A DNA stretch of 64,000 bases from Planctomycetota bacterium (GTDB lineage Bacteria; Planctomycetota; Planctomycetia; Pirellulales; Pirellulaceae): NCBI GenBank assembly GCA_014381825.1, contig JACNKX010000112.1:1-64000 (forward strand), read 5' to 3'. The first letter of the stretch is position 1; the number at the start of each line of letters is the position of its first letter. The notes under the pieces were generated by a model. The model searched no databases, had not been told where the DNA came from, and saw nothing but the letters and a program-made list of their open reading frames with translations. The position numbers and the translations under genes were made by a program. Of the stretch, positions 1 through 64,000 are shown piece by piece.

Positions 1-941
1 CATCTTGCATGAGGCAACGACGCGGCTTCGGTCACAAAAACCGTCAGTCAATGCGATGCGAAGCGTTGGTTGACGTGTAATTGATGGCTTCGAGTGATGC
101 AGCCTACAGCCCTTAGTATCGTAGTCTGCGTGGAAAACGTCCAAATCAGAAAGGTGTTGATCGTAAAGCGGCCACTAGAGTTTATCGATTCCATTTCACC
201 GCCGTTGAGAAGCCAACGCCCTGGCTAAGTGTTAGTCGTTCAGGTCTTCTTTCCACTCGACGCCATACATATGGGAGTAAAGAGAGGACACACTTGGAAG
301 ATTGGTTTCGCACGTATGACGGGCTATGCGTGTACATTAAAACTGAAGGACGAGGTTATATGGTCGCGCGAGGCGGCACCGTGGCCACGTTTATTGGATT
401 CGACGTTCATGACGTACGGGCCGTCTCCGGGATTTCAGGAAAGGTAGCGGTCACGTTCCGGTCGTTTTTTCCGGGCTCCTTCGGCCGGATATCGATGAAA
501 CGCCGTAAGTCTTCGTGCCGAACAACTCGTAACTGGATGCGTTTGCCGAGTATGCGGACGAAGTGCCCTGTCCATTCTCTGTTTTGCGAATCGCGCAACT
601 CGAATTGCCACGGTGGTTTGGCGATTCAAAGTTGCTTTCGGTCGCTCGAAGCAGAAGCACCCCTTTCCGATCTGTTAACAGGGGTTGCGAGCAAAGACCT
701 TACACAATGCATTCAATACTGAGAGCGATTTAACGCAACACTGACTCATGACAAAACGTCCTGAGTTACTAACGCAAACTGCCATGATGACCGAGGAGAT
801 CGCGTCCCGAGTCTCTTTCCGTGCTCGGAGCGTCCGGAAATGGGAGCGAATGATGAGCGGCCGTTACGACGCTGGAAAGTCGATATGCTAGCCTTATGTT
901 CCCACCATTCGTTTGCCCTCGCTGCATGGAGACCTCGAATA
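1..941. other. left-edge region without a convincing gene
   Basis: No open frame here has a plausible start, ribosome site and protein-like composition together. The longest plus-strand frame (294-722) opens with TTG and is rich in Arg, Cys and Ser, as shadow frames often are. The only stretch that reads like protein is a short minus-strand frame at about 407-625 (residues such as RDSQNREWTGHFVRILG), closed at both ends by stops and lacking ATG. It could be a gene remnant. I see no tRNA, hairpin-plus-T-run or repeat. Confidence 0.5.
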
Positions 942-1817
942 ATGTCAAGCCGCGCGACAAGAGAATACCGCTACGAGAAACTCACCTGGCCGGAAATCAA
1001 CGAAGCGATCGAAGGGAACCAGGTCTGCATTGTGCCCTGCGGGGCCGTCGAACAACACGGCGATCATTTGCCGCTGGATGTCGACCTGGTCTGTCCAGGA
1101 GGAATTGCCCGGGGTACTGGCGAGCGGATGGCGGACAAGGTCCTCGTCCTGCCGACCGTGCCGTACGGGTACACCGGACACGTGATGGACTTTCCTGGTA
1201 CTGTCAATACACACTACGAGACATTCATTCGGCAAGTGCTCGATATTACGAAGTCACTCGCCTATCACGGCTTCAAGAAGATCATTCTGCTCAACGGCCA
1301 CGGTTCGAACATGCCGAATCTCGATCTTGCCGCGCGACGCACGAATTTGGAGACCGACGCCGAGTGCATGCTAATTGCCTGGTGGCATCTGCTGACGATC
1401 GACAAGGAGTTTCTTCCTGGCTGGCGCGAGAGCGAGTTTCCCGGTGGGTTTTCACACGCTTGTGAATTGGAAACCTCGTTGTACTTGTACCTCGCCGAGG
1501 ACGACGTTCGCAAAGACAAGATCAAGAACCACATCAGCACATTGAACGATGGTAATCCGTACCTCTGGACCGACCTACTGGCGAAAGGACCCGCGTCATT
1601 GGTTTCGTGGACCAGTACGTATTCGCCGCGCGGAGTGATGGGCCAGCCCGAGTTGGCGACGCGCGAGAAAGGCGAACAAGTTTATCAAGAAGCGGTACGG
1701 CAGATGTCCGACATCGTCGACTTTTTTCGCGATCGCCCACGCGATACTCGCGCACATCATCAAGCATCGCGACCGAGCATGCCGATCCCCTGGGGCCAAC
1801 AAGACCTGCCAGATTGA
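942..1817 (+). CDS. creatininase family protein
   Basis: This 291-residue protein belongs to the creatininase family of metal-dependent amidohydrolases, which open cyclic or linear amides; related members act in creatinine and cofactor metabolism. The N-terminal motif GAVEQHGDHLPLDVD supplies the family's metal-ligand residues (Glu37, His39, Asp48), and a NGHGSN motif follows near residue 120. A further acidic site lies in HACELETSL. The ATG at 942 is preferred because family similarity begins about ten residues later; the frame continues upstream to 840 only with non-conserved sequence. The gene is monocistronic and converges on the membrane protein at 1847. Substrate cannot be told from sequence. 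Confidence 0.88.
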   Translation: MSSRATREYRYEKLTWPEINEAIEGNQVCIVPCGAVEQHGDHLPLDVDLVCPGGIARGTGERMADKVLVLPTVPYGYTGHVMDFPGTVNTHYETFIRQVLDITKSLAYHGFKKIILLNGHGSNMPNLDLAARRTNLETDAECMLIAWWHLLTIDKEFLPGWRESEFPGGFSHACELETSLYLYLAEDDVRKDKIKNHISTLNDGNPYLWTDLLAKGPASLVSWTSTYSPRGVMGQPELATREKGEQVYQEAVRQMSDIVDFFRDRPRDTRAHHQASRPSMPIPWGQQDLPD

Positions 1818-1846
1818 AGTGCCGGTGTCGAGCGGTCCGACTGAAT

Positions 1847-3076
1847 TCAGCGGATCACGGTCGATGGACGCGAGCGCGTGTTTAACCGATAGTTGCGGCT
1901 GGCAGCACGTAATTGCTCGCTGCCAACAAGGGCATGTGTAGTTCGTTCGCCAGTCCATCGATCACTGGAACTTTGTTGCGTAACATGAATCGCAAGTCCA
2001 AGTTTGTGTTGTTCAGCGATCGCGAGGACCACTCCAATTTGAAATCGATCTTCTGGATAGATCGGAACGGACAGCGATTGCAAGGACCAACGATCAATGT
2101 GGAGCTGGTGCCATCCGTTTTCGTCACGCGTCGGTCGCAGATGCCGCTGCACGCTTTGCGGCAAGCGATCAACGGCGGACTCGTGGATCGCGACTTGAAC
2201 GCGGCTGCTTCGTGGCGAATAGAGTTCCCAAGCTGGCCAGTGATCGCAGTAGCCGAGCGATTCACTGGCGGGAAAAACGATGACGATACCCAAAATGAAA
2301 TAGCACAGACCCTCTGACAAGCGGCTTTGTGATTCGATTGCGATGGTCTCTTCGTCCAACTTTCTTTCGGTGAACAGCATCCACGCTTGCACGATAAAGA
2401 ACAAGTTCCACACCAGCACGCCGGGCTGGTGCGCTAAACCCCACGGTCCAAGGATAAGCAGCAGCAGGACGTGCAAGCCGATCGCCGCGAAGACTGCAGC
2501 GCGTCTTGTTCGGGCAACTAACAAGCCGATGCCGACAAGCACCTCGCCAAGGGGAAACATCGTGGCGAGCCAGACTTGTATCTCTTTCGGCCAATTCGCC
2601 GATTCCACACCGATGTATCCGGCAAGCGTGAAAAGGAATTGCGGACCGAGCGAGTTCAGAAACTGATAGTCGAACTTACTAATGGCCGAATAAACGTAAA
2701 TGCTGACGACAAGCCATCGCATCAAGTGCACGGCAGTCCTCCCTCGACAACTTGCCATGATCGCGGCGAAAAGAACGAATTGGTAGGCCCAAGGCTGGAA
2801 GCGATGTTGATTCAGCAGCAGCAACATCATCACTGCAAGTGCGAAAACGGTCATCGCTCGTCGCCAGATGAGTTCGTGCGAAGCGATAGCTGCGAGTAAC
2901 AGCGATACGACGATGGCGGCAACACCGAGCCAGTCGACCCAACTCGGCACAATCGTCAGCAGGGCGAAGAAAGGGATTTGGGGAAATTCATTTTGCGGAA
3001 TCCATAACCGCCAGGTCACAAGGAACAACAGCAGGCCAAACGTTGCAAGCACGTGGCGAAAACAGATCGGCTGCAT
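1847..3076 (-). CDS. polytopic membrane protein, DoxX/HTTM-like
   Basis: This 409-residue protein has roughly eight hydrophobic segments in its first 260 residues and a soluble tail of about 150 residues. The SxxSKFDYQFL segment followed by FPLGEVLVGIGLL resembles the DoxX/MauE/HTTM group of membrane proteins, whose members are linked to redox or carboxylation chemistry. That placement is a guess from pattern, not a firm assignment. Its ATG overlaps the stop of the upstream ThuA-DUF1080 gene by one base (TAATG), so the two are probably translationally coupled. A link to carbohydrate or lipid processing at the envelope is inference. Confidence 0.7.
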   Translation of the reverse strand: MQPICFRHVLATFGLLLFLVTWRLWIPQNEFPQIPFFALLTIVPSWVDWLGVAAIVVSLLLAAIASHELIWRRAMTVFALAVMMLLLLNQHRFQPWAYQFVLFAAIMASCRGRTAVHLMRWLVVSIYVYSAISKFDYQFLNSLGPQFLFTLAGYIGVESANWPKEIQVWLATMFPLGEVLVGIGLLVARTRRAAVFAAIGLHVLLLLILGPWGLAHQPGVLVWNLFFIVQAWMLFTERKLDEETIAIESQSRLSEGLCYFILGIVIVFPASESLGYCDHWPAWELYSPRSSRVQVAIHESAVDRLPQSVQRHLRPTRDENGWHQLHIDRWSLQSLSVPIYPEDRFQIGVVLAIAEQHKLGLAIHVTQQSSSDRWTGERTTHALVGSEQLRAASRNYRLNTRSRPSTVIR

Positions 3077-4557
3077 TACTTGTCGACCGTGATCAGTCGA
3101 TCCTCAGGATTTTCGGAGAGGATCAGCCCGCGAAATTGAACTTCTTGCGGAACTTTGTTGGAGTGAAGTTGCAAGCCAATCGGGCCTTCCGTGCATAGCT
3201 CTGGCTTCGGGTCCTCCCAATCAGCGACTTCTTTCCCGTTCACAGCAAAACGAATTCGATTTCCGATCGCGAGGATTTCCATGCGATTCCAGTCACCAAC
3301 GCGGTCTTGCTTTTTTGCACGACCATCGTCTCGATAGATCGAATTGCGACGGTACAAGTCATAGAACCCCCAGTTACTCGGGAACATCACGAGATGGCCC
3401 TGGTACGAATTCGGCTCGTCGTTCTTCTCGAATTTCTTCCCCCAGATTGCGATCCCCGAATGCATTTTCGATTTAGCCAGCTTGCCTTCGTAGACCAAGC
3501 GAAAGTTGCGGTACTTCTTCTCGGTCAGCAGATAAGTACTAACTTTCGGAGCGTTTTCCGCGCTATTCTTTGCGATGATCGCCCCTTCTTTGATCGAGAA
3601 GTACTTGTCCGTATGGCCTTCCCAGCCCGCGAAGTCCTTTCCGTTAAACAACGCCGTTGGCTTTTCGCCAGCCGGAAATTTAATGCTCTTCGACCAATCA
3701 GCAACTTTCGGCGAAGGGCCGCCCTCGTTCTCGAAGCTGAATGGAGCTTTGCCTGTTCCGACATAACCGTCCGCAGGTTTGCCATCGGCACTGAGCTTGT
3801 TCACGGTCCACAAAACACCTCGCGAAACTGTATCGAGCCACTCGTCAGCGATCATCGTCTCGTTATGATGTCCGAGCGTCGTGCCGAAGATGCGAACGTT
3901 CTCGTAGTTGTTGATCCAGATACAGGGTTGATCGGCCTTGGTTTCTGGACTGTAAGCTGCAGCGAGCGGTGTGCAGTTGGGCCAGATGTTCTCGATCACA
4001 TAGAGTTCGCCGTTGGGCGTTTTCCAAGTCTTGGGAAAGCCGGCCATGATCGGATTATCGGAAGCCAAATTGCGAACTTCAAGTGATCGCTTGCTGCGTT
4101 CATGACGTCGAGATGTAACGCCGATCAGCTTTCGCCATTCGTCAGTTTGTGCAGCACGATAAGAGTGCATCGAACAATGCACAAAGACCGCTGGCACACC
4201 GCTTCGCTTGTGTTCGTTCACGAGTCCTTCAACAAACGCGACGTCTTCGATCCCGCCAAAGCACTCGTTATGCACGATGACGTCATAGCCTTCGCTCCAA
4301 TTCGGCTTGCCGTAAACCGAGACCTTATGCAGCTTGCCCTTGTCATCGCCTTCGTGCACGATGTCCCATTCGATACTGATCCGTTGGCTGAGTCCTTCAC
4401 TGATGATCAGCTTCTGGCGCGGGTAGTCATGACAACAACCGCCCGCAACGATCAACCCTTTTAGCTTTGGCTTGGCATCTTCGGCGCTGACCACGTGAAT
4501 GCAAGGCAAAGCGGCAAGAAGAATCGCAGCGCACACGCGGCGGAAGAATAGATTCAT
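3076..4557 (-). CDS. secreted ThuA domain / DUF1080 (3-keto-disaccharide hydrolase-like) fusion
   Basis: This 493-residue protein starts with a signal peptide (hydrophobic run after MNLFFRRV, cleavage likely near VVSA). Residues about 25-260 are a ThuA-like class-I amidotransferase-type domain (GLIVAGGCCHDYPRQK, then VIVHNECFGG and FVHCSMHSYR). Residues about 290-485 are DUF1080, the concanavalin-like fold now linked to 3-keto-disaccharide hydrolases (TALFNGKDFAGWEG, IRFAVNGKEVADWEDP). ThuA proteins act in disaccharide oxidation pathways, so both halves point to keto-sugar handling outside the cytoplasm. The frame extends upstream to 4587, but ATG 4557 is chosen because it opens the signal peptide and has GAGG eight bases upstream. 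The next gene overlaps its stop. Confidence 0.9.
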   Translation of the reverse strand: MNLFFRRVCAAILLAALPCIHVVSAEDAKPKLKGLIVAGGCCHDYPRQKLIISEGLSQRISIEWDIVHEGDDKGKLHKVSVYGKPNWSEGYDVIVHNECFGGIEDVAFVEGLVNEHKRSGVPAVFVHCSMHSYRAAQTDEWRKLIGVTSRRHERSKRSLEVRNLASDNPIMAGFPKTWKTPNGELYVIENIWPNCTPLAAAYSPETKADQPCIWINNYENVRIFGTTLGHHNETMIADEWLDTVSRGVLWTVNKLSADGKPADGYVGTGKAPFSFENEGGPSPKVADWSKSIKFPAGEKPTALFNGKDFAGWEGHTDKYFSIKEGAIIAKNSAENAPKVSTYLLTEKKYRNFRLVYEGKLAKSKMHSGIAIWGKKFEKNDEPNSYQGHLVMFPSNWGFYDLYRRNSIYRDDGRAKKQDRVGDWNRMEILAIGNRIRFAVNGKEVADWEDPKPELCTEGPIGLQLHSNKVPQEVQFRGLILSENPEDRLITVDK

Positions 4558-4650
4558 GATGTGCCTCAAGGTCCAGGTAAGATCCAAGCGGGAGGAAACA
4601 GTTCGCTATCTTAACCTGTCCCCGACCACATTCAAGCGAAGCGACATGCC

Positions 4651-5463
4651 TTAGTTCACCGCGCCGCGACGCCATTCGCGCCACACGATGCCTGGAAAAA
4701 ACCATGCGTCGCCAGCGTAACGCTTCACGAGCCGTCGCGGATCGCTGAGCATGCGGTGCAGCCATTCGAGGCCGAGGCGTTGGAGCCAGCGCGGAGCGCG
4801 AGCCTTCTCGCCCGCCAGGAAATCGATCGTGGCGCCGACGCACAAAGCAACTTTGGCTTTCAGCCGCTTGTGATTTGCATGCACCCAGAGCTCTTGTTTC
4901 GGGGCACCAAGTCCGACGACGAGAATATCCGGCTCGGTTTGTTCGACCATGTACAGGATCTTGTTGTTCTCCTCTTCGTCCTTTTCGAAGCCCAGCGGGG
5001 GACTGTAAACTCCGACGATATCGACGCCTGGCCACTGACTGCGGATATTTCGAGCGGCTCGTTCGCCAACGCCCGATGCGGCACCGAGCAGAAAGACTCG
5101 AAGCGGTTTGGTTGGCGAAGCGGACTTCATTAACTCGGGTACCAGATCGGATCCCGGCACGCGTTCTGGTAGCGGTTTTCCGACGAGCCGCGAGGCGACA
5201 ACGACTGGCCAACCATCGGCGAGAACTAACGAGGCCTCATGATACGCGTCGCGTAGATCTTGACGATGGTGCAACAGAACTGTGTGGTCGACGTTGGGAG
5301 TTACGACGTAACGGCATCGGGCCATTGGCGCTGCTGCCCAAGCTTGCACGATCTCCAGCGTCTCGCTCATCCGAAGTACATCGATCGTCGCGCCAAACAG
5401 GTCGACTTGTGGCCAATCACTTCTGGCCGTTCTGACTTCTGGTTCAAGAAGTGTTGCCATCAT
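4651..5463 (-). CDS. WecG/TagA/CpsF family glycosyltransferase
   Basis: The 270-residue protein matches the WecG/TagA/CpsF family (GT26), membrane-associated enzymes that add a ManNAc-type or related sugar to an undecaprenyl-linked acceptor during surface polysaccharide synthesis. Visible family motifs are TPNVDHTVLL near residue 58, DGWPVVVASRLVGKPLPERV near residue 84 with the conserved PGSDLV after it, and VGLGAPKQELW near residue 180. Length is normal for the family. ATG 5463 is followed at once by a second ATG; AAGAGAG upstream can serve either. It lies 21 bases downstream of the O-antigen ligase gene on the same strand, so the two probably form an operon. Confidence 0.92.
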   Translation of the reverse strand: MMATLLEPEVRTARSDWPQVDLFGATIDVLRMSETLEIVQAWAAAPMARCRYVVTPNVDHTVLLHHRQDLRDAYHEASLVLADGWPVVVASRLVGKPLPERVPGSDLVPELMKSASPTKPLRVFLLGAASGVGERAARNIRSQWPGVDIVGVYSPPLGFEKDEEENNKILYMVEQTEPDILVVGLGAPKQELWVHANHKRLKAKVALCVGATIDFLAGEKARAPRWLQRLGLEWLHRMLSDPRRLVKRYAGDAWFFPGIVWREWRRGAVN

Positions 5464-5484
5464 TAGCTCTCTTGTAACAATCTG

Positions 5485-6879
5485 CTACGTAGTAACTCCA
5501 ACCACGCGATTCATGCGACGATCAACCGGATCCGTCGTTCGCCGAGGCTCCGCCGCACCGCAGATATGCGGCGTCAGCCCTTGGCATACACCGGCAATGA
5601 AAAACAAAAGCATGTTCACCATCGAGATGATGCCCACGTCGTGAAACATTCCGTTAAATGCGAACGCCGCGAGCAAAGCGAGGAACAGTAAGCCATGTTG
5701 CCGTGCCCAAAGCGGTGCTTGGCGACTATTCCAAAGCCGCCAAGCATTGCGTGTCCAGAGTCCGAGCATGATCATCCAAGCACCAAAGCCGAGCATGCCC
5801 GTTTGTGTCAGCACCGCTAGAAAGACGTTGTGTTGAACGTAAGGCGCCGCCTTTTCGAGGTCGAGGTCGCCTACAATTAGCTGCAGGTACTCGACGTCGT
5901 ATTCTTTGTACTGACCGAACCCGCAACCGAAGAGCGGATAGTCGAGGAACATCCTCCAAGCAACCGTCGCCAAAACCGGTCGCAGCGAGGCCGACGTGGA
6001 CATGTCTTTAACGCTGACGTGTTTGTCGCGTTTGAAGTTGTTGAGCTTATCGCGTTTTGCAACGAGCACAGCCGAACCGGCAATGACTACGGCGATTAAC
6101 ATCGGAAATCGCCATGACTTCGGAATCGATAGTCCGATAATCATCAGCAACCCGAGCCCGGCTCCGATCCAAACACTGCGTGTCAACGTGCAATAGATAC
6201 CCAGCAAGATCGCGCACGTGGCCACTACAACAACGCTGCGGCCGACTAACCGAAATCGTGGCCACCATTGCACTGCACCAAACAACCCGGCGCTCATGTA
6301 CAACCCGCAACCGACCGGATTGAGAAACGGTCCGCGACCGCGACCGAAGAATTCAGCATAGCTTGGCGACGAAATGTAGCGAGGGAAGACGACCGACCAC
6401 ATCTGCCTCGTCTCGGCGAACGCGGTCAGCCCCAAGTAAACGGCAAAGATCGCCAGGACACCGAAGACGGATAACAGCGACCGCTCGGTAAGCTTTGCTT
6501 GACGCCCAATCCAATACATTGCGACTGGCAAGCAAAAGAAGAAGATCAGTGTCGCGAGCGGCTGGGCGCCACCCAGCTTCCAGTTGCTGGTCATGGTACT
6601 CGAGAAGAGTACGCCGATGAAGAGAAAGACCGCGAGATCGGCCTTTTCCATCGGTTTAGGGTCGGCCAAATCAAGTCGGCGGTAGACGATATACGCACCA
6701 ATCAAGCCACCGAGCAGCATTCGATCGGCGGTGATGACGGAGAGATGAAAGAACTCGTAGCCGAACACGCTACCAACCAGAAGCACGGCCAAACAACCGG
6801 CGACGAGATCGCCGTATCGAAACAGAACGACCGCCCAGACCAACCCAGCGATACCGGCGATGGCGATGATGGGAGTCAT
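5485..6879 (-). CDS. O-antigen ligase / polymerase family membrane protein
   Basis: A 464-residue integral membrane protein with about eleven to twelve hydrophobic segments. It has the Wzy_C/WaaL type core: a periplasmic loop with GCGFGQYKEYDVEY and VQHNVFLAVLTQTGMLG, where the HN-x-x-L motif is a hallmark of O-antigen ligases and polymerases that join undecaprenyl-linked glycans. Arg-rich RSVWIGAGLGLLM precedes this loop, also as in the family. The ATG at 6879 (MTPIIAIAGIAG) is chosen over a TTG at 6912, which would add a polar extension before the first membrane helix. Whether it is a ligase or a polymerase cannot be decided from sequence. Confidence 0.88.
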   Translation of the reverse strand: MTPIIAIAGIAGLVWAVVLFRYGDLVAGCLAVLLVGSVFGYEFFHLSVITADRMLLGGLIGAYIVYRRLDLADPKPMEKADLAVFLFIGVLFSSTMTSNWKLGGAQPLATLIFFFCLPVAMYWIGRQAKLTERSLLSVFGVLAIFAVYLGLTAFAETRQMWSVVFPRYISSPSYAEFFGRGRGPFLNPVGCGLYMSAGLFGAVQWWPRFRLVGRSVVVVATCAILLGIYCTLTRSVWIGAGLGLLMIIGLSIPKSWRFPMLIAVVIAGSAVLVAKRDKLNNFKRDKHVSVKDMSTSASLRPVLATVAWRMFLDYPLFGCGFGQYKEYDVEYLQLIVGDLDLEKAAPYVQHNVFLAVLTQTGMLGFGAWMIMLGLWTRNAWRLWNSRQAPLWARQHGLLFLALLAAFAFNGMFHDVGIISMVNMLLFFIAGVCQGLTPHICGAAEPRRTTDPVDRRMNRVVGVTT

Positions 6880-7257
6880 ATCTACGCTCGATGTGCAGTC
6901 GCGAGGTGTCAAAACAATCCGGTGGGGTTACCCCCGCCGATACGCCTTCGCCGTTCCGATCGAGTCTGTGGTGTCACATCCCCGATTCAAGCAGGAAGCT
7001 GTGGATCTTCGCCTTCATGTCTATGGAAAAGATAGGTTACGGTTCGGATCGTAGTCGCCTTTCGCGCCGCGAAAAGACGTTCGTTCGCGGAATGAACAAT
7101 GGCGACGCAAGATGCCTCAACGCAACCTTGTTGCCGTTTCGCAACAGCAGCCAGAGATTCTCTGCCCGTTGATCAAAGTCCGTTTGCTTCTCATGGTTTG
7201 TGACCGAGAGTTCAGCATCGATCTGCACCCATTTTGCGCACTTTGCGAGCCCTTTCG
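6880..7257. other. divergent intergenic region in the polysaccharide cluster
   Basis: This 378-base gap separates the minus-strand ligase gene from the plus-strand acetyltransferase gene, so it should hold promoters for both halves of the polysaccharide cluster. I see no open frame with protein-like composition, no RNA gene and no strong hairpin. A short G/C-rich inverted piece (GGTGGGGTTACCCCCGCC, near 6920-6937) is present but weak. Confidence 0.5.
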
Positions 7258-8382
7258 ATGCAAGTCACGAGAATCGCTACAACCGACCAGTTGCAACGCT
7301 GTTCCGCATCGTGGAACTGCTTGACGCGCGGCGTTCCATTTCGCAGTTGGGAGTGGTTGTCAACGTGGTGGGAACACTATGGCATCGGACGCGAATTGTT
7401 CGTCCTGACGGTACATGACGACTTTGGAAATCTGATTGGCCTCTTGCCGCTGTTTCGAGAACGAAGTACTGCGCGAGGACGCGTCTTGCAACTGCTTGGA
7501 TCGGGCGAAGTTTGTACGGACTATGTGACCGTGCTCTCGACGAACGAGCACGAAGATCTTGTCATCGAAGCACTGGCGATTTGGTTGATCAGCGCTTGCA
7601 GTGGCGAAATGAATGCCTCCGATCAGTGGGATTTGTTGGAACTTGACGGTGTCCCGACAAACGATGCGGCGATGGCGAAACTCGTTGGGACGTTGTCTGA
7701 AGCCGGATGCGGCGTCCGTCGTCAGCCTGCGCTCAACTGTTGGAAGCTGCCTCTGCCTTCGTCTTGGGAAGAACTTCATGCGGGCCTCTCGAAGAACCGA
7801 CGCAAAGCGTTTCGGCGACTGCAACGTGATGTGATCGATCGCGACAGGCTTGAGTTCAAAATGGCATGCTCGGATGACGAGTTCCACTGGGCGATGAAGT
7901 TGTTCATCGATCTTCATCAAAAACGACGAATCAGCCTCGGCGAGCCCGGATGCTTCGCGTCGAAGCCGTTCTCTGCCTTTATCGATAGCGTGTCACAGCG
8001 ATTGTGGGACGCCGGAATGCTCGAGCTGACGTGGATCGAGTTAGACGGTCACCCGGCCGCGATCGATTACAGCTTGGTTGCTGCCAACGCGGCATATGGA
8101 TATCAAAGTGGTCTCGATCCGGAGGCGACACGTGATTCGCCCGGCCATCTCATGACAATCGCTGTCGTTCGTCATGCGATCGCCTCTTCGCGAACAACCT
8201 ACGACTTCTTGCGAGGCGACGAGCCCTACAAGGCAGATTGGAGAGCTCAACCGCAATCCACGGTCAACCTTCGCATTTCTGCCAATCAAACGTCCTCACA
8301 TCTCCGCGAAGGTGTCTGGCTTGCGGGTACGACCATGAAGAATTGGATCAGGGGTGGTCTCACGTTGACCGGGATGCAATGA
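7258..8382 (+). CDS. GNAT-type acetyltransferase, FemAB/CelD (BcsL)-like
   Basis: This 374-residue protein looks like the CelD/BcsL/FemAB-like acyltransferases found in exopolysaccharide clusters, built from two GNAT-like halves. Recognisable pieces are FRSWEWLSTWWEHYG near the N terminus, LSKNRRKAFRRLQRD in the middle (the typical basic helix of these proteins) and AYGYQSGLDPEATRDSPGH before the last third. The family transfers acyl or aminoacyl groups to cell-envelope sugars or peptides; the substrate here is unknown. ATG 7258 is preferred to the upstream TTG 7234. It opens the rightward half of the polysaccharide cluster and is followed after 16 bases by the deacetylase. Confidence 0.82.
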   Translation: MQVTRIATTDQLQRCSASWNCLTRGVPFRSWEWLSTWWEHYGIGRELFVLTVHDDFGNLIGLLPLFRERSTARGRVLQLLGSGEVCTDYVTVLSTNEHEDLVIEALAIWLISACSGEMNASDQWDLLELDGVPTNDAAMAKLVGTLSEAGCGVRRQPALNCWKLPLPSSWEELHAGLSKNRRKAFRRLQRDVIDRDRLEFKMACSDDEFHWAMKLFIDLHQKRRISLGEPGCFASKPFSAFIDSVSQRLWDAGMLELTWIELDGHPAAIDYSLVAANAAYGYQSGLDPEATRDSPGHLMTIAVVRHAIASSRTTYDFLRGDEPYKADWRAQPQSTVNLRISANQTSSHLREGVWLAGTTMKNWIRGGLTLTGMQ

Positions 8383-8398
8383 GCGGCAAGGCAATACG

Positions 8399-9277
8399 AT
8401 GACAACCGTCCTATCACCTTGGAAGAGCAGCCTGCTTGGCGCGTACTACTACGCGACCTTGCCAGGGCGACTTTGGTCGAACGAGCAAGCGGCGCGTGCT
8501 GGCAGCGCGCCGGTCATGGTCATTTACTATCACCGCGTCGCAGATCACACGCCAAACGCTTGGACGATTTCTAACGCCCAGTTCAGACGCGAGATCAATT
8601 GGCTTCAAGCGAACTTCGATATGGTTTCACTCGACGAAGCACAGCGCCGCGTCCGTGAAGGGAATGACAAAGCCGCCGTTAGCATCACGTTCGACGACGG
8701 ATATGCTGAGAATTGCGAATGGGCGTTGCCGCTGTTGGTCAGCAGGCGAATTCCTTGTACATACTTCGTGACCAGCCACTACGTGCTAACCGGCCAATCG
8801 TTTCCGCACGATGCTGCGGATGGCACGCCGCTTGCGCCAAACACGATCGAGCAGCTTGCGTCACTCGCCGCGGCGGGCATCGAAATCGGAGGGCACACGC
8901 GCACTCACGCCGATCTCGGAAAGTTAACAAGCGATTCGCAGCTGCGGGACGAAATCGTTGGCGGCCGCGAAGATCTCGAGCAGACGCTCGGTATCGCCAT
9001 CCGTCATTTCGCGTTTCCGTACGGGTTGCACGACAATCTCAGCGCGGCGGCATTCCACATCGCGGCGGATGCTGGATTCACCGGTGTCTGCTCAGCTTAC
9101 GGTGGCTATAACCTTCCGGGCGATGATCCATTTCACTTGCAACGCATCCACGCCGATCCCGAGATCGTGCGATTGAAAAATTGGCTGACTGTTGATCCTC
9201 GCAAGGTTCGACGCACAGAGAGATTCCAGTATCAGCGGCGTAGTGACCACACGCTTAGGGAGGACATGGCACCGTAA
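8399..9277 (+). CDS. polysaccharide deacetylase (NodB homology domain)
   Basis: A 292-residue carbohydrate esterase family 4 protein that removes N- or O-acetyl groups from polysaccharide. The NodB motifs are clear: SITFDDGY with the catalytic base and metal-binding Asp pair (Asp99, Asp100), and GGHTRTHADL with metal ligands His166 and His170. HFAFPYGLHD gives the third motif. The N-terminal part (IYYHRVADHTPNAW) is typical of deacetylases in exopolysaccharide clusters. There is no obvious signal peptide. It sits between the FemAB-like acetyltransferase and the flippase on the same strand, which fits modification of the exported glycan. Confidence 0.93.
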   Translation: MTTVLSPWKSSLLGAYYYATLPGRLWSNEQAARAGSAPVMVIYYHRVADHTPNAWTISNAQFRREINWLQANFDMVSLDEAQRRVREGNDKAAVSITFDDGYAENCEWALPLLVSRRIPCTYFVTSHYVLTGQSFPHDAADGTPLAPNTIEQLASLAAAGIEIGGHTRTHADLGKLTSDSQLRDEIVGGREDLEQTLGIAIRHFAFPYGLHDNLSAAAFHIAADAGFTGVCSAYGGYNLPGDDPFHLQRIHADPEIVRLKNWLTVDPRKVRRTERFQYQRRSDHTLREDMAP

Positions 9278-9353
9278 GGTGTCGAATCCAAAAGCTTGTA
9301 TCAGGGCCGGGGCGGAGGCGTGTATTGCACCTTTGATTCCACTTCGGAAGCCT

Positions 9354-9378
9354 TCGCTTCGGCTTGTCGTTAAACGAG
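9354..9378. repeat. partial copy of the 59877-59948 palindrome arm
   Basis: The stretch ending CGGCTTGTCGTTAAACGAG matches about 22 of 25 bases of the right arm of the palindrome at 59924-59948. I could not find its inverted partner upstream, so this is a lone or decayed half element. It lies 18 bases before the flippase start codon, inside the gap between deacetylase and flippase. Confidence 0.6.
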
Positions 9379-9395
9379 ATGAAGCACCCGATTCG

Positions 9396-10943
9396 ATGGC
9401 AACTCCTAGTCAACAATCACAAGAACCCGACATGATGTCGTCGCTGCATCGAGGCGATTCGTTGCGCACTAGCATGATCGTTTTGATCGTGTTGGCGGGT
9501 GCACAACGCATGGTCGGGCTCGTTCGCAACGTCGTGTTCTGCGACATGCTGGAATCCGAACAGCTCGGTCGCTGGTCGCTTTCATTCAACTTTCTGCTGC
9601 TCGCTGCTCCACTGGTCGTGTTTGGAATTCCCGGATCGTTTGGTCGCTACGTCGAAAAATATCGGCAGCAGGGCCAGCTCAGGGCGTTCATGCGGCGAAC
9701 AGTCACTGTTTCCGGAGCGCTCACTTTGATCACGGCAATCGCACTGATCGCATTCCCGCAGCCAATTGCGTGGCTATTGTTTGGCGATCCACAGCAGTGG
9801 CATTTGGTTTGGTGGCTAGCCGGAACGCTGTCCGCAGTCCTGATGTTTAACGTCGTTGTCGAGTTGCTAACAGCGATGCGACTCATTCGAATCGTCTCGC
9901 TGCTTCAGATGGTCAGCAGTTTCGGATTTGCGATCATCGGCGTGGCGATGCTGTACTTCACGGCGATGGGCGAGCAGGCAGTCATTATTTCGTATGGTGT
10001 TGGTTCGCTGATAGCAGCAATCGTCGGAGCCTTGGTGCTGGCTCGTTTTTGGCGGGGGTTGCCGAAGCACGAACGGCAACTCGGACAGCGCGATCTGTGG
10101 GCTCAATTGATGCCCTTTGCCACTTGGATGTGGATCTCGAACTTTATCGGCAACATGTTCGAGGCGGCGGATCAGTTCATGCTGAAGCATTTCTCTAACG
10201 TCGATCCTGTCACGGCAGACTCGATGGTTGGTCAATACTATTCAAGCCGCGTGGTACCACTGTTGCTAGTATCGCTCGCCTTCATGTTGGGTGGCAGCTT
10301 GCTGCCTCATCTAATCAAGGATTGGGAGGCAGGACGTCGCGAACTGGTCCACCAGCGACTGAACCAAGCCGTCAAACTTCTCTCGGTGACGTTTACGTTC
10401 GGAGCGGCGATGGTGTTGTTGGCCGCGCCGCTCGTGTTCACTTGGGCGCTCCGAGGCAAGTACGACGCTGGGCTGGCGGTTCTTCCCGGCACGCTCGTGT
10501 ATTGCTTGTGGTACAGCATGGGGGCCATCGCCAACAAGTACTTGCTGTGTGCGGAGAACACTCGAATCGGGAGCGTTGCGTTTGGAGCCGGGCTTGTTTC
10601 AAACGTCGCGCTCAATTTTCTGCTCGCTCCCATCCTCGGCTTGGTGGGCGTCGTGATCGCAACCGCGGTCGCCAATGCGATCATGCTGCTACTGATTTAC
10701 TACCTTGGCTGGATCAATGGGATGCGGTGGGATCGCGGATTGATATTTACTAGCCTGCTGCCGCTCGCCTTGTGCCTTGGCGGCTGGCAAGCGCTTGCCG
10801 TCGCAATCCTCGCGTGCTTCGTTGCCTATCGCGAAGGCTGGCTCCTCGACAACTCAGAACAGACGCAACTGACAGATGGCATTCAATCAATGATTCAGCG
10901 CGGCCGAACGGCACTCGGCATGAGCCTTCCAGCCTCGACATAA
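9396..10943 (+). CDS. polysaccharide flippase, Wzx/MATE-MVF superfamily
   Basis: A 515-residue membrane protein with about fourteen hydrophobic segments, the size and pattern of lipid-linked oligosaccharide flippases of the polysaccharide transporter family. Segments such as VVFGIPGSFGRYVEKYR and the paired Gly-rich helices near the C terminus (GLVGVVIATAVANAIML) fit that family. ATG 9396 (MATPSQQSQEP) is chosen; the frame is open upstream to 9192 but that part overlaps the end of the deacetylase and a repeat fragment. It would carry undecaprenyl-linked units across the inner membrane to the ligase/polymerase encoded at 5485. The GT4 gene follows after 12 bases. Confidence 0.88.
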   Translation: MATPSQQSQEPDMMSSLHRGDSLRTSMIVLIVLAGAQRMVGLVRNVVFCDMLESEQLGRWSLSFNFLLLAAPLVVFGIPGSFGRYVEKYRQQGQLRAFMRRTVTVSGALTLITAIALIAFPQPIAWLLFGDPQQWHLVWWLAGTLSAVLMFNVVVELLTAMRLIRIVSLLQMVSSFGFAIIGVAMLYFTAMGEQAVIISYGVGSLIAAIVGALVLARFWRGLPKHERQLGQRDLWAQLMPFATWMWISNFIGNMFEAADQFMLKHFSNVDPVTADSMVGQYYSSRVVPLLLVSLAFMLGGSLLPHLIKDWEAGRRELVHQRLNQAVKLLSVTFTFGAAMVLLAAPLVFTWALRGKYDAGLAVLPGTLVYCLWYSMGAIANKYLLCAENTRIGSVAFGAGLVSNVALNFLLAPILGLVGVVIATAVANAIMLLLIYYLGWINGMRWDRGLIFTSLLPLALCLGGWQALAVAILACFVAYREGWLLDNSEQTQLTDGIQSMIQRGRTALGMSLPAST

Positions 10944-10955
10944 GGAATTACTACG

Positions 10956-12170
10956 ATGTTCAACAAAACTCGAACACTTATCCCACGTCTCGATCGCGGC
11001 CCGCTGCGGACGATGTTCGTCATTACGAGCATGCCAGTCGGTGGTGCGGAAACGCTGCTGGTAAACCTGATGAAGCGACTAGACCGACATCAAGTGTCGC
11101 CAGAATTGTGTTGTTTGAAAGAGATGGGTCCCCTCGGCGAAGTCGCGGCGAACGAAGTGACGGTTCACAGCGGATTGATTCGCTCGAAATACGATCATCG
11201 CATTCTGTCACGGATGAGAAAGCTGATCGACCAGCAGCGATTGGACGCGGTCGTAACCGTCGGTGCTGGCGATAAGATGTTTTGGGGAAGGCTTGCCGCT
11301 TGGATGGAAGGAGTTCCCGTCATTCTCTCCGCGCTCCATTCAACAGGCTGGCCCGATACGATCGGTCGATTGAATCGAACGCTGACGCCAATGACGGACG
11401 GTTTCATCGCCGTAGCCGACAATCACGGTCGTCACTTGATCGAGCGCGAGCGGTTTCCCGAAGAGAAAGTAAACGTGATCCCGAACGGAGTCGACACCTA
11501 CCGTTTTAGGGCGCTACCGGACAGCGGCCTTGCGGTGCGAGCCAAGTTGGGAATTCCATCGACGGCTCCGGTATGCGGAATTGTCGCCGCGCTTCGCCCG
11601 GAGAAAAATCACACGCTGTTTCTTCGCGCTGCAGCGTTAACCGCGAAGCAACGCCCCGATACTCACTTTGTGATCGTTGGAGACGGTGCTGAGAAGTCAA
11701 AGCTGGAGCGAGTTGCGATTGAAGCAGGTGTTGCGAGTACGGTCCACTTTGTCGGCTCACGCTCGGACATTCCACAAGTTCTCTCGGCGTTCGACGTATT
11801 CTCGCTGACGTCTCATAACGAAGCGAATCCGGTCTCGATTCTTGAAGCCATGGCTTGTGAGATTCCCGTCGTATCGACCAACGTCGGCTCAGTCGCTGAG
11901 TCGGTGGCGGAGGGAAAGACTGGCTTCCTCGTCAAAACGGGCGACGCCGAAGCGCTGGCTGATCGTTGGTTAAAGCTGCTTTCAGATCGGACGCTCGCCA
12001 ATTCGCTGGGTTCTGCGGGGAGGATGGCAGTCGAAGCGAACTGGTCGCTGGACCGCATGGTCGAAGGATACGAGCGTTTAATCTGCGATACCTATGACCA
12101 AAAATGCCCATCCGTTTCGTTTGGCGATGCCCGTGCCGAGGAACGAGCGTGCCGAGCGGCACGCGAGTAA
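10956..12170 (+). CDS. glycosyltransferase family 4 (GT-B fold)
   Basis: A 404-residue retaining glycosyltransferase. The N-terminal domain has the glycine-rich loop MPVGGAETLLVNL; the C-terminal domain has IPNGVDTYRF, ALRPEKNHTLFLRAA and the E-x7-E motif region ASILEAMACEIPVV-like sequence (NPVSILEAMACEIPVVSTNV) that binds the nucleotide sugar. A good ribosome site (AAGGAA, 10942-10947) stands eight bases before the ATG. The sugar donor is not predictable. It is the last gene of the rightward polysaccharide operon. The final 15 or so residues are Arg/Ala/Glu-rich and unlike the family, perhaps a non-conserved tail. Confidence 0.92.
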   Translation: MFNKTRTLIPRLDRGPLRTMFVITSMPVGGAETLLVNLMKRLDRHQVSPELCCLKEMGPLGEVAANEVTVHSGLIRSKYDHRILSRMRKLIDQQRLDAVVTVGAGDKMFWGRLAAWMEGVPVILSALHSTGWPDTIGRLNRTLTPMTDGFIAVADNHGRHLIERERFPEEKVNVIPNGVDTYRFRALPDSGLAVRAKLGIPSTAPVCGIVAALRPEKNHTLFLRAAALTAKQRPDTHFVIVGDGAEKSKLERVAIEAGVASTVHFVGSRSDIPQVLSAFDVFSLTSHNEANPVSILEAMACEIPVVSTNVGSVAESVAEGKTGFLVKTGDAEALADRWLKLLSDRTLANSLGSAGRMAVEANWSLDRMVEGYERLICDTYDQKCPSVSFGDARAEERACRAARE

Positions 12171-12191
12171 TTAGAAAGCCGCAGGTTTGAA

Positions 12192-13199
12192 CTATGCGGC
12201 GTCGAGACTCCAAACCACCGCCTTGCCGTGACCAGCAGCATAGATCGTGCCGCCGTTCTCGTTTAGCACGAAATCGTGGACGTGCATCGGAGCTTTGTCT
12301 TGCTTGATCAGCTTACTGGCGGAGAGGTCAAAGAACTTGATAAAGCCTGCGTTGTCACCGCCTGCCGCGAGTAGCCACTGGTCCTTGGGAGCGAACGCCA
12401 ATCGCTCGACAAGTCCGTTGTACTCATCGCCAGCAAACTCATGTGTTCGTTCTGCCTTCTGCCAGTTGAACACTTCGACGCGAGCAAGACCACCGAGATG
12501 ATCGATGTTGCCCACTTGGCCCATGCCGCCGACTGCCAGCAAACTTGAGTCAGACGAAAACGCGAGCGAGCGAACGCCGCCGATGGAATGAATTCGAGCT
12601 TTCGGATCCCAGGTGTACATGATCGGAGTTTCGAGCGTTGCGAGCCGTCTTCCGTTCGCCAAATCCCAGACGATATTCTTTCCAACTCGGTCGCCCGTGG
12701 CGATGTAGCGACCATCCGGAGAGATCGCGCAGGCATAAAGCATCGACGGGAAATGATTCGGAGTGCGCGAATCGTGGCCGAGTAGATCGCGAACTAGTTT
12801 TCCACTCGCGACATCCCAGATCCGACAGACCATGTCGTCTGCGACGCTAACGACGTGCTTGCCGTTCGGCGTCGCGGCAAGGTCACGAATCCAGCGTGAA
12901 TGCGCAAGGATAGATCGCACTTGTTGTTTTGTTTCGGTATCCCACCAAATCAACCGACCGTCGTATCCGCCGGAGATCATATACTTACCGGCCAACACAA
13001 CACCGGTGACGTAGCTCTCGTGCCCAGCGTACTCGACAGGCTCCGGCTTCTCGGCCATGACATCAAAATCATGTACTTTGAAGTCAGATGCCCCAAAGAA
13101 GAGGCGGCTGGAAGCTGGTTGTTGTGCGACCGCGAGCAAGACGCCGGGCCGGCCAACTTCTTTGACGACTTTCAATTTGTTCGGATCGAGTGCATTCAT
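12192..13199 (-). CDS. WD40 repeat protein
   Basis: A 335-residue protein made of WD40 repeats, a probable seven-bladed propeller. Repeats are visible as YAGHESYVTGVVLAGKYMIS, HSRWIRDLAATPNGKHVVSV and GHDSRTPNHFPSML with IWDVASGKLVRDL. There is no signal peptide. It follows the DUF1501 gene with only two bases between stop and start (TAAGTATG), so it is the third gene of a DUF1549/1553 - DUF1501 - WD40 operon. A scaffold role for the two partner proteins is an inference; cellular location is unclear because the partners carry export signals and this protein does not. Confidence 0.9.
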   Translation of the reverse strand: MNALDPNKLKVVKEVGRPGVLLAVAQQPASSRLFFGASDFKVHDFDVMAEKPEPVEYAGHESYVTGVVLAGKYMISGGYDGRLIWWDTETKQQVRSILAHSRWIRDLAATPNGKHVVSVADDMVCRIWDVASGKLVRDLLGHDSRTPNHFPSMLYACAISPDGRYIATGDRVGKNIVWDLANGRRLATLETPIMYTWDPKARIHSIGGVRSLAFSSDSSLLAVGGMGQVGNIDHLGGLARVEVFNWQKAERTHEFAGDEYNGLVERLAFAPKDQWLLAAGGDNAGFIKFFDLSASKLIKQDKAPMHVHDFVLNENGGTIYAAGHGKAVVWSLDAA

Positions 13200-13201
13200 A
13201 C

Positions 13202-14512
13202 TTATGCGATGACCTCTTTCAGAGGTTCAGTTCCAGGATCGGTGAGCGGCACGGGTCGGACACCTACGTAGTATTCCTTCTCGTGGTCGATGCCGAGTGC
13301 GTGAAAGATTGTCGCAAATACTTGGGCAGCGCCAATTTCGCCATCGGCGACCGTCTGCCCATCTTCGTCCGACTTGCCGTACACAGAACCGCCTTTGATA
13401 CCACAACCGGTAAGGGACACACTCCACGCCGACGCGAAGTGGTCCCGACCCAAGCTTGCGTTGATATTTGGCGTACGTCCAAACTCCGACATGGTGATGA
13501 CAAGCGTGTTGTCGAGCAGGCCACGTTGCTCAAGATCGTCGAGCAAACCAGACATGACGTGATCAAGTTCCGTGACCAGTTCGAGATGCGTTTCAAAGTT
13601 CTGACCGTGACTGTCCCACCAAGCTCGTGACACCTTTACAAAAGGCGTTCCTGCTTCGATCAAGCGTCGGGCGACGAGCGTCTGTTCGCCGAAGAGCGTT
13701 GGGCCGTACTGGTCGCGGATCGATTGTGGCTCGCCCGAAATATCAAACAATTGCTCGCTCGACATCAAACCTCTAACGCGCGCATAGGCTTCGTTGTGGC
13801 TGCCAAGTGAACTTGACTTTCTGCCTTCGGAGAAGCGATTGCTCAGCAATTGTCGCAAGTCAGCGCGAGTTTGGTGATCGATCTCTCCGATACCCGGCGG
13901 TAGAGAGAGGTCGGCTGGCTTCGATTCGGTAGTCAGGAACATCGGAGCGTATCGAGCGCCCAGGAAACCCGATTGTCCGGTACCGCCACCACGCCCTTCC
14001 GTCGCGGTATAGAAGGCAACATAGTCCGGTACCGCACTGTCGATCTGTCCCATCTCTCTCGCGATCATCGCTCCAAGATCGGGAAGCTTGAGCGCCGATT
14101 CGTCGCGACGGCCAAGATGCATCAATGTGGCACCGCCTCCGTGGTCGCCGATCTTTGTGTTCAACGAGCGGATGATGGAGGTATGTTGCAACCGCTGCGA
14201 CATCTTTGGCATTAGCTCGGAGATCTGAATGCCGGGCACGTTCGTTTGAATGGCTCGATAAGGCCCACCCGTCGGACGCCCTGGTTTCGGATCCCACGTC
14301 TCGAGTTGGCTCGCGCCACCTGCTAACCAAAACACGATAACTCGTTTGTCCTTCCGCTTTAATTCTTCTGCCATGGCTGGACTTTGCAGAGCATCCAGCA
14401 CGGTCATATCAGCCGCGGTCAAGACGGCCGTTGTGGCCAGCGTGCTACCAAGAAATGATCGGCGGCTTATGGCTTGATCCGACAAACCACCAGACGAGTT
14501 GCGACGCGTCAT
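13202..14512 (-). CDS. DUF1501 domain protein, Tat-exported
   Basis: A 436-residue member of DUF1501, a sulfatase/alkaline-phosphatase-like family greatly expanded in planctomycetes. A twin-arginine signal is present at the N terminus (SRRSFLGSTLATTAVL). The core shows VIVFWLAGGASQLETWDPKP, the HGGGATLMHLGRR segment and TLVITMSEFGRTPN, which matches the DUF1501 catalytic-type core. Function is unknown; related folds hydrolyse sulfate or phosphate esters. It lies 42 bases downstream of a DUF1549/DUF1553 gene, the standard planctomycete pairing, and is followed by the WD40 gene. Confidence 0.93.
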   Translation of the reverse strand: MTRRNSSGGLSDQAISRRSFLGSTLATTAVLTAADMTVLDALQSPAMAEELKRKDKRVIVFWLAGGASQLETWDPKPGRPTGGPYRAIQTNVPGIQISELMPKMSQRLQHTSIIRSLNTKIGDHGGGATLMHLGRRDESALKLPDLGAMIAREMGQIDSAVPDYVAFYTATEGRGGGTGQSGFLGARYAPMFLTTESKPADLSLPPGIGEIDHQTRADLRQLLSNRFSEGRKSSSLGSHNEAYARVRGLMSSEQLFDISGEPQSIRDQYGPTLFGEQTLVARRLIEAGTPFVKVSRAWWDSHGQNFETHLELVTELDHVMSGLLDDLEQRGLLDNTLVITMSEFGRTPNINASLGRDHFASAWSVSLTGCGIKGGSVYGKSDEDGQTVADGEIGAAQVFATIFHALGIDHEKEYYVGVRPVPLTDPGTEPLKEVIA

Positions 14513-14554
14513 GATTTCATCCTCTACTCACCGAAAAAGCGAACTCTCGCCTAC

Positions 14555-16174
14555 TTAGTAATTAAATCGGACTTCATTCGTTGTCATCAATGCCCAAACC
14601 AGTTGTTGTGCGGCGATTAAGCGATTTTCTTTGTACTGGGATAGGTACTCGACGAGTACCCGAGCTTCGTCATCGCTCGCGGGTCGAGCAAAGACATTCC
14701 TTACGGCGATGTCAACAACTTGCTTTGGGTCTTCGATTGTCTTGAGTTTACCGACTAGCGAGTCGCCAGCGTCTCGTAAGAACTCGCTGGTAATTCGCTG
14801 GTTGTTATTGAACAAGAGAGCTTCTGTCACGCTGACTTGAAAGTCTTCGCTCGGCTGCTCGATCATCCTGGCAAAGCCTCGCGCACTGTTCTCGACTTGC
14901 TCGATTCGCTTCTCAAACTCCTCGCCGGTCAATTCTTCGGGAAACCAGCTAGGGTTCATGCTGGCGATTCGCAGCGACGTTGCGTACTGAGCAGGAGTAA
15001 GCGGACGCACCATGGCAACCGCAAACAACTCTGGCGACGGACTGTCATCGCCATCCCAACGACTGGACCGGGAATACGCGTTGCTCAGAACTAAGCCGCG
15101 AATCAGACGCTGGAGGTCGTAGTCGTGTTCGACCAGATCTCGCGCCAACCACGCTAACAATTCCGGATGACTGGCCGGATTCTCTGGATGCATTTGGTCG
15201 ACGGGTGCAACCAGCCCACGTCCAAACAATCGATACCAGATCCGATTCACGATCGAACGTGAAAAGTAGATATTCTCGTCCTCTTCGAGCGCGACGCTCG
15301 CGAGTTGTTCACGCCGACTGAAGGAAGGCGCGGGTGGCGGTTGCTTGTTCTTCTTAAGCTCTTCAAGCTGCTTCTTCTCTTCCTTCTTTTGCTCGTCGGT
15401 TGGCTCGGAAGACTCTGGTTCTTCGAGGACCGTTCCGGTCAGGAACATTAGTGGAGCAACCTGCTCTTCGCCTTCGGTTGTTTGAAACTTGACGAGTCCG
15501 TAGTCGCGTTCACCCAGAAAATCACCGTTCTCGAACGTGCGGCTGAAGAAAGACTTCATGCCAAAGAAATGCGATTGAGTCCATTCGGTGACTAACGGAT
15601 GATCGTGACATTGGGCACAACTAACATTGACTCCAAAGAAGATGACACTCGTGTCGTTCGCCAACCGGTCGAGATCTTTGACACGGGACTTTAGAAACTG
15701 GTCGGCACCGGATTCGGGATCGGCGGCGAGCAAGTCACGAAACATTTTGTTCCAAGGACGATTCTCTGCGGTAGCTGGTCCCAGATACTTCAACAGGTCG
15801 CCGCTACCACCTTGCATGAGCATCGTGTTCAGTTCGTTGGCCTGATGTCGAGCAAAGCTGGACGACGCGATCAGACGGTCGACAGTGAATTCTCGCTTAC
15901 CCGTTTCGTCTGACGCCATGAACGCAGTCGCTTCGGCCGACGTTGGAGCTCGTCCGACAAGATCAAGCATCGTCCGTCGCAACAGATTCGCGTCGTCGGC
16001 TTGTAGTGCGGGCGTGATCGCGGCGGCTTTGAGTTGCTCGTCAACATAGCGGTCAACGACTTCGTGGATCTCGACATTCGCCGGCGCGGGAGCGTCTTCG
16101 TCCTCTGCCTCAGCCACGCTGACCGCAGACAGACAGAAGAGAACGGACGCGCTAATGGGCAAAAGCAGTCGCAT
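14555..16174 (-). CDS. DUF1549/DUF1553 domain protein, secreted
   Basis: A 539-residue exported protein with a signal peptide (MRLLLPISASVLFCLSAVSV). It carries DUF1549 (PSCyt2) with TMLDLVGRAPTSAEATAFM and a CAQCHDHPL motif that could bind haem c or metal, then DUF1553 (PSD1) with the SRSIVNRIWYRLFGRGLV signature and LSNAYSRSSRWDGDD. A Lys/Glu-rich linker separates the halves. ATG 16174 is preferred over upstream in-frame starts because it opens the signal peptide. Unlike the larger protein at 28996, it lacks the N-terminal PSCyt1 cytochrome domain. It heads the operon with DUF1501 and WD40 genes. Function unknown; a role in oxidative polysaccharide or organic-matter breakdown is often proposed. 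Confidence 0.92.
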   Translation of the reverse strand: MRLLLPISASVLFCLSAVSVAEAEDEDAPAPANVEIHEVVDRYVDEQLKAAAITPALQADDANLLRRTMLDLVGRAPTSAEATAFMASDETGKREFTVDRLIASSSFARHQANELNTMLMQGGSGDLLKYLGPATAENRPWNKMFRDLLAADPESGADQFLKSRVKDLDRLANDTSVIFFGVNVSCAQCHDHPLVTEWTQSHFFGMKSFFSRTFENGDFLGERDYGLVKFQTTEGEEQVAPLMFLTGTVLEEPESSEPTDEQKKEEKKQLEELKKNKQPPPAPSFSRREQLASVALEEDENIYFSRSIVNRIWYRLFGRGLVAPVDQMHPENPASHPELLAWLARDLVEHDYDLQRLIRGLVLSNAYSRSSRWDGDDSPSPELFAVAMVRPLTPAQYATSLRIASMNPSWFPEELTGEEFEKRIEQVENSARGFARMIEQPSEDFQVSVTEALLFNNNQRITSEFLRDAGDSLVGKLKTIEDPKQVVDIAVRNVFARPASDDEARVLVEYLSQYKENRLIAAQQLVWALMTTNEVRFNY

Positions 16175-16509
16175 AAGAATCGGGATGTTCGAAGCGGGGC
16201 GGGAGCTAGTGCTTTGGCCGATTTTTCGGCACACTGCTAACAAATTGACGTCGTTAGATATGTTAGTCGATTCGCGATCAGCAAGCCAGCGCAAAGGTTC
16301 TTCCTGGCAAGGGCGTCCGAAGGCCTTGGCCGAAGCGCGGTAAAATCGCGTTCCCGCCGCGTTGGTTTATAGCGCATCACGCAATTAAACGTCGCCTTTC
16401 CGAATCTAATTCACTGAATTGGGGACGTTGACTGACACCAGCCGGTCATGTCTAAAGGAGGGTCGCGAGTTATTCTTCTCTCTGTCAGTCGCTGCCATCT
16501 GCGCGTCGC
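16175..16509. other. divergent intergenic region
   Basis: This 335-base gap lies between the minus-strand DUF1549/DUF1553 operon and the plus-strand App1-like gene and must hold promoters for both. An AAAGGAGGG string near 16454-16462 looks like a ribosome site but is 47 bases before the ATG and leads no good frame. A small palindrome (ATTCACTGAAT) lies at about 16409. I see no RNA gene or larger repeat. Confidence 0.5.
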
Positions 16510-17595
16510 ATGCCGAAACCATTCGAATCACGAACCGATGTCGAACCAAGTGACCATGTCGTCGTCTATCCGACGATCGGGAACATGATCGATGGGGGTG
16601 CGTCATGGCGGATCGACATTTATGGCACGGTGTATCAAGCGGGCAGCGAGAGCCGTCAGAAGAGGATGTTACTGCGACTGCTACAACGGGCTGCAAAAAT
16701 TCAGCCAACCGAGGCGCAACACGAGCTGTTCGAGTCGCGCATTCGCGAGTTCATCGCACCGACGGAGCGGGGCAAGCGGGTCGCCTTGCGAGTCGGGGAT
16801 CGCGTTCACTACTTGCAGCACGTGACGAAGCGAAACGGCCGATTTGCCGGTACCGTCAAGTTGTCGGCTCGCGAGCTGGCCGAGTTGCGAGCGAATGGCG
16901 ATCTGAGCGGCGGCATTCTGAAGTTACACGTGCTGTTGTGCGATGGATCAGAATCCAACTTCTTTGTTCATGCGCATTTGCTGCATGACGAAGGCGTTTC
17001 CGTGGTGTCGGATATCGACGACACAATTAAAGTCACGAACGTGCACTCGCGACCGGCGCTACTTGAAAGCACATTCCTTCGCGACTTCGAATCCGTTGAA
17101 GGAATGGCAGCGCTCTATCGTGAATGGGCGGATCAGGGGTCTGCGTTTCACTACGTTTCGTCAAGCCCGTGGCAACTGTATACACCTCTTGCCGAGATGT
17201 GTGATGCTGGCGGATTTCCCTGGGGCTCGTTCCATCTTCGATCGTTTCGGCTCCGCGACCATATGCTGCGTCGCTTGTTGTTGATTCGGCGTAAGGGAAA
17301 AGCCAAAGTCATCTACAACTTGATGAAGAAGTTTCCTCGGCGACGTTTCGTGTTAGTTGGCGACTCTGGCGAGGTTGATGCAGAAATGTACGGCCGGCTG
17401 GCTCGCAAGTGTCAAGGCCAAGTTGCCGCGATCTATATTCGCTTGCTCGGCGAAAGACCCTTGGACGACGAGCGAGCTGAAAAGGCATTTCACGGCTTAC
17501 CGGAAACCAGCGTCCAGACGTTCCGCTGTCCCAGCGAACTGCCGACCGATCTTGCTGATATCGCGGCCTCCGAACTGCTGCTTGTCGGCGGCTAG
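16510..17595 (+). CDS. App1 family phosphatase (DUF2183)
   Basis: A 361-residue protein with the DUF2183/App1 phosphatase catalytic domain in its second half. VVSDIDDTIKVTN holds the HAD-type D-x-D-D-T motif (Asp168, Asp170, Asp171), YVSSSPWQLY the second motif, and LVGDSGEVDAEMYGRLA the acidic third motif. Yeast App1p, the family reference, is a phosphatidate phosphatase acting at membranes; bacterial members are uncharacterised, so a lipid substrate is only inferred. The N-terminal half (residues 15-150) is the less conserved domain usual in bacterial members. It precedes the NHL lipoprotein gene by 33 bases on the same strand. Confidence 0.9.
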   Translation: MPKPFESRTDVEPSDHVVVYPTIGNMIDGGASWRIDIYGTVYQAGSESRQKRMLLRLLQRAAKIQPTEAQHELFESRIREFIAPTERGKRVALRVGDRVHYLQHVTKRNGRFAGTVKLSARELAELRANGDLSGGILKLHVLLCDGSESNFFVHAHLLHDEGVSVVSDIDDTIKVTNVHSRPALLESTFLRDFESVEGMAALYREWADQGSAFHYVSSSPWQLYTPLAEMCDAGGFPWGSFHLRSFRLRDHMLRRLLLIRRKGKAKVIYNLMKKFPRRRFVLVGDSGEVDAEMYGRLARKCQGQVAAIYIRLLGERPLDDERAEKAFHGLPETSVQTFRCPSELPTDLADIAASELLLVGG

Positions 17596-17628
17596 CATCC
17601 TCGCCACGCTATTGAAAGGCTTTGCCCG

Positions 17629-18555
17629 ATGCGGCGTTTGGTACTGTCGGTCATTGCCATTACGATGCTCGTGAGTATCAGCGGGTGCGGTGACGAGACG
17701 ACACCTTCCGGCCGACTAGATAAAGTTTGGGGACGTCGTGGAATCTCCGAAGGGCGATTTCAGACACCGCGCGCCATCGCGATCGATAAAGATGACCTCT
17801 TGTACATCGTCGACAAGCTCGGTCGCATTCAAGTCTTTACGCCAGACGGTGAATTCCTGCGCGGATGGACGACGCCCGCGATCGAGAATGGCAAGCCTTG
17901 TGGCATGACGTTCGATGACGCAGGCAATCTAGTCGTCGCGGATACGCATTACTTTCAGGTACTCTTCTACAAGCCGGACGGAACATGGCTGCAGGAAAAG
18001 ACGATTGGCGGCGTGAACGGTCAAGGTGAGGGCGAATTTCACTTTCTGACCGATGTTGTTCAGGATTCCAAAGGGAATTACTACGTTGGTGAGTATGGCG
18101 AGCATGATCGGATTCAGAAGTTTTCGCGCGACGGGAAGTTCCTACTGCAATGGGGAGGGCATGGCCGCGAGCCCGGCAAGTTCGTTCGACCGCAGGGGAT
18201 CACGATCGACAAACAAGATCGAATCTGGGTTGCGGACGCGTGTAATCATCGCATTCAGATTTTCAACGACACGGGCAAGCTACTGAGCGTGTGGGGCGAG
18301 CACGGAAAGGAAGTGGGGCAACTCAGTTATCCCTACGGAATCGAACTCGATGGCAAAGGCCATGCGTACATTTGCGAGTTCGGAAACAATCGAGTGCAGA
18401 AGTTCACGACCGACGGCGAATCGCTCGGCTATTGGGGCACGAGTGGGCGACGTGAAGGCGAATTGCACCAGCCTTGGGGACTTGCAATCGATTCCGAAGG
18501 CCTCGTCCATGTTCTGGATACTTACAATCATCGGGTGCAACGAATTCGGTTATAA
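17629..18555 (+). CDS. NHL repeat lipoprotein (six-bladed propeller)
   Basis: A 308-residue probable lipoprotein. The N terminus MRRLVLSVIAITMLVSISGC ends in a lipobox with the cysteine at residue 20. Six NHL-type repeats follow, each with a pattern like GRFQTPRAIAIDKDDLLYIV or QLSYPYGIELDGKGHAYICE and a closing NHRIQIF/NHRVQRI. NHL propellers bind protein or ligand, and membrane-anchored bacterial ones have no general function. It lies on the same strand just upstream of the Bat-like operon, but with a 170-base gap, so co-transcription is uncertain. Confidence 0.9.
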   Translation: MRRLVLSVIAITMLVSISGCGDETTPSGRLDKVWGRRGISEGRFQTPRAIAIDKDDLLYIVDKLGRIQVFTPDGEFLRGWTTPAIENGKPCGMTFDDAGNLVVADTHYFQVLFYKPDGTWLQEKTIGGVNGQGEGEFHFLTDVVQDSKGNYYVGEYGEHDRIQKFSRDGKFLLQWGGHGREPGKFVRPQGITIDKQDRIWVADACNHRIQIFNDTGKLLSVWGEHGKEVGQLSYPYGIELDGKGHAYICEFGNNRVQKFTTDGESLGYWGTSGRREGELHQPWGLAIDSEGLVHVLDTYNHRVQRIRL

Positions 18556-18709
18556 ATCTCGCCCGCTCTCGTCTGGCCCGACCGGTCTTCAACGGAATGT
18601 GTCAAGTTCCCGTTGGCTTGGTCGCCGGATTGTCTCGATCGACTCATTCACTCATGCTCGCACGTCCATCGCGTCTCAGGTAGAATCAGTCACACGCTCG
18701 TCTTTGCCC

Positions 18710-18720
18710 CCTCGGGGAGG
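18710..18720 (+). promoter_or_regulatory. strong Shine-Dalgarno with possible self-pairing
   Basis: The ribosome site GGAGG stands five bases before the ATG of the VWA gene at 18726. It is directly preceded by CCTC, so CCTC-GGG-GAGG could form a small hairpin that covers the site. With a four-base stem the effect may be slight; the site mainly supports the chosen start. Confidence 0.3.
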
Positions 18721-18725
18721 AAACC

Positions 18726-21700
18726 ATGTTTGGTCTAGAGATCGGATTCGATAAGCCTTGGTATCTGGCTGTGCTTGCGCTGCTGCCTGTGCTTTGGATG
18801 ATGAGCTTTAGGAGCCTGGCCGGGCTTGGCAACGTGCGGCGGTTATTCGCTTTGAGTTTTCGAACGATTGTCCTTGTCCTGATTGTGATGTGCCTCGCGG
18901 AAGTTCAGCTTCGCAAGACGAGCGAGAAGCTGACCGTAATCTACTTGCTGGACCAATCAGAAAGCATCCCGCTCGAAAAGCGACAAGAGATGCTGCAGTA
19001 TGTGATCGACGACGTCGCGGAACATCGCCGAGCAGATCGCGCAGACCGGGCAGGAGCCATCGTTTTTGGCCGAAACGCTAACATCGAAATTCCGCCTTTC
19101 GACGATGACATCGCGATTCTGGGAGGCATCGACAGTTACATCAATCTCAACACCGACGCCACCAATCTGGAATCGGCGTTGAAGCTGGCGCAAGCTTCGT
19201 TCACTGAAGACTCGGCGAAACGAATTGTCATTGTCACCGATGGCAACGAGAACATTGGCGACGCGCGGACGATGGCTGCGATGCTGGCCGATGATGGAAT
19301 TGGGATTGATGTGGTTCCGATCAAACTGACCGCTCGTGCCGAAGTTGCCGTCGAGAAGGTCACGCTTCCGCCGAACATCCGCAAAGGCCAGCCCGTTGAA
19401 ACTCGCGTGATCGTGAATAACTACGCCGACCGCACGATTCCCGGCACACTGCGAGTGACACGCCGCGTTGGTGCACAAGAAGAATTCCTCGGCGAGATCG
19501 ACGTTGAATTGGAACCGGGCAAGACGCCTTACTCCTTTGCTCACGAGATCGAACAACCGGCGGTCTATACCTATCAAGCAGACTTCACGCCGACACATCC
19601 GCAAGATGACCTAATGGTACAGAACAACCGCGCAACTGCGTTCACACACGTGCGCGGTAAGGGACGCGTTTTGGTGATCGAGAACTTCGAGAATCTCGGC
19701 GACTTCGACTTCTTGATCGAACGGTTGCGAAACAACAATATCGAAGTTGACACGATCGCCAGCAACGAGTTGTTCAGTTCATTCGCCGAACTGCAGACGT
19801 ACGACTCCATCGTGCTGGCGAACGTACCAAGAGGCGGCGGCGACGACGCGGATTCCGTCTCAAGCTTCAGCGATGCGCAGATTGAGATGCTTGTTCGCAA
19901 TACCGAGCAAATGGGTTGCGGGCTGATCATGCTGGGCGGTCCCGATTCATTCGGTGCTGGGGGTTGGTCAAATACCGAGATTGAAAAGGCGATGCCGATC
20001 GATTTTCAGATCAAGAACTCGAAGATCCGAGCGGTCGGTGCGCTCGCACTGATGATGCATGCTTCCGAGTTGGCGGAGGGCAACTTCTGGCAAAAGGAAG
20101 TTGCCACGGTCGCCATCAAGGCGCTTGGGCCGATGGATTATTGCGGCTTGCTGCACTGGGACATCAGCGGCGATCGTTGGCTGTGGGGCGAACCGCAAGG
20201 GCTGATTCAAGTTGGCAGTCGTCGTAATATGATGCTCGCTCGTCTGGGAAGGATGCAGCCCGGCGATATGCCCGAGTTCGAGCCCGCGATGAAGAAGGCG
20301 TTGACTTCGTTTAATCGAGTCAACGCATCCGTCAAACACATGATCGTTATCAGCGATGGCGATCCGTCACCACCGGGGTTCGCGACCACGGCGAACTTCA
20401 AGAAGGCGAACATTCAAGTCTCGACCGTTGCCGTCGGAACACACGGACCTGCTGGCTCGAAGACTCTGCAAGATCTCGCCCAAGCCACCGGCGGTCGCTA
20501 CTACGTGGTTAAGAATCCGAAAGCGTTGCCTAAGATCTACCAAAGTGAAGTGCGAAAAGTTGCGAGGCCTTTGGTCTTCGAGCCAGACTCGCCGGTGGTG
20601 CCCCAGATCGTTGATCGTTCGCACGAAATCGTCCAAGGAATCGACAGCCTTCCGCCGATCACAGGCTTCGTTTTGACGACCGCCAAAGACAATCCATTGG
20701 TCGAGACACTTATCCTATCTCCGCAGCCACAAGACGAGCGAAATGCCACGATTATGGCGGCATGGACGTATCACTTAGGACGAACGGCCGTTCTCACCAC
20801 CGATGCTGGGAAGCGATGGGCGACCAGTTGGACTGACTGGGAGAACTATGAAAAGCTGTTTACGCAGCTAGTTCGTTGGTCGATGCGCCCGGTGAACGAT
20901 GACGGTAAGTTCACCGTCGCGACGGACGTTCGGGATGGTAAAGTCAGCGTCATCGTGACAGCGCTCGACAAGGACGACGAGTTCCTTAACTTACTGAACA
21001 TGTCCAGTTCGGCACTTAATCCGGAGTTGGACGCCGAAGACGTCAAGATCACACAAGTCGCGCCAGGCAGATATGTCGGCGTGTTCGATGCTCCGAAGGA
21101 CGGGAACTACTTCATTACCATCAGCCCTGGCCCAGGACACGCGCCGCTGCTGTCCGGTGTTAATGTGCCGTACTCGTCCGAGTTCCGCGAGCGAGAGACG
21201 AACATGGCGTTGTTGAAGGCACTAGCTGCGGTCGAGCCGCGAGGCGGCGAGCGAGGCGTATTGATCGAAGAGAAGCAAACGGCAGACGCGACCGAGGGAA
21301 TGCTGGCCGTCGACACGTTTCGATCTGGGCTGCCGCCTTCGATCAGCAGCCAGGACGTTTGGCCGCTGTTCCTTGTCCTTGCAGCGGGCATCTTCTTCGC
21401 CGATGTATTTGTCCGGCGCGTGACCGTCAACTTGGAGTGGGTCGGCCCGGCGCTCGCGTCGGTCCGTGTGAAAATGTTTGGCCAAGAACTGGCGGTGCAA
21501 CACGAAGAACGTCTCGATCGACTGCGAAGTCGAAAGGCGGCCATCGCCGGCGAGATCGATGAGCGGCGAGCGGCGACACGATTTGAACCGACGATGCCAG
21601 AGGACGGTGACACAAAGATCACGCTCGATCAAGTATTGGAAGATGCCGCTGGTGGCGCGGCCCCGACCGAACGTCCTAAGCGATCGACGTCACAGCTTTC

Positions 21701-21788
21701 GCCGGAAGACACCGAGGAAGAGTCATACACAAGTCGCCTGTTGAAAGCGAAACAGAAGGCTTGGAAGGAAAACAAGGACAAAGAGTAA
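18726..21788 (+). CDS. VWA / glutamine-amidotransferase-like membrane protein
   Basis: A 1020-residue membrane-anchored protein. Two helices sit near residues 11-28 and 44-60. A von Willebrand A domain follows with an intact MIDAS motif DQSES (Asp76, Ser78, Ser80) and IVTDGNENIGD. A class-I glutamine-amidotransferase-like segment LIMLGGPDSFGAGGW lies near residue 400, followed by a second VWA-like half with MIVISDGDPSPPG. The last helix is VWPLFLVLAAGIFFADVFV, followed by a charged cytoplasmic tail of about 120 residues. Such proteins accompany MoxR/DUF58/BatA sets. The next gene (MoxR) starts 15 bases later. The metal-binding VWA face is presumably periplasmic and used in protein assembly; this is inference. 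Confidence 0.92.
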   Translation: MFGLEIGFDKPWYLAVLALLPVLWMMSFRSLAGLGNVRRLFALSFRTIVLVLIVMCLAEVQLRKTSEKLTVIYLLDQSESIPLEKRQEMLQYVIDDVAEHRRADRADRAGAIVFGRNANIEIPPFDDDIAILGGIDSYINLNTDATNLESALKLAQASFTEDSAKRIVIVTDGNENIGDARTMAAMLADDGIGIDVVPIKLTARAEVAVEKVTLPPNIRKGQPVETRVIVNNYADRTIPGTLRVTRRVGAQEEFLGEIDVELEPGKTPYSFAHEIEQPAVYTYQADFTPTHPQDDLMVQNNRATAFTHVRGKGRVLVIENFENLGDFDFLIERLRNNNIEVDTIASNELFSSFAELQTYDSIVLANVPRGGGDDADSVSSFSDAQIEMLVRNTEQMGCGLIMLGGPDSFGAGGWSNTEIEKAMPIDFQIKNSKIRAVGALALMMHASELAEGNFWQKEVATVAIKALGPMDYCGLLHWDISGDRWLWGEPQGLIQVGSRRNMMLARLGRMQPGDMPEFEPAMKKALTSFNRVNASVKHMIVISDGDPSPPGFATTANFKKANIQVSTVAVGTHGPAGSKTLQDLAQATGGRYYVVKNPKALPKIYQSEVRKVARPLVFEPDSPVVPQIVDRSHEIVQGIDSLPPITGFVLTTAKDNPLVETLILSPQPQDERNATIMAAWTYHLGRTAVLTTDAGKRWATSWTDWENYEKLFTQLVRWSMRPVNDDGKFTVATDVRDGKVSVIVTALDKDDEFLNLLNMSSSALNPELDAEDVKITQVAPGRYVGVFDAPKDGNYFITISPGPGHAPLLSGVNVPYSSEFRERETNMALLKALAAVEPRGGERGVLIEEKQTADATEGMLAVDTFRSGLPPSISSQDVWPLFLVLAAGIFFADVFVRRVTVNLEWVGPALASVRVKMFGQELAVQHEERLDRLRSRKAAIAGEIDERRAATRFEPTMPEDGDTKITLDQVLEDAAGGAAPTERPKRSTSQLSPEDTEEESYTSRLLKAKQKAWKENKDKE

Positions 21789-21803
21789 ACAAAAGGAATT
21801 TAC

Positions 21804-22835
21804 ATGAGCAGCGCCGAGCGTATGCAACAACAGGCAGATGAATTTCGCAAGCGTTACACTGCCGTTCGCGAAGAGATTGGGAAAGTTATCGTCGGTCATG
21901 ACGACATCGTGCATGGCGTCCTCACGTGCTTGTTCGTCGGCGGACATTGCCTTTTGGAAGGCGTGCCTGGACTGGGGAAGACGCTATTGGTTCGCACACT
22001 GTCCGAGGCATTGCACCTAGACTTCAGTCGAATCCAATTCACGCCCGACCTCATGCCCGCTGATATCCTTGGTACGAATATGGTGATGGAGTCGCCGGAT
22101 GGTCGCAAAGTCTTTGAGTTTCAAAAGGGACCGATTTTCACCCAGATCTGCTTGGCGGACGAAATCAATCGCGCAACTCCAAAGACGCAATCCGCGATGC
22201 TCGAAACGATGCAGGAAGGAACGGTGACCGTCGCTGGCCAGCGATTCCAACTGAAGAAACCCTTCTTTGTCATGGCGACGCAAAACCCGATCGAACAGGA
22301 AGGAACGTATCCGCTCCCCGAGGCACAGCTCGATCGCTTCTTCTTCAAGCTGGTCGTCGGATACTCATCTCGCGAAGAGCTTTCAACGATCGTCGACCGG
22401 ACGACTCGCGGAATCTCCGTGACTCCGGAAAACGTCATGGACGGCACCGAGATCGTTCGTTGGCAACAGTTAATCCGCGAAGTCATTCTTGCTCAACATG
22501 TTCAGGATTATATCGTCCGTTTAACACTGGCCACGCACCCCGATGGTCCACACGCCTTGCCAATCACGAACAAGTATTTGCGATGGGGAAGCAGTCCGCG
22601 TGGCGCGCAAACACTGGCTCTTGCCGCGAAGGTCCGAGCATTGCTTGAAGGAAGATTTAACGTCAGCTTCGAAGATATTCGCCGAGTTTACTTGCCGGCG
22701 ATGCGTCATCGTGTGATCTTGAACTTCGAAGCCCAAGCCGAAGGAATGGAGCCTGACCACGTGTTGCTTGAGATTCTCGAGCAGCTTCCAGAAAAGGCCG
22801 ACCAAGCCCCAGTCGCTGCGATCGTCGCTGATTAG
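21804..22835 (+). CDS. MoxR family AAA+ ATPase
   Basis: A 343-residue AAA+ ATPase of the MoxR group. Walker A is LLEGVPGLGKTLLVRTL (Lys59), Walker B is ICLADEINRATPKTQSAMLE, sensor 1 is FFVMATQNPIEQEGTYPLPE, and the lid domain is complete. MoxR proteins work as chaperones with VWA partners, often inserting cofactors or activating complexes. The ribosome site AAGGAA lies six bases before the ATG. Its neighbours, two VWA proteins and a DUF58 protein, are the usual partners, so the operon is a Bat-like envelope-maintenance or complex-assembly system. Confidence 0.96.
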   Translation: MSSAERMQQQADEFRKRYTAVREEIGKVIVGHDDIVHGVLTCLFVGGHCLLEGVPGLGKTLLVRTLSEALHLDFSRIQFTPDLMPADILGTNMVMESPDGRKVFEFQKGPIFTQICLADEINRATPKTQSAMLETMQEGTVTVAGQRFQLKKPFFVMATQNPIEQEGTYPLPEAQLDRFFFKLVVGYSSREELSTIVDRTTRGISVTPENVMDGTEIVRWQQLIREVILAQHVQDYIVRLTLATHPDGPHALPITNKYLRWGSSPRGAQTLALAAKVRALLEGRFNVSFEDIRRVYLPAMRHRVILNFEAQAEGMEPDHVLLEILEQLPEKADQAPVAAIVAD

Positions 22836-22845
22836 CTGCTCACGA

Positions 22846-22900
22846 AGGATGGACGTCCTCGTCCGTCCTGCTGCCTCGGACGGACGACGGCGTCCATCCT
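22846..22900. repeat. 55-base imperfect palindrome between moxR and the DUF58 gene
   Basis: Left arm 22846-22868 (starts AGGATGGACG) and right arm 22878-22900 (ends CGTCCATCCT) are inverted repeats of 23 bases with two mismatches around a nine-base loop. It fills most of the gap inside an operon, so transcripts would carry a long hairpin here. It has the form of a REP-like mobile repeat rather than a terminator: there is no T run. Confidence 0.85.
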
Positions 22901-22916
22901 ACAAGTTGCTGTCACC

Positions 22917-23813
22917 ATGAGTTCTACGCAATCCTCAACGCCGCTGCTCAGCCCGCAACTGCTTGCACAACTCGAACGACTCGAGCTGGTCAGCCGCAAG
23001 ATATTCCGCGGTCGCCTCAAAGGTGAACGCCGTAGCAAACGCAAAGGCCAGAGCGTCGAGTTTGCCGACTTCAGGAACTATGTGCCGGGTGACGACATTC
23101 GGTTCATCGATTGGAATCTTTACGCCAGACTGGACAAGCTGTTTTTAAAGTTGTTCCTCGAAGAGGAAGATCTGCATTTCTATGCCTTGATCGATACAAG
23201 CACATCGATGGATTTCGGTGATCCGACGAAGCTGCAGTACGCGAAACAACTTGCCGCGGCATTGGGCTTTATTGGATTGTGCCGCGCTGACCGCGTGAAG
23301 ATCGAAGCGCTTGGTGCATCCCGCAAGAATCCCGCCCCGGCCTTACGCGGTCGCTCAAGTATGTGGCGCATGCTCGATTACTTGAACTCTATTGAGCCGG
23401 GCGACAACATCCCGCTTGCTCAGGGTGTGAAAGACTTCTGCCTCCGCAATTCCGGGCAAGGAATCTTGGTGCTGATCACCGACTTGATGGATAAGAACGG
23501 CTACGAGCCTGCGTTGCGTTTTCTTCTTGCGCAGAACATTGACGTCTACGTGATTCATGTTCTGTCGCAAGCAGAACTCGAACCAGATGTTACCGGTGAC
23601 TTGCGGCTGATTGATTGCGAAGACACCGACGTCGCAGAGATCACCGTCAGCCGACCGCTATTGAATCGTTACAAGCAAACGCTCGCGACGTTCATCGATG
23701 GAGCCAAAGAGTTCTGCACCCGGCGTGGCATGTCGTATCTGATGACGAGTACTGAGACTCCCGTCGAGCAACTGGTCAGCAACTATCTCCGGCAACGGGG
23801 ACTCGTTCGATGA
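22917..23813 (+). CDS. DUF58 domain protein
   Basis: A 298-residue DUF58 protein, a family with a VWA-like fold. The signature FADFRNYVPGDDIRFIDWN lies near residues 49-67, and FYALIDTSTSMDFG gives a MIDAS-like D-T-S-T-S motif, followed by VLITDLMDKNGYEP. There is no membrane segment, so it is probably cytoplasmic and a partner of MoxR. Its TGA overlaps the ATG of the next gene (ATGA), so the two are translationally coupled. A palindromic repeat separates it from moxR. Confidence 0.95.
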   Translation: MSSTQSSTPLLSPQLLAQLERLELVSRKIFRGRLKGERRSKRKGQSVEFADFRNYVPGDDIRFIDWNLYARLDKLFLKLFLEEEDLHFYALIDTSTSMDFGDPTKLQYAKQLAAALGFIGLCRADRVKIEALGASRKNPAPALRGRSSMWRMLDYLNSIEPGDNIPLAQGVKDFCLRNSGQGILVLITDLMDKNGYEPALRFLLAQNIDVYVIHVLSQAELEPDVTGDLRLIDCEDTDVAEITVSRPLLNRYKQTLATFIDGAKEFCTRRGMSYLMTSTETPVEQLVSNYLRQRGLVR

Positions 23814-25801
23814 ATTTCATCTCTGCACTAACTCCTCTTCAGTGGATACTTCTGGGCAGCGTTCCTCCCGCGATCATCTCGCTGTACTTCCTGAAACTGA
23901 AGCGACACCCCGTCGAAGTGCCCAGCACTTACCTGTGGACGCGGACGATCGAAGACCTGCACGTCAACTCGATCTGGCAACGTCTGCGTCAGAGTTTATT
24001 GTTGTTTCTTCAGCTATTGGTCTTGCTCCTTGCGATCATTGCCTGCTTCCGACCGGGGTGGCGTGGAACGACTCTGATCGGGGACCGCTTCATCTTCATG
24101 ATCGATACATCGGCGAGCATGAGCGCGACCGATGTCGGGCCATCCCGCCTCGAAGCAGCCAAGAAGCATGCACTTGGCCTCGTCGAGCAAATGGAATCCA
24201 GTGACGTCGCGATGGTCATTAGTTTTTCCGACGTGCCACGCATCGAGCAGGCATTCACGAACAATCGCAGCTCGCTGCGACAAGCGATTAACAAAATCAG
24301 CCAAACGAATCGCAGGACGGACATTGGCGAGGCGCTGCGCCACGCTTCGGGGCTCGCTAATCCTGGCCGAACTAGCGAAGCCGGGACAAGCGATGTGCAG
24401 GTTGCCGACGCGTTGCCGGCCACGATGTATATCATCAGCGACGGAGGCGTCCCGGCGGTACCAGAATTCGCGCCGGGGAATCTCACGGCCCACTATACAA
24501 AGATCGGAACGGCGACGCCAAAGAACGTGGGGATCGTCGCATTCAGCACACTAAGAAATCCGGAGAAGCCGGGTCAGTTGCAAGCTTTCGCGCGCCTTGA
24601 GAACTCAGGCGAGGAAGATGTAGAGGTCGATGTCGAACTGTATTTGGACGGGGGCCTCGTTGATGCGAGCAGCGAGACGGTACCCACCGATGGGGCCCAC
24701 GGAGTAAGTTTCGTACTGAATGACGTCGATAGCGCGATCCTCAAGCTAAAAGTTCAATACAAAGATCACATGTCGCTCGATAACGAGGCCTTCGCGACAA
24801 TCAACACGCCTCGGCGTGCTCGCGTTCTCGTCGTGACTCCCGGCAACGATGCGTTAAGATTTGCAATCACGACCGAAGCGGCGGCACGAGTCGCTGACGT
24901 CGCATTCGCCGAACCAGCCACGCTCGAAACGCAAGAGCACGAGACCCTCGCGTTGGCCGGTGCATACGATCTTATCGTTTACGATCGTTGTACACCGAAA
25001 GAGATGCCGGAAGCCAACACTCTATTCATCGGTCGCCTTCCGCCCGCGGAAGGGTGGTCGGCCGAAGCGCCCAAGCTGTCGCCGTTAATCATCGACATTG
25101 ACCGACTTCATCCGATGATGCATCTTGTCGAACTGGGTTCGATCTTGATCTACGAGTCTCTTCCGTTGAAGGGACCCGAAGGAGCGTCGTCGTTAGTCGA
25201 CGCGGATAGCGGCTCGCTGTTGATGATCGCGCCGCGCAAAGGTTTCGAAGATGTGACGATGGCCTTCGAGCTGGTCGGCGAGTACCCGGACGGTGACATC
25301 AACGCGAAAACGAATTGGCCGCGTCGCAAGAGCTTTCCGGTCTTCGTCATGAACGCCGTGCGATATCTTGGCGGAGCCCGAGCGAGCTTGAATGTCGTCG
25401 GATCACGGCCTGGCCGCCCCGTAGAATTGCGCACAGAAGCCCCGACTGAGCAGATCACTGTCGAATCGCCGACCGGTGTCCGAACGAAGGTTCAGCGTGA
25501 GAGCCAAAACTCGTTCATCTTCAGCCGAGCCAATGAATTGGGCGTTTATACGGTTCGTGAAGGATCGGAACGCGAAGCCGGTCAGCACTTCTCCATCAAT
25601 CTGTTCGATGGCCGAGAGAGCGATCTCGTTCCAAGGGAAATGATCGATATCCCTTACTTCGACGAAACGACGGAACGGGTGGGAGTTCACGCGTCCGCTG
25701 CGGAGCCTAGCCGCAAGGAAATGTGGAAATTGTTGCTGATACTCGGCTTGCTAGTGCTTGTTTTTGAGTGGTACGTCTACAATCGCCGAGTCTATTTATA
25801 G
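23810..25801 (+). CDS. BatA-like VWA membrane protein
   Basis: A 663-residue protein with the BatA N-terminal unit: a helix at residues 10-28, the connector LKLKRHPVEVPSTYLW, and a second helix at residues 60-80. The VWA domain has MIDAS DTSAS (from Asp99) and MYIISDGGVPAVP. The region between residues 230 and 630 looks like beta-rich extracytoplasmic sequence, and a final helix LLLILGLLVLVFEWYVY ends the protein. It is the last member of the VWA/GAT - MoxR - DUF58 - BatA operon. In Bacteroides, Bat proteins affect aerotolerance, but this should not be assumed here. Confidence 0.93.
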   Translation: MNFISALTPLQWILLGSVPPAIISLYFLKLKRHPVEVPSTYLWTRTIEDLHVNSIWQRLRQSLLLFLQLLVLLLAIIACFRPGWRGTTLIGDRFIFMIDTSASMSATDVGPSRLEAAKKHALGLVEQMESSDVAMVISFSDVPRIEQAFTNNRSSLRQAINKISQTNRRTDIGEALRHASGLANPGRTSEAGTSDVQVADALPATMYIISDGGVPAVPEFAPGNLTAHYTKIGTATPKNVGIVAFSTLRNPEKPGQLQAFARLENSGEEDVEVDVELYLDGGLVDASSETVPTDGAHGVSFVLNDVDSAILKLKVQYKDHMSLDNEAFATINTPRRARVLVVTPGNDALRFAITTEAAARVADVAFAEPATLETQEHETLALAGAYDLIVYDRCTPKEMPEANTLFIGRLPPAEGWSAEAPKLSPLIIDIDRLHPMMHLVELGSILIYESLPLKGPEGASSLVDADSGSLLMIAPRKGFEDVTMAFELVGEYPDGDINAKTNWPRRKSFPVFVMNAVRYLGGARASLNVVGSRPGRPVELRTEAPTEQITVESPTGVRTKVQRESQNSFIFSRANELGVYTVREGSEREAGQHFSINLFDGRESDLVPREMIDIPYFDETTERVGVHASAAEPSRKEMWKLLLILGLLVLVFEWYVYNRRVYL

Positions 25802-25804
25802 TCG

Positions 25805-25948
25805 ATGGAAAGTACGGCGAATCCATCCAGAGGAACGACAACTCCGCGATGGAACGAATTTATGAGCGTTTTGGACTCAACAGCGGAAGTCATTTCCCCC
25901 GAAACCACCGACGGGATCAAGGGTTATATGTTGACCCCGTTGAACTAG
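25805..25948 (+). CDS. candidate 47-residue small ORF
   Basis: Four bases after the BatA-like stop, an ATG opens a 47-codon frame with balanced composition (start MESTANPSRG, end GIKGYMLTPLN). A second in-frame ATG at 25862 would give 28 residues. I recognise no family and there is no clear ribosome site. It could be a small protein, a decayed gene end, or chance. The EF-hand gene begins 83 bases later. Confidence 0.25.
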   Translation: MESTANPSRGTTTPRWNEFMSVLDSTAEVISPETTDGIKGYMLTPLN

Positions 25949-26031
25949 GATCGCTCGAAATCAGCGTAGATGCTGGTCACTTCATCGATAATAATGAAAG
26001 TGAACGTAACGTCCAAAGTGGAGCCCAACAG

Positions 26032-27552
26032 ATGTCGCGACTGACAAACCGACTGTTTCTTGTAGGTGCCTTCTCGGTACTGGCTTTAGCCGTGACTGTA
26101 TCTTTCGCCCAAGAAGATCGCGGCGGACGTGACGGAAATCGGGGTGGAGATCGAGGTGGACGTGGTGGCGGAGGATTTCGCGGCGGCCCTGAAGGTGGTG
26201 GACCCGGTGGCGGCTTCCCCGGAGGAGGAGGTGGTTTTCGTGGCGGGCCTCCTGGTGGCGGTGGCCCAGGAAGAGGAGGTTTTCGTGGGGGAGGACCTGG
26301 AGGAAGTGGCTTCTCACCCGCCGACATGCTTCGCCGGTTCGATGCGAACGGCAACGGCATGCTCGATCCAGCCGAATCACAAGGTCCAGCTAGTTTCTTT
26401 TTGCAACGAATCGCCGGAGCCGTGCCGGGAATCGATTTGGCGAAACCGATCCCGATTGAAAAACTCTCTCAAGCGATCGATCGGATGCGACAGCAGCGTG
26501 AGTCAGGCGGCGGAGATAACAATTCGGGCCGAGGTACTTCGGGAAGTGCCCGTACCGCCGTTGAACCGTTAGTGCCAGGATTCGGCATCGAAGATCTCCT
26601 TCCGCCTGCAACGGGATTTGGAGCAGAAGCGGAACTGCTCACTGTGAAGGCAACAGACGCTGACATGCGAGAAGCGGAAGAACGCTTCCGACGCTACGAT
26701 TCAAATCGTGATGGCATTTTGGACAAAGCCGAGCTGGCGCGTGGTCGCTGGTCGGACGACCCGTTCGTTTACGATCGCAATCACGATGGGAAGCTGACTC
26801 TTCCCGAGATGGCAGTCCGATACGCTCGCCGCCGAGAGGCTGACGCGGCCAATCGGTCGACGCAAACGGCAGGTAACTCGAACGATCCAAGGTCCGGTCG
26901 CGGTGGTGATCGAGGCGGATTTGGGCGAGGTGGTTTTGGCGGCGGCGGTGAAGAAGGCCGTAGCTTCTTTTCTCGACGCGACTCCGGAGGCGGAGGGGGC
27001 GGTCAGCAACCAACGGCCGCATCCTCGAGTTCGACAGCGGACTCGAGGAAATCTTATCGAGTGAAGACGGTAACGGAGCGTCTGCCGAAGGGGTTGCCGG
27101 ATTGGTTTGCTCGCGACGACGCTAATGCCGATGGCCAAGTAGCTATGTATGAATACGCCAAATCGTGGTCAGATTCTGTATTGAAGGAATTCGGTCAGTT
27201 CGATTTGAATCACGACAGCGTCATTACTCCAAGCGAGGCGCTGGCTGCAGTAAACAACGGATCGGTAAGAGGTTCGGCGGGCGCTTCACCGTCATCGACA
27301 GCAACGACGGCAAGTTCAACCACGACGTCGCAGACGACCCCCGCAGCCACTAACGCTGGTCCGCCACCGAAGATTGATCCCCGATATTTGAGTTACTACC
27401 AGAAGCTCCTGGCCAAATACGATACGAACAGCGATGGTGCTCTCGTGGCCAATGAGTGGAAGAATATGTCGAAGGACCCGACGTCAGCGGATTCCAATGG
27501 CGATGGTCGGATCGTCGTTAATGAACTCGCCGTTTGGTCGATGAAACGCTAG
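26032..27552 (+). CDS. secreted Gly-rich EF-hand protein
   Basis: A 506-residue exported protein. A signal peptide (hydrophobic run in LFLVGAFSVLALAVTVSFA) is followed by about 65 residues made mostly of Gly with Arg, Pro and Phe, then seven EF-hand-like calcium loops: FDANGNGMLDPAE, YDSNRDGILDKAE, YDRNHDGKLTLPE, DDANADGQVAMYE, FDLNHDSVITPSE, YDTNSDGALVANE and ADSNGDGRIVVNE. A second Gly-rich stretch and a Ser/Thr-rich linker separate groups of loops. ATG 26032 is chosen because it opens the signal peptide, although the frame is open back to 25768. It probably binds calcium outside the cytoplasm; its function is unknown. Confidence 0.9.
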   Translation: MSRLTNRLFLVGAFSVLALAVTVSFAQEDRGGRDGNRGGDRGGRGGGGFRGGPEGGGPGGGFPGGGGGFRGGPPGGGGPGRGGFRGGGPGGSGFSPADMLRRFDANGNGMLDPAESQGPASFFLQRIAGAVPGIDLAKPIPIEKLSQAIDRMRQQRESGGGDNNSGRGTSGSARTAVEPLVPGFGIEDLLPPATGFGAEAELLTVKATDADMREAEERFRRYDSNRDGILDKAELARGRWSDDPFVYDRNHDGKLTLPEMAVRYARRREADAANRSTQTAGNSNDPRSGRGGDRGGFGRGGFGGGGEEGRSFFSRRDSGGGGGGQQPTAASSSSTADSRKSYRVKTVTERLPKGLPDWFARDDANADGQVAMYEYAKSWSDSVLKEFGQFDLNHDSVITPSEALAAVNNGSVRGSAGASPSSTATTASSTTTSQTTPAATNAGPPPKIDPRYLSYYQKLLAKYDTNSDGALVANEWKNMSKDPTSADSNGDGRIVVNELAVWSMKR

Positions 27553-27558
27553 CCGGCT

Positions 27559-28983
27559 CTAGGCCAATATTCCGGTGTGAACGTGACCGGCAATATCGGT
27601 CAGGCGGAAGTCCCGACCTGCGTATTGGTGCGTTAGCCGCTTGTGATCCATTCCCATCAAGTGCAGCAACGTGGCGTGTAGATCGTGAACATGCATCTTG
27701 TTTTCGACGGCATAGTAGCCGTATTCGTCAGTCGCTCCGTATTTGAAGCCGGTCTTCACGCCAGCACCGGCCATCCACATTGTGAATCCTTCCGGGTTGT
27801 GATCTCGACCGTCTTTGCCTTGAGCCACGGGGGTTCGGCCAAACTCGCCGCCCCACATAACGAGTGTATCTTCCAGTAAGCCTCGTTGTTTGAGATCCTT
27901 CAGCAATCCTGCGATTGGTCGGTCGACTTCGAGCGAGTTTTTTGAATGGCCTTCTCGGAGATTGCCATGTTGATCCCACTGCACATTGGTGTCGCTGTGT
28001 GTTACTTGAATGAATCGCACGCCACGTTCAGCGAACCGGCGTGCAAGAAGACACTGGCGGCCAAAGTCTTCAGTAACTTCCTCGTCGAGACCGTAGAGTC
28101 GCCGCGTCGCTTCCGTCTCGTCGGCGATGTTTTGTATTTTAGGCACTTCGGATTGCATTCGAAATGCTAGTTCAAACGAGTTGATACGAGCTTCGAGCGC
28201 GGAGTTCGGGCCGGTGGCTTCGAGGTGGTCACGGTTCACCTTCGCAAGCATGTCGAGTTGCATGCGCTGTAATTCACGTGGCCACTTCGGGCTGCGGATG
28301 TATTTGACCTGTGCCTCCGACGACGGCTTGCTCGCGACGCCCAACGGCACGCCTTGGCAATAGGCTGGCAAGAACGCGGAACCCCAGTTCTTTACACCAC
28401 CGTGCGCGAGTGTGGGACAGATCGTGATGAAACCAGGAAGGTTGTCGTTCTCGGTTCCCAAGCCGTAAGTAACCCACGCTCCCATACTCGGTCGGACGAA
28501 TGTGTCGCTGCCCGTATGCAGTTTGAGGAGCGCTCCGCCGTGCGCGGCATTGGTCCCGTGAACTGAATTCAAAATGCATAGATCATCAACGCACTCAGCA
28601 ACATGTGGAAATAGATCGCTGACTTCAATGCCGCTTTGGCCGCGCTTTCGGAATCGCCACGGCGAACCGAGCAGGTTGCCAGTCGCGGCGAACTGAACCC
28701 GTGGCTTGTCGAACGGAAGCTCCTTGCCATCATCTTTTTGAAGTTGCGGCTTGTAATCGAAAGTATCGAGATGCGATGGACCGCCCTTCATAAACAGAAA
28801 GATGACTCTCTTCGCGCGGGGTGCGAAGTGGGTTGAATGCGGCGCAAGTGGATTGTCTGCCGCTGCTTCGTCACCTAGCATCGACGCCAACGCGAGGTTT
28901 CCGAATCCAATCGCACTTGTGCGAAGGAGTTGGCGACGCGAGATGCCCGCGCCAATTTGAGAAGTATTCAGATCGTGATTCAT
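27559..28983 (-). CDS. DUF1501 domain protein, Tat-exported
   Basis: A 474-residue DUF1501 protein with a twin-arginine signal (SRRQLLRTSAIGFGNLALAS). Core motifs include VIFLFMKGGPSHLDTFDYKP, VHGTNAAHGGALLKLHTG and VMWGGEFGRTPVAQGKDGRD. It is the second DUF1501 gene in the window but belongs to a different subtype from the one at 13202: the GGPSHLDTFD and GGEFGRTP sequences are of the larger, commoner type. It lies 12 bases downstream of the cytochrome/PSD gene at 28996, as usual in planctomycetes. Its stop is six bases from the convergent EF-hand stop. Confidence 0.94.
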   Translation of the reverse strand: MNHDLNTSQIGAGISRRQLLRTSAIGFGNLALASMLGDEAAADNPLAPHSTHFAPRAKRVIFLFMKGGPSHLDTFDYKPQLQKDDGKELPFDKPRVQFAATGNLLGSPWRFRKRGQSGIEVSDLFPHVAECVDDLCILNSVHGTNAAHGGALLKLHTGSDTFVRPSMGAWVTYGLGTENDNLPGFITICPTLAHGGVKNWGSAFLPAYCQGVPLGVASKPSSEAQVKYIRSPKWPRELQRMQLDMLAKVNRDHLEATGPNSALEARINSFELAFRMQSEVPKIQNIADETEATRRLYGLDEEVTEDFGRQCLLARRFAERGVRFIQVTHSDTNVQWDQHGNLREGHSKNSLEVDRPIAGLLKDLKQRGLLEDTLVMWGGEFGRTPVAQGKDGRDHNPEGFTMWMAGAGVKTGFKYGATDEYGYYAVENKMHVHDLHATLLHLMGMDHKRLTHQYAGRDFRLTDIAGHVHTGILA

Positions 28984-28995
28984 AGCGGCTCAAGT

Positions 28996-31449
28996 CTATT
29001 GCAGGTGCAAGAACTCGCTCGATACGAGCATAACATGACACAACGCCTCCCAGCCTCCGGGCGTGACTGCCTTCTCGCCCGAGTCCGCCGTTGCGTCTTG
29101 GCTTCCTACAGCCGCCACGAACGCGATTGCTTGCTCCGTTTCAGTGTCGGAAGGCGGTCGTCCGAAAGCCAATGCATAGAGTCTGCTGACTCGTTCGTGA
29201 TGATCTGACGGAACTTCGCTCGCCAGTCGGTCGGAAAATGCTTGCGCACTTCGAGCGAGAAAATCACTGTTCATTAGAAACAACGCTTGCGGGGCGATCG
29301 TTGATGTGGTGCGATCACCAGTCGGCACGCTCGCATCGGAGTAGTCGAACAGCGAGAAGACGTCGAACAGATGATTGCGGATCACCGGCAGATAGATCGA
29401 CCGTCGAGTCGTATCATAAGTTGTCTCGTCTTTGGAGGTGTGATTGAAGACGAACTCGCGATTTCCGACGTGCAACATCGAACCGCCCATTTCGGTATCA
29501 AGCAAGCCGCTGACGGAAAGCAGCGAATCCCGAATGGCCTCCGCTTCTATTCGTCGCATGTTGGCTCGCCACTGCCAGTGGTTCTCTGGATCAGCAGCGG
29601 ACGCAATGTCGTTGTTCGAAACGCTCATTTGATAAGTGCTGGATAAGACGATTTCGCGATGCAACTCCTTCAACGACCAACCGCTATCAACCAGCCGCGC
29701 TGCCAAGTAATCAAGCAACGGCTGATTGACTGGAGGATCTCCGAGTCTTCCAAAGTTGTCGGTCGAGCCGACCAAGCCTCGACCGAAATGCCAACGCCAC
29801 ATCCGATTCACGATCACGCGACTGGTCAGAGGGTGTTCAGGTCGAACTAACCAGTGAGCGAGCTGTAAACGGCCGCTCTGTTTTTCGCCGATCGCTGGCT
29901 GACCATCGAACGCGAGTACTTCGGGCACGCCTCGTTTGATCTCTTTGCCGAGCGAAAGATGGCTACCGCGAATGTGAACCTGTGTGTTAGCCACTGCCGC
30001 ATCAATGACGCCCATCGCGGTTGGAAGTTCTGGCAGGGAGGCTTCGAGCGCAGTTAACTCGGCGCGCAATTGCTTCAGCTTGTCTTTTGATTCTTGCGAG
30101 TAGCGAGATTCGGCATCTTTGGGAAGCGCCGCTCCGTCGCTGAGTTGCTTCTTAAGTTCGGCATTGGCTATGTCAGTGGCTTGTTGGATCGCCGTCTTTT
30201 GAGCTGCGATCTTGCTTTCAAAGTCTTCCTTTTGCCTGCGTTGGTGCGCGGTTGCAATGGAGTTTTCGTTCCACTTCGCGATTCGTTTGAACGACTCCAT
30301 TGTTTGAGTACTTTTGAAAATGCCGGCCAAAGCGTAGTAATCGTCGGTCCGAATCGGATCGAACTTATGGTCGTGGCAGCGGGCACAGCCCAGCGTCAAT
30401 CCCATGAACGTGCGACCGATCGTATCGATCTGTTCATCAATGATATCGACTTCCATCTTCTGCTCGTCACCCTCGGCCAGCACCTTGGGGCCGAGCGAGA
30501 GAAATCCCGTCGCCACGAGTTGCTCGTTCCGCCGCGACTCTTCCTCCGTCGGCAATAAGTCGCCCGCGAGTTGCTCCACGACGAATTCGTCAAATGGCTT
30601 GTCCGCGTTGAGCGATCCAATGACATAGTCCCGATAGCGCCATGCGTTTCCGTGCGCAACATTCTCGTCCAAGCCGTTCGAGTCGGCATAGCGAGCGACG
30701 TCCAACCAATGTCGCCCCCATCGCTCGCCGTAATGTGTTGAATTGAGCATCCGATCCACAACGCGTACAACGGCCATCGGCGAACGGTCGGCAAGAAACG
30801 CATCGACCTCGGCGGGAGTCGGCGGCAGCCCGATCAAGTCAAACGTCATTCGCCGGAGCAGTGTGCGTTTGTCGGTCGCGGGTGCTGGAGTAAGCTGCTT
30901 CGACTCTAGGTGGGCCAGAACAAAGTGGTCGAGCGGGGCCTGCGGCCAGGCGACGCTTTGAACTTTTGGCAGGTCAGCCTTCTTGGGTGGTTGAAACGAC
31001 CAGAATTCACGTGCCCGCTGCATATCGATCGCTCCACGGCGCGGCGTCACTTCTCCCGCGCTCTTAGGCAGCGCGGCACCATTCTCAATCCAACGTCGAA
31101 TGTCCGCGATATCGTCATCATCGAGCTTGCCTGACGGCGGCATCTGGAGATCGTCGTCGACGTAGCTCAGAGCGACCAAGATCAAACTCTGGGCTGGTTC
31201 ACCTTCAACGACCGCCGGCCCGGACGCTCCTCCTTCCAGAATTCCGTCTGTCGTATCCAACCGCAAATCCGACTCTTTCAACTCAGCCCCGTGACATTCG
31301 TAGCAATGTTCGACGAACAATGGCCGGATCTTCGTTTCGAAGAAGCGCAGTTGCTCCTTGTCTTCGTCTTCGGCAAAACCGACAAGTGGAACGAGCAAAA
31401 CGAGAAGCGACACTAGAGGGCAGGCAAGGTCTCGTGGGAAGGCGGGCAC
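28996..31449 (-). CDS. PSCyt1-DUF1549-DUF1553 (planctomycete cytochrome c) protein
   Basis: An 817-residue exported protein with three parts. The N-terminal PSCyt1 domain has a haem-c site CYECHG after IRPLFVEH. DUF1549 follows (MTFDLIGLPPTPAEVDAFL, RWGRHWLDVARYADSNG, and a second Cys motif CARCHDHKFDPI). DUF1553 has SRVIVNRMWRWHFGRGLV and the C-terminal AFGRPPSDTETEQAI. A coiled Lys/Glu-rich stretch lies between DUF1549 and DUF1553. I prefer a GTG start at 31449 because a signal-type hydrophobic run (LVSLLVLLVPLVGFA) follows and GGAG stands about eight bases upstream; the frame extends to 31533. It likely works with the DUF1501 partner downstream. Confidence 0.9.
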   Translation of the reverse strand: MPAFPRDLACPLVSLLVLLVPLVGFAEDEDKEQLRFFETKIRPLFVEHCYECHGAELKESDLRLDTTDGILEGGASGPAVVEGEPAQSLILVALSYVDDDLQMPPSGKLDDDDIADIRRWIENGAALPKSAGEVTPRRGAIDMQRAREFWSFQPPKKADLPKVQSVAWPQAPLDHFVLAHLESKQLTPAPATDKRTLLRRMTFDLIGLPPTPAEVDAFLADRSPMAVVRVVDRMLNSTHYGERWGRHWLDVARYADSNGLDENVAHGNAWRYRDYVIGSLNADKPFDEFVVEQLAGDLLPTEEESRRNEQLVATGFLSLGPKVLAEGDEQKMEVDIIDEQIDTIGRTFMGLTLGCARCHDHKFDPIRTDDYYALAGIFKSTQTMESFKRIAKWNENSIATAHQRRQKEDFESKIAAQKTAIQQATDIANAELKKQLSDGAALPKDAESRYSQESKDKLKQLRAELTALEASLPELPTAMGVIDAAVANTQVHIRGSHLSLGKEIKRGVPEVLAFDGQPAIGEKQSGRLQLAHWLVRPEHPLTSRVIVNRMWRWHFGRGLVGSTDNFGRLGDPPVNQPLLDYLAARLVDSGWSLKELHREIVLSSTYQMSVSNNDIASAADPENHWQWRANMRRIEAEAIRDSLLSVSGLLDTEMGGSMLHVGNREFVFNHTSKDETTYDTTRRSIYLPVIRNHLFDVFSLFDYSDASVPTGDRTTSTIAPQALFLMNSDFLARSAQAFSDRLASEVPSDHHERVSRLYALAFGRPPSDTETEQAIAFVAAVGSQDATADSGEKAVTPGGWEALCHVMLVSSEFLHLQ

Positions 31450-31541
31450 CGTCGGGTCTCCGGAGGAGTGTGATTGACGGACTTCATTATAAGCGAGGCG
31501 GGCGATGATACCCAACCTCTGCGGTGGTATCACGGTTTTAT

Positions 31542-31563
31542 GGTGTGGCTAACGCCAAACACC
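31542..31563 (-). terminator. possible hairpin terminator after the HtrA gene
   Basis: On the minus strand, 50 bases after the HtrA stop, GGTGTTTGGCGTTAGCCACACC can fold with an eight-pair stem, a two-base bulge and a four-base loop. There is no T run after it, so it may be a factor-dependent site or a small repeat rather than a classical terminator. Confidence 0.3.
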
Positions 31564-31613
31564 CTACGTTTCGGGGTATATTGCTCATCGTAGACGGTGC
31601 TACGCGACTCACC

Positions 31614-32840
31614 CTAGTCGCTTGCGGCAAGTGTAACTGGCACATCTAGCTCGCGATTGTCGCGAATGACTCGTACGATGACTCGGTCGCCCGGCTTTTT
31701 ACTTTCGACGACATCTTGAAATTCATCGCCAGTGGCAACTGCTGCCCCGTCAACAAAGATGATTCGATCCGCATGCGATCGGTCGACGTAAGTTCGCTCG
31801 TACACAAAGGGTCCTCGCTGCTCCTTTTGTGTGACGACCTCGAAGCCACGTAAGCCAGCACGATCTGCCGGGCCACCAGGTGCGACGTCGATTATCATCA
31901 ATCCGCGCTCCGTCTCGTAAACGCTGGCGATTCCGATCACTGGACGAATGACTCGGCCATGCTCGATCAACTGTGGGATGACGCGGCGGATTGTGTTGAC
32001 TGGAATCGAGAAGCCAACACCCGTGTTCTCGCCACTCTGACTCGGGTTCGCGATCGCGGTGTTCATGCCGACAAGCTCGGCTCGCGAATTGAGCAACGGA
32101 CCACCCGAGCTGCCGCTATTCAGCGCCGCGTCGATCTGAATAATTGACTTCATTTGACGCCCCGTCCTCGACGGAATGGACTGCTTCAAGTTCGAGACAA
32201 TCCCAACAGTTAACGTTCGCTCCAGCCCAAACGGGTTGCCGATCGCAAGGATCTTTTGTCCGACACGCAGCCGACTCGAATCGCCAAGTTGCACCGGGTA
32301 GAGCGATTTCTGGGGCGCTTTAATCTTTAGTACCGCGATGTCATTCGGCGGGTCCTTGCCAACTAGGCCGGCGTCGTACGCCTCGCCATTAAACAACGTA
32401 ACGCGAATCTCGCGAGCCCCTTCGATAACGTGAAAGTTCGTCAGAATATGTCCTTGCATGTCGAGTACCGAACCAGAGCCTTCTCCCGCGGAGGGCACTT
32501 CGGTCATAAAGAAGCCGCCCGGCCGACTTGTGCGCGTCGTGATGTGGACGACGCTTCGATTGGCCCGATCGTAAACCTCGATGTTGACTAACTCGTCTTG
32601 TGTGTACTCGCCCGCGCGAACTACGGTCCCGCCGGAAGCGGTCCTCGAACGGAGCGCAGGAGTCGTGTCGTCGATTAGATCCGTGCTGGGGCGTGGATTC
32701 AGTTCTCGAACTTCAGCGGAACGACGCGGAATCGCATCTTGCGCCAAAACGATGGACTGAGGCGAATCTTTCACTAGCCAGAACGCTAGCGTCGCTCCGG
32801 CAAGCGCCGAGCACGCACAAGCCAATAGATATTTTGTCAT
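31614..32840 (-). CDS. HtrA/DegP-like serine protease with PDZ domain
   Basis: A 408-residue trypsin-like envelope protease. An N-terminal hydrophobic anchor or signal (residues 5-22) is followed by a low-complexity linker, then the protease domain with catalytic His137 (TNFHVIEGA), Asp167 (PNDIAVLKI) and Ser245 (NSGSSGGPLLN). One PDZ domain follows (IDVAPGGPADRAGLRGFEVV), with an insertion before its carboxylate loop. HtrA proteases degrade or refold damaged envelope proteins. A GGGAG ribosome site precedes the ATG. It is apparently monocistronic. Confidence 0.94.
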   Translation of the reverse strand: MTKYLLACACSALAGATLAFWLVKDSPQSIVLAQDAIPRRSAEVRELNPRPSTDLIDDTTPALRSRTASGGTVVRAGEYTQDELVNIEVYDRANRSVVHITTRTSRPGGFFMTEVPSAGEGSGSVLDMQGHILTNFHVIEGAREIRVTLFNGEAYDAGLVGKDPPNDIAVLKIKAPQKSLYPVQLGDSSRLRVGQKILAIGNPFGLERTLTVGIVSNLKQSIPSRTGRQMKSIIQIDAALNSGSSGGPLLNSRAELVGMNTAIANPSQSGENTGVGFSIPVNTIRRVIPQLIEHGRVIRPVIGIASVYETERGLMIIDVAPGGPADRAGLRGFEVVTQKEQRGPFVYERTYVDRSHADRIIFVDGAAVATGDEFQDVVESKKPGDRVIVRVIRDNRELDVPVTLAASD

Positions 32841-33150
32841 GTTCAGCTCCCAATATCAGCTCCGCAGAATCGTAAAAGCAGAGGCTCCACATCATTAAAA
32901 AACATAATCAATCTCTTCTTCGCGGGCGAGAGCAATGATCTTGGCAAAGCAAATAGCACCTCGCCACTCACGCGCGGTTGCCCTTCCCACAACCGCTGCA
33001 TCGTGCGAGACTCCCAACCATCAGCGACAAAACCGCTGCTGTTTTGACCTACGCAAAGCAGCCAGTTTCGGTTCGCGAATGGTCTTCAACAGTTACGCGC
33101 CGCGTCATCACGAGAGCGGCAATCACTAAGAAAACGCCGAAGGAACGGCA
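32841..33150. other. divergent intergenic region
   Basis: This 310-base gap between the HtrA gene and the acyltransferase gene should hold promoters for both. An A-rich stretch (ATTAAAAAACATAATCAAT) near 32893-32912 is the most promoter-like part, on the HtrA side. I see no protein-like frame, RNA gene or repeat. Confidence 0.45.
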
Positions 33151-34077
33151 GTGAGTTTCAAGTCGCTAACCGGTTGGCTGGGGTACGTTGCGGTTCGCAT
33201 CCTGATTTGCATGATTCAAGCCGTGCGAATAGAAACTTGCGCGGCGATTGCGAGACAGTTGGCGGTCATAGCGAACGATGTTGTCCGGCTGCGGGGAACG
33301 GTGGTCGACGACAATCTCCGGAATGTATTCCCGGATCTGGCGGACGCCGAACGCCGGCACGTATCACGCCGAATGTGGGAGCATTTGTTGCTCATGGTAT
33401 GCGAGATCGCCCACGCCCCGCGGAAGATCCATCGCGGCAATTGGCGCAGTCACGTCTCGTTCGGTGGACGACGCCAGATAGTTCAATTACTGCTGGATCC
33501 GCGGCCAACGGTCTTAGTCGCGGGTCACTTCGGGAACTTCGAACTCGGCGGATTTATCACGGGACTGTTGGGGTTCCCGAGCTTTACCGTCGCGCGAACG
33601 CTCGATAATCCGTACTTAGATCGATACATCAACAGCTTTCGCGGCGCCAATGGGCAGTTCATCTTGCCCAAGCAAGGAAGCTCGGCCCAGGTGCAAGCGG
33701 TCCTTGCTGGCGGCGGAGTCTTGTCGCTCTTAGGCGATCAACATGCGGGACCGAAAGGTTGTTGGGTCGAGTTCCTCGGTCGACCGGCGTCATGCCACAA
33801 GGCGATCGCGCTGTTCCCGATGACCAGCGGCGCGCCGATGTTGGCGGCAGCCACAACGCGTCCTGGTGGTCCCATGAAGTTCAGAATCGATCTCCTAGGT
33901 GTGCTCGATCCGGCGGAATCCCCGACAGAAGTGAGCAGTGTTCCAAGCGTCACTCAGTGGTACAACGATCGATTAGAGGAGGCGATTCGGTTAGCTCCAG
34001 AGCAATATTGGTGGGTGCATCGACGCTGGAAGGGAACACCACCAAAGCGAATGTTGGCTCGCCGGCAAGCGGCATAA
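33151..34077 (+). CDS. LpxL/HtrB-like lysophospholipid acyltransferase family protein
   Basis: A 308-residue membrane-associated acyltransferase of the lipid A late-acyltransferase (LpxL/LpxM, HtrB) family. The H-x4-[DE] active site is present as GHFGNFELGG (His126, Glu131), and the LLGDQHAGPKGCWVEFLGRP segment matches the family's substrate motif. An N-terminal hydrophobic helix anchors it. Translation starts at GTG 33151 with AAGGAA seven bases upstream. The family moves fatty acyl chains to lipid A precursors or other lipids. It is a single gene with no other lpx gene in the window, so the acceptor is uncertain. Confidence 0.9.
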   Translation: MSFKSLTGWLGYVAVRILICMIQAVRIETCAAIARQLAVIANDVVRLRGTVVDDNLRNVFPDLADAERRHVSRRMWEHLLLMVCEIAHAPRKIHRGNWRSHVSFGGRRQIVQLLLDPRPTVLVAGHFGNFELGGFITGLLGFPSFTVARTLDNPYLDRYINSFRGANGQFILPKQGSSAQVQAVLAGGGVLSLLGDQHAGPKGCWVEFLGRPASCHKAIALFPMTSGAPMLAAATTRPGGPMKFRIDLLGVLDPAESPTEVSSVPSVTQWYNDRLEEAIRLAPEQYWWVHRRWKGTPPKRMLARRQAA

Positions 34078-34231
34078 GGCGGTGGGACCGTGGCCAATGC
34101 GAGCTGTCGCTCGGTTGGCGACAACGTGCTGCGATTGGTCGCTGGAGTCGAGTTACAAAACGGACTAAGTTATCTATCGTGTCGCAAGGCTGATCGTTCA
34201 CCGCCTGTCAAAAACTCGCAAGTCGCTGTAA

Positions 34232-34263
34232 GCTGAAGAACAACGTGGCTGAAGAACAACGTG
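34232..34263. repeat. 16-base perfect tandem duplication
   Basis: GCTGAAGAACAACGTG occurs twice in direct tandem (34232-34247 and 34248-34263), 41 bases before the Rieske gene. It looks like a simple slippage or duplication event in the leader region; a paired binding site is possible but not supported by anything else. Confidence 0.8.
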
Positions 34264-34304
34264 ATCGTCACTTCATAAAACAGAACTCGACCTGACTTGG
34301 CAAC

Positions 34305-34616
34305 ATGTCGAATTGGATCCGGATCGCTTCTGTCGAACAGTGCCCGCCGGGCAACGCTTGCGAACTTGTAGCGGGTGATCGAATCATTGCGTTGTTCAAC
34401 ATCAACGGCGAGTTCCATGCATTGGATGGAATCTGCCCCCACCAAGGTGGTCCGCTCGGCAAAGGCAAGGTAACCGATTGCATCGTGACGTGCCCTTGGC
34501 ACGGATGGCAATTCGACGTGAAGACAGGCCAGCACCAAACGAGCGCGTCGCTGCTGCAAACCAAGATCGCGGTTAAGGTTGAAGGAGATAGCGTTCTCGT
34601 GGACGTTGAGGCATGA
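34305..34616 (+). CDS. Rieske [2Fe-2S] ferredoxin, NirD-like
   Basis: A 103-residue single-domain Rieske protein. Cluster ligands are Cys44 and His46 in CPHQGGPLGKG and Cys63 and His66 in CPWHGWQFDV, spaced as in soluble dioxygenase-type ferredoxins and NirD. It carries electrons to an oxygenase or reductase, but no such partner is encoded nearby. Its stop overlaps the start of the next gene (ATGA), so it is coupled to a GNAT protein, an unusual partner. Confidence 0.92.
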   Translation: MSNWIRIASVEQCPPGNACELVAGDRIIALFNINGEFHALDGICPHQGGPLGKGKVTDCIVTCPWHGWQFDVKTGQHQTSASLLQTKIAVKVEGDSVLVDVEA

Positions 34617-35572
34617 TCCACTATCGCCCCTTCCTGAACAGCGACCCGCCGGCCATCGCGGAGATCTGGCGAAGTCAGCCTCCCACGAATTCGTTCATCC
34701 AGCTGATGACACCAGCCGTCTTGGATGACCTTGTCTACTCCAAGCCGTTCTTCGACCGAGCTGGATTGATTTTGGCGGTCCAAGACGACAAGCCGGTTGG
34801 ATTTGTTCATGCCGGCTTTGGGCCGAACGCTGAACTCACCGGCATCGATCACAACTCAGGCACGACCGCGTTATTGCTCGTCTCGCCCCATCGCGACCGA
34901 GAAACGATTGCGCGCGAGCTTCTGTCGAGAAGCGAGCAATATCTTCTCGGGCAGGGGGCTACGACCTTGTTCGGTGGTGCGACGAAATTGCTGGCACCGT
35001 TCTACCTGGGGCTCTACGGCGGCAGTCAGTTGTCAGGTATCTTGGCGTCGGACGTAAATAGCACGGCGTTGTATCGTGAAGCCGGATATTCTGAATCAGT
35101 TCACGCTCGTGTGTTTCGCTGCGACCTAAGAGGTTTTCGCGCGCCGGTTGACCGCGAGTTAATGCAAGTTCGCCGCCAGTTTCAACTTGTGAAACAAGCC
35201 GAATCGCTTCCCAGAACTTGGTGGGAAGCATGTGAATTCGCGGCAATCGAACGATTGGAGTTCGTTCTGCTTCCCAAGGCCAAAGGAGCCCCAGTTGCCG
35301 AAGCGACGTTTTGGGACATCGAGCCGTTGGCCAGTTCGTGGGGTGTTCATGCGATGGGATTGGCGTCGATAGAAATAGACGCTTCCCCGAACGCGTGTGC
35401 GGTAGCGACACATTTCATCGGCGAGATCTTTCGGCAACTGCAAGGCTTCGGAATAACCCTCGTGGAATTTCAGCTTAGGCCCAACGAATCATTGGCCGTT
35501 GAGGCTTGTCGAAAACTGGGGTTTGAAGAGATCAACACGGGCCTCTTGTTTCGGAAGCCTTCAAGTTCGTAA
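34613..35572 (+). CDS. GNAT family N-acetyltransferase, two-domain
   Basis: A 319-residue protein in which two GNAT-like halves can be seen. The first has an acetyl-CoA loop-like segment (LLVSPHRDRETIARELLSRS, residues about 85-104) and GAPKAK-type core sequence elsewhere; the second, near the C terminus, ends in the typical ESLAVEACRKLGFEEINTG. Substrate is unknown. It overlaps the Rieske gene by four bases. The C-terminal half is the better match, and the first may have lost activity. Confidence 0.8.
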   Translation: MIHYRPFLNSDPPAIAEIWRSQPPTNSFIQLMTPAVLDDLVYSKPFFDRAGLILAVQDDKPVGFVHAGFGPNAELTGIDHNSGTTALLLVSPHRDRETIARELLSRSEQYLLGQGATTLFGGATKLLAPFYLGLYGGSQLSGILASDVNSTALYREAGYSESVHARVFRCDLRGFRAPVDRELMQVRRQFQLVKQAESLPRTWWEACEFAAIERLEFVLLPKAKGAPVAEATFWDIEPLASSWGVHAMGLASIEIDASPNACAVATHFIGEIFRQLQGFGITLVEFQLRPNESLAVEACRKLGFEEINTGLLFRKPSSS

Positions 35573-35670
35573 ATCGATGTAGACACAATCTCGAATCTCG
35601 CGAAACTATAAAGTATTGGCATCGGGATGCATTGGCACCAGTGATTTTGCGTCGACAACGGGAGAGTCTA

Positions 35671-36918
35671 ATGGACGGAGTTGTTACGGTCGTTTTGGCG
35701 GGAGGAAAAGGAACACGTCTCGAGCCGCTAACGCGCGATCGCGCCAAACCTGCCGTCCCGTTTGGCGGGGCTTACCGGATCATCGACTTCACCTTGTCGA
35801 ATTGTCTGAACAGCGGTCTGAAAAAGATCCTCGTACTCACGCAATACAAAGCGATGAGTCTCGATCGGCACATTAATGTCGGGTGGCGAAAACTGTTCTG
35901 CTGGGAATTGGGCGACTTTATCGACGTGGTCCCGCCACAACAAAGGATTGACGAACATTGGTATCGCGGCACGGCGGATGCCGTCTACCAAAACATCTAT
36001 GCCATCGAAAAGGAAGATCCCGAGTATGTTGTCGTGCTCGCCGGTGATCACGTCTACAAGATGGATTACAGCAAAATGGTCAATTTCCATAAAGAGAACA
36101 ATGCGGACGTGACCGTCGCGGCCTTGCAAGTTCCTGTGGAGACGGCCGCCGGCCAGTTCGGCGTCATGGAAGCTGAAGCCGACTCAAGAATCGTCGGTTT
36201 TCAAGAGAAACCTCTGACTCCAAAATCGATGCCTGGCGACAGCTCGCAGTGTCTCGCTTCGATGGGGATCTACGTCTTTTCGGCGCGCTTCATGTACGAG
36301 CAACTGTGCCAGAACGCCGCAAGACTTAACGCTGGCCATGACTTCGGTCACAACATCATCCCTTCGATAATTGATTCGCACCGGGTCTTCGCGTTTCCGT
36401 TTCGCGACGAGAATCAGAAGGCAGAAGCTTACTGGCGAGATGTCGGCACGCTCGACGCATACTATGAAACGAACATGGACCTTGTGAATGTCGATCCACT
36501 GCTGAACGTATATGACGACACTTGGCCGATTTGGACGCATCGCCCCAACGTGCCTCCGCCAAAGTTCGTCTTCGCAGAAGAGGAGGAAGATGGTCGACGC
36601 GGGCAAGCGCTCGACAGTGTCGTATGTGCTGGCTCAATCCTATCGGGTGGCAGCGTTCAAGGCTCGATCATTGGATCAGAGTGTCGCATCAACAGCTATG
36701 CGCATGTCGACGATTCGATCCTGTTCGATTGCGTCAACGTTGGTCGTCATGCTCGAATCCGTCGAGCGATTATCGACAAGGGCGTAACCATTCCGCCGGG
36801 AACTGAGATCGGCTTCGACCACGACGCGGACCGCCGACGCGGTTTCACTGTGAGCGAGAGCGGGATCGTGGTAATCGGCAAGAGCGCCGGATCAGAGAAT
36901 CTATTTGAAGCGGCGTAG
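35671..36918 (+). CDS. glgC: glucose-1-phosphate adenylyltransferase
   Basis: This 415-residue enzyme makes ADP-glucose from ATP and glucose 1-phosphate, the committed step of glycogen synthesis. The nucleotidyltransferase domain has VVLAGGKGTRLEPLTRDRAK, YRIIDFTLSNCLNSGLKK, RGTADAVYQN and VVLAGDHVYKMDYSKM. The C-terminal left-handed beta-helix (VQGSIIGSECRINSYAHVDD, then IDKGVTIPPGTEIGFD) is the regulatory part. Length is normal. ATG 35671 has GGGAGAG upstream and starts exactly at the family N terminus; a frame extension to 35632 is not conserved. No glgA or glgB lies nearby. It converges on the symporter gene. Confidence 0.97.
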   Translation: MDGVVTVVLAGGKGTRLEPLTRDRAKPAVPFGGAYRIIDFTLSNCLNSGLKKILVLTQYKAMSLDRHINVGWRKLFCWELGDFIDVVPPQQRIDEHWYRGTADAVYQNIYAIEKEDPEYVVVLAGDHVYKMDYSKMVNFHKENNADVTVAALQVPVETAAGQFGVMEAEADSRIVGFQEKPLTPKSMPGDSSQCLASMGIYVFSARFMYEQLCQNAARLNAGHDFGHNIIPSIIDSHRVFAFPFRDENQKAEAYWRDVGTLDAYYETNMDLVNVDPLLNVYDDTWPIWTHRPNVPPPKFVFAEEEEDGRRGQALDSVVCAGSILSGGSVQGSIIGSECRINSYAHVDDSILFDCVNVGRHARIRRAIIDKGVTIPPGTEIGFDHDADRRRGFTVSESGIVVIGKSAGSENLFEAA

Positions 36919-36936
36919 TCTTCCGGAGCGGTTGAG

Positions 36937-38466
36937 CTAGTTCATCGCCTTTCTGCCAGTGCTAAATAGCCAGCCAGCGATTGCGGCCGTGGCGAGCGAG
37001 GCGGGGAGAATCCACTGGAAACTGATTGCTGAATACCCGGTGAGTTGCTCCCAGTAGGAAACGCCACCTGCGGTCACAAAGGCAACCAGTGCTGCGACGA
37101 GGGCCCCCCTTTCGTTTCCTCCTCGCACGAAAAGTCCAACCAGGAATAAGGCGAACAGCGGCGACACGAACAGGCCAAGCGTTCGCTGCGAAATTTCAAG
37201 GAAGTTGCCAGGGACATGCTGCAGGAAGGAGCTTGCTGTAACAACAAACAACCCAATCCCTAAAGCCATCAGTCGGGATAAACGCGTTCGCAATTTCTCA
37301 CTCAGTTTCTTCGTTCGGAAGCGCTCGACAAAGTCGGTCATGACGACTGCCGTAATTGAGTTCACACCGGAGTCAACGCTTGACATGGCGGCCGCAAACA
37401 TGCCAGATACGACGAGACCAGACAGACCGATGGGCAGATGGTGGGAGATGAACAATGGGAACAAAAGATCCGCATCGTCTGCGATCGTTGATCCCAGCAA
37501 CCGGTCGGGATCGTCCTGGTAGTAGGCGAGCAACGAGAAACCAACCAGCGCGAGCAGCATCGTAACAGCGACACCCGCAAGCGAGTTAATAAGAAACGAA
37601 CGCCGCGCGCCGCGAGTATCGCCAGTGGCCATGAAGCGTTGGATCGTTGTCTGGTCGCTACCGGCCGTGCAAACCCACCACGCAATGCCGTGAAGTAGCG
37701 AGGTAAAGACAGTGACCCGCTCGGTTGGCAGCCCAAACAGCGGCTGCGTATCCCAACTCGGATTCCAGTTGATCGTCATCAATGGAATCCCGATCCAACC
37801 GTGCTCGCCGGAACTCGAGGCCCAACGGACTGGGAACCATTCGAATCCGCCGAGACGATAGGAGACAACCGCGACAACGAGTGCTGCGCCACCAAAGAGC
37901 AGAATAAACTGAATCAGGTCGGTGATCACGACGGCTCGCAGCCCTCCCACCGACGAGTAGCAGATGGCGATGCCGCCCATGACAAAGGTCACGACGGGCA
38001 GCCAATCAGACTCGAGTCCTAACATCGTCATCATGGCTTTCGCAGCGAAGAAGATCAGAGTTGCCATCCATGTGATCCTCAGCAGCATGAACAACATTGC
38101 GCCCAGCACTCGCGCACGCACTCCGAGCCGAGCTTCGAGCAGCTCATACGCACTCGTTACTTGGTACCGCATGTACACCGGCACCATCAGATATCCCACG
38201 ATGAAGTAGACAATCGGGATCGTCAGCGCGCTGGTCAGCGTGACCGGACCATGCCTAATAATCTCGCCTGGTGTCGACAAGAACGAGATCGTGCTGAATA
38301 CCGTCACAAAGATCGACACGCCGATTAGCAGCGGGTTCATCGCCCGATCGCCAACGAAGTACTCATCGGAATTCTTCTGGCGATAGCTGTAATAAGCGCC
38401 CAGCGCCAGCATCCCGATCGCATAACATGCGACGACGACTCCATCAATCCAATGCAGACCATCCAC
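36937..38466 (-). CDS. sodium:solute symporter family transporter
   Basis: A 509-residue transporter of the SSS family with about thirteen membrane helices. Typical pieces are DEYFVGDRAMNPLLIGVSIF in the first loop, YSSVGGLRAVVITDLIQFIL (the family's sodium signature region), SDQTTIQRFMATGDTRGARR and FAAAMSSVDSGVNSITAVVM. These carriers bring sugars, amino acids or sialic acid in with sodium. The start is GTG 38466; the nearest ATG (38462) is out of frame. It is divergent from the secreted propeller-like protein at 38607, which may process its substrate (inference). Confidence 0.93.
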   Translation of the reverse strand: MDGLHWIDGVVVACYAIGMLALGAYYSYRQKNSDEYFVGDRAMNPLLIGVSIFVTVFSTISFLSTPGEIIRHGPVTLTSALTIPIVYFIVGYLMVPVYMRYQVTSAYELLEARLGVRARVLGAMLFMLLRITWMATLIFFAAKAMMTMLGLESDWLPVVTFVMGGIAICYSSVGGLRAVVITDLIQFILLFGGAALVVAVVSYRLGGFEWFPVRWASSSGEHGWIGIPLMTINWNPSWDTQPLFGLPTERVTVFTSLLHGIAWWVCTAGSDQTTIQRFMATGDTRGARRSFLINSLAGVAVTMLLALVGFSLLAYYQDDPDRLLGSTIADDADLLFPLFISHHLPIGLSGLVVSGMFAAAMSSVDSGVNSITAVVMTDFVERFRTKKLSEKLRTRLSRLMALGIGLFVVTASSFLQHVPGNFLEISQRTLGLFVSPLFALFLVGLFVRGGNERGALVAALVAFVTAGGVSYWEQLTGYSAISFQWILPASLATAAIAGWLFSTGRKAMN

Positions 38467-38606
38467 GAGCGAACCTTTGGCGTTTCAAAACAACTTCGCG
38501 CATCTCGATGTTCTCTGCGTCGGTTTGTAACCGGTCCGCAGCGCAGTTACAAATGCGTACGGTAATTTGAGAAGTTATTTCATGACTCGGAGCGAGGGAC
38601 AACCGC

Positions 38607-40055
38607 ATGCCCGGTACGCGATTCTCTTACGTCACACTCGGCCTGATGGTTGGGGTACTCACTCTCGCGGCGAGCTCACACGCCGACGATGCGATGAAGA
38701 TTGGGTCGCGACGGCAGTTGTTCGTTGACCGCGCGTTGATCGGGAGCCTTCGCAACGCAAGTCTCGTCCTCCACCACCCCATCAAACGCGAGATCGCGAT
38801 CACGCCCGAACATCCGTGGGAAAGGAACGGCGTGTCGTACATGGTGACCTTCAAAGACGGCCCGACATATCGCGCGTGGTATCGGGTCGACGCGGCTGGC
38901 CTTACGGCCGATCGCAAATCGATGACCGCATACGCCGAAAGCGACGATGGCATCCATTGGCACAAGCCGAAGTTAGGGCTGATCGAGTTTGAGGGCTCGA
39001 AGGAGAATAACCTCGTCTGGAACGGGAACATCGTTAATCTCGCCGTGTTTCGCGACGACAATCCTAGCGCTAAACCGAACGAACGCTACAAGGCGATTGG
39101 ACGCAACGGCGATCTGTTCAGTCTTGTTTCACCCGATGGATTGAGCTGGAAACCGGCCAGCGACAAACCAATCCACACGGCTCGACCGTTCGATTCACAC
39201 AACATTGCTTTCTGGGATCCGATCGACGATCAGTACGTTGCCTACACGCGAGGTGTCCGCGTCGAAGGCTCGCTGGGATCGGGCATGGCAGCGACGTTCT
39301 TCAAAAGTGGCGTTCGGTGGGTCCGCCGCTCCACCTCGAAGGATTTCCTGACGTGGTCAGAACTCGAACCAATGCGAACCGGGGGTCATCCGCGCGAGGA
39401 GTTGTACACCAATGCGACGATTCGCTACGAACGGGCGCCCGACTACTTGTTCATGTTTCCATCTCGATTCGCATCGGCGCGCGAACCGCAGCCGGGCTGG
39501 AAGTACGGCAAGGGAGTTAACGACATTGTGTTGCTGACTAGCCGCGACGGACTGCGCTTCGAGCGGACTTTCATGGACGCGTTCATTCGCCCCGGCCTCG
39601 ATCAAGACAATTGGCACGAACGGTCTCTATATATGGAACGCGGCGTATTGCAGACGTCGCCAACGGAGTTATCGATTTACTGCATGCAAAACTGGCGACT
39701 GCCAAGCGTACATATTCGGCGCTACACGCTACGACTCGATGGATTCGTCTCAGTACACGCTGGCTACGACGGCGGCGAGCTGATCAGTAAGCCGATCGTG
39801 TTCTCAGGTAAGCGGATGTTGTTGAACTACTCGACATCCGCGGTGGGATCTTTGCGAGTCGAATTGCAAGACAAGGAAGGCAATTCGATTCCCGGCTTCG
39901 CACTCGATGATTGTCCGGAGATTTTCGGAGATCGCATCGAAGATGCGGTTCGCTGGACATCGTCCACGGATGTTTCGGCGTTGGCCGGAAAGACGGTTCG
40001 AATCCGGGTCGTCCTTCGAGACGCGGACCTTTACGCGTTGCGATTCGGCGAGTAG
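38607..40055 (+). CDS. secreted protein, probable glycosidase-like beta-propeller
   Basis: A 482-residue exported protein with a signal peptide (VTLGLMVGVLTLAASSHA). After RRQLFVDRALIGSL it has repeated patterns such as YAESDDGIHWHKPKLG, LVSPDGLSWKP and VRRSTSKDFLTWSELEP, which resemble the five-bladed propellers of GH32/GH43/GH68-type enzymes. I cannot identify a full catalytic triad, so activity is not claimed. A short C-terminal beta domain ends the protein. Divergent from a sodium:solute symporter, which suggests joint use of a carbohydrate. It converges on the aldo/keto reductase. Confidence 0.78.
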   Translation: MPGTRFSYVTLGLMVGVLTLAASSHADDAMKIGSRRQLFVDRALIGSLRNASLVLHHPIKREIAITPEHPWERNGVSYMVTFKDGPTYRAWYRVDAAGLTADRKSMTAYAESDDGIHWHKPKLGLIEFEGSKENNLVWNGNIVNLAVFRDDNPSAKPNERYKAIGRNGDLFSLVSPDGLSWKPASDKPIHTARPFDSHNIAFWDPIDDQYVAYTRGVRVEGSLGSGMAATFFKSGVRWVRRSTSKDFLTWSELEPMRTGGHPREELYTNATIRYERAPDYLFMFPSRFASAREPQPGWKYGKGVNDIVLLTSRDGLRFERTFMDAFIRPGLDQDNWHERSLYMERGVLQTSPTELSIYCMQNWRLPSVHIRRYTLRLDGFVSVHAGYDGGELISKPIVFSGKRMLLNYSTSAVGSLRVELQDKEGNSIPGFALDDCPEIFGDRIEDAVRWTSSTDVSALAGKTVRIRVVLRDADLYALRFGE

Positions 40056-40064
40056 CGACCGTCG

Positions 40065-40967
40065 TCACGTCAACTTTTGTGCCAATTCGTCGTCGATGCC
40101 CGCCTCGGCTGCCTCGAACACTTGGTCGACTTGCGACGTGTTTCGCGCGCCGATCAACACCGACGTCACATGCCGCTGCTTCAGTACCCAGGCCAGAGCG
40201 AGTTGTACGATCGAGCGACCACTCTGCTCGGCAGCTCGGTCGAGTCGGTCGAGCATCGCATAGCCCTGATCCGTGAAGTAGATCGGTTGATGTGCGGGAA
40301 TCACATCGAATCTGGTACCGGGCGGAGCTTTCTGACCGCGACGGTACTTGCCTGTCAAAAAGCCGGCTGAAAGCGGACTGTAGCTTATCACTCCAGTCTC
40401 TTGGTCGGCGCAAAGTGGCAGCACATCCGCCTCGATCTCTCGTTGCACGAGATTGTACGGCGGTTGAATCGACTGTATACGTGCAAGGCCTCGCTGCGCT
40501 GACAGCACCAGTGCAGCTGCCAATTGCCAGGCCATATAATTGCTGCAGCCTATGTATCGTATTTTTCCTTGATCGACGAGCGAGTTCATCGCTTCCAGTG
40601 TTTCCTCCAGCGACGTGGACTCATCCCAGTTGTGAAGCTGAAACAAGTCGATGCGATCGGTTCTTAACCGTTCTAAGCTCCGGTCGACCGATGTGATGAT
40701 GCGGTCTTTTGTCAAAGTTCCCGAGACCTTCGTCGCGAGTACGATGTCGTCTCGTACGTTTCGTCCCGCAATCCATTCCCCGAGGACCGTTTCGGATGCA
40801 CCGGCCGCATATGCCTCGGCAGTATCGAAAAGCGTGATCCCTCGTTCGAATGCATGATTCATGATTTGAAAGGACGTATCACGGTCGATCTCTCGACCGA
40901 ACGTGACACACCCCATGCCGATCGAACTGACGCAAAGGTCCGACTTTCCTAGTTGGCGATAATCCAC
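40065..40967 (-). CDS. aldo/keto reductase
   Basis: A 300-residue NADPH-dependent oxidoreductase with a TIM barrel. The catalytic tetrad is intact: Asp48 and Tyr53 in LFDTAEAYAAGASE, Lys80 in VLATKVSG and His112 in LFQLHNWD. A cofactor-site segment VLIGARNTSQVDQVFEA lies near the C terminus. The start is GTG 40967 with GAGG about nine bases upstream. It begins three bases after the stop of the dioxygenase-like gene, so the two form an operon. The substrate is unknown; the sugar-type subfamily (YajO/YqkF-like) is the nearest by pattern. Confidence 0.94.
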   Translation of the reverse strand: MDYRQLGKSDLCVSSIGMGCVTFGREIDRDTSFQIMNHAFERGITLFDTAEAYAAGASETVLGEWIAGRNVRDDIVLATKVSGTLTKDRIITSVDRSLERLRTDRIDLFQLHNWDESTSLEETLEAMNSLVDQGKIRYIGCSNYMAWQLAAALVLSAQRGLARIQSIQPPYNLVQREIEADVLPLCADQETGVISYSPLSAGFLTGKYRRGQKAPPGTRFDVIPAHQPIYFTDQGYAMLDRLDRAAEQSGRSIVQLALAWVLKQRHVTSVLIGARNTSQVDQVFEAAEAGIDDELAQKLT

Positions 40968-40970
40968 GTC

Positions 40971-41798
40971 TCAATCCTCGCTTGTTCGTTCGAGCCAGTG
41001 GCGATACAGCGGTTGTACTTGGAGTGGCAGTCGCTCGTATACATCCGCGCGGATTGACGGCACGACATTGTCCGTTGCTCCGACTTCGTCGCACATTCGT
41101 TTTCGTTCGTCTGACTCAGGTCGCAGCACTTCTAAATTCAGCCACCACGGCGCGTAGCGAACCGCCAACGCAACACGCGGTTGATCCGTTCGATTCGGAG
41201 CCGTTGCGTGCCACAGGCGACTGTCCATGACGAGCACACTGCCAGCCGATCCGCAGACATTGATCTCCTTGCCGAGTTTTGCATCCGGATCTGGACCGCC
41301 ACCAGCCGTTGGATTCGTTGGCTGGCGATGACTTCGCGGCAACACGAGCGTCCCGCCATTCTCAGCGTTAAAAGGCGACAGCATCCACAATGTCGTTAGG
41401 TGCATTACGGCGTCTGGATAGGGGGCGGGGATGTGGCCTGCATTTTTCTGATTGAAAGGCCAGTCCGCATGCCAACTACCACGTTCGTTGCCAGGTTCGT
41501 TAATGATCGCGGATGTAAACGAGATGCGAGCGTGTTCCCCGAGCAGTCTACCGACCAGCCGAAGCAACATCTCATCCGCGAGATATTCCACGAACGATTG
41601 ATCGTGATTAATGACGCTAGGAGTAAAGCCGACATTTGACGGAGCATCCGGGTAGCTCTTTCGCTGTCGACCAACCGTTCCAACGATGCTCTCTCGGACT
41701 TTCGCGCAGTGCTCTGGCGGAATGACGCTCTCGAGGATACAACACCCGTCAGTTTTGATCTGCCGCAAGCAGTCGTCGAGCTGTGAGTTGCGCTTCAT
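40971..41798 (-). CDS. phytanoyl-CoA dioxygenase family protein
   Basis: A 275-residue Fe(II)/2-oxoglutarate-dependent oxygenase-like protein. The iron triad is His110 and Asp112 in GSWHADWPF and His197 in DSRLWHATAPN, and Arg208 can bind 2-oxoglutarate. The N terminus (LRQIKTDGCCILESVI) is typical of the family. The frame is open to 41930, but ATG 41798 has AGAAGAG upstream and fits the family start. It is coupled to the aldo/keto reductase, so a hydroxylation followed by reduction is possible (inference). Confidence 0.92.
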   Translation of the reverse strand: MKRNSQLDDCLRQIKTDGCCILESVIPPEHCAKVRESIVGTVGRQRKSYPDAPSNVGFTPSVINHDQSFVEYLADEMLLRLVGRLLGEHARISFTSAIINEPGNERGSWHADWPFNQKNAGHIPAPYPDAVMHLTTLWMLSPFNAENGGTLVLPRSHRQPTNPTAGGGPDPDAKLGKEINVCGSAGSVLVMDSRLWHATAPNRTDQPRVALAVRYAPWWLNLEVLRPESDERKRMCDEVGATDNVVPSIRADVYERLPLQVQPLYRHWLERTSED

Positions 41799-42064
41799 TG
41801 ATGCTCTTCTGGGCAGGTTCAAAACGAAATCTTTGGACCCAAGGTCATCCGCAATCAGATGTTTCGCTGGCAGCGTATGATACTTGTTTCGCTCGATGCT
41901 TTCACCGACTGCCGTTTGGCGACGCGGCAATTCCGCCTGTAACGACGCTTCCCGTCCTGCGCGCCCCCCGGCAACGTATCAGAGCGATTAGATCGCTCCG
42001 CCCGTTGCTCTCTGATACAATCCGGCGAGCGGTCTCGAATAACGCCAATGAAAAGGAGACGGTA

Positions 42065-45000
42065 ATGTCGAACGCGGCCCAACGTAGACGAAACAGATTC
42101 CTATTCACCCCGATCTTCTTTGCGTTGCTGGGGAGTTGCGTCTGGTCTACCGCCCAGGAACAGGACCTCGCTTCGTCGGCACTCAAGGTGGCGGGAGTCA
42201 ATCGGGGCATCGCCGCTGTTATCGGAGTTGAGGAGTCGCTGGTCCAGAATCTTGTGGAAGGCAGTGAGTTACTCGTCTACGTGCGCGATCCGCGCGCCGA
42301 CGCGATTGACAAGCTCCGAGCCAGCTTAGAGGAATCGGGTATCGGCATCGACCGCGTGGTCGTCGAGCGAGGGTCTATTGATGAGCTTCCGTTTGCCGAC
42401 AACATGATCGATATCGTGATCGCACCGGAAACCACTAGAGAGTCGCTGTCCGCCCTTTCGCTTGCAGAAGTGAATCGTGTGCTGAGACCGGAAGGAACGG
42501 CGTTCCTCAATGGTCTTGAAGAGTTAACCAAGAACGCGGACATTGTTAATCCGAAGACGATGCCGCTTCCTCAAGGTGCGCTCGATGGTTGGGTCGCCTT
42601 CTCAAAACCGCCGCTTGATGGAGCCGACGACTGGTCGCATTGGGAGAAGAGCCCGGACAACAACCCGGTTTCGAGCGACAGCGTCATCAAAGCGCCGTAC
42701 ATGACGCAGTTCCTCGCGCACCCGATGTACATCGGAATGCCTTCGATCACGACTGCGGCGGGCGGACGCACCTTTCTCGCCATTGGCCACATTTCGCATC
42801 ATCAGCGCGAATGGGACACACTGTATAAGCTGGTCGCTCGCAACGGCTACAACGGCACCGTCCTCTGGGAGCGGCGATTGCCTGACGGCTACCTCGTGCA
42901 TCGCTCGGCGTTCATTGCCACCAGAGATACGTTTCACATGATCGACGGTGAGAGCTGCTTGCTGCTTGATGCGCAAACCGGCGAAGAGCAAGGACGAATC
43001 AAGCTGCCGGGCGTCGCAGGTCATTGGAAGTGGATGGCGATGAAAGATGGCGTGCTGTATGTCATGACCGGTAAGAAGGAACGCGGCACACAGATCGTGC
43101 GTGGCGACCGCGAGTTCGGCGGTTGGAGTTGGGCGGACCTGAGCCCCGGCTTCTACGGCGACTACCCCCACGGTTTTGGCGACACGATTGCCGCTTATGA
43201 CTTGGGCGAGGAAGAATTGTTGTGGGTCCACAACGAAGACAGCCTTATCGATTCGAGATCGCTGGCGATTCGCGACGACGGGGTCTTCTTTATGTGTCCG
43301 GATAAACATTTGCGCGCATTGCAAGCGACGACCGGCGAAGTGCTCTGGACGAACGACGAGGAACAAGTCCGTAGCTTGATCGCCGAACCGGGAAAGGGCC
43401 TGACGTCGACTCCTGGTTTCAAGACGATGTGCCTCGTCATGGCCACACCTGATGCGCTGATCATCCAAGGCCAGACCAGAATGAACGTCGTTGCCGTATC
43501 GACCTCTTCGGGCAGCGTGCTGTGGACCAAACGCAAAGTCACAAACAATCCGAACGCGATCTATGTCGATGGTGACATCGTCCTAGGAGTCGGGAAGGGC
43601 GGCACGCACGTCGTGGTGGATCCGGTGTCAGGCGAAGAGAAAGCGGACCTCGGTTTCCGTAAGGTCGCTTGCACGCGGCTCACCGCTTGTTCCGATTCGT
43701 TTTTCGTTCGCGGTGAAGGAATGCTACGGTTCGATCGCGATTCAAAGAAAGTCGAAATCGACGGGACGGCCCGGCCTGCCTGCAACGATGGTGCTCTTCC
43801 GGCTAACGGGATGCTCTACATTGGTCCTTGGCAGTGCGATTGCAATCTATCGATCATCGGCAGTATGGCTCGTTGCTCGGCCGGCGACTTTAAGTTTGAT
43901 CATGTCGCGACCAATGAAGAGCGATTGGAACAGTTCGTCGACGCGGACTACGAAGTCGCGGCGTTTGAATCGAGTGCTGCCGACTGGTCCACGTTCCGCG
44001 GAAACGTTCATCGTAGCAGCAGCTCACCCATCGAGATCGCTGGTCCCGCCAAGCCGCAGTGGGAGCTGACGTTAGATTCGGCAATGACACTGACACCGGC
44101 CGTCGCCTCCGCGGGACTGGTCTTTGTTGCTGGGAGCGACGGCAAGGTTCAGGCTCTTGAAGCGGCTAGTGGCTCGCACCGTTGGGAGTTTTCAACGCTG
44201 GCTCCGATCAAAGCTTCGCCAACGGTTTGGGAGGGCAGAGTGTATGTTGGTAGCGGCGATGGCTATGCCTATTGCTTGGAGGCGGCGACCGGCAAACTGC
44301 TGTGGAGATTCCGGGCCGCTCCGGTCGAACGTCACATCATGGTCTACGGTAACTTGTCATCGACGTGGCCGGTAAACACAGGCGTGACGATCCGAGACGG
44401 CGTGGCTTACTTCGGCGCGGGGATTGTCGATCACGATGGGACGCATGTCTATGCAGTCGACGCCAAGACCGGCAAGTTGAAGTGGCAAAACAATTCATCT
44501 GGCCATCTGGCGGCCGAGCTTCGCAAGGGTGTCGCCGCACAGGGCAACATGACGATGCTCGGCAATCAACTGCTGTTGGCGGGTGGCAATCAGGTTTCGC
44601 CCGCACCATTTGATGCGTCAACGGGCGAGTTGCGAGCCCACCCCTTTCAGAATGGTCATCCGAAAGCTAACAACGGCCAGTTCGTGGGCGTCTTCCAAGA
44701 CAAGATGGCAATCGTTGGTGGTCGCATTTTGTACTCAGCTGCAGACAATGTCGCGACGAAGGGAAGCTTTGTCGCGTTCTCGGGCAAAGGTGCGATTCAG
44801 TTGAACTTTGGCGGCGTGCCGCCAGCATGGAACGACGATACGATGGCGTTGGTAAACTTCAAGTACGGGAAGATTACTTGCGTCGCTGCGGAAGATGTCT
44901 CTGCGCAACTGGCTCAGGGACGCAGTGACAAACCAAGCGACCGAAGAGGAAGGGGCAACCTAACGGACTCGTTACGAGACGCCGGAAAGGTGAAATGGGA

Positions 45001-45268
45001 TACGAGTCTCGGCGACGGCAACAAGTTCGAGGCGGTCTCGCTGGCCGTCTGCCCGAACGCCATCCTCACGGTCAATAAGCAACAAGTTCGTTTTCGCGCT
45101 CAGCCTCAGTGGTACTTGACGGCTTTGGAAATCAACAGCGGCAAACCGATGTGGCAAACTGAACTTAGGGGGCAACCACTGCCTGGCGGCTTGCTCGTCG
45201 ACGCCTCCGGCCGCATTGTCGTAACAATGCTTGGTGGTCAGATACAGTGCCTTGCAAACGGAGGTTAA
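42065..45268 (+). CDS. exported methyltransferase-like / PQQ beta-propeller fusion
   Basis: A 1067-residue protein with a signal peptide (residues 10-30, ending WSTA). Residues 45-150 resemble a class-I SAM methyltransferase tail: a GSIDELPFADNMIDIVIA segment and EVNRVLRPEGTAFL. The usual glycine loop reads AAVIGVEES, so AdoMet binding is doubtful. Most of the rest is a PQQ-type eight-bladed propeller with repeats like LDAQTGEEQGRIKLPG, VYVGSGDGYAYCLEAATGKL and VYAVDAKTGKLKWQ, plus a Cys cluster (WQCDCN). AAGGAGACGG precedes ATG 42065; the frame is open upstream to 41783 but there overlaps the dioxygenase gene. Its function is unknown. Confidence 0.9.
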   Translation: MSNAAQRRRNRFLFTPIFFALLGSCVWSTAQEQDLASSALKVAGVNRGIAAVIGVEESLVQNLVEGSELLVYVRDPRADAIDKLRASLEESGIGIDRVVVERGSIDELPFADNMIDIVIAPETTRESLSALSLAEVNRVLRPEGTAFLNGLEELTKNADIVNPKTMPLPQGALDGWVAFSKPPLDGADDWSHWEKSPDNNPVSSDSVIKAPYMTQFLAHPMYIGMPSITTAAGGRTFLAIGHISHHQREWDTLYKLVARNGYNGTVLWERRLPDGYLVHRSAFIATRDTFHMIDGESCLLLDAQTGEEQGRIKLPGVAGHWKWMAMKDGVLYVMTGKKERGTQIVRGDREFGGWSWADLSPGFYGDYPHGFGDTIAAYDLGEEELLWVHNEDSLIDSRSLAIRDDGVFFMCPDKHLRALQATTGEVLWTNDEEQVRSLIAEPGKGLTSTPGFKTMCLVMATPDALIIQGQTRMNVVAVSTSSGSVLWTKRKVTNNPNAIYVDGDIVLGVGKGGTHVVVDPVSGEEKADLGFRKVACTRLTACSDSFFVRGEGMLRFDRDSKKVEIDGTARPACNDGALPANGMLYIGPWQCDCNLSIIGSMARCSAGDFKFDHVATNEERLEQFVDADYEVAAFESSAADWSTFRGNVHRSSSSPIEIAGPAKPQWELTLDSAMTLTPAVASAGLVFVAGSDGKVQALEAASGSHRWEFSTLAPIKASPTVWEGRVYVGSGDGYAYCLEAATGKLLWRFRAAPVERHIMVYGNLSSTWPVNTGVTIRDGVAYFGAGIVDHDGTHVYAVDAKTGKLKWQNNSSGHLAAELRKGVAAQGNMTMLGNQLLLAGGNQVSPAPFDASTGELRAHPFQNGHPKANNGQFVGVFQDKMAIVGGRILYSAADNVATKGSFVAFSGKGAIQLNFGGVPPAWNDDTMALVNFKYGKITCVAAEDVSAQLAQGRSDKPSDRRGRGNLTDSLRDAGKVKWDTSLGDGNKFEAVSLAVCPNAILTVNKQQVRFRAQPQWYLTALEINSGKPMWQTELRGQPLPGGLLVDASGRIVVTMLGGQIQCLANGG

Positions 45269-45270
45269 AG

Positions 45271-45417
45271 ATGCTGCGTTATGCGACAACAATCTGGATT
45301 TTTCCGAGCGAATCCTTGCCGGCTGAACGTCGCGCAAGTGGGATTCGTGGTCCCGGTCGACAAAGAGTCTATGCCGCGCGATGCCGAAGACCGCCGCATC
45401 CAATCACCCGATCCTAA
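45271..45417 (+). CDS. candidate 48-residue small ORF
   Basis: An ATG at 45271 stands seven bases after GGAGG (45260-45264), a stronger ribosome site than most in this window. The frame runs 48 codons (start MLRYATTIWIF) and becomes Arg/Pro-rich. I recognise no family. It may be a leader peptide for the VWA gene at 45502 or chance; the ribosome site overlaps the end of the preceding gene. Confidence 0.25.
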   Translation: MLRYATTIWIFPSESLPAERRASGIRGPGRQRVYAARCRRPPHPITRS

Positions 45418-45501
45418 TCGCTCGGCATTAAGGGGTTGCTTTTCGTTCGCGTATGAGGCCAAATGGAGTGGTCGGGGGCTCCGATACCGAAAGACTGAGC
45501 G

Positions 45502-46737
45502 ATGATGAAATCGCCTTGGCAGTTCGACCACAATCCGTGGTACGGATGGTCGATCTCGACGATCTTGCACCTCGGCCTCATCATCGCTGTTTCGCTCCTC
45601 CTCATGCCAAGCGGCGATGGCACGTCCGAGTTGCTGGAAGTCGAAGTGACTTTCCACGATATCGGAGCCGAACTCGTTGAGCTGGAGTCATTCACGGCAG
45701 AGCTCGATAGCTTCGAGGATGAGATTGCTGAAGATGACGACTCGGCATCGATCTTCGAGCAGACCGACCCGCTGAAAATATCTTCGCCTCTCGACGCGCT
45801 GGCAATGGGAAACGCGACGGGCAGCGGTGGCGACGGGTCATCGACCGCCAGCCGCAACGGGCATAGTGGCGGAGCGGGCCAGACTTCCTTCTTCGGAACG
45901 GTCGCGCGCGGCAACAGCTTTGTTTACGTACTCGACGTTTCGCCCAGCATGAATGCTCGCCATGGCAAACGATTGGAACGGGCCGTTTTAGAGTTACTTC
46001 AGTCGTTGGACCAATTGAACGAGAAACAACGTTTCTACGTGGTCGTCTTTGGTTGGGGGACGAGACGGATGTTCGACAGCGAACAACTTTACCCGAGTCC
46101 GATACCGGCGACGCTCGAAAACAAGCGGCGACTACGCGATTGGCTGGCACAAGTACAAACGATTTCCGGCACTGATCCGCGGAAGGCGCTGGAGATTAGC
46201 TTGGCGCTGAAACCAAGTGCCATCTTCTTTCTCTCGGATGGCGAGTTCAACAAACCGAATCGGAGCAAGTTCTTTAGCGATGCCGACGCCGAAGCAGAAG
46301 ACGTCATTAAGGCGGGTGAACCAACGGCGATTCCGATCCATACCGTCGCCTTTGAAGACCGAAGTTGCCAGCCTCGCATGGACGGGATCGCTACATTGAC
46401 CAACGGCCAGCATCGGTTCGTGCCTCCGCCGGACGGATCAGGGGGGACGTCGTCGCCGCGCGTAAGTAAAGAGCTCGCCAAGACAGTCAGTAATTTCGCG
46501 TTTAGCGATGATCCTGCGGGTTCATTGCGAGATGACTCTCGACCGGGGACGGTTGACGCCGCTCTCGAGGCTCGGGCACTGTATCGGCTTCAGCTGGCGA
46601 AGATGCTGCACGACACGGCGAAACCGACGATGGCACGACGGTACTACGAGCGGGTTGCTGAAGACTATCCGAACACACAAGCCGCAAAAGAAGCGCTGGT
46701 CTCGCTCCAGAAACTTAGCGACGCGAACGACAAGTAA
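45502..46737 (+). CDS. membrane-anchored VWA protein with C-terminal TPR-like helices
   Basis: A 411-residue protein. The start HNPWYGWSISTILHLGLIIA is a single N-terminal helix of the TonB-like anchoring type, followed by an acidic and Gly/Ser-rich linker (residues 40-130). A VWA domain has MIDAS DVSPS (Asp145, Ser147, Ser149) and IFFLSDGEFN. The last 50 residues (YRLQLAKMLHDTAKPTMARR and following) resemble a TPR pair. Two adjacent ATGs (45502, 45505) are both possible. No MoxR or DUF58 is adjacent, unlike the VWA proteins at 18726 and 23810. It converges on the SDR gene with six bases between stops. Confidence 0.87.
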   Translation: MMKSPWQFDHNPWYGWSISTILHLGLIIAVSLLLMPSGDGTSELLEVEVTFHDIGAELVELESFTAELDSFEDEIAEDDDSASIFEQTDPLKISSPLDALAMGNATGSGGDGSSTASRNGHSGGAGQTSFFGTVARGNSFVYVLDVSPSMNARHGKRLERAVLELLQSLDQLNEKQRFYVVVFGWGTRRMFDSEQLYPSPIPATLENKRRLRDWLAQVQTISGTDPRKALEISLALKPSAIFFLSDGEFNKPNRSKFFSDADAEAEDVIKAGEPTAIPIHTVAFEDRSCQPRMDGIATLTNGQHRFVPPPDGSGGTSSPRVSKELAKTVSNFAFSDDPAGSLRDDSRPGTVDAALEARALYRLQLAKMLHDTAKPTMARRYYERVAEDYPNTQAAKEALVSLQKLSDANDK

Positions 46738-46743
46738 CTCGAA

Positions 46744-47559
46744 TCAGTCACTCGCACCACGGCGAAACCCACCGTTGATCGGGACGACCTGCCCGGTGAT
46801 AAAGTTCGCCGCAGGTGACGCGAGAAAACGGGCGCCACGAGCGACGTCCTCGGGCGTGCCCCAACGGCCGATCAGCGATTCGCGTCGCGCTCGCTCTTGC
46901 CAATACTCCGACGCGTCGTCGGCCCACGAAGTCTTGATCCAACCCGGAGCGAGACAATTGACTCGCACACTAGGGGCCAACGTTTGTGCAAGACTTTTGC
47001 TAAACGCCATGATCGCGCCTTTGATGGCGGCAAACATCTCGCCACTGTCTCCCGCCATTCCGCATTCGGCTTGATCCCAACCAACGTTCAAGATCACCGC
47101 ATCATCAGTTTCGCGCGCTCGCTCCTTCATCCGATCTCCGACCATCCGCGAGAGTCGTATCGTGGCCGTAACGTCGACCTGCCAGAGCAGCGCCAATTTG
47201 CCATCGAACGACAAATCGGCACTCTCGCCCGTCAAAACATCGGCACCGGCGTTGTTAATCCAGATGTCCACCCCATCACGCCAGTTCCAAGCTTGCTCGA
47301 CGAAACCTTCATGCGTTGCCGCGTCTCCAAGGTCGGCCATCAGGATGTGGCTGTCCCGATGCAGGCGTTGAATTTCGCGGCTGGTCGATTCAGCGCCCGC
47401 GTGATTGCTTCTTGCATGGACGATCACGTTTGCGCCCGCTCTAGCAAGTTCCAACGCGATTGCTCGACCGATGCCACTCGAAGAACCGGTGACAACAGCG
47501 ACCTTGCCGTCCAGGTCGTTCGTAGCAGATGTATCAGTTTTGTCGCTTGGTGCAGGCAT
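46744..47559 (-). CDS. SDR family protein lacking the catalytic Tyr and Ser
   Basis: A 271-residue short-chain dehydrogenase/reductase fold. The NAD(P) motif VTGSSSGIGRAIAL and the NNAG motif are normal. Where the Y-x3-K motif should be, the sequence reads Phe176-Ala-Ala-Ile-Lys180, and the Ser strand reads ILNVGWDQAE with no serine in place. Lys and the following LAPGWIKTSW loop are conserved. The protein may bind cofactor without normal catalysis or use another chemistry. It is divergent from an acyltransferase-domain gene 172 bases away, so it may serve a lipid or polyketide-like route. Confidence 0.9.
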   Translation of the reverse strand: MPAPSDKTDTSATNDLDGKVAVVTGSSSGIGRAIALELARAGANVIVHARSNHAGAESTSREIQRLHRDSHILMADLGDAATHEGFVEQAWNWRDGVDIWINNAGADVLTGESADLSFDGKLALLWQVDVTATIRLSRMVGDRMKERARETDDAVILNVGWDQAECGMAGDSGEMFAAIKGAIMAFSKSLAQTLAPSVRVNCLAPGWIKTSWADDASEYWQERARRESLIGRWGTPEDVARGARFLASPAANFITGQVVPINGGFRRGASD

Positions 47560-47731
47560 TTCAGACGAGATGATGTGAGGAGCGGAACAACCGTTGTCGC
47601 AACGTCGGTTTTACTTTGACTCGCACACGCCGACAAGCTCCGCCGATACTCAGACAGGAGAACATTCATGATGGATTAGGGGTTGGGCCTGAACAAGTCC
47701 GCAATTGCAGGAATTTCTATGGTGGCCATTG

Positions 47732-48856
47732 ATGGAAACTAACGAGTTGAAGTCGAAGCTGGAGTCAACGGCGTTCGCATTTCGCGGCTACAACATAACG
47801 AATCTCGGCCGAAGTCCGGAGATGCTCGCGCACCAAGCGTACGGCCCCGTGGTTCGCGATTGTCTGGAATCGGCCTCGTTAGTCTGTGCCGACGTGACTG
47901 GTAAGTCGGTCGATCTCGTCGGTCGCGTCGAGCGATGTGAGGAGACTTCGCTCGACACTTATGCCGAAGCGATCGCCATGATCATGGCTATGCAACAAGC
48001 TCAGATTCGAATCCTCGCCGAACAATTTGAGATCGAGTTGAAAGAGGCAAAATTCGCGCTCGGTTACAGTTTGGGTGAGATCACGGCGCTCGCTTTGAGC
48101 GGCGTGTTGGAGTTGAACGATGCGATGCGCGTGCCGCTGACATTGGCAGAGGACTGCGCGGCGCTCGCTCACGACGTCTCGCTTGGCGTCTTGTTCTCGC
48201 GTGGAAAGTCGTTGCCGCTGGACACGATTCAAAAGTTGTGCATGGAGATCAATCAATCGGCGAATGGCGTGATCGGCGTCTCCTCGATCTTGTCGCCGAA
48301 CTCGATTCTGTTGATGGGACAGGGTGATACGCTCGATCGATTCAAAGCTACGGCGCGACAGCTGCCCGATCGTATGACGCTCCGAAAGAATGACCACAAA
48401 TTCCCACCGTTGCACACTCCAATTGTTTGGCAGCGCAATATTTGCGATCGAGCGGCAGTGTTAATGCAGACTCTGCGTGGTGGTTTGACCGCGCCGCAAC
48501 CGAACGTTCTGTCGCTCGTCACGGGCAAGTGCAGCTACACGGACGTCAACGCGAGACAGACGCTGCAAGACTGGACCGATCATCCACAGCTGCTCTGGGA
48601 TGCCGTCTACGAAGTTCTTCGGTCAGACGTCGATACCGTGATTCATGTCGGTCCCGAGCCGAATATCATGCCGGCCACGTTCACGCGGCTCAAGGACAAC
48701 GTGGAAGCTGAAACAAAGGGAAAGATCGGCATGCGAGCGTTAACCGCAGTCGTCGATCACCCGTGGATCAAACGATTGTTGCCGGAGCGCACCGCGCTGC
48801 TACGTGCTCCGATGATCGAACAGATCATCTTGGAAGATTGGTTGCTCGCACAATAG
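47732..48856 (+). CDS. acyltransferase (FabD/PKS AT-like) domain protein
   Basis: A 374-residue stand-alone protein of the malonyl-CoA:ACP transacylase fold. The nucleophile elbow is GYSLGE with Ser113, where the family has GHSxGE. A catalytic-type His228 is present in KFPPLHTPIV. The usual N-terminal GQGSQ oxyanion loop is replaced by RGYNITNLG, and the Arg that binds the malonyl carboxylate is not evident in the region after LELNDAMRV. It may therefore use a non-malonyl acyl group or not be a transacylase. ATG 47732 is preferred over TTG 47705. Divergent from the atypical SDR. Confidence 0.78.
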   Translation: METNELKSKLESTAFAFRGYNITNLGRSPEMLAHQAYGPVVRDCLESASLVCADVTGKSVDLVGRVERCEETSLDTYAEAIAMIMAMQQAQIRILAEQFEIELKEAKFALGYSLGEITALALSGVLELNDAMRVPLTLAEDCAALAHDVSLGVLFSRGKSLPLDTIQKLCMEINQSANGVIGVSSILSPNSILLMGQGDTLDRFKATARQLPDRMTLRKNDHKFPPLHTPIVWQRNICDRAAVLMQTLRGGLTAPQPNVLSLVTGKCSYTDVNARQTLQDWTDHPQLLWDAVYEVLRSDVDTVIHVGPEPNIMPATFTRLKDNVEAETKGKIGMRALTAVVDHPWIKRLLPERTALLRAPMIEQIILEDWLLAQ

Positions 48857-48871
48857 CGGACTTGCCAACGT

Positions 48872-50575
48872 TCAATCGACTGTCGGCAATCGGTAGCAGG
48901 CGGCTTCTTCAGCATTGCGAACGAGTAACAGGTCTCCGTACAAACATGGAGTATTCCACGTCTTGCCTTCGATGGCGACGAACTTAGCGACTTCATGGAA
49001 ACGATCGGGCGTCGCCTCCACCATAACCACTTCGCCAGATTCCGCTTGGATCACGAGCACATCGTCAACGAGCAGGACCTGACCATGCCCGTAACGGCCT
49101 TTCTTCCACTGTTTCTTGCCAGTGTCGATCGCGATGCATTCGGCGATTCCATCGGACAGTCCGTAGGCGAAGCCTTGGCGAATAACATGATTCGTGAGCT
49201 TCGTCTTCAACACGGTCCTTTTGTCCCAGACTTTAGTTGCCGAGATGTTGCCATTCGCCTCGGCGGACAATTGCCAGAGCGCCGCGCCCGTGGAGTATCC
49301 CTTGGAAAGCAACAATCGTCCATCGCTCAGCAAGGTCGCTTGCGACACATTCGCTTCCCCAACGCTACTACCCTTCCAAGCTATCTCCCACAGCACATCG
49401 CCGGTTTGCGGGGCGTGGCCGCTGACAGTGTCTTCGTTAACGCTCACGATCATTTGTTGATCACCAATCGCCGCGAGCGTGGGCGAGGCGAAGCTGACTT
49501 GTCGGTCGCCCGCTTCCCAGACAAGTTCACCTGTTACGCGGTTGAACGCAGCAAGCGACACGCGTGGCCCTGCTTCGGGACCACCGACGGGAACGACGAC
49601 GAGGTCGTCAACGATCAACGGCGAGTTGCTGCGTCCCCATGCAACGGCCCTTCTATCTTCGCCCGGCGGAACGTGGTAGCGCTCCAATATGTTGTCGTGC
49701 CACAGCATTTTGCCAGTCGCTCCGTCAAGGCATAGAAAGCTGCCGGACGGCCCAAGTGTATAAACATACCCTTCATGAATCACTGGCGTGCTTCGCGGGC
49801 CCGTGCCACCGAGTATTGTGTGATGGCGGTTCGCTTCGCCGTGTCCCCATCGTAGTTTTCCTGTGGCAATCTCGTAACAGGTTACAAGCTCTTCCTCGCC
49901 TCGCTGCTCCATCGTGAGGGCAAAGCCATTGACCGCCACAAAGCCTGACCAACCTGCACCTATCGGTTGACGCCATAGTAGCTCCGGCGGATGGCGATCC
50001 CAGTCTCTTTCCAATTTGAGATCGGAAACCGTTCCATTACGATGCGTTCCCAACCACTGAGGAAAATCTTTCTCTGTGGTTGTTGCCAAATCGACACCAT
50101 CTGCATTGCCCACTTCGGAAGCCGTTTCGAGCAACGCATCGATTGGAGGTGCCCACCGCGATCGGAATGTCGGAATCAACTCGCCCGAGACGTGCCCTAT
50201 GCGAAACATAGTGAAGAACGCGGTAACACTAGCAACGACCGCAACGCAGCAGCCAACGCGAAACATTCCAGAATAACCACTGAAAAATAGAAACCAAAGA
50301 GCGAGCGTGCAATAAGCCAGAAAGCCGAGGATCAACGTCAAGATGTTTACAATAGCGTGGTCACCGCCCACGTCTCGCACTCGCATGACCATGATCATTG
50401 CGACAGTAAATGCCACAACAATCCATACCCACAGGGGCGGGACGAGCGGTTTTCGAGGGCTAGCCGCACTAAGATCCTTCGATCGGGACGGATCCTTCGA
50501 TGGGGACGACACATCCGCCTCGTGGGACTCATACGGGTTTTGGGACGCAGTCTCGTCGTTCGGCTCGTCCGTCAC
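48872..50575 (-). CDS. membrane-anchored PQQ-like beta-propeller protein
   Basis: A 567-residue protein with a polar N-terminal stretch, then about four membrane helices between residues 45 and 150 (WVWIVVAFTVAMIMVM, ILTLILGFLAYCTLALWFLF and VAVVASVTAFFTMF). A PQQ-type propeller follows, with LWRQPIGAGWSGFVAVNGFA, VYTLGPSGSFLCLDGATGKM and LVWEAGDRQVSFASPTLAA. GTG 50575 is chosen as start because GAGG lies nine bases upstream; TTG 50581 would be too close to it. The propeller is probably extracytoplasmic. Its promoter region is largely a palindromic repeat. Confidence 0.88.
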   Translation of the reverse strand: MTDEPNDETASQNPYESHEADVSSPSKDPSRSKDLSAASPRKPLVPPLWVWIVVAFTVAMIMVMRVRDVGGDHAIVNILTLILGFLAYCTLALWFLFFSGYSGMFRVGCCVAVVASVTAFFTMFRIGHVSGELIPTFRSRWAPPIDALLETASEVGNADGVDLATTTEKDFPQWLGTHRNGTVSDLKLERDWDRHPPELLWRQPIGAGWSGFVAVNGFALTMEQRGEEELVTCYEIATGKLRWGHGEANRHHTILGGTGPRSTPVIHEGYVYTLGPSGSFLCLDGATGKMLWHDNILERYHVPPGEDRRAVAWGRSNSPLIVDDLVVVPVGGPEAGPRVSLAAFNRVTGELVWEAGDRQVSFASPTLAAIGDQQMIVSVNEDTVSGHAPQTGDVLWEIAWKGSSVGEANVSQATLLSDGRLLLSKGYSTGAALWQLSAEANGNISATKVWDKRTVLKTKLTNHVIRQGFAYGLSDGIAECIAIDTGKKQWKKGRYGHGQVLLVDDVLVIQAESGEVVMVEATPDRFHEVAKFVAIEGKTWNTPCLYGDLLLVRNAEEAACYRLPTVD

Positions 50576-50589
50576 GGTCAAGTTCCTCT

Positions 50590-50666
50590 TCGTACGACGG
50601 CCCTCCGAGGCCGTCGAATACTGGCATCTCTATGGAGAGACGGCTTCGGAGAGCCGTCTTACGAAA
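50590..50666. repeat. 77-base palindromic repeat, BIME-like
   Basis: Arms 50590-50616 (starts TTCGTACGACGG) and 50640-50666 (ends CTTACGAA) are inverted repeats of 27 bases with three mismatches around a 23-base spacer. Each arm is itself a short palindrome (GACGGC, six to eight loop bases, GCCGTC). It ends three bases before the SDR stop and fills the gap between the SDR and PQQ genes. No target-site duplication is obvious. Confidence 0.85.
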
Positions 50667-50668
50667 CA

Positions 50669-51427
50669 CTAGCCGCGCCCGACAAGCGGCATCTTTGTTG
50701 CCATGACCGTTATGAATTGTACGTTGGCGTCGAGCGGCAATCCGGCCATATAGAGAATGGCTTGCGCGACATTTTCAACGTCCATTGTCGGCTCGACGGC
50801 AATCGATCCATCCGCCTGTGGCACGCCGTCGGCCATCCGCGCGGTCATCTCGGTGGCTGCGTTCCCAATATCGATCTGACCGCAGGCGATGTCGAAATTG
50901 CGACCGTCCAGCGAAGTCGACTTGGTCAGGCCGGTGATCGCGTGCTTCGTAGCCGTGTACGGAGCCGAATTCGGTCGCGGCGCATCTGCCGAGATTGAAC
51001 CGTTGTTGATGATGCGACCGCCCATCGGCGATTGCTTCTTCATCATTCGCACAGCCGCCTGCGTGCATAAAAACGCTCCTGTCAAATTGACATCGACGAC
51101 CGAACGCCATTGCTCGAAGGTTAGCTCTTCGATTGGAACAGGCGGCGCGCCGGTTCCCGCATTGTTGAACAGCACGTCAAGCCGTCCAAAGGCCTGTTCG
51201 ATCTCCGCGAACAGTTGGTTTACCGAAACTGCATTCGTAACATCCGTCGCAACCGGTAACGCCCGGACTGAGTCCGGTCCAGCGAGCTTCACGGTTTCCG
51301 CTAGAGCATCTGATCGTCGTCCAGCCAAGGCGACTGAGTAGCCTTCGCGTAACAATGCCAAGGCTGTGTGCCGCCCAATGCCGCTGCCCGCTCCCGTGAC
51401 GAGCGCGGTCTTTCCGTTAGGGTCCAT
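50669..51427 (-). CDS. SDR family oxidoreductase
   Basis: A 252-residue classical short-chain dehydrogenase/reductase. [13 protein letters not shown] binds the dinucleotide, LDVLFNNAG is the NNAG motif, and Ser144, Tyr157 and Lys161 form the catalytic set ([19 protein letters not shown]). It is an ordinary active-looking enzyme and contrasts with the SDR at 46744, which lacks Ser and Tyr. The substrate is unknown. It lies between the TPR gene (25 bases upstream of its start) and a palindromic repeat downstream. Confidence 0.94.
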
Positions 51428-51451
51428 CAGTCGTAATCAACCTTCCGTGAT

Positions 51452-54178
51452 CTACTCGGGTTGCGGCATCGCCGCTTGGAATCTTGTTAGCTGTTCTTTG
51501 TAGAACGACATGTCGGGCTGGAGTTCGATGCATTGTTTCGCACAGTCGATCGCCAAATTGATCTTACCTTGCTTGAAATAAACTTCGCCGAGTGTATCGA
51601 TGTATTGGGCCTCGTCGGGAGTCAACTCAATCGCTCGATTGACGTGGATGAGTGCGTCGTCGAGGCGTCGATTGCACTTCGCGGCCAGCCATGCTGCATT
51701 ATTGTGATGCAACGCACTGTTCGGGAAGATGCCGCAAGTCTCGTCAATCAGTTCGTAGGAGCGTTTGAACAGTTCATCGGCGGCCTCCGTCTGCCAAAGT
51801 TTATCGAGCTGCGGCACGAATACTTCGGGAATGTTTAGCTCAGCTGGCCAAATTCGCTGGCAAATCCTCAACTCGTCGATCGCCTCGCTGATTCTTTCCA
51901 TCTTCAACAAGCCCTTTGCCCTCGTATGGTGGACTTCAAGCGGGATGCGGACGTAGCTTCCTTGATCCGTAAAGTGCCACAGTTCCTGAAGACAATTGAG
52001 CATTCGTTGTTCCGAATAAGCTGCGGCCCGCAGCGGGTCTTCTGCGCTGACCGACTGGCTGAGCGATGCGATGGCGTTGAACATTTGCAACTCGGACCAG
52101 GTGGAACAGCGACGAAGCAGTTCGTACTCTCGCTGGGCCGCGTCCGTTAATCCTCTCTGTGCCAAATGGGAAGCGAGCTCGTCATAACGCGAGGCTCCCG
52201 CCAACGGAATTAGTCTGGCCAACTGTTTCGATTCATTCCCGGCTTTCTCGTCGCCCGACTTGCTTAACATCTCGCCATACAGATAAAGCGCGTAAGGCTG
52301 ATGCTCCCGTTGCCACGCCATGTCGTACCATTTTGCAGCGTCAGTCCATTCTTCCTGCGCTGCCAGCATATCCGCCAATCGAATCGCCGCCGGACTATGA
52401 ACTTCCGCGATCGCCGTGAAGCACTCGCGAGCCAGCTCCTTCTCTTTATGGAGCAAGTACGTCTCGCCGATCGAGTTCAGCCACTTGGTACGCGAGGCAT
52501 GCTTTGCCTCCAGTGCCGCGACTCTTCTATGTACCGCGGAAATCTGCTCAACTACTTCGTCGTGACGCTTCCGCTGGTAAAACAAATTGCGGACGCGATC
52601 CAGTCGTAGTCTGGTCGTTTCGGTCGGTTCTAAAGCGCTGTAGACATCCCACCAGGTCTTGGAGGAGGTGCGATGGTTGGTGAACAATAAGGTTACGGAA
52701 GCCGCGTTGCGGTCCTTCTCGAAGGCTTGCGCAGCATGCTCGAAGGCTTCATCGAACATCTTTACTCGCAGTTCCGCTTCCGCGAGTTCCCGCATCTGAG
52801 TTCCGTCACGCTTGCTCTTGATAGAATTCGCAAGCCGCTCAAATGTTTCAACCGATTCATGCTTCTCGCCGGCGGTCGCCAGGATGCGGGCGAGTTGGAC
52901 AGCAATTCGAAAATTGTTTTGCCAGTTTTTCGAACCATCCGGTTTCGCGAGAACCTTGCGGAGCCATGCATCGCGCGATTCACGAGTTCTGCCAATCCCA
53001 GCCACTTCGAATGCATCAGCATATTGATTCCGCATGATCTGCACGTTGAACGCGTCGGCGGCGTTCTCTCGTGCCAGCAATTTGATCGCTTCATTCGTGA
53101 AGCCGTTCAAAAACAACGCTTCGCGGCAATGCTCCACGCGATCGCCGCTAACTCGACTCTCGGCGTAACCACGGATCGCGGTGATGTGCCTATCAAACTC
53201 GACCGTATTGCCGGCAAGCCGATTATAGGCTGCGGCAAATCCCAAAACTTCGATGTCCTCGTAATCAGCGGCGAGAAGTTCACGTTGTCGCTCGGCGAGT
53301 TCACCCCATGCTCGTTGATCGAACAGCAAACCTTGCAGCAAGTCCCCGTCGCTCGCTGCCAATTCGCGTGCAACCTCCAAAGCTCCGTCCTCGTCCCCAT
53401 TCACCCGCAGCATATGAACAAGCTTTGTTCGCGTGTCCGCTAATTTGGAAGAATCGGCAACGTCACTCGCGACTTGCCGTCGGAGTTCCTCGATCTTCGC
53501 GTCGAGTCCTCCCCGCAGAAACAGGAACGCAGCCCAATTTCGAATTCCACGCCCATCCGTCGCGGACTGTTCAAGCAGCGAATCGGACTTGTCGTACCGC
53601 TGCCTGGCCAAAAAATACGGCACTTGGCGGAGAACGAACTCGTCAAAACGCGTCCGATCCTTGTCGTCGCTGTAGTCCTCACGCCATCGCTCGGCCAGCG
53701 TCACGGCATCCTCGATCTGGCCTTCTCGTTCCAGTCGTTCTAAGACTTGTCGCCGACGCGTGGGAACCGTTTCCTTGTTCGTGATCGCGACGAGTGTCTC
53801 AACCGAGCCGACGCTAAGGATTCGCGCCCACAAGGCGTCCCGATTTTTACCCCGTGCGCGTCGGAATTGTCGTACCAGCGCGGCGACCTCGTCCGGCGTA
53901 TCGGCGAAGACGCCAAATTGAAAGTCTTCGAGAATTGCCTTTGCTCGTAGCCGAATCTCGGGATCTTTGCCTTCGGCGGCTCGTTGCAACGCTCGTTCGC
54001 TAGCGCGCCCAGCCTGCCAGAGAAATGCCGATGCTCGCTGTCGCACATCAAAGTTGCTAGAACCGAGCTGCTGCACTGCGATTGCAATTGCCTTGGGAGC
54101 GACAGAGGATTTCTGAGCTGGATCAGCCTGCGCGATGGCTGTCGCGGCAACTAACAATAGTATTTGCAGTGATCCCAC
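51452..54178 (-). CDS. large secreted TPR / helical repeat protein
   Basis: A 908-residue protein made almost wholly of helical repeats. A signal peptide VGSLQILLLVAATAIAQA starts at GTG 54178, with GAGGAA seven bases upstream. The frame is open to 54415 but that would place the signal peptide 80 residues inside the protein. A HEAT-like stretch (FDVRQRASAFLWQAGRASER) comes first, then TPR-like repeats through the protein, best seen at the end (DALIHVNRAIELTPDEAQYI and AIDCAKQCIELQPDMSFYK). It probably forms an extracytoplasmic scaffold. Its partner is unknown. Confidence 0.86.
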   Translation of the reverse strand: MGSLQILLLVAATAIAQADPAQKSSVAPKAIAIAVQQLGSSNFDVRQRASAFLWQAGRASERALQRAAEGKDPEIRLRAKAILEDFQFGVFADTPDEVAALVRQFRRARGKNRDALWARILSVGSVETLVAITNKETVPTRRRQVLERLEREGQIEDAVTLAERWREDYSDDKDRTRFDEFVLRQVPYFLARQRYDKSDSLLEQSATDGRGIRNWAAFLFLRGGLDAKIEELRRQVASDVADSSKLADTRTKLVHMLRVNGDEDGALEVARELAASDGDLLQGLLFDQRAWGELAERQRELLAADYEDIEVLGFAAAYNRLAGNTVEFDRHITAIRGYAESRVSGDRVEHCREALFLNGFTNEAIKLLARENAADAFNVQIMRNQYADAFEVAGIGRTRESRDAWLRKVLAKPDGSKNWQNNFRIAVQLARILATAGEKHESVETFERLANSIKSKRDGTQMRELAEAELRVKMFDEAFEHAAQAFEKDRNAASVTLLFTNHRTSSKTWWDVYSALEPTETTRLRLDRVRNLFYQRKRHDEVVEQISAVHRRVAALEAKHASRTKWLNSIGETYLLHKEKELARECFTAIAEVHSPAAIRLADMLAAQEEWTDAAKWYDMAWQREHQPYALYLYGEMLSKSGDEKAGNESKQLARLIPLAGASRYDELASHLAQRGLTDAAQREYELLRRCSTWSELQMFNAIASLSQSVSAEDPLRAAAYSEQRMLNCLQELWHFTDQGSYVRIPLEVHHTRAKGLLKMERISEAIDELRICQRIWPAELNIPEVFVPQLDKLWQTEAADELFKRSYELIDETCGIFPNSALHHNNAAWLAAKCNRRLDDALIHVNRAIELTPDEAQYIDTLGEVYFKQGKINLAIDCAKQCIELQPDMSFYKEQLTRFQAAMPQPE

Positions 54179-54392
54179 GCGGAGTTCCTCGTGACAAATG
54201 CTCCTGGCGTGCGCCGATGAATCCCGACTCCGACGCCCTAGATATTCTACCAGATCCTTCCAAGAGTGGGCGAAAAGAACACCGTTCCCCCTTCGATGAT
54301 TCACATCTCCGCGCCGTGCCTTCCGATCCGGCAGAGTAATCCGCTTCATAAGGGGAGTTTGCCTCAGCGACAAAGCTTTCCTATTGCGGCAC

Positions 54393-56186
54393 TCAATCAG
54401 CCGTCGCCGCTTCAATCACCTCCTCGTCGTCGCGGACAATCGGGATGGTGGCGTTAATTCCCAAAGCAACAATTCCAGATAAGAAGAAAGCGGCAGCACA
54501 CGTCGCAAATACGTACTCCCAACGCTCCGGACTGCCAACGACCCACAACAGGAGCGGTGGTGTGACAGCTGCTCCAAAGTTCCCCCACATATTTCCCCAG
54601 CCCAGAACCGAACCGACAAATCTGCCACCGACATCTTGATTGAAAGCCCACATCGCGGGTGTGCCGATTCCCGTAAAGAATGCCACGCATGCGAACATCA
54701 CAACCGCGATGGTCGGACTGGGATCGAACAGGCACACGATGTATGCCCCCATCGCAATAAACCGAGATACGGTAATCGGTAGCACTCGCCCCCATCGCAA
54801 ACCGACAACGCGAACTAGGCGATCGGTAACAGTTCCACCGGAAAACATACCGAGTCCTCCGGCGATTGGTGGGATCGCCGACAGTAACCCTACGGTTTCG
54901 ATTGACAGTTGATGTTCGTTTGTGAAGTAGCGCGGGGCCAATAGCATCAGAAATGCCCAGCCGATATTTGTGAACCACTGAGTCAGGCAACACAGCCACA
55001 TACTTACACTTTTTATCAAAGGCAAAAGAGGTACACCGGAAACTTTTCCTTCCGTTTGAGGCAACGATTGCGAATCACCGGCAATTAACTCCGCTTCCGC
55101 CGAGTTGCACTTTGGGTGGCTTGCCGGTGATTTATGGCAAGTCCACCAAATGACGGCCGCCACGATCAATCCCAACGAACCGTACAGAAACATCAATGGT
55201 CGCCAGCCAGCGACGTAGAGCTTCTTGATGCTTTGCCGATGGAGCCCTTCGAGTACAAGCCTGTTCATTCGGTGAGTCTCTGTCTCCGTCAGCTCGGCGC
55301 CGCGCCGCGCCAGTCGTCTCGCTTCATTCTCTACTTTGATATCCTTAAGGTCATCTGGCTCGAAGAACGAACGTGCCTGAATGACACCGTTAATCTCTTC
55401 CAGCAGTGCGGGAACTTCACTTTGCGGAAAGGGCCTAACGTCTGGTGCGGCATCTTTCGTCGATTTTCCCGTAGCCGCAAGTCCTTCTTGCTTTGCTTCG
55501 AGTGCCCGCGCATAGTTGTCGGCGAATGCTTGAACTAGAGTTTGTCCGGAGGTCGTGAATTGTTCGAAGCAATTGTCCCTTAGTAGACTGATCGTCGGCG
55601 AGTCTGCCGGTCGTTCAATCGCGAGCTCGTAGCAAAGCCGCTCACCGTTCATGATCGAGTTTGAATCGAGAGTCGGAGGCGTGCTGGCAGGGGTAAACCA
55701 AACGAGCAAGTAGCCGGTCGCGAACATTGCGAGTACCGCACCCACTCGTCCGCCCATCGAGATGATGCCGCTCGCCGACCCTCGCGACTGAAACGGAACC
55801 CACTTACTGACGATACTGGCTGCCGTTGGATAAGCCCCGGCTTGTGCGAAGCCAAATCCGAATCGCAACAGGAGAACTGCCGCAAAGGCTGACGCCGCTC
55901 CTGTCAGCCCAGTAAAGAGCGACCACAGCAAGATGTACGATGTCAGCATAATCCGCGATCCGAATCGATCCGTCAGCCACCCAGCTGGAACTTGCCCCAG
56001 CGCATACGTCCAGAAGAACGCGCTCAGCATCATGCCGACTTGCTGATCCGTAAGGTTAAGATCTTCCTGAATGTAAGTCTGGGCGACCGAAATGCAAAAG
56101 CGGTGCAGATACAACAAGACTGACATCAAGAATGCAGCCGCGATGACGATGTGCCGGACGCTGGTTGGTCGTTCGAGTTGATTCAT
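54393..56186 (-). CDS. MFS transporter, ACS-like, with large central insertion
   Basis: A 597-residue major facilitator with 12 helices. The loop after helix 2 reads GWLTDRFGSRIMLTSY, the MFS motif A, and the first helices (LHRFCISVAQTYIQEDLNL) resemble the anion:cation symporter (sugar acid) group. Between helices 5-6 and 7 lie about 150 extra polar residues (around 185-320), far more than the usual linker; normal members are about 430 long. The gene begins 14 bases after the epimerase-like gene stop, so they are likely co-transcribed and may act on the same sugar (inference). Confidence 0.9.
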   Translation of the reverse strand: MNQLERPTSVRHIVIAAAFLMSVLLYLHRFCISVAQTYIQEDLNLTDQQVGMMLSAFFWTYALGQVPAGWLTDRFGSRIMLTSYILLWSLFTGLTGAASAFAAVLLLRFGFGFAQAGAYPTAASIVSKWVPFQSRGSASGIISMGGRVGAVLAMFATGYLLVWFTPASTPPTLDSNSIMNGERLCYELAIERPADSPTISLLRDNCFEQFTTSGQTLVQAFADNYARALEAKQEGLAATGKSTKDAAPDVRPFPQSEVPALLEEINGVIQARSFFEPDDLKDIKVENEARRLARRGAELTETETHRMNRLVLEGLHRQSIKKLYVAGWRPLMFLYGSLGLIVAAVIWWTCHKSPASHPKCNSAEAELIAGDSQSLPQTEGKVSGVPLLPLIKSVSMWLCCLTQWFTNIGWAFLMLLAPRYFTNEHQLSIETVGLLSAIPPIAGGLGMFSGGTVTDRLVRVVGLRWGRVLPITVSRFIAMGAYIVCLFDPSPTIAVVMFACVAFFTGIGTPAMWAFNQDVGGRFVGSVLGWGNMWGNFGAAVTPPLLLWVVGSPERWEYVFATCAAAFFLSGIVALGINATIPIVRDDEEVIEAATAD

Positions 56187-56200
56187 GTTGTGTCACTCTG

Positions 56201-57241
56201 CTAGAAAGTTCCGTCTCGGCTTTCAAAATGAGTCGCCTTACCCAGCGACGCGCCGCCTTGCATTACCCACTGGGCCGTCCACCGAATCATCTCTTCCGTG
56301 GACGTCGACGGTTCGCCAAGCAGCGTGAAGCTCCTGGTTGCATTATTTAACAACGCGTCCGGAGCTTCCTCGCCGGAGAAGGCAACGTCCTTGTTCATCA
56401 GCTTCGCGAGTTCCGTGCAAACGTCGCGAACTCGTAACGCATCGCTACCCGCAACGTTCAAGATGCGAGGCGGAATCGATGTGTGTGCCAGTGAATTGAT
56501 CGCCATCGCGTTCGCATCTCGCTGCCAGATCACGTTGACATGCCCCATCGTGACGTCGATCGGTGTTCCTGCGAAGACTTGTTGCGCCAGATCGACCAGC
56601 ACTCCGTACCGAAGCTCCGTTGCATAGTTCAGTCGCAGCAAGCTCATCGGAGTCCCCAGCGAGCGACTGAAGTGATCGAACATGCGTTCGCGACCTAATA
56701 TCGTAATCGCGTACTCACCGATTGGATTCGGTGAATCAGTTTCGAGAGACCCACCGGAACTGACATTGACCGTGCCGTAGACATTACCGGACGAAAACGC
56801 CGCGATTCGGCTGTCGCGAAAGCGGCGACTGATCACCGCTGGCAAGTAGCAATTCATGGCCCAGGTCAACGAAGGGTTTGCCGCCGCGCCGAACTTGAAT
56901 CCCGCCATGTAGACGACGTTCGCGGCATCGGGCAACTTCTGGACCGCACTTTCGTCAAGCAGATCACAAGCGATCGTCTCGATACCCCAGCGTTCCAGCC
57001 GTTGCTGCAAGTCGCCCGACGAAAAGCGGGATACTCCGATAACTCGTCGCGCCGTCCCAGCCTTGTCAGATGCGCGCTTCGCCATCCGCGCGAGCGTTGG
57101 TCCCATTTTGCCGCCGACGCCCAAAACGATGACATCGCCTTCAAGATCACGCATCGTTTGCACAACACGTTCATTGGGGGCGCTGAGCAATTCGTCTAGC
57201 TGCTCAATGGTTGCCGGGCATTGTGATTCGGTGTGATTCAT
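56201..57241 (-). CDS. NAD-dependent epimerase/dehydratase-like protein
   Basis: A 346-residue extended-SDR fold protein. The NAD loop is VIVLGVGGKMGPTLARMAKR; AAFSSGNVYGTVNVSSGGSL gives the Ser region. The Tyr site reads GEYAITILGRERMFD, so Tyr177 is present but the Lys four residues later is replaced by Ile181. Other members may share this variation; I cannot check. ATG 57241 is preferred to the TTG at 57289. It leads the MFS gene and diverges from the sugar isomerase-like gene across a palindromic repeat. Activity is uncertain. Confidence 0.85.
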   Translation of the reverse strand: MNHTESQCPATIEQLDELLSAPNERVVQTMRDLEGDVIVLGVGGKMGPTLARMAKRASDKAGTARRVIGVSRFSSGDLQQRLERWGIETIACDLLDESAVQKLPDAANVVYMAGFKFGAAANPSLTWAMNCYLPAVISRRFRDSRIAAFSSGNVYGTVNVSSGGSLETDSPNPIGEYAITILGRERMFDHFSRSLGTPMSLLRLNYATELRYGVLVDLAQQVFAGTPIDVTMGHVNVIWQRDANAMAINSLAHTSIPPRILNVAGSDALRVRDVCTELAKLMNKDVAFSGEEAPDALLNNATRSFTLLGEPSTSTEEMIRWTAQWVMQGGASLGKATHFESRDGTF

Positions 57242-57324
57242 CTCGACGCAAGTTGGTTGTGAGTTCAAAGGTCGCCGCGATTGTAGCACGTCAGTGATGG
57301 CCGGACATCGTGCTGTCGGTTAAA

Positions 57325-57437
57325 GTAGCCATCACGCTCCGAGTGATGAGCCCTTCGCCGACGAGCTGGTCAACGCGGTCACTTGCCGGCTCTGAGTCAA
57401 ACGTCACTGGGCTCATCACTCGGAGCGTGATGGCTAC
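57325..57437. repeat. 113-base element with perfect 29-base inverted arms
   Basis: Left arm 57325-57353 and right arm 57409-57437 are perfect inverted repeats of 29 bases around a 55-base centre. Each arm also contains its own hairpin: CATCAC, seven bases, GTGATG. It occupies the divergent gap between the epimerase-like gene and the isomerase gene and ends 21 bases before the ATG at 57459, so promoters there must include or flank it. No open frame or transposase is inside. Confidence 0.92.
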
Positions 57438-57458
57438 AATGACTCAAGGAAATTCAAA

Positions 57459-58406
57459 ATGCACAATCGCCGCGAAGCAATTCAGATTGCCGCCGTTGGA
57501 GCCGTCGCCGCTCTTGCCGCTCGATCTACAACCGTATCCGCCGCAGAAGAAAGATCCGCCGGGCAGCACAGCAACCGAATCGCGGTATCCACTTATTCGT
57601 TCTGGCAGTTCCGTCATCAAGAATTGCGAGACGTCGAAGGGTGCATCAATCGTTCGGCAGAGATGGGCTTCGATGGCGTTGAGATCTTGCATCGGCAAAT
57701 GGAGACCGAAGAAAACTCCTATCTCCAAAAACTAAAGCGAGCTGCCTTTGTCAACGGCATCGATTTATGTGGTTTCTCGACGCATCAAGGTTTTCTCTCG
57801 CCCGACGAAGCCGTGCGGCAAAAGAACATTGATCACACGATTCGCTGTATCGAGCTGGCGTATAAGCTGGGTATCCCAACGATTCGCGTCAACACAGGAA
57901 CGTGGGGAACGAGCAAGAACTTTGACGAGTTGATGAAGAATCGCGGCATCGAGAAACCTCGTGAAGGATTCACCGACGAAGACGGTTTCGGTTGGGTGAT
58001 CGACAGCTTAGAGAAGTGCTTGCCTGCCGCCGAGCGATGTGGTGTGCTGTTGGGATTAGAGAATCATTGGGGACTTGGTCGAACTCCTGAAGGAGTGATG
58101 CGAGTCGTTAACGCCATCGATTCGTCGTGGTTGCAAGTGACGATGGACACTGGCAACTTCCTGGAAGATCCGTACGAACGACTTGAACAGCTCGCCAAGA
58201 AGACGGTCCTTGTGCAAGCCAAGACTTACCACGGTGGTGGATTGTGGTACCAGCTTGATCTCGACTACCCACGCATCGCAAAAATGTTGCAACGTTACAA
58301 ATATCGCGGATACGTATCGCTCGAGTTCGAAGGGCGTGAAGATCCACTCGCTGGCATCCCGAAGAGTCTCGCCATGCTCCGCGAGACGTTCGCCGGGAAC
58401 TCGTAA
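57459..58406 (+). CDS. sugar phosphate isomerase/epimerase family protein (TIM barrel)
   Basis: A 315-residue member of the xylose-isomerase-like/AP-endonuclease-2 TIM-barrel family. An N-terminal twin-arginine-like segment (NRREAIQIAAVGAVAALAA) suggests export, although the second Arg is followed by Glu. Barrel motifs include EMGFDGVEILHRQM, CGVLLGLENHWG (metal-ligand Glu), DSSWLQVTMDTGNFL and YKYRGYVSLEFEG. These enzymes interconvert sugars or inositols. The stop overlaps the next gene's start (TAATG). Why a probably exported isomerase would be coupled to a methyltransferase-like protein is unclear. Confidence 0.92.
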   Translation: MHNRREAIQIAAVGAVAALAARSTTVSAAEERSAGQHSNRIAVSTYSFWQFRHQELRDVEGCINRSAEMGFDGVEILHRQMETEENSYLQKLKRAAFVNGIDLCGFSTHQGFLSPDEAVRQKNIDHTIRCIELAYKLGIPTIRVNTGTWGTSKNFDELMKNRGIEKPREGFTDEDGFGWVIDSLEKCLPAAERCGVLLGLENHWGLGRTPEGVMRVVNAIDSSWLQVTMDTGNFLEDPYERLEQLAKKTVLVQAKTYHGGGLWYQLDLDYPRIAKMLQRYKYRGYVSLEFEGREDPLAGIPKSLAMLRETFAGNS

Positions 58407-59335
58407 TGGCCGAGCGATTTCGAGTGTTGGAGTTGTTCGCTGGTATCGGAGGCTGTGCGGCCGCGATCGGCGAGCTAGCCGACATCGTTACCGCAGTCGA
58501 GACCGATCAAGATGCACTCGCGATTTATCGCCATAACTTCTCGCACCCAACGTGTGATCAACCAGTAGAGTCCCTGTCGACGCGATGGTTTCGAGACCGC
58601 GCCGCGGATGTATGGTGGATGTCACCACCCGTGTTACCATACGTTCATGCTGGCCTGCGACGGGAGCTCGACGACGCGCGTTCCAATGGCATACTCCACG
58701 TTCTGGATCAAGTAATCGCTGTCAAGCCTCGCTATGTCGCATTAGAATGCGTACCGGATTTCGACAAGTCACTAGTTCGCCAAAAGTTGCTTGAGACGCT
58801 TGCCGACTGCGATTACCAATGGCAAGAAACGCAGCTCTGCCCGACGGAGTTAGGCGTCCCAAACGAAAGAAGGCGTTATTACTTGGTTGCCGGTCGTGAC
58901 GAATTGCAGCCCTGGAAGCCGTTAAACCCGACGAGCCGGTTCCGATTAGGATCCACGCTTGACGAGTCTGCAGACGACGATCTAGTGATCGCCCCCGAGT
59001 TGCTTGCCATGCATCGCAACACGATGCATGTTGTTGATCCGAGTGAAGATTCTGCTGTTTCGTCTTGCTTCATGTCGGGCTACGGCAGATCGGTGAACAA
59101 CACCGGTTCTTATCTTAGGCACGCTCTAGCCGTGCGATACTTTTCGCCAACCGAGATCCTTCGACAGTTAGCGTTTCCTGATTCGTTCACGCTACCCGAT
59201 TCAACATCTCGCGCAACCGTGTGGCGAATGGTCGGCAATAGCCTGTCGCTTCCTGCAGCGCGATACATCCTCGAAGCGATTCCCGGGCTCATCTCACGAA
59301 GATCTCGCTTCGTTCGTGTCACAGAAGAGGAATAG
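58406..59335 (+). CDS. Dnmt2-like cytosine-C5 methyltransferase with lost catalytic Cys
   Basis: A 309-residue class-I cytosine-C5 methyltransferase fold, closest by pattern to Dnmt2 (TRDMT1), which methylates C38 of tRNA-Asp. Motif I is LELFAGIGGCAAAI; motif IV reads MSPPVLPYV, so Val76 replaces the catalytic Cys of PPCQP and Leu replaces Gln. Motif VI reads ALECVPDF, with Cys115 where Asn is usual (ENV). PNERRRYYLVAG keeps the R-x-R pair (Arg155, Arg157). CFMSGYGRSVNNTGSYL corresponds to the CFT motif diagnostic of Dnmt2, and FSPTEILRQLAFP plus MVGNSLSLPAARY match the last motifs. No restriction enzyme is nearby. It may be a pseudoenzyme, an RNA binder or an enzyme with a moved nucleophile. 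Confidence 0.88.
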   Translation: MAERFRVLELFAGIGGCAAAIGELADIVTAVETDQDALAIYRHNFSHPTCDQPVESLSTRWFRDRAADVWWMSPPVLPYVHAGLRRELDDARSNGILHVLDQVIAVKPRYVALECVPDFDKSLVRQKLLETLADCDYQWQETQLCPTELGVPNERRRYYLVAGRDELQPWKPLNPTSRFRLGSTLDESADDDLVIAPELLAMHRNTMHVVDPSEDSAVSSCFMSGYGRSVNNTGSYLRHALAVRYFSPTEILRQLAFPDSFTLPDSTSRATVWRMVGNSLSLPAARYILEAIPGLISRRSRFVRVTEEE

Positions 59336-59353
59336 CAGCGATGAAGACGCTGT

Positions 59354-59857
59354 TTACTGCCGGTCGGCATCGCAGAGCCAGACGATTTCCGCAGCCATCG
59401 AGTCGGTCTCCAGGATCACGATAGAGGGTTTTCCGTACGACCAGCCACTTGTCTCACCGGGATTGATCCATAGTCGATTGGCCTCGTCGCGGTGGATGCG
59501 GGGCTTGTGGGTGTGGGCATAGACGATGATGTCTAAGCCATCGACGGGTTCGCGGATCAGTTCGCGTTGGTGGGTGAGTAGCACTCGTTTGCCGTTTGCA
59601 AGTTGAATGCAGAATGGTGGTTCGCCAATCTCGCCGATGATTTGCATGCCGCCCCGGACGCCGACTTTATTGCCTTCGTTGTCGCCGAAGCTGGCGATCA
59701 TTGGACAGTTCACCTTGCGAAGCGGTGGGATCGCAAAGGTCGATACAAGATCGCCGGCAAACAGCACAAGCTCACACTCGCGCCGATTAAACTCAGCAAC
59801 CGCCAAGCGGATGTTGTCGAGGTGATCGTGAGTGTCTGCGAAGATTCCAACTAACAT
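59354..59857 (-). CDS. YfcE/MJ0936-type metallophosphoesterase
   Basis: A 167-residue calcineurin-like phosphoesterase. Metal-binding motifs are complete: FADTHDHLDN (Asp8, His10), LVLFAGDLVS, SFGDNEGN, LLTHQREL and VYAHTHKPRI. The compact length fits the YfcE/MJ0936 phosphodiesterases that cleave model phosphodiesters; the natural substrate is unknown. It is the last gene in the direction of the his operon but separated from hisB by a strong palindrome. Confidence 0.95.
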   Translation of the reverse strand: MLVGIFADTHDHLDNIRLAVAEFNRRECELVLFAGDLVSTFAIPPLRKVNCPMIASFGDNEGNKVGVRGGMQIIGEIGEPPFCIQLANGKRVLLTHQRELIREPVDGLDIIVYAHTHKPRIHRDEANRLWINPGETSGWSYGKPSIVILETDSMAAEIVWLCDADRQ

Positions 59858-59876
59858 AGTGAGACGGCCTATTCAG

Positions 59877-59948
59877 CTCGTTTAACGGCAAGCCGAAGGC
59901 GTCGGTGTGTCATGGAATGCAGTCGCCTTCGGCTTGCCGTTAAACGAG
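59877..59948. repeat. 72-base palindrome with perfect 25-base arms
   Basis: Arms 59877-59901 (CTCGTTTAACGGCAAGCCGA...) and 59924-59948 are exact inverted repeats around a 22-base loop. A degenerate single arm occurs at 9354-9378, so it belongs to an interspersed family. It lies between hisB and the phosphoesterase gene, where the RNA hairpin could stop or stabilise the his transcript, but there is no T run. Confidence 0.92.
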
Positions 59949-59963
59949 GAAGTTGCATCACCG

Positions 59964-60557
59964 TTAGCTGCTCAACGTGCCTTTGGTGCTGGGCACGCCC
60001 GGCACTCTCGGATCTTGTTCGACGGCCATTCGCAAGGCGCGGGCCGCGCCTTTGAAGATCGCTTCGCTGATGTGGTGACTGTTGCGACCGTGATGCAAAA
60101 CAACGTGCAGGTTCGCTAGTGCATTGGCTGCAGTCGCCTGCCAGAAGTCTTCGACCAACTCACTATCGAACTCACCAATCTTCTGAGAAGGAAAGTCGGC
60201 GCTAAAGACCATGAAGTATCTTCCGCTCAGATCGATCGCTGTCGTGACGAGTGTTTCTTCCATCGGCAGGGTAAAGTGTCCGTAACGGCGGATACCCATT
60301 TTGTCACCCAGTGCCTGCTTGATGGCTTGTCCGAAACAGATACCGACATCTTCGACGGTGTGGTGTTGATCGACGTGCAGATCACCCTTTGCCGCGACAC
60401 TTAGATCGATCACCGCATGACGAGTCAGCAACTCGAGCATGTGATCGAGGAAGCCGACTCCCGTTTGAATTTGCGCCTTGCCGCTGCCATCGAGGTTCAG
60501 CTCAAGTGAGATCTCGGTTTCGTTCGTCTTGCGGTCGATCTTCGCAGTGCGCGACAT
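59964..60557 (-). CDS. hisB: imidazoleglycerol-phosphate dehydratase
   Basis: A 197-residue enzyme for the sixth step of histidine synthesis, which converts imidazoleglycerol phosphate to imidazoleacetol phosphate with manganese. The metal-binding motifs are the pair of His clusters: [16 protein letters not shown] and [18 protein letters not shown] in the first half and [20 protein letters not shown] in the second. Length and start ([16 protein letters not shown]) are standard for the monofunctional form. It begins 19 bases after hisC on the same strand. Confidence 0.98.
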
Positions 60558-60576
60558 GGTCCGTCTGCTTTCAGTT

Positions 60577-61626
60577 CTAGCGTTCGAGCATTGTCTTCAG
60601 CAACGCCAGGCAGGCGTCGACTTGTTCATCCGTACCAACGCTGATACGCAATCCTTCGCACCAGCCTGAATAGTTCATGTATCGGATCAGAACGCGGTTG
60701 TTTTTCAACTCTTCGTAAAGCGGTTGTACCGGTCGCGAGGGGTGCGTACACCAGACAAAGTTGGCTTGGGAGGGGATCACCGAAAATCCGAGTTGCTCCA
60801 GCGCGGACGTCATCCGCTGGCGGGTGGCGATCACCTTCGCGCGGTTCGCGGCGAACCATGCTTGGTCGTCGATCGCAGCGGTGGCACCGGCGATCGACAG
60901 CGCGTCGCAGTTGTACGAATCTTTGACTTTCATCAGCTCGGCGATGATCGGCGGTTGAGCGATTAAGAATCCAAAACGAAGCCCTGCCAATCCGTACGAT
61001 TTGCTTAGCGTACGCGCCACCATGACATTCTCATCCTGTCGCACCAAATCGATGCACGTCTCTTCAGCAAAATCTCCGTACGCTTCGTCGACCAGCAGTG
61101 GACATGGAAGTTTCTCGGCGATCATTGCTATCTCGCTCCTAGCGATCACAGTCCCCGTAGGACTATTTGGGTTCGGCAAGAACACGAGTTTCAGCCGCTC
61201 GGTGGCCGCGCCGAAGGCATCCGGGAGCGTCCAGTCATCGTTAAAGCGAACCTCATCGCAGTTCGCTCCCTGAATTTCAGCCAACGTGCGATAGAGGACA
61301 TAGCTCGGATACGGCAGGCGCAAAAGATCGCCTTCGCCCACGTAAGCTCGCGTCAAAATCGTGAGAATATCGTCACTACCGTTTCCACACAGGATCCAAT
61401 CTGGTTCGACGCCCAATACTTCCGCAGCTCGTCGGCGGAATGAATTGCCGACAGGATCGGGATACTTCACGAGTCCTTGTTCAAGCGCTGCTTGTATCGC
61501 TTGAGTCACCTTCTGCGAAGGAGGATAAGGATTCTCGTTCGTGTTCAGCTTAATAAACTTGCCCGCCTGCGGTTGTTCACCGGGCGTGTAGCCTGACATG
61601 GCGGCGATGTTAGGACGAACGGGCAT
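60577..61626 (-). CDS. hisC: histidinol-phosphate aminotransferase
   Basis: A 349-residue PLP-dependent class-I/II aminotransferase that converts imidazoleacetol phosphate to histidinol phosphate. The Schiff-base lysine is Lys209 in [28 protein letters not shown] at the N terminus, [11 protein letters not shown] and [10 protein letters not shown] are family motifs. It lies between hisD (34 bases upstream) and hisB (19 bases downstream), giving the order hisD-hisC-hisB. Other his genes are not in the window. Confidence 0.97.
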
Positions 61627-61660
61627 AGTATGGGAGAAGTCAGAGGTCTTTAATCTGAGG

Positions 61661-63028
61661 TCAGCTGAGGCGGATATCGACGCTGGCTCGGTGAGCCGTG
61701 AGGCCTTCTTTATCAGCCATGGTTTGGATCGCGGGAGCGATTTCTTTCAAAGCTTGTTCGCTATAGGAGATGATGCTGCCGGATCGGAGGAAGTCATTTG
61801 CGGTTAGACCAGCAGCCCAGCGAGCGGTGCCGCTTGTTGGCAACACGTGCGAGGGGCCAGCGGCGTAGTCGCCTAACGCGACCGGCGAGTAATTGCCTAA
61901 GAATGTCGCTCCGGCATTGCGGATCTTGTTGATCAGCGATTCGGCGTGGTCGGTCGCGATGTGGAGGTGTTCGGGCGCGATGGCATCGGTGATCTCGCAG
62001 GCTTCGTTCTCGTCGCGAACAAGAATGAGATAACCGAAAGACTCCAAACTCTGAATCGTCAATTCAGATCGAGAGAGCATTGCAACTTGTTTCGCAAGTT
62101 CGGCGGCTGTTGCTTCGAGAACCTCTTCGCTCCACGTCACCAGAATGCTTGCGCCTGGAGCGTGCTCGGCTTGAGCTAACATATCGGCGGCCGTGAAGTC
62201 AGGTCGCGTCGATTCGTCGGCGATAACCACGACCTCGCTCGGCCCTGCGATCGAATCGATGTCCACTTCGCCGTAAACATACTTCTTGGCCAGCGCGACA
62301 AACAAGTTGCCAGGTCCGACGATCTTGTCGACCTTCGGAAGCCCTTTGACTCCGTAAGCCATCGCGGCAACAGCTTGAGCACCACCGATTCGATAGACTT
62401 CACTCACGCCGATCTCGTGACAAGTCGCCAGCACATCTGGATTGTTTGCGCCGAACTCTGTTGGCGGAGCGACGACCACGACTTGCTCGACGCCGGCAGC
62501 TTTCGCAGGAACGGCCGTCATCAACACGGTCGACGGATAGGCCGCAGCGCCACCTGGCACACAAATTCCGATCCGCTCCAGTGGCAGATAACGCTGCCGC
62601 AGTGAGACACCGTTGGGGCGAGTCACTTCGACATCTTTGTGTAAAATCGCGGAGTGGAACTCGATGATGTTGCCGCGGATTCGGCGGATCGTTTCCAGAA
62701 ACGCTGGGTCAGCCGCCGCGTGTGCCTTCGCGATTTCGTCAGGAGTCACTCGGATCGTGTCCGGTGTCAACTTCGCTCCGTCCAGCTTCTCGGTGTATCG
62801 AAGTAGCGCAGCGAGTCCCTCGTCACGTACTTCCTGCGTAATCCGCTCGACAACTTGTTGAGGCGAGAGCGGCTCGCCGAACGTGGCGATCGTCCGCTGG
62901 CGACCAGCTTCACTGACGATATTGCCTCGCGGGCTGAGCTTCTCGCGAAGTCCGCATAACGCCTCTTGCACGTCATCACGACGCGTGTCAATTCGTTGAA
63001 TCTTGAGGCTTATGGCAGGTTCGGACAT
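61661..63028 (-). CDS. hisD: histidinol dehydrogenase
   Basis: A 455-residue zinc enzyme that oxidises histidinol to histidine in two NAD-dependent steps. Characteristic segments are ICVPGGAAAYPSTVLMTAVP, YRIGGAQAVAAMAYGV, KIVGPGNLFVALAKKYVYG, MLAQAEHAPGAS with the zinc-binding Gln/His, and PEHLHI with the catalytic His. GPSHVLPTSGTARW is the usual C-terminal site. Length is slightly above the typical 430 residues because of an N-terminal extension. It is the first gene of the hisD-hisC-hisB run; a 144-base gap separates it from the cupin gene. Confidence 0.97.
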   Translation of the reverse strand: MSEPAISLKIQRIDTRRDDVQEALCGLREKLSPRGNIVSEAGRQRTIATFGEPLSPQQVVERITQEVRDEGLAALLRYTEKLDGAKLTPDTIRVTPDEIAKAHAAADPAFLETIRRIRGNIIEFHSAILHKDVEVTRPNGVSLRQRYLPLERIGICVPGGAAAYPSTVLMTAVPAKAAGVEQVVVVAPPTEFGANNPDVLATCHEIGVSEVYRIGGAQAVAAMAYGVKGLPKVDKIVGPGNLFVALAKKYVYGEVDIDSIAGPSEVVVIADESTRPDFTAADMLAQAEHAPGASILVTWSEEVLEATAAELAKQVAMLSRSELTIQSLESFGYLILVRDENEACEITDAIAPEHLHIATDHAESLINKIRNAGATFLGNYSPVALGDYAAGPSHVLPTSGTARWAAGLTANDFLRSGSIISYSEQALKEIAPAIQTMADKEGLTAHRASVDIRLS

Positions 63029-63172
63029 GGACTTCTCGGCGATTCACTCTCAAAGCGATATGCGGCAATTCGATCAGACGCTTGAACTCCCCATTTTGTT
63101 CGCCAAGCCGCAAGATGGAAAGGGCTGGTCAAAGAATGGCTGAGCGGAACACGCACATTTGCTCCGAGCCGC

Positions 63173-63544
63173 TCACGGAGATTCCGGCGTATCCGACTCG
63201 AATAGGATCAATCGAACGAACTCGCCTACGACTGTCGCCCGGTGACGGTACGCCGATCCAGCTGGAATCCAAATCGCGTCGCCTTCGCTGACAGATATGG
63301 ATCGGTCCTCAAAGCGAACCTCAAGTCGCCCTTGCGTGACGTAACCGACATGCCCGCTTTCACACCAACCATCTTCCTCGAATCCCTGCCGAAACTCGAC
63401 GAAGCGAATGACTTGCCCGCTACGATTAACTCGCTTCTCGCGCACGAATGGTTTGATATCGTCCCACGGTAGCGCCGAGAACTCGATCAAACATTCATTG
63501 AAGTCTGGTAGACTCCCTTTGGCATCAGCGTTGGCTGGATTCAT
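63173..63544 (-). CDS. cupin domain protein
   Basis: A 123-residue single-domain cupin. The central barrel shows GHVGYVTQGRLEVRFEDRSI and VSEGDAIWIPAGSAYRHRAT, which are the two cupin motifs; the first lacks the usual two His, so metal binding is doubtful, while the second keeps one. The product is small and cytoplasmic. It precedes the his operon on the same strand but with a wide gap, so a functional link is not claimed. It could be a sugar- or ligand-binding protein. Confidence 0.82.
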   Translation of the reverse strand: MNPANADAKGSLPDFNECLIEFSALPWDDIKPFVREKRVNRSGQVIRFVEFRQGFEEDGWCESGHVGYVTQGRLEVRFEDRSISVSEGDAIWIPAGSAYRHRATVVGEFVRLILFESDTPESP

Positions 63545-63709
63545 GACAACTCTATCGAAGCGTTAGACGTGTTTTAAGATCAAGAGGGATAATAGTCGGA
63601 TCGAGCGTTTGCTGGCTGTACCGAATCCATTATTGGTCGAGGCGATGAAGCGTTCAATTCTGACGAGACAACCATAGCCGAACACAAGTTCGCGAGCTGA
63701 GAATCATTC

Positions 63710-64000
63710 ATGAATGACAAGCAAATCGGAACATTCTTTGATTCACTGAGCGAAGATTACACGGCAGTAATCGAACGTTGCTTTCCTCGCTATCGCGAGA
63801 TGCTGTGGGCGTTGCTCGACTATCTACCCACCGACAAGCCGATTGGCTCGATCCTGGAACTCGGGTGTGGAACTGGCAACTTGTCGGTCTTGCTGGCGAA
63901 CGCGTTTCCCGCTGCTTCGATACGCGTTGTGGACGTATCGCGCGAATCGCTTGAACTCTCCCGAGCCCGACTTGACGATAGTCGCTTTGCATTCGAAGAG
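63710..64000 (+). CDS. class-I SAM-dependent methyltransferase, truncated by window end
   Basis: Ninety-seven codons are visible from ATG 63710 to the right edge. Motif I is ILELGCGTGNLSVLLA near residues 48-63, followed by an acidic strand end in IRVVDVSRESLELSRARL. The start MNDKQIGTFFDSLSEDY is typical of the methyltransferase type 11/12 group. The rest of the gene, and thus its substrate class, is outside the window. Confidence 0.9.
   Translation, partial: MNDKQIGTFFDSLSEDYTAVIERCFPRYREMLWALLDYLPTDKPIGSILELGCGTGNLSVLLANAFPAASIRVVDVSRESLELSRARLDDSRFAFEE

Follow-up and report, generated by a model that had tools for sequence, protein, structure and literature searches.

A short-chain dehydrogenase with a rebuilt active site as a candidate enzyme of tetrahydromethanopterin biosynthesis in Planctomycetota

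What reaction could be served by two divergent neighbouring genes whose products have the folds of FabG and FabD and depart from these enzymes at reaction-defining positions? This question is raised by the window, that is, the whole 64,000-nucleotide stretch of planctomycetotal DNA analysed here, in which a gene for a short-chain dehydrogenase/reductase (SDR; 46744–47559, reverse strand, an open reading frame of 271 amino acids) and an open reading frame for a FabD-fold protein (47705–48856, forward strand) flank an intergenic stretch between two divergent starts (47560–47731, assigned to neither strand). The FabD-like gene probably starts at the ATG at 47732 rather than at the TTG at 47705, as judged by comparison with orthologues. 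A preliminary description of this locus had proposed that both proteins carry out altered chemistry and that they form a dedicated lipid- or polyketide-like system. The altered residues turned out to be fixed across orthologues, as detailed below, which supports the idea of altered chemistry; the assignment to lipid or polyketide metabolism was not supported.

Substitutions in the SDR and the FabD-like protein

In the SDR, the positions of the catalytic Ser, Tyr and Asn are occupied by Trp161, Phe176 and Asp129, respectively, while the cofactor motif GxxxGxG (G25, G29 and G31) and Lys180, four residues after Phe176, are kept. This pattern, which the preliminary description had noticed for the Ser, Tyr and Lys positions and the cofactor motif, recurs in 96 orthologues (97% non-redundant alignment): W161, D162 and K180 are each present in 96/96, and D107, T110, W207, W212 and W220 are invariant as well; D129 is found in 94/96, with Glu in the other two, and F176 also in 94/96, with Tyr in the other two, so that Phe at this position is not essential. 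Each Gly of the cofactor motif is present in 99/99 aligned sequences, and Arg50, after strand 2, in only 60/99. As controls, 20 paralogues were picked from the next-best matches of the homologue search, and these have Tyr in 20/20, Ser in 19/20, Asn in 18/20 and Lys in 20/20. The joint loss of Ser, Tyr and Asn might suggest a non-catalytic pseudo-oxidoreductase that binds the cofactor or a pterin and scaffolds a dihydropteroate-synthase-like (DHPS-like) enzyme, and in the title of PDB entry 3itd a 17beta-HSD with Tyr replaced by Phe is described as inactive. However, the invariance of Lys180, D162 and the other residues named above, together with the intact cofactor motif, exceeds the needs of a scaffold, and we consider this explanation quite improbable.

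The predicted model of the SDR (AF2, pLDDT 90.8) has the classical SDR fold and matches FabG 4jro with a Z score of 33.8 and 2.1 Å over 241 residues; the 50 fold-comparison matches listed comprise FabG and further SDRs of the carbonyl or sugar type, with no pteridine reductase among them. The best PDB profile match is a FabG-type protein. The score against the FabG model TIGR01830 was 143.9 bits (cut-off 297.75), and in none of the 25 NCBIfam matches listed did the protein reach a FabG cut-off; its sub-cut-off matches include a pteridine-reductase model and TmpR, both weaker than the FabG-type models. Pfam returned SDR families and one sub-cut-off NAD(P)-binding domain, with no DHFR or flavoprotein match and no NmrA-type match at E 0.001. 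The SDR is like FabG-type SDRs (3-oxoacyl-ACP reductase) in fold, cofactor motif and Lys, but unlike them in its Trp, Phe and Asp for Ser, Tyr and Asn and in being encoded with tetrahydromethanopterin (H4MPT) genes. In both sequence and structure it comes nearest to carbonyl reductases, of the FabG type or others, and not to pteridine reductases, which tends to speak against the dihydromethanopterin-reducing role discussed below.

The neighbouring protein matches FabD 5ypv with a Z score of 31.9 and has the fold and the Ser-His pair in common with FabD malonyl-CoA:ACP transacylase and MdcH; Ser122 and His237 are each found in 94/94 rows of an alignment in which the window protein was entered twice and some genes were present in both genome collections. 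Unlike FabD, it has RGYN instead of the GQGSQ loop, lacks the malonyl Arg (Arg117) and is about 65–75 residues longer than FabD chains. Across the alignment, Arg-Gly-Tyr/Phe-Asn/Asp replaces GQGxQ, which is present in 22/22 controls, and the first Gln of the loop occurs in 0/94 rows; the Arg117 position holds Arg in 0/94 (L 52, M 32, I 4, F 3, V 3), as compared with 22/22 in the controls. The change in the GYSLGE motif, whose second position is Y in 75, F in 16, H in 2 and L in 1 of the rows (n = 94), is the least informative substitution, because 21/22 controls have GLSLGE, not GHSLGE. The protein scored 29.8 bits against TIGR00128 (cut-off 260.9), and its best NCBIfam match, MdcH (1.5e-9), was under the cut-off, as was every other match listed. 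The FabD fold without GQGSQ or malonyl Arg, as first described, is therefore confirmed. Homologues with canonical residues, which had been named as a point against the whole proposal, were seen only at the Tyr position of the SDR (2/96).

Gene context and the probable link to tetrahydromethanopterin biosynthesis

The divergent arrangement recurs. Among the 28 relatives having both genes, 17 have them as a pair, always divergent, with 60–414 b between the matches. In the contig set (the best 80 of 161 relatives), 32/80 FabD-like loci are divergent with an SDR gene and 5 have it on the same strand, while in 43/80 the SDR gene was absent from the retrieved piece, 12 of these 43 having less than 900 b upstream. 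The two sets are not independent, since some genomes are common to both. The FabD-like gene is often the divergent partner of the SDR gene. A lack of co-occurrence, which the preliminary description had named as a point against it, was not seen, although in 12/40 relatives the SDR stands without a FabD-like counterpart. A promoter scan of 47400–48000 gave no promoter-like match.

Given the FabG and FabD folds of the pair, the two could be envisaged as a modified ketoreductase and a modified acyltransferase that both act on acyl-ACP. However, of the seven ketosynthase matches in the genome none lies on the window's contig (C224), and one of them (C228:27458) directly follows genes for a fabD homologue (C228:25275) and an SDR (C228:26246), both canonical. 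The recurrent neighbours that were named are mostly H4MPT biosynthesis genes, and the phyletic profile likewise matches H4MPT synthesis; the SDR genomes without a FabD-like gene also count against such a pair. A lipid/polyketide system was rejected on the gene context, the phyletic profile and the lack of a ketosynthase on C224, and is left with a very slight probability. Naming the two proteins by fold (3-oxoacyl-ACP reductase, malonyl transferase) would mislead on the pathway.

The mch gene is a marker of H4MPT. In a survey of Planctomycetota genomes, the SDR was found in 48/392 (E at most 4.9e-90), with one copy per genome, and Mch (PF02289) in 50/392; all 48 SDR genomes were Mch positive (Fisher p 1e-59, uncorrected for phylogeny). 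The Mch-positive genomes without the SDR are G185 and G352, and within the sampled order, family f2 (G167 and G357) has neither the SDR nor Mch. The SDR gene lies immediately upstream of a DHPS-like gene (TIGR00284), on the same strand and less than 1 kb from the match, in 27/48 genomes; in 1/48 the distance is 6 kb, and in 20/48, including the window's genome, the two are unlinked. Families f70 and f76 and one f55 genome (G064) have a cluster with the gene order Mch, ATP-grasp, CitG, PTPS, SDR, PCD (not in f55), DHPS-like and PabB; the second f55 genome (G306) carries Mch on a separate contig. Many of the 37 SDR-bearing contig loci have the gene order SDR, DHPS-like, PabB, PabA, DUF447 and beta-RFAP synthase. 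Blastopirellula marina (L118) has an orthologue of the SDR. In our view, a place of the SDR in H4MPT biosynthesis is very probable.

Although C1 genes linked to H4MPT are present in planctomycetes, an AfpA-type dihydromethanopterin reductase is not recognised there according to the available part of PMC5020050; for two methanogens, the number of methanopterin biosynthesis proteins still unknown in 2011 was estimated at seven (PMC3087415, available in part). Being single-copy, often operon-linked, strictly co-occurring and rebuilt in its active site, the SDR offers one named candidate for either gap and is a candidate for a step without a recognised enzyme in these bacteria. The literature, as far as the accessible text goes, contained nothing joining dihydromethanopterin with a short-chain dehydrogenase, and the titles and abstract openings listed gave no description of either gene, although a paper of 2004 on planctomycete C1 genes, which PMC5020050 cites, may describe the cluster. 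The available portions of PMC6787355 and PMC8305020 held nothing decisive, and methanopterin and pterin are absent from the main text of the Planctopirus limnophila essential-gene paper (PMC10632474).

Candidate reactions of the SDR

The SDR is most likely an NAD(P)H-dependent reductase dedicated to H4MPT biosynthesis in Planctomycetota; which step it might carry out can be answered only tentatively. Our leading candidate, which we hold to be somewhat short of an even chance, is the reduction of dihydromethanopterin to tetrahydromethanopterin. The SDR would then replace DmrA and AfpA/DmrB without being homologous to them, with the proposed reaction in common and the families different (DHFR-like and flavoprotein, respectively). 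It would bind the pterin intermediate, and hydride would come from the nicotinamide without a Tyr/Ser proton relay; D162, invariant and next to the Ser position, is the proposed acid that activates the proton-giving water. The pteridine reductase PTR1, also an SDR, keeps its Tyr and has an Asp at the Ser position itself. The window SDR resembles it in its pterin context and in an acidic side chain close to the Ser position, but differs in having Trp161 at the Ser position, followed by Asp162, and Phe176 for Tyr. In the dihydro-to-tetrahydro step of PTR1 the proton comes from activated water (PMC1618733, available in part), so that a Tyr-less SDR could do that step. The PTR1 motif TGX3RXG is missing from the SDR, which goes against dihydromethanopterin as the substrate.

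The expected reductase families were searched for in the 50 Mch-positive genomes. AfpA (TIGR02699) was over the cut-off in 0/50 (best 30.6 versus 192.45 bits), as was the MJ0208-type family (TIGR02700; best 39.9 versus 251.35 bits), in line with PMC5020050, and both were rejected as the expected H2MPT reductase. In a Methylobacterium extorquens dmrA mutant, C1 growth was reportedly restored by AfpA (PMC6193120). Sub-cut-off matches were found in 13/50 and 48/50 genomes, respectively; many of those to TIGR02700 fall at about 140–200 of the model and seem to reflect a shared iron-sulphur-type stretch. DHFR_1 (PF00186), in a search that may miss DmrA and whose negatives include a 55% complete genome (G349), was over the cut-off in 17/48 SDR genomes, with no match over the cut-off in 31/48; ordinary DHFR is therefore not a general substitute and was rejected as the general H2MPT reductase. 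Both Mch-positive genomes without the SDR have DHFR, and neither has an AfpA match over the cut-off (n = 2).

In H4MPT synthesis, RFAP synthase makes a 4-(ribofuranosyl)aniline unit, which the DHPS-like enzyme couples to the pterin and which is then converted to the 1-deoxyribityl chain. The main rival to dihydromethanopterin reduction, though itself rather unlikely, is that the SDR opens this ribofuranose ring reductively. Here, push from the para-amino nitrogen would open the benzylic C-O bond to give an aza-quinone methide, which would take hydride from NADPH; Lys180 and D162/D129 would handle the protons without a Tyr/Ser relay, and the SDR would have shed Ser, Tyr and Asn because its substrate is an aza-quinone methide, not a carbonyl. 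The position of the SDR gene directly before the DHPS-like gene and the methanopterin biosynthesis proteins still unaccounted for in methanogens agree with such a step. The same adjacency suits a ring-reduction step as well as it suits dihydromethanopterin reduction, and to that degree tells against the latter.

Ring opening has precedents in plants. The PLR, PCBER and EGS reductases are NmrA-like. In the available parts of PMC13304732 and PMC1991597, PLR, PCBER, pterocarpan reductase and eugenol synthase are SDR-superfamily enzymes with an essential Lys and a quinoid intermediate that cleave C-O bonds in 4-(furan-2-yl)phenols or their relatives: pterocarpan reductase opens the 4-(furan-2-yl)phenol ring via a Lys-triggered quinoid intermediate, a mechanism that its authors extend to PLR and PCBER (PMC13304732), and for eugenol synthase, which has no catalytic Tyr and requires the Lys, a quinone methide is proposed (PMC1991597). 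However, the parallel is one of analogy, as the plant reductases form a different branch of the superfamily, act on phenols and have a separate substrate-binding domain, and the SDR has no NmrA-type Pfam match. In addition, were the step common to all H4MPT makers, a single shared enzyme would be expected, whereas this family was seen in Planctomycetota, the phylum that the SDR survey covered. Slightly more doubtful is the wider proposal that the SDR is the first ring-opening enzyme (ribofuranosyl-aniline to ribityl), a bacterial counterpart of PLR (pinoresinol-lariciresinol reductase), and that its FabD-like partner adds an acyl group to an intermediate of the pathway or removes one, so that planctomycetes would have an H4MPT variant of their own.

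Another conceivable substrate would be a pterin from early in the pathway or from recycling, of the dihydroneopterin/monapterin type or a quinonoid dihydropterin, reduced in concert with the neighbouring PTPS and pterin carbinolamine dehydratase (PCD). PTPS is encoded next to the SDR in the f70, f55 and f76 loci; PCD adjoins it in the f70 and f76 loci and lies close by in L216 and L218, both f4 loci; and the pteridine-reductase model and TmpR are among the sub-cut-off matches of the SDR. Nevertheless, the f70 and f55 queries matched neither PTPS nor PCD in the 37 contig loci with an SDR, and the pterin-reductase matches are weaker than the FabG-type ones, which makes this substrate a distinctly unlikely one.

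The FabD-like partner and other neighbours

The FabD-like protein, with its Ser-His pair kept, probably forms an acyl-enzyme with a non-malonyl substrate and may act in the H4MPT pathway or on its cofactor; it is a putative accessory of the SDR system. CitG was rejected as its constant partner, being present in 34/34 FabD-like genomes but adjacent in none; it lies within 2.5 kb of the FabD-like gene in 3/80 contig loci (L145, L147 and L168; best 80 of 161 relatives). Beside the FabD-like gene, the window also contains a gene for a PQQ/BamB-type beta-propeller protein (48872–50581, reverse strand), a homologue of which recurs near the FabD-like gene.

Fixed active-site changes in the SDR and the FabD-like protein

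Both ORFs lie where the preliminary description had placed them, the SDR gene at 46744-47559 on the minus strand and the FabD-like gene at 47705-48856 on the plus strand. The SDR matches adh_short_C2 and adh_short as well as 221 NCBIfam models, the best 25 of which, headed by PRK07231 and FabG-type models, all score under their cut-offs; carbonyl reductases are its neighbours by sequence and by fold. Pfam has no match for the FabD-like protein, and its NCBIfam hits, to MdcH, to FabD and to a PKS model, are all weak. Because several of its orthologues carry a Met equivalent to ATG 47732, the TTG start of this gene is probably wrong.

The unusual active-site residues noticed in the two proteins proved to be fixed in both families. 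Several planctomycete families contribute to the 96 non-redundant SDR orthologues compared. W161, D162, K180, D107 and T110 do not vary among them, position 176 holds Phe in 94 orthologues and Tyr in two (loci of genomes G419 and G133), and at position 129 Asp stands in 94 and Glu in the other two. Controls throughout were our own selection from the best non-orthologous matches; for the SDR, 20 were hand-picked from the next-best matches among those listed, in the same or related genomes, and these have Tyr (20/20), Ser (19/20), Asn (18/20) and Lys (20/20). Across 40 relatives, the best SDR match in each (the query itself excluded) shows 49-83% identity, and the next SDRs, among the matches listed, show 39% or less. 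A single branch of a quick tree (SH-aLRT 100) splits orthologues from controls, which shows that their sequences form distinct groups and says nothing on what they do.

The FabD-like alignment comprises 94 rows, with the window protein counted twice and some genes present in both genome collections. Every row keeps Ser122 and His237, Arg-Gly-Tyr/Phe-Asn/Asp stands at the position of the oxyanion loop GQGxQ, and Arg occurs at the FabD Arg117 position in none of the rows (0/94), while of 24 non-orthologous control loci picked, the 22 aligned have GQGxQ, Ser, His and Arg without exception. The predicted model has a FabD fold (pLDDT 90.9) and matches Acinetobacter FabD with a Z of 31.9 over 301 residues at 2.8 A. 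The natural reading is that this protein would be an acyl-Ser enzyme without malonate binding.

Association of the SDR with tetrahydromethanopterin genes

To survey the phylum, 392 genomes were drawn and an SDR threshold of E 1e-60 was applied. The SDR was found in 48 genomes, as a single copy in each, and Mch, a marker of tetrahydromethanopterin (H4MPT), in 50, which include every one of the 48 with the SDR (Fisher p 1e-59, uncorrected for phylogeny). Only G185 and G352, both of family f67, have Mch without the SDR, and the two sampled genomes of family f2 (same order) miss both. The dihydropteroate-synthase-like (DHPS-like) gene is present in 49 of the 50 Mch-positive genomes and in neither of two negatives tested (at E 1e-20, with every match scoring under the family's cut-off). 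In 27 of the 48 SDR genomes it directly follows the SDR and shares its strand; in one it lies 6 kb off, and in 20 it is elsewhere, as in the window's genome, where it is on contig C225, unlinked to the SDR, and Mch is on C87. As a side observation on the f67 loci (L225 and L226), pterin carbinolamine dehydratase adjoins the DHPS-like gene in G185, where the SDR is absent, and G352 has neither an SDR nor a DHPS-like match at 1e-20.

The genes recurring downstream of the SDR encode a DHPS-like/DUF6513 protein, PabB, PabA, DUF447 and beta-ribofuranosylaminobenzene 5'-phosphate (RFAP) synthase, a set indicative of H4MPT synthesis. Farther out, PdxJ- and DapA-type genes are recurrent as well. In the distant families f70 and f76, the SDR is part of a longer cluster whose order is Mch, a RimK-like ATP-grasp protein, CitG, PTPS, the SDR, pterin-4a-carbinolamine dehydratase, the DHPS-like protein and PabB. 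The same type of cluster, minus the carbinolamine dehydratase, occurs in G064 (f55), and in G306 (f55) with Mch on a separate contig. No lipid genes are among the recurrent neighbours named, so that the lipid- or polyketide-like system proposed from the sequence finds no backing there. Nor was a linked ketosynthase found: all seven matches in the genome are on contigs other than C224, which carries the window, and one of them, on C228, comes after a homologue of fabD and an SDR with canonical residues, a set that looks like an ordinary fatty acid cluster.

Candidate reactions of the SDR

The whole analysis is comparative, with SDR searches covering the phylum only, and it leaves two reductions as main candidates. 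In the one we put ahead, the SDR would convert dihydromethanopterin to tetrahydromethanopterin. The known dihydromethanopterin reductases are DmrA, which is DHFR-like and nearly confined to alphaproteobacteria, and the flavoproteins AfpA/DmrB or DmrX (PMC6193120), and according to Chistoserdova the Afp gene goes unrecognised in planctomycete genomes (PMC5020050). TIGR02699 and TIGR02700 have no match over cut-off in the 50 Mch-positive genomes. PF00186 (DHFR_1) has none in 31 of the 48 SDR genomes, and an ordinary DHFR is therefore no general stand-in. Of these 31 genomes, 26 belong to family f4. Pteridine reductase is an SDR able to reduce dihydropterins, with a proton from activated water in this step (PMC1618733). 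Loss of the Tyr would therefore be tolerable in the SDR.

Alternatively, the SDR may open the ribofuranose ring of the unit derived from RFAP to give the ribityl chain, a reaction that would explain why its gene pairs with the DHPS-like one no less well than the first candidate. The RFAP-derived intermediate, which we take to have a 4-(ribofuranosyl)aniline structure, could be regarded as the nitrogen analogue of 4-(furan-2-yl)phenols. Pterocarpan reductase opens the latter via a Lys-triggered quinoid intermediate, a scheme its authors extend to PLR and PCBER (PMC13304732), and eugenol synthase, a relative, is without the catalytic Tyr (PMC1991597). We nevertheless rank dihydromethanopterin reduction over ring opening, because there the phylum in which the enzyme is missing is also the one that has the new family.

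Distribution and possible role of the FabD-like gene

By our reading of the score gap, the FabD-like gene is present in 9 of the 392 genomes, all of them Mch positive. Within this sample it does not extend beyond the family and order of the window, except for G377, which belongs to a different family (f5) of the class. Record titles suggest that contigs with this gene are mostly from Pirellulales. Homologues at 49-54% identity also occur in L116, L119, L126 and L144, whose records are titled Spirochaetes, reflecting either mislabelled bins or transfer.

All 40 relatives have the SDR and 28 have the FabD-like gene; because the other 12 are without it, it is dispensable to the SDR. The pair is side by side in 17 of the 28, divergent every time and 60-414 b apart. 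A profile search of named genomes gave 161 stretches encoding a relative, and the best 80 of these form a set that overlaps with the 40 relatives. Of these 80 loci, the divergent pair is present in 32; in five the SDR lies 1.9-3.8 kb downstream in the same orientation; and the pieces fetched for the other 43 contain no SDR, 12 of these pieces extending less than 900 b upstream. Many loci in the analysis come from metagenome bins, in which binning errors are possible. A few loci in which no SDR adjoins the FabD-like gene have other pathway genes nearby: CitG in L145, L147 and L168, the last with PTPS; PabA and DUF447 in L112, at a distance of about 9 kb; and, in G377, PabB together with a gene read from its sequence as PabC-like. 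The link to CitG is not general (0/34 genomes), and in most of the 43 SDR-less loci the queries used picked up no pathway gene. Our best guess, a doubtful one, is that the FabD-like protein might act on an intermediate of the pathway, by acyl transfer or hydrolysis.

Several other genes of the window were also observed. At 48872-50581 (minus strand) is a PQQ/BamB-type beta-propeller gene; 27 of the 80 loci carry a member of a homologous family close to the FabD-like gene, and in L122, L124, L141, L151 and L156 it sits between the FabD-like gene and the SDR. A second SDR of 252 aa (50669-51427, minus strand) has Ser and YxxxK readable in its sequence. The 1161-aa ORF at 41783-45268 (plus strand) combines a methyltransferase-like stretch (residues ~165-241) with PQQ beta-propeller repeats, and the gene at 58406-59335 (plus strand), which matches C-5 cytosine DNA methylase (PF00145, 4.2e-27), adjoins a xylose-isomerase-like TIM barrel gene.
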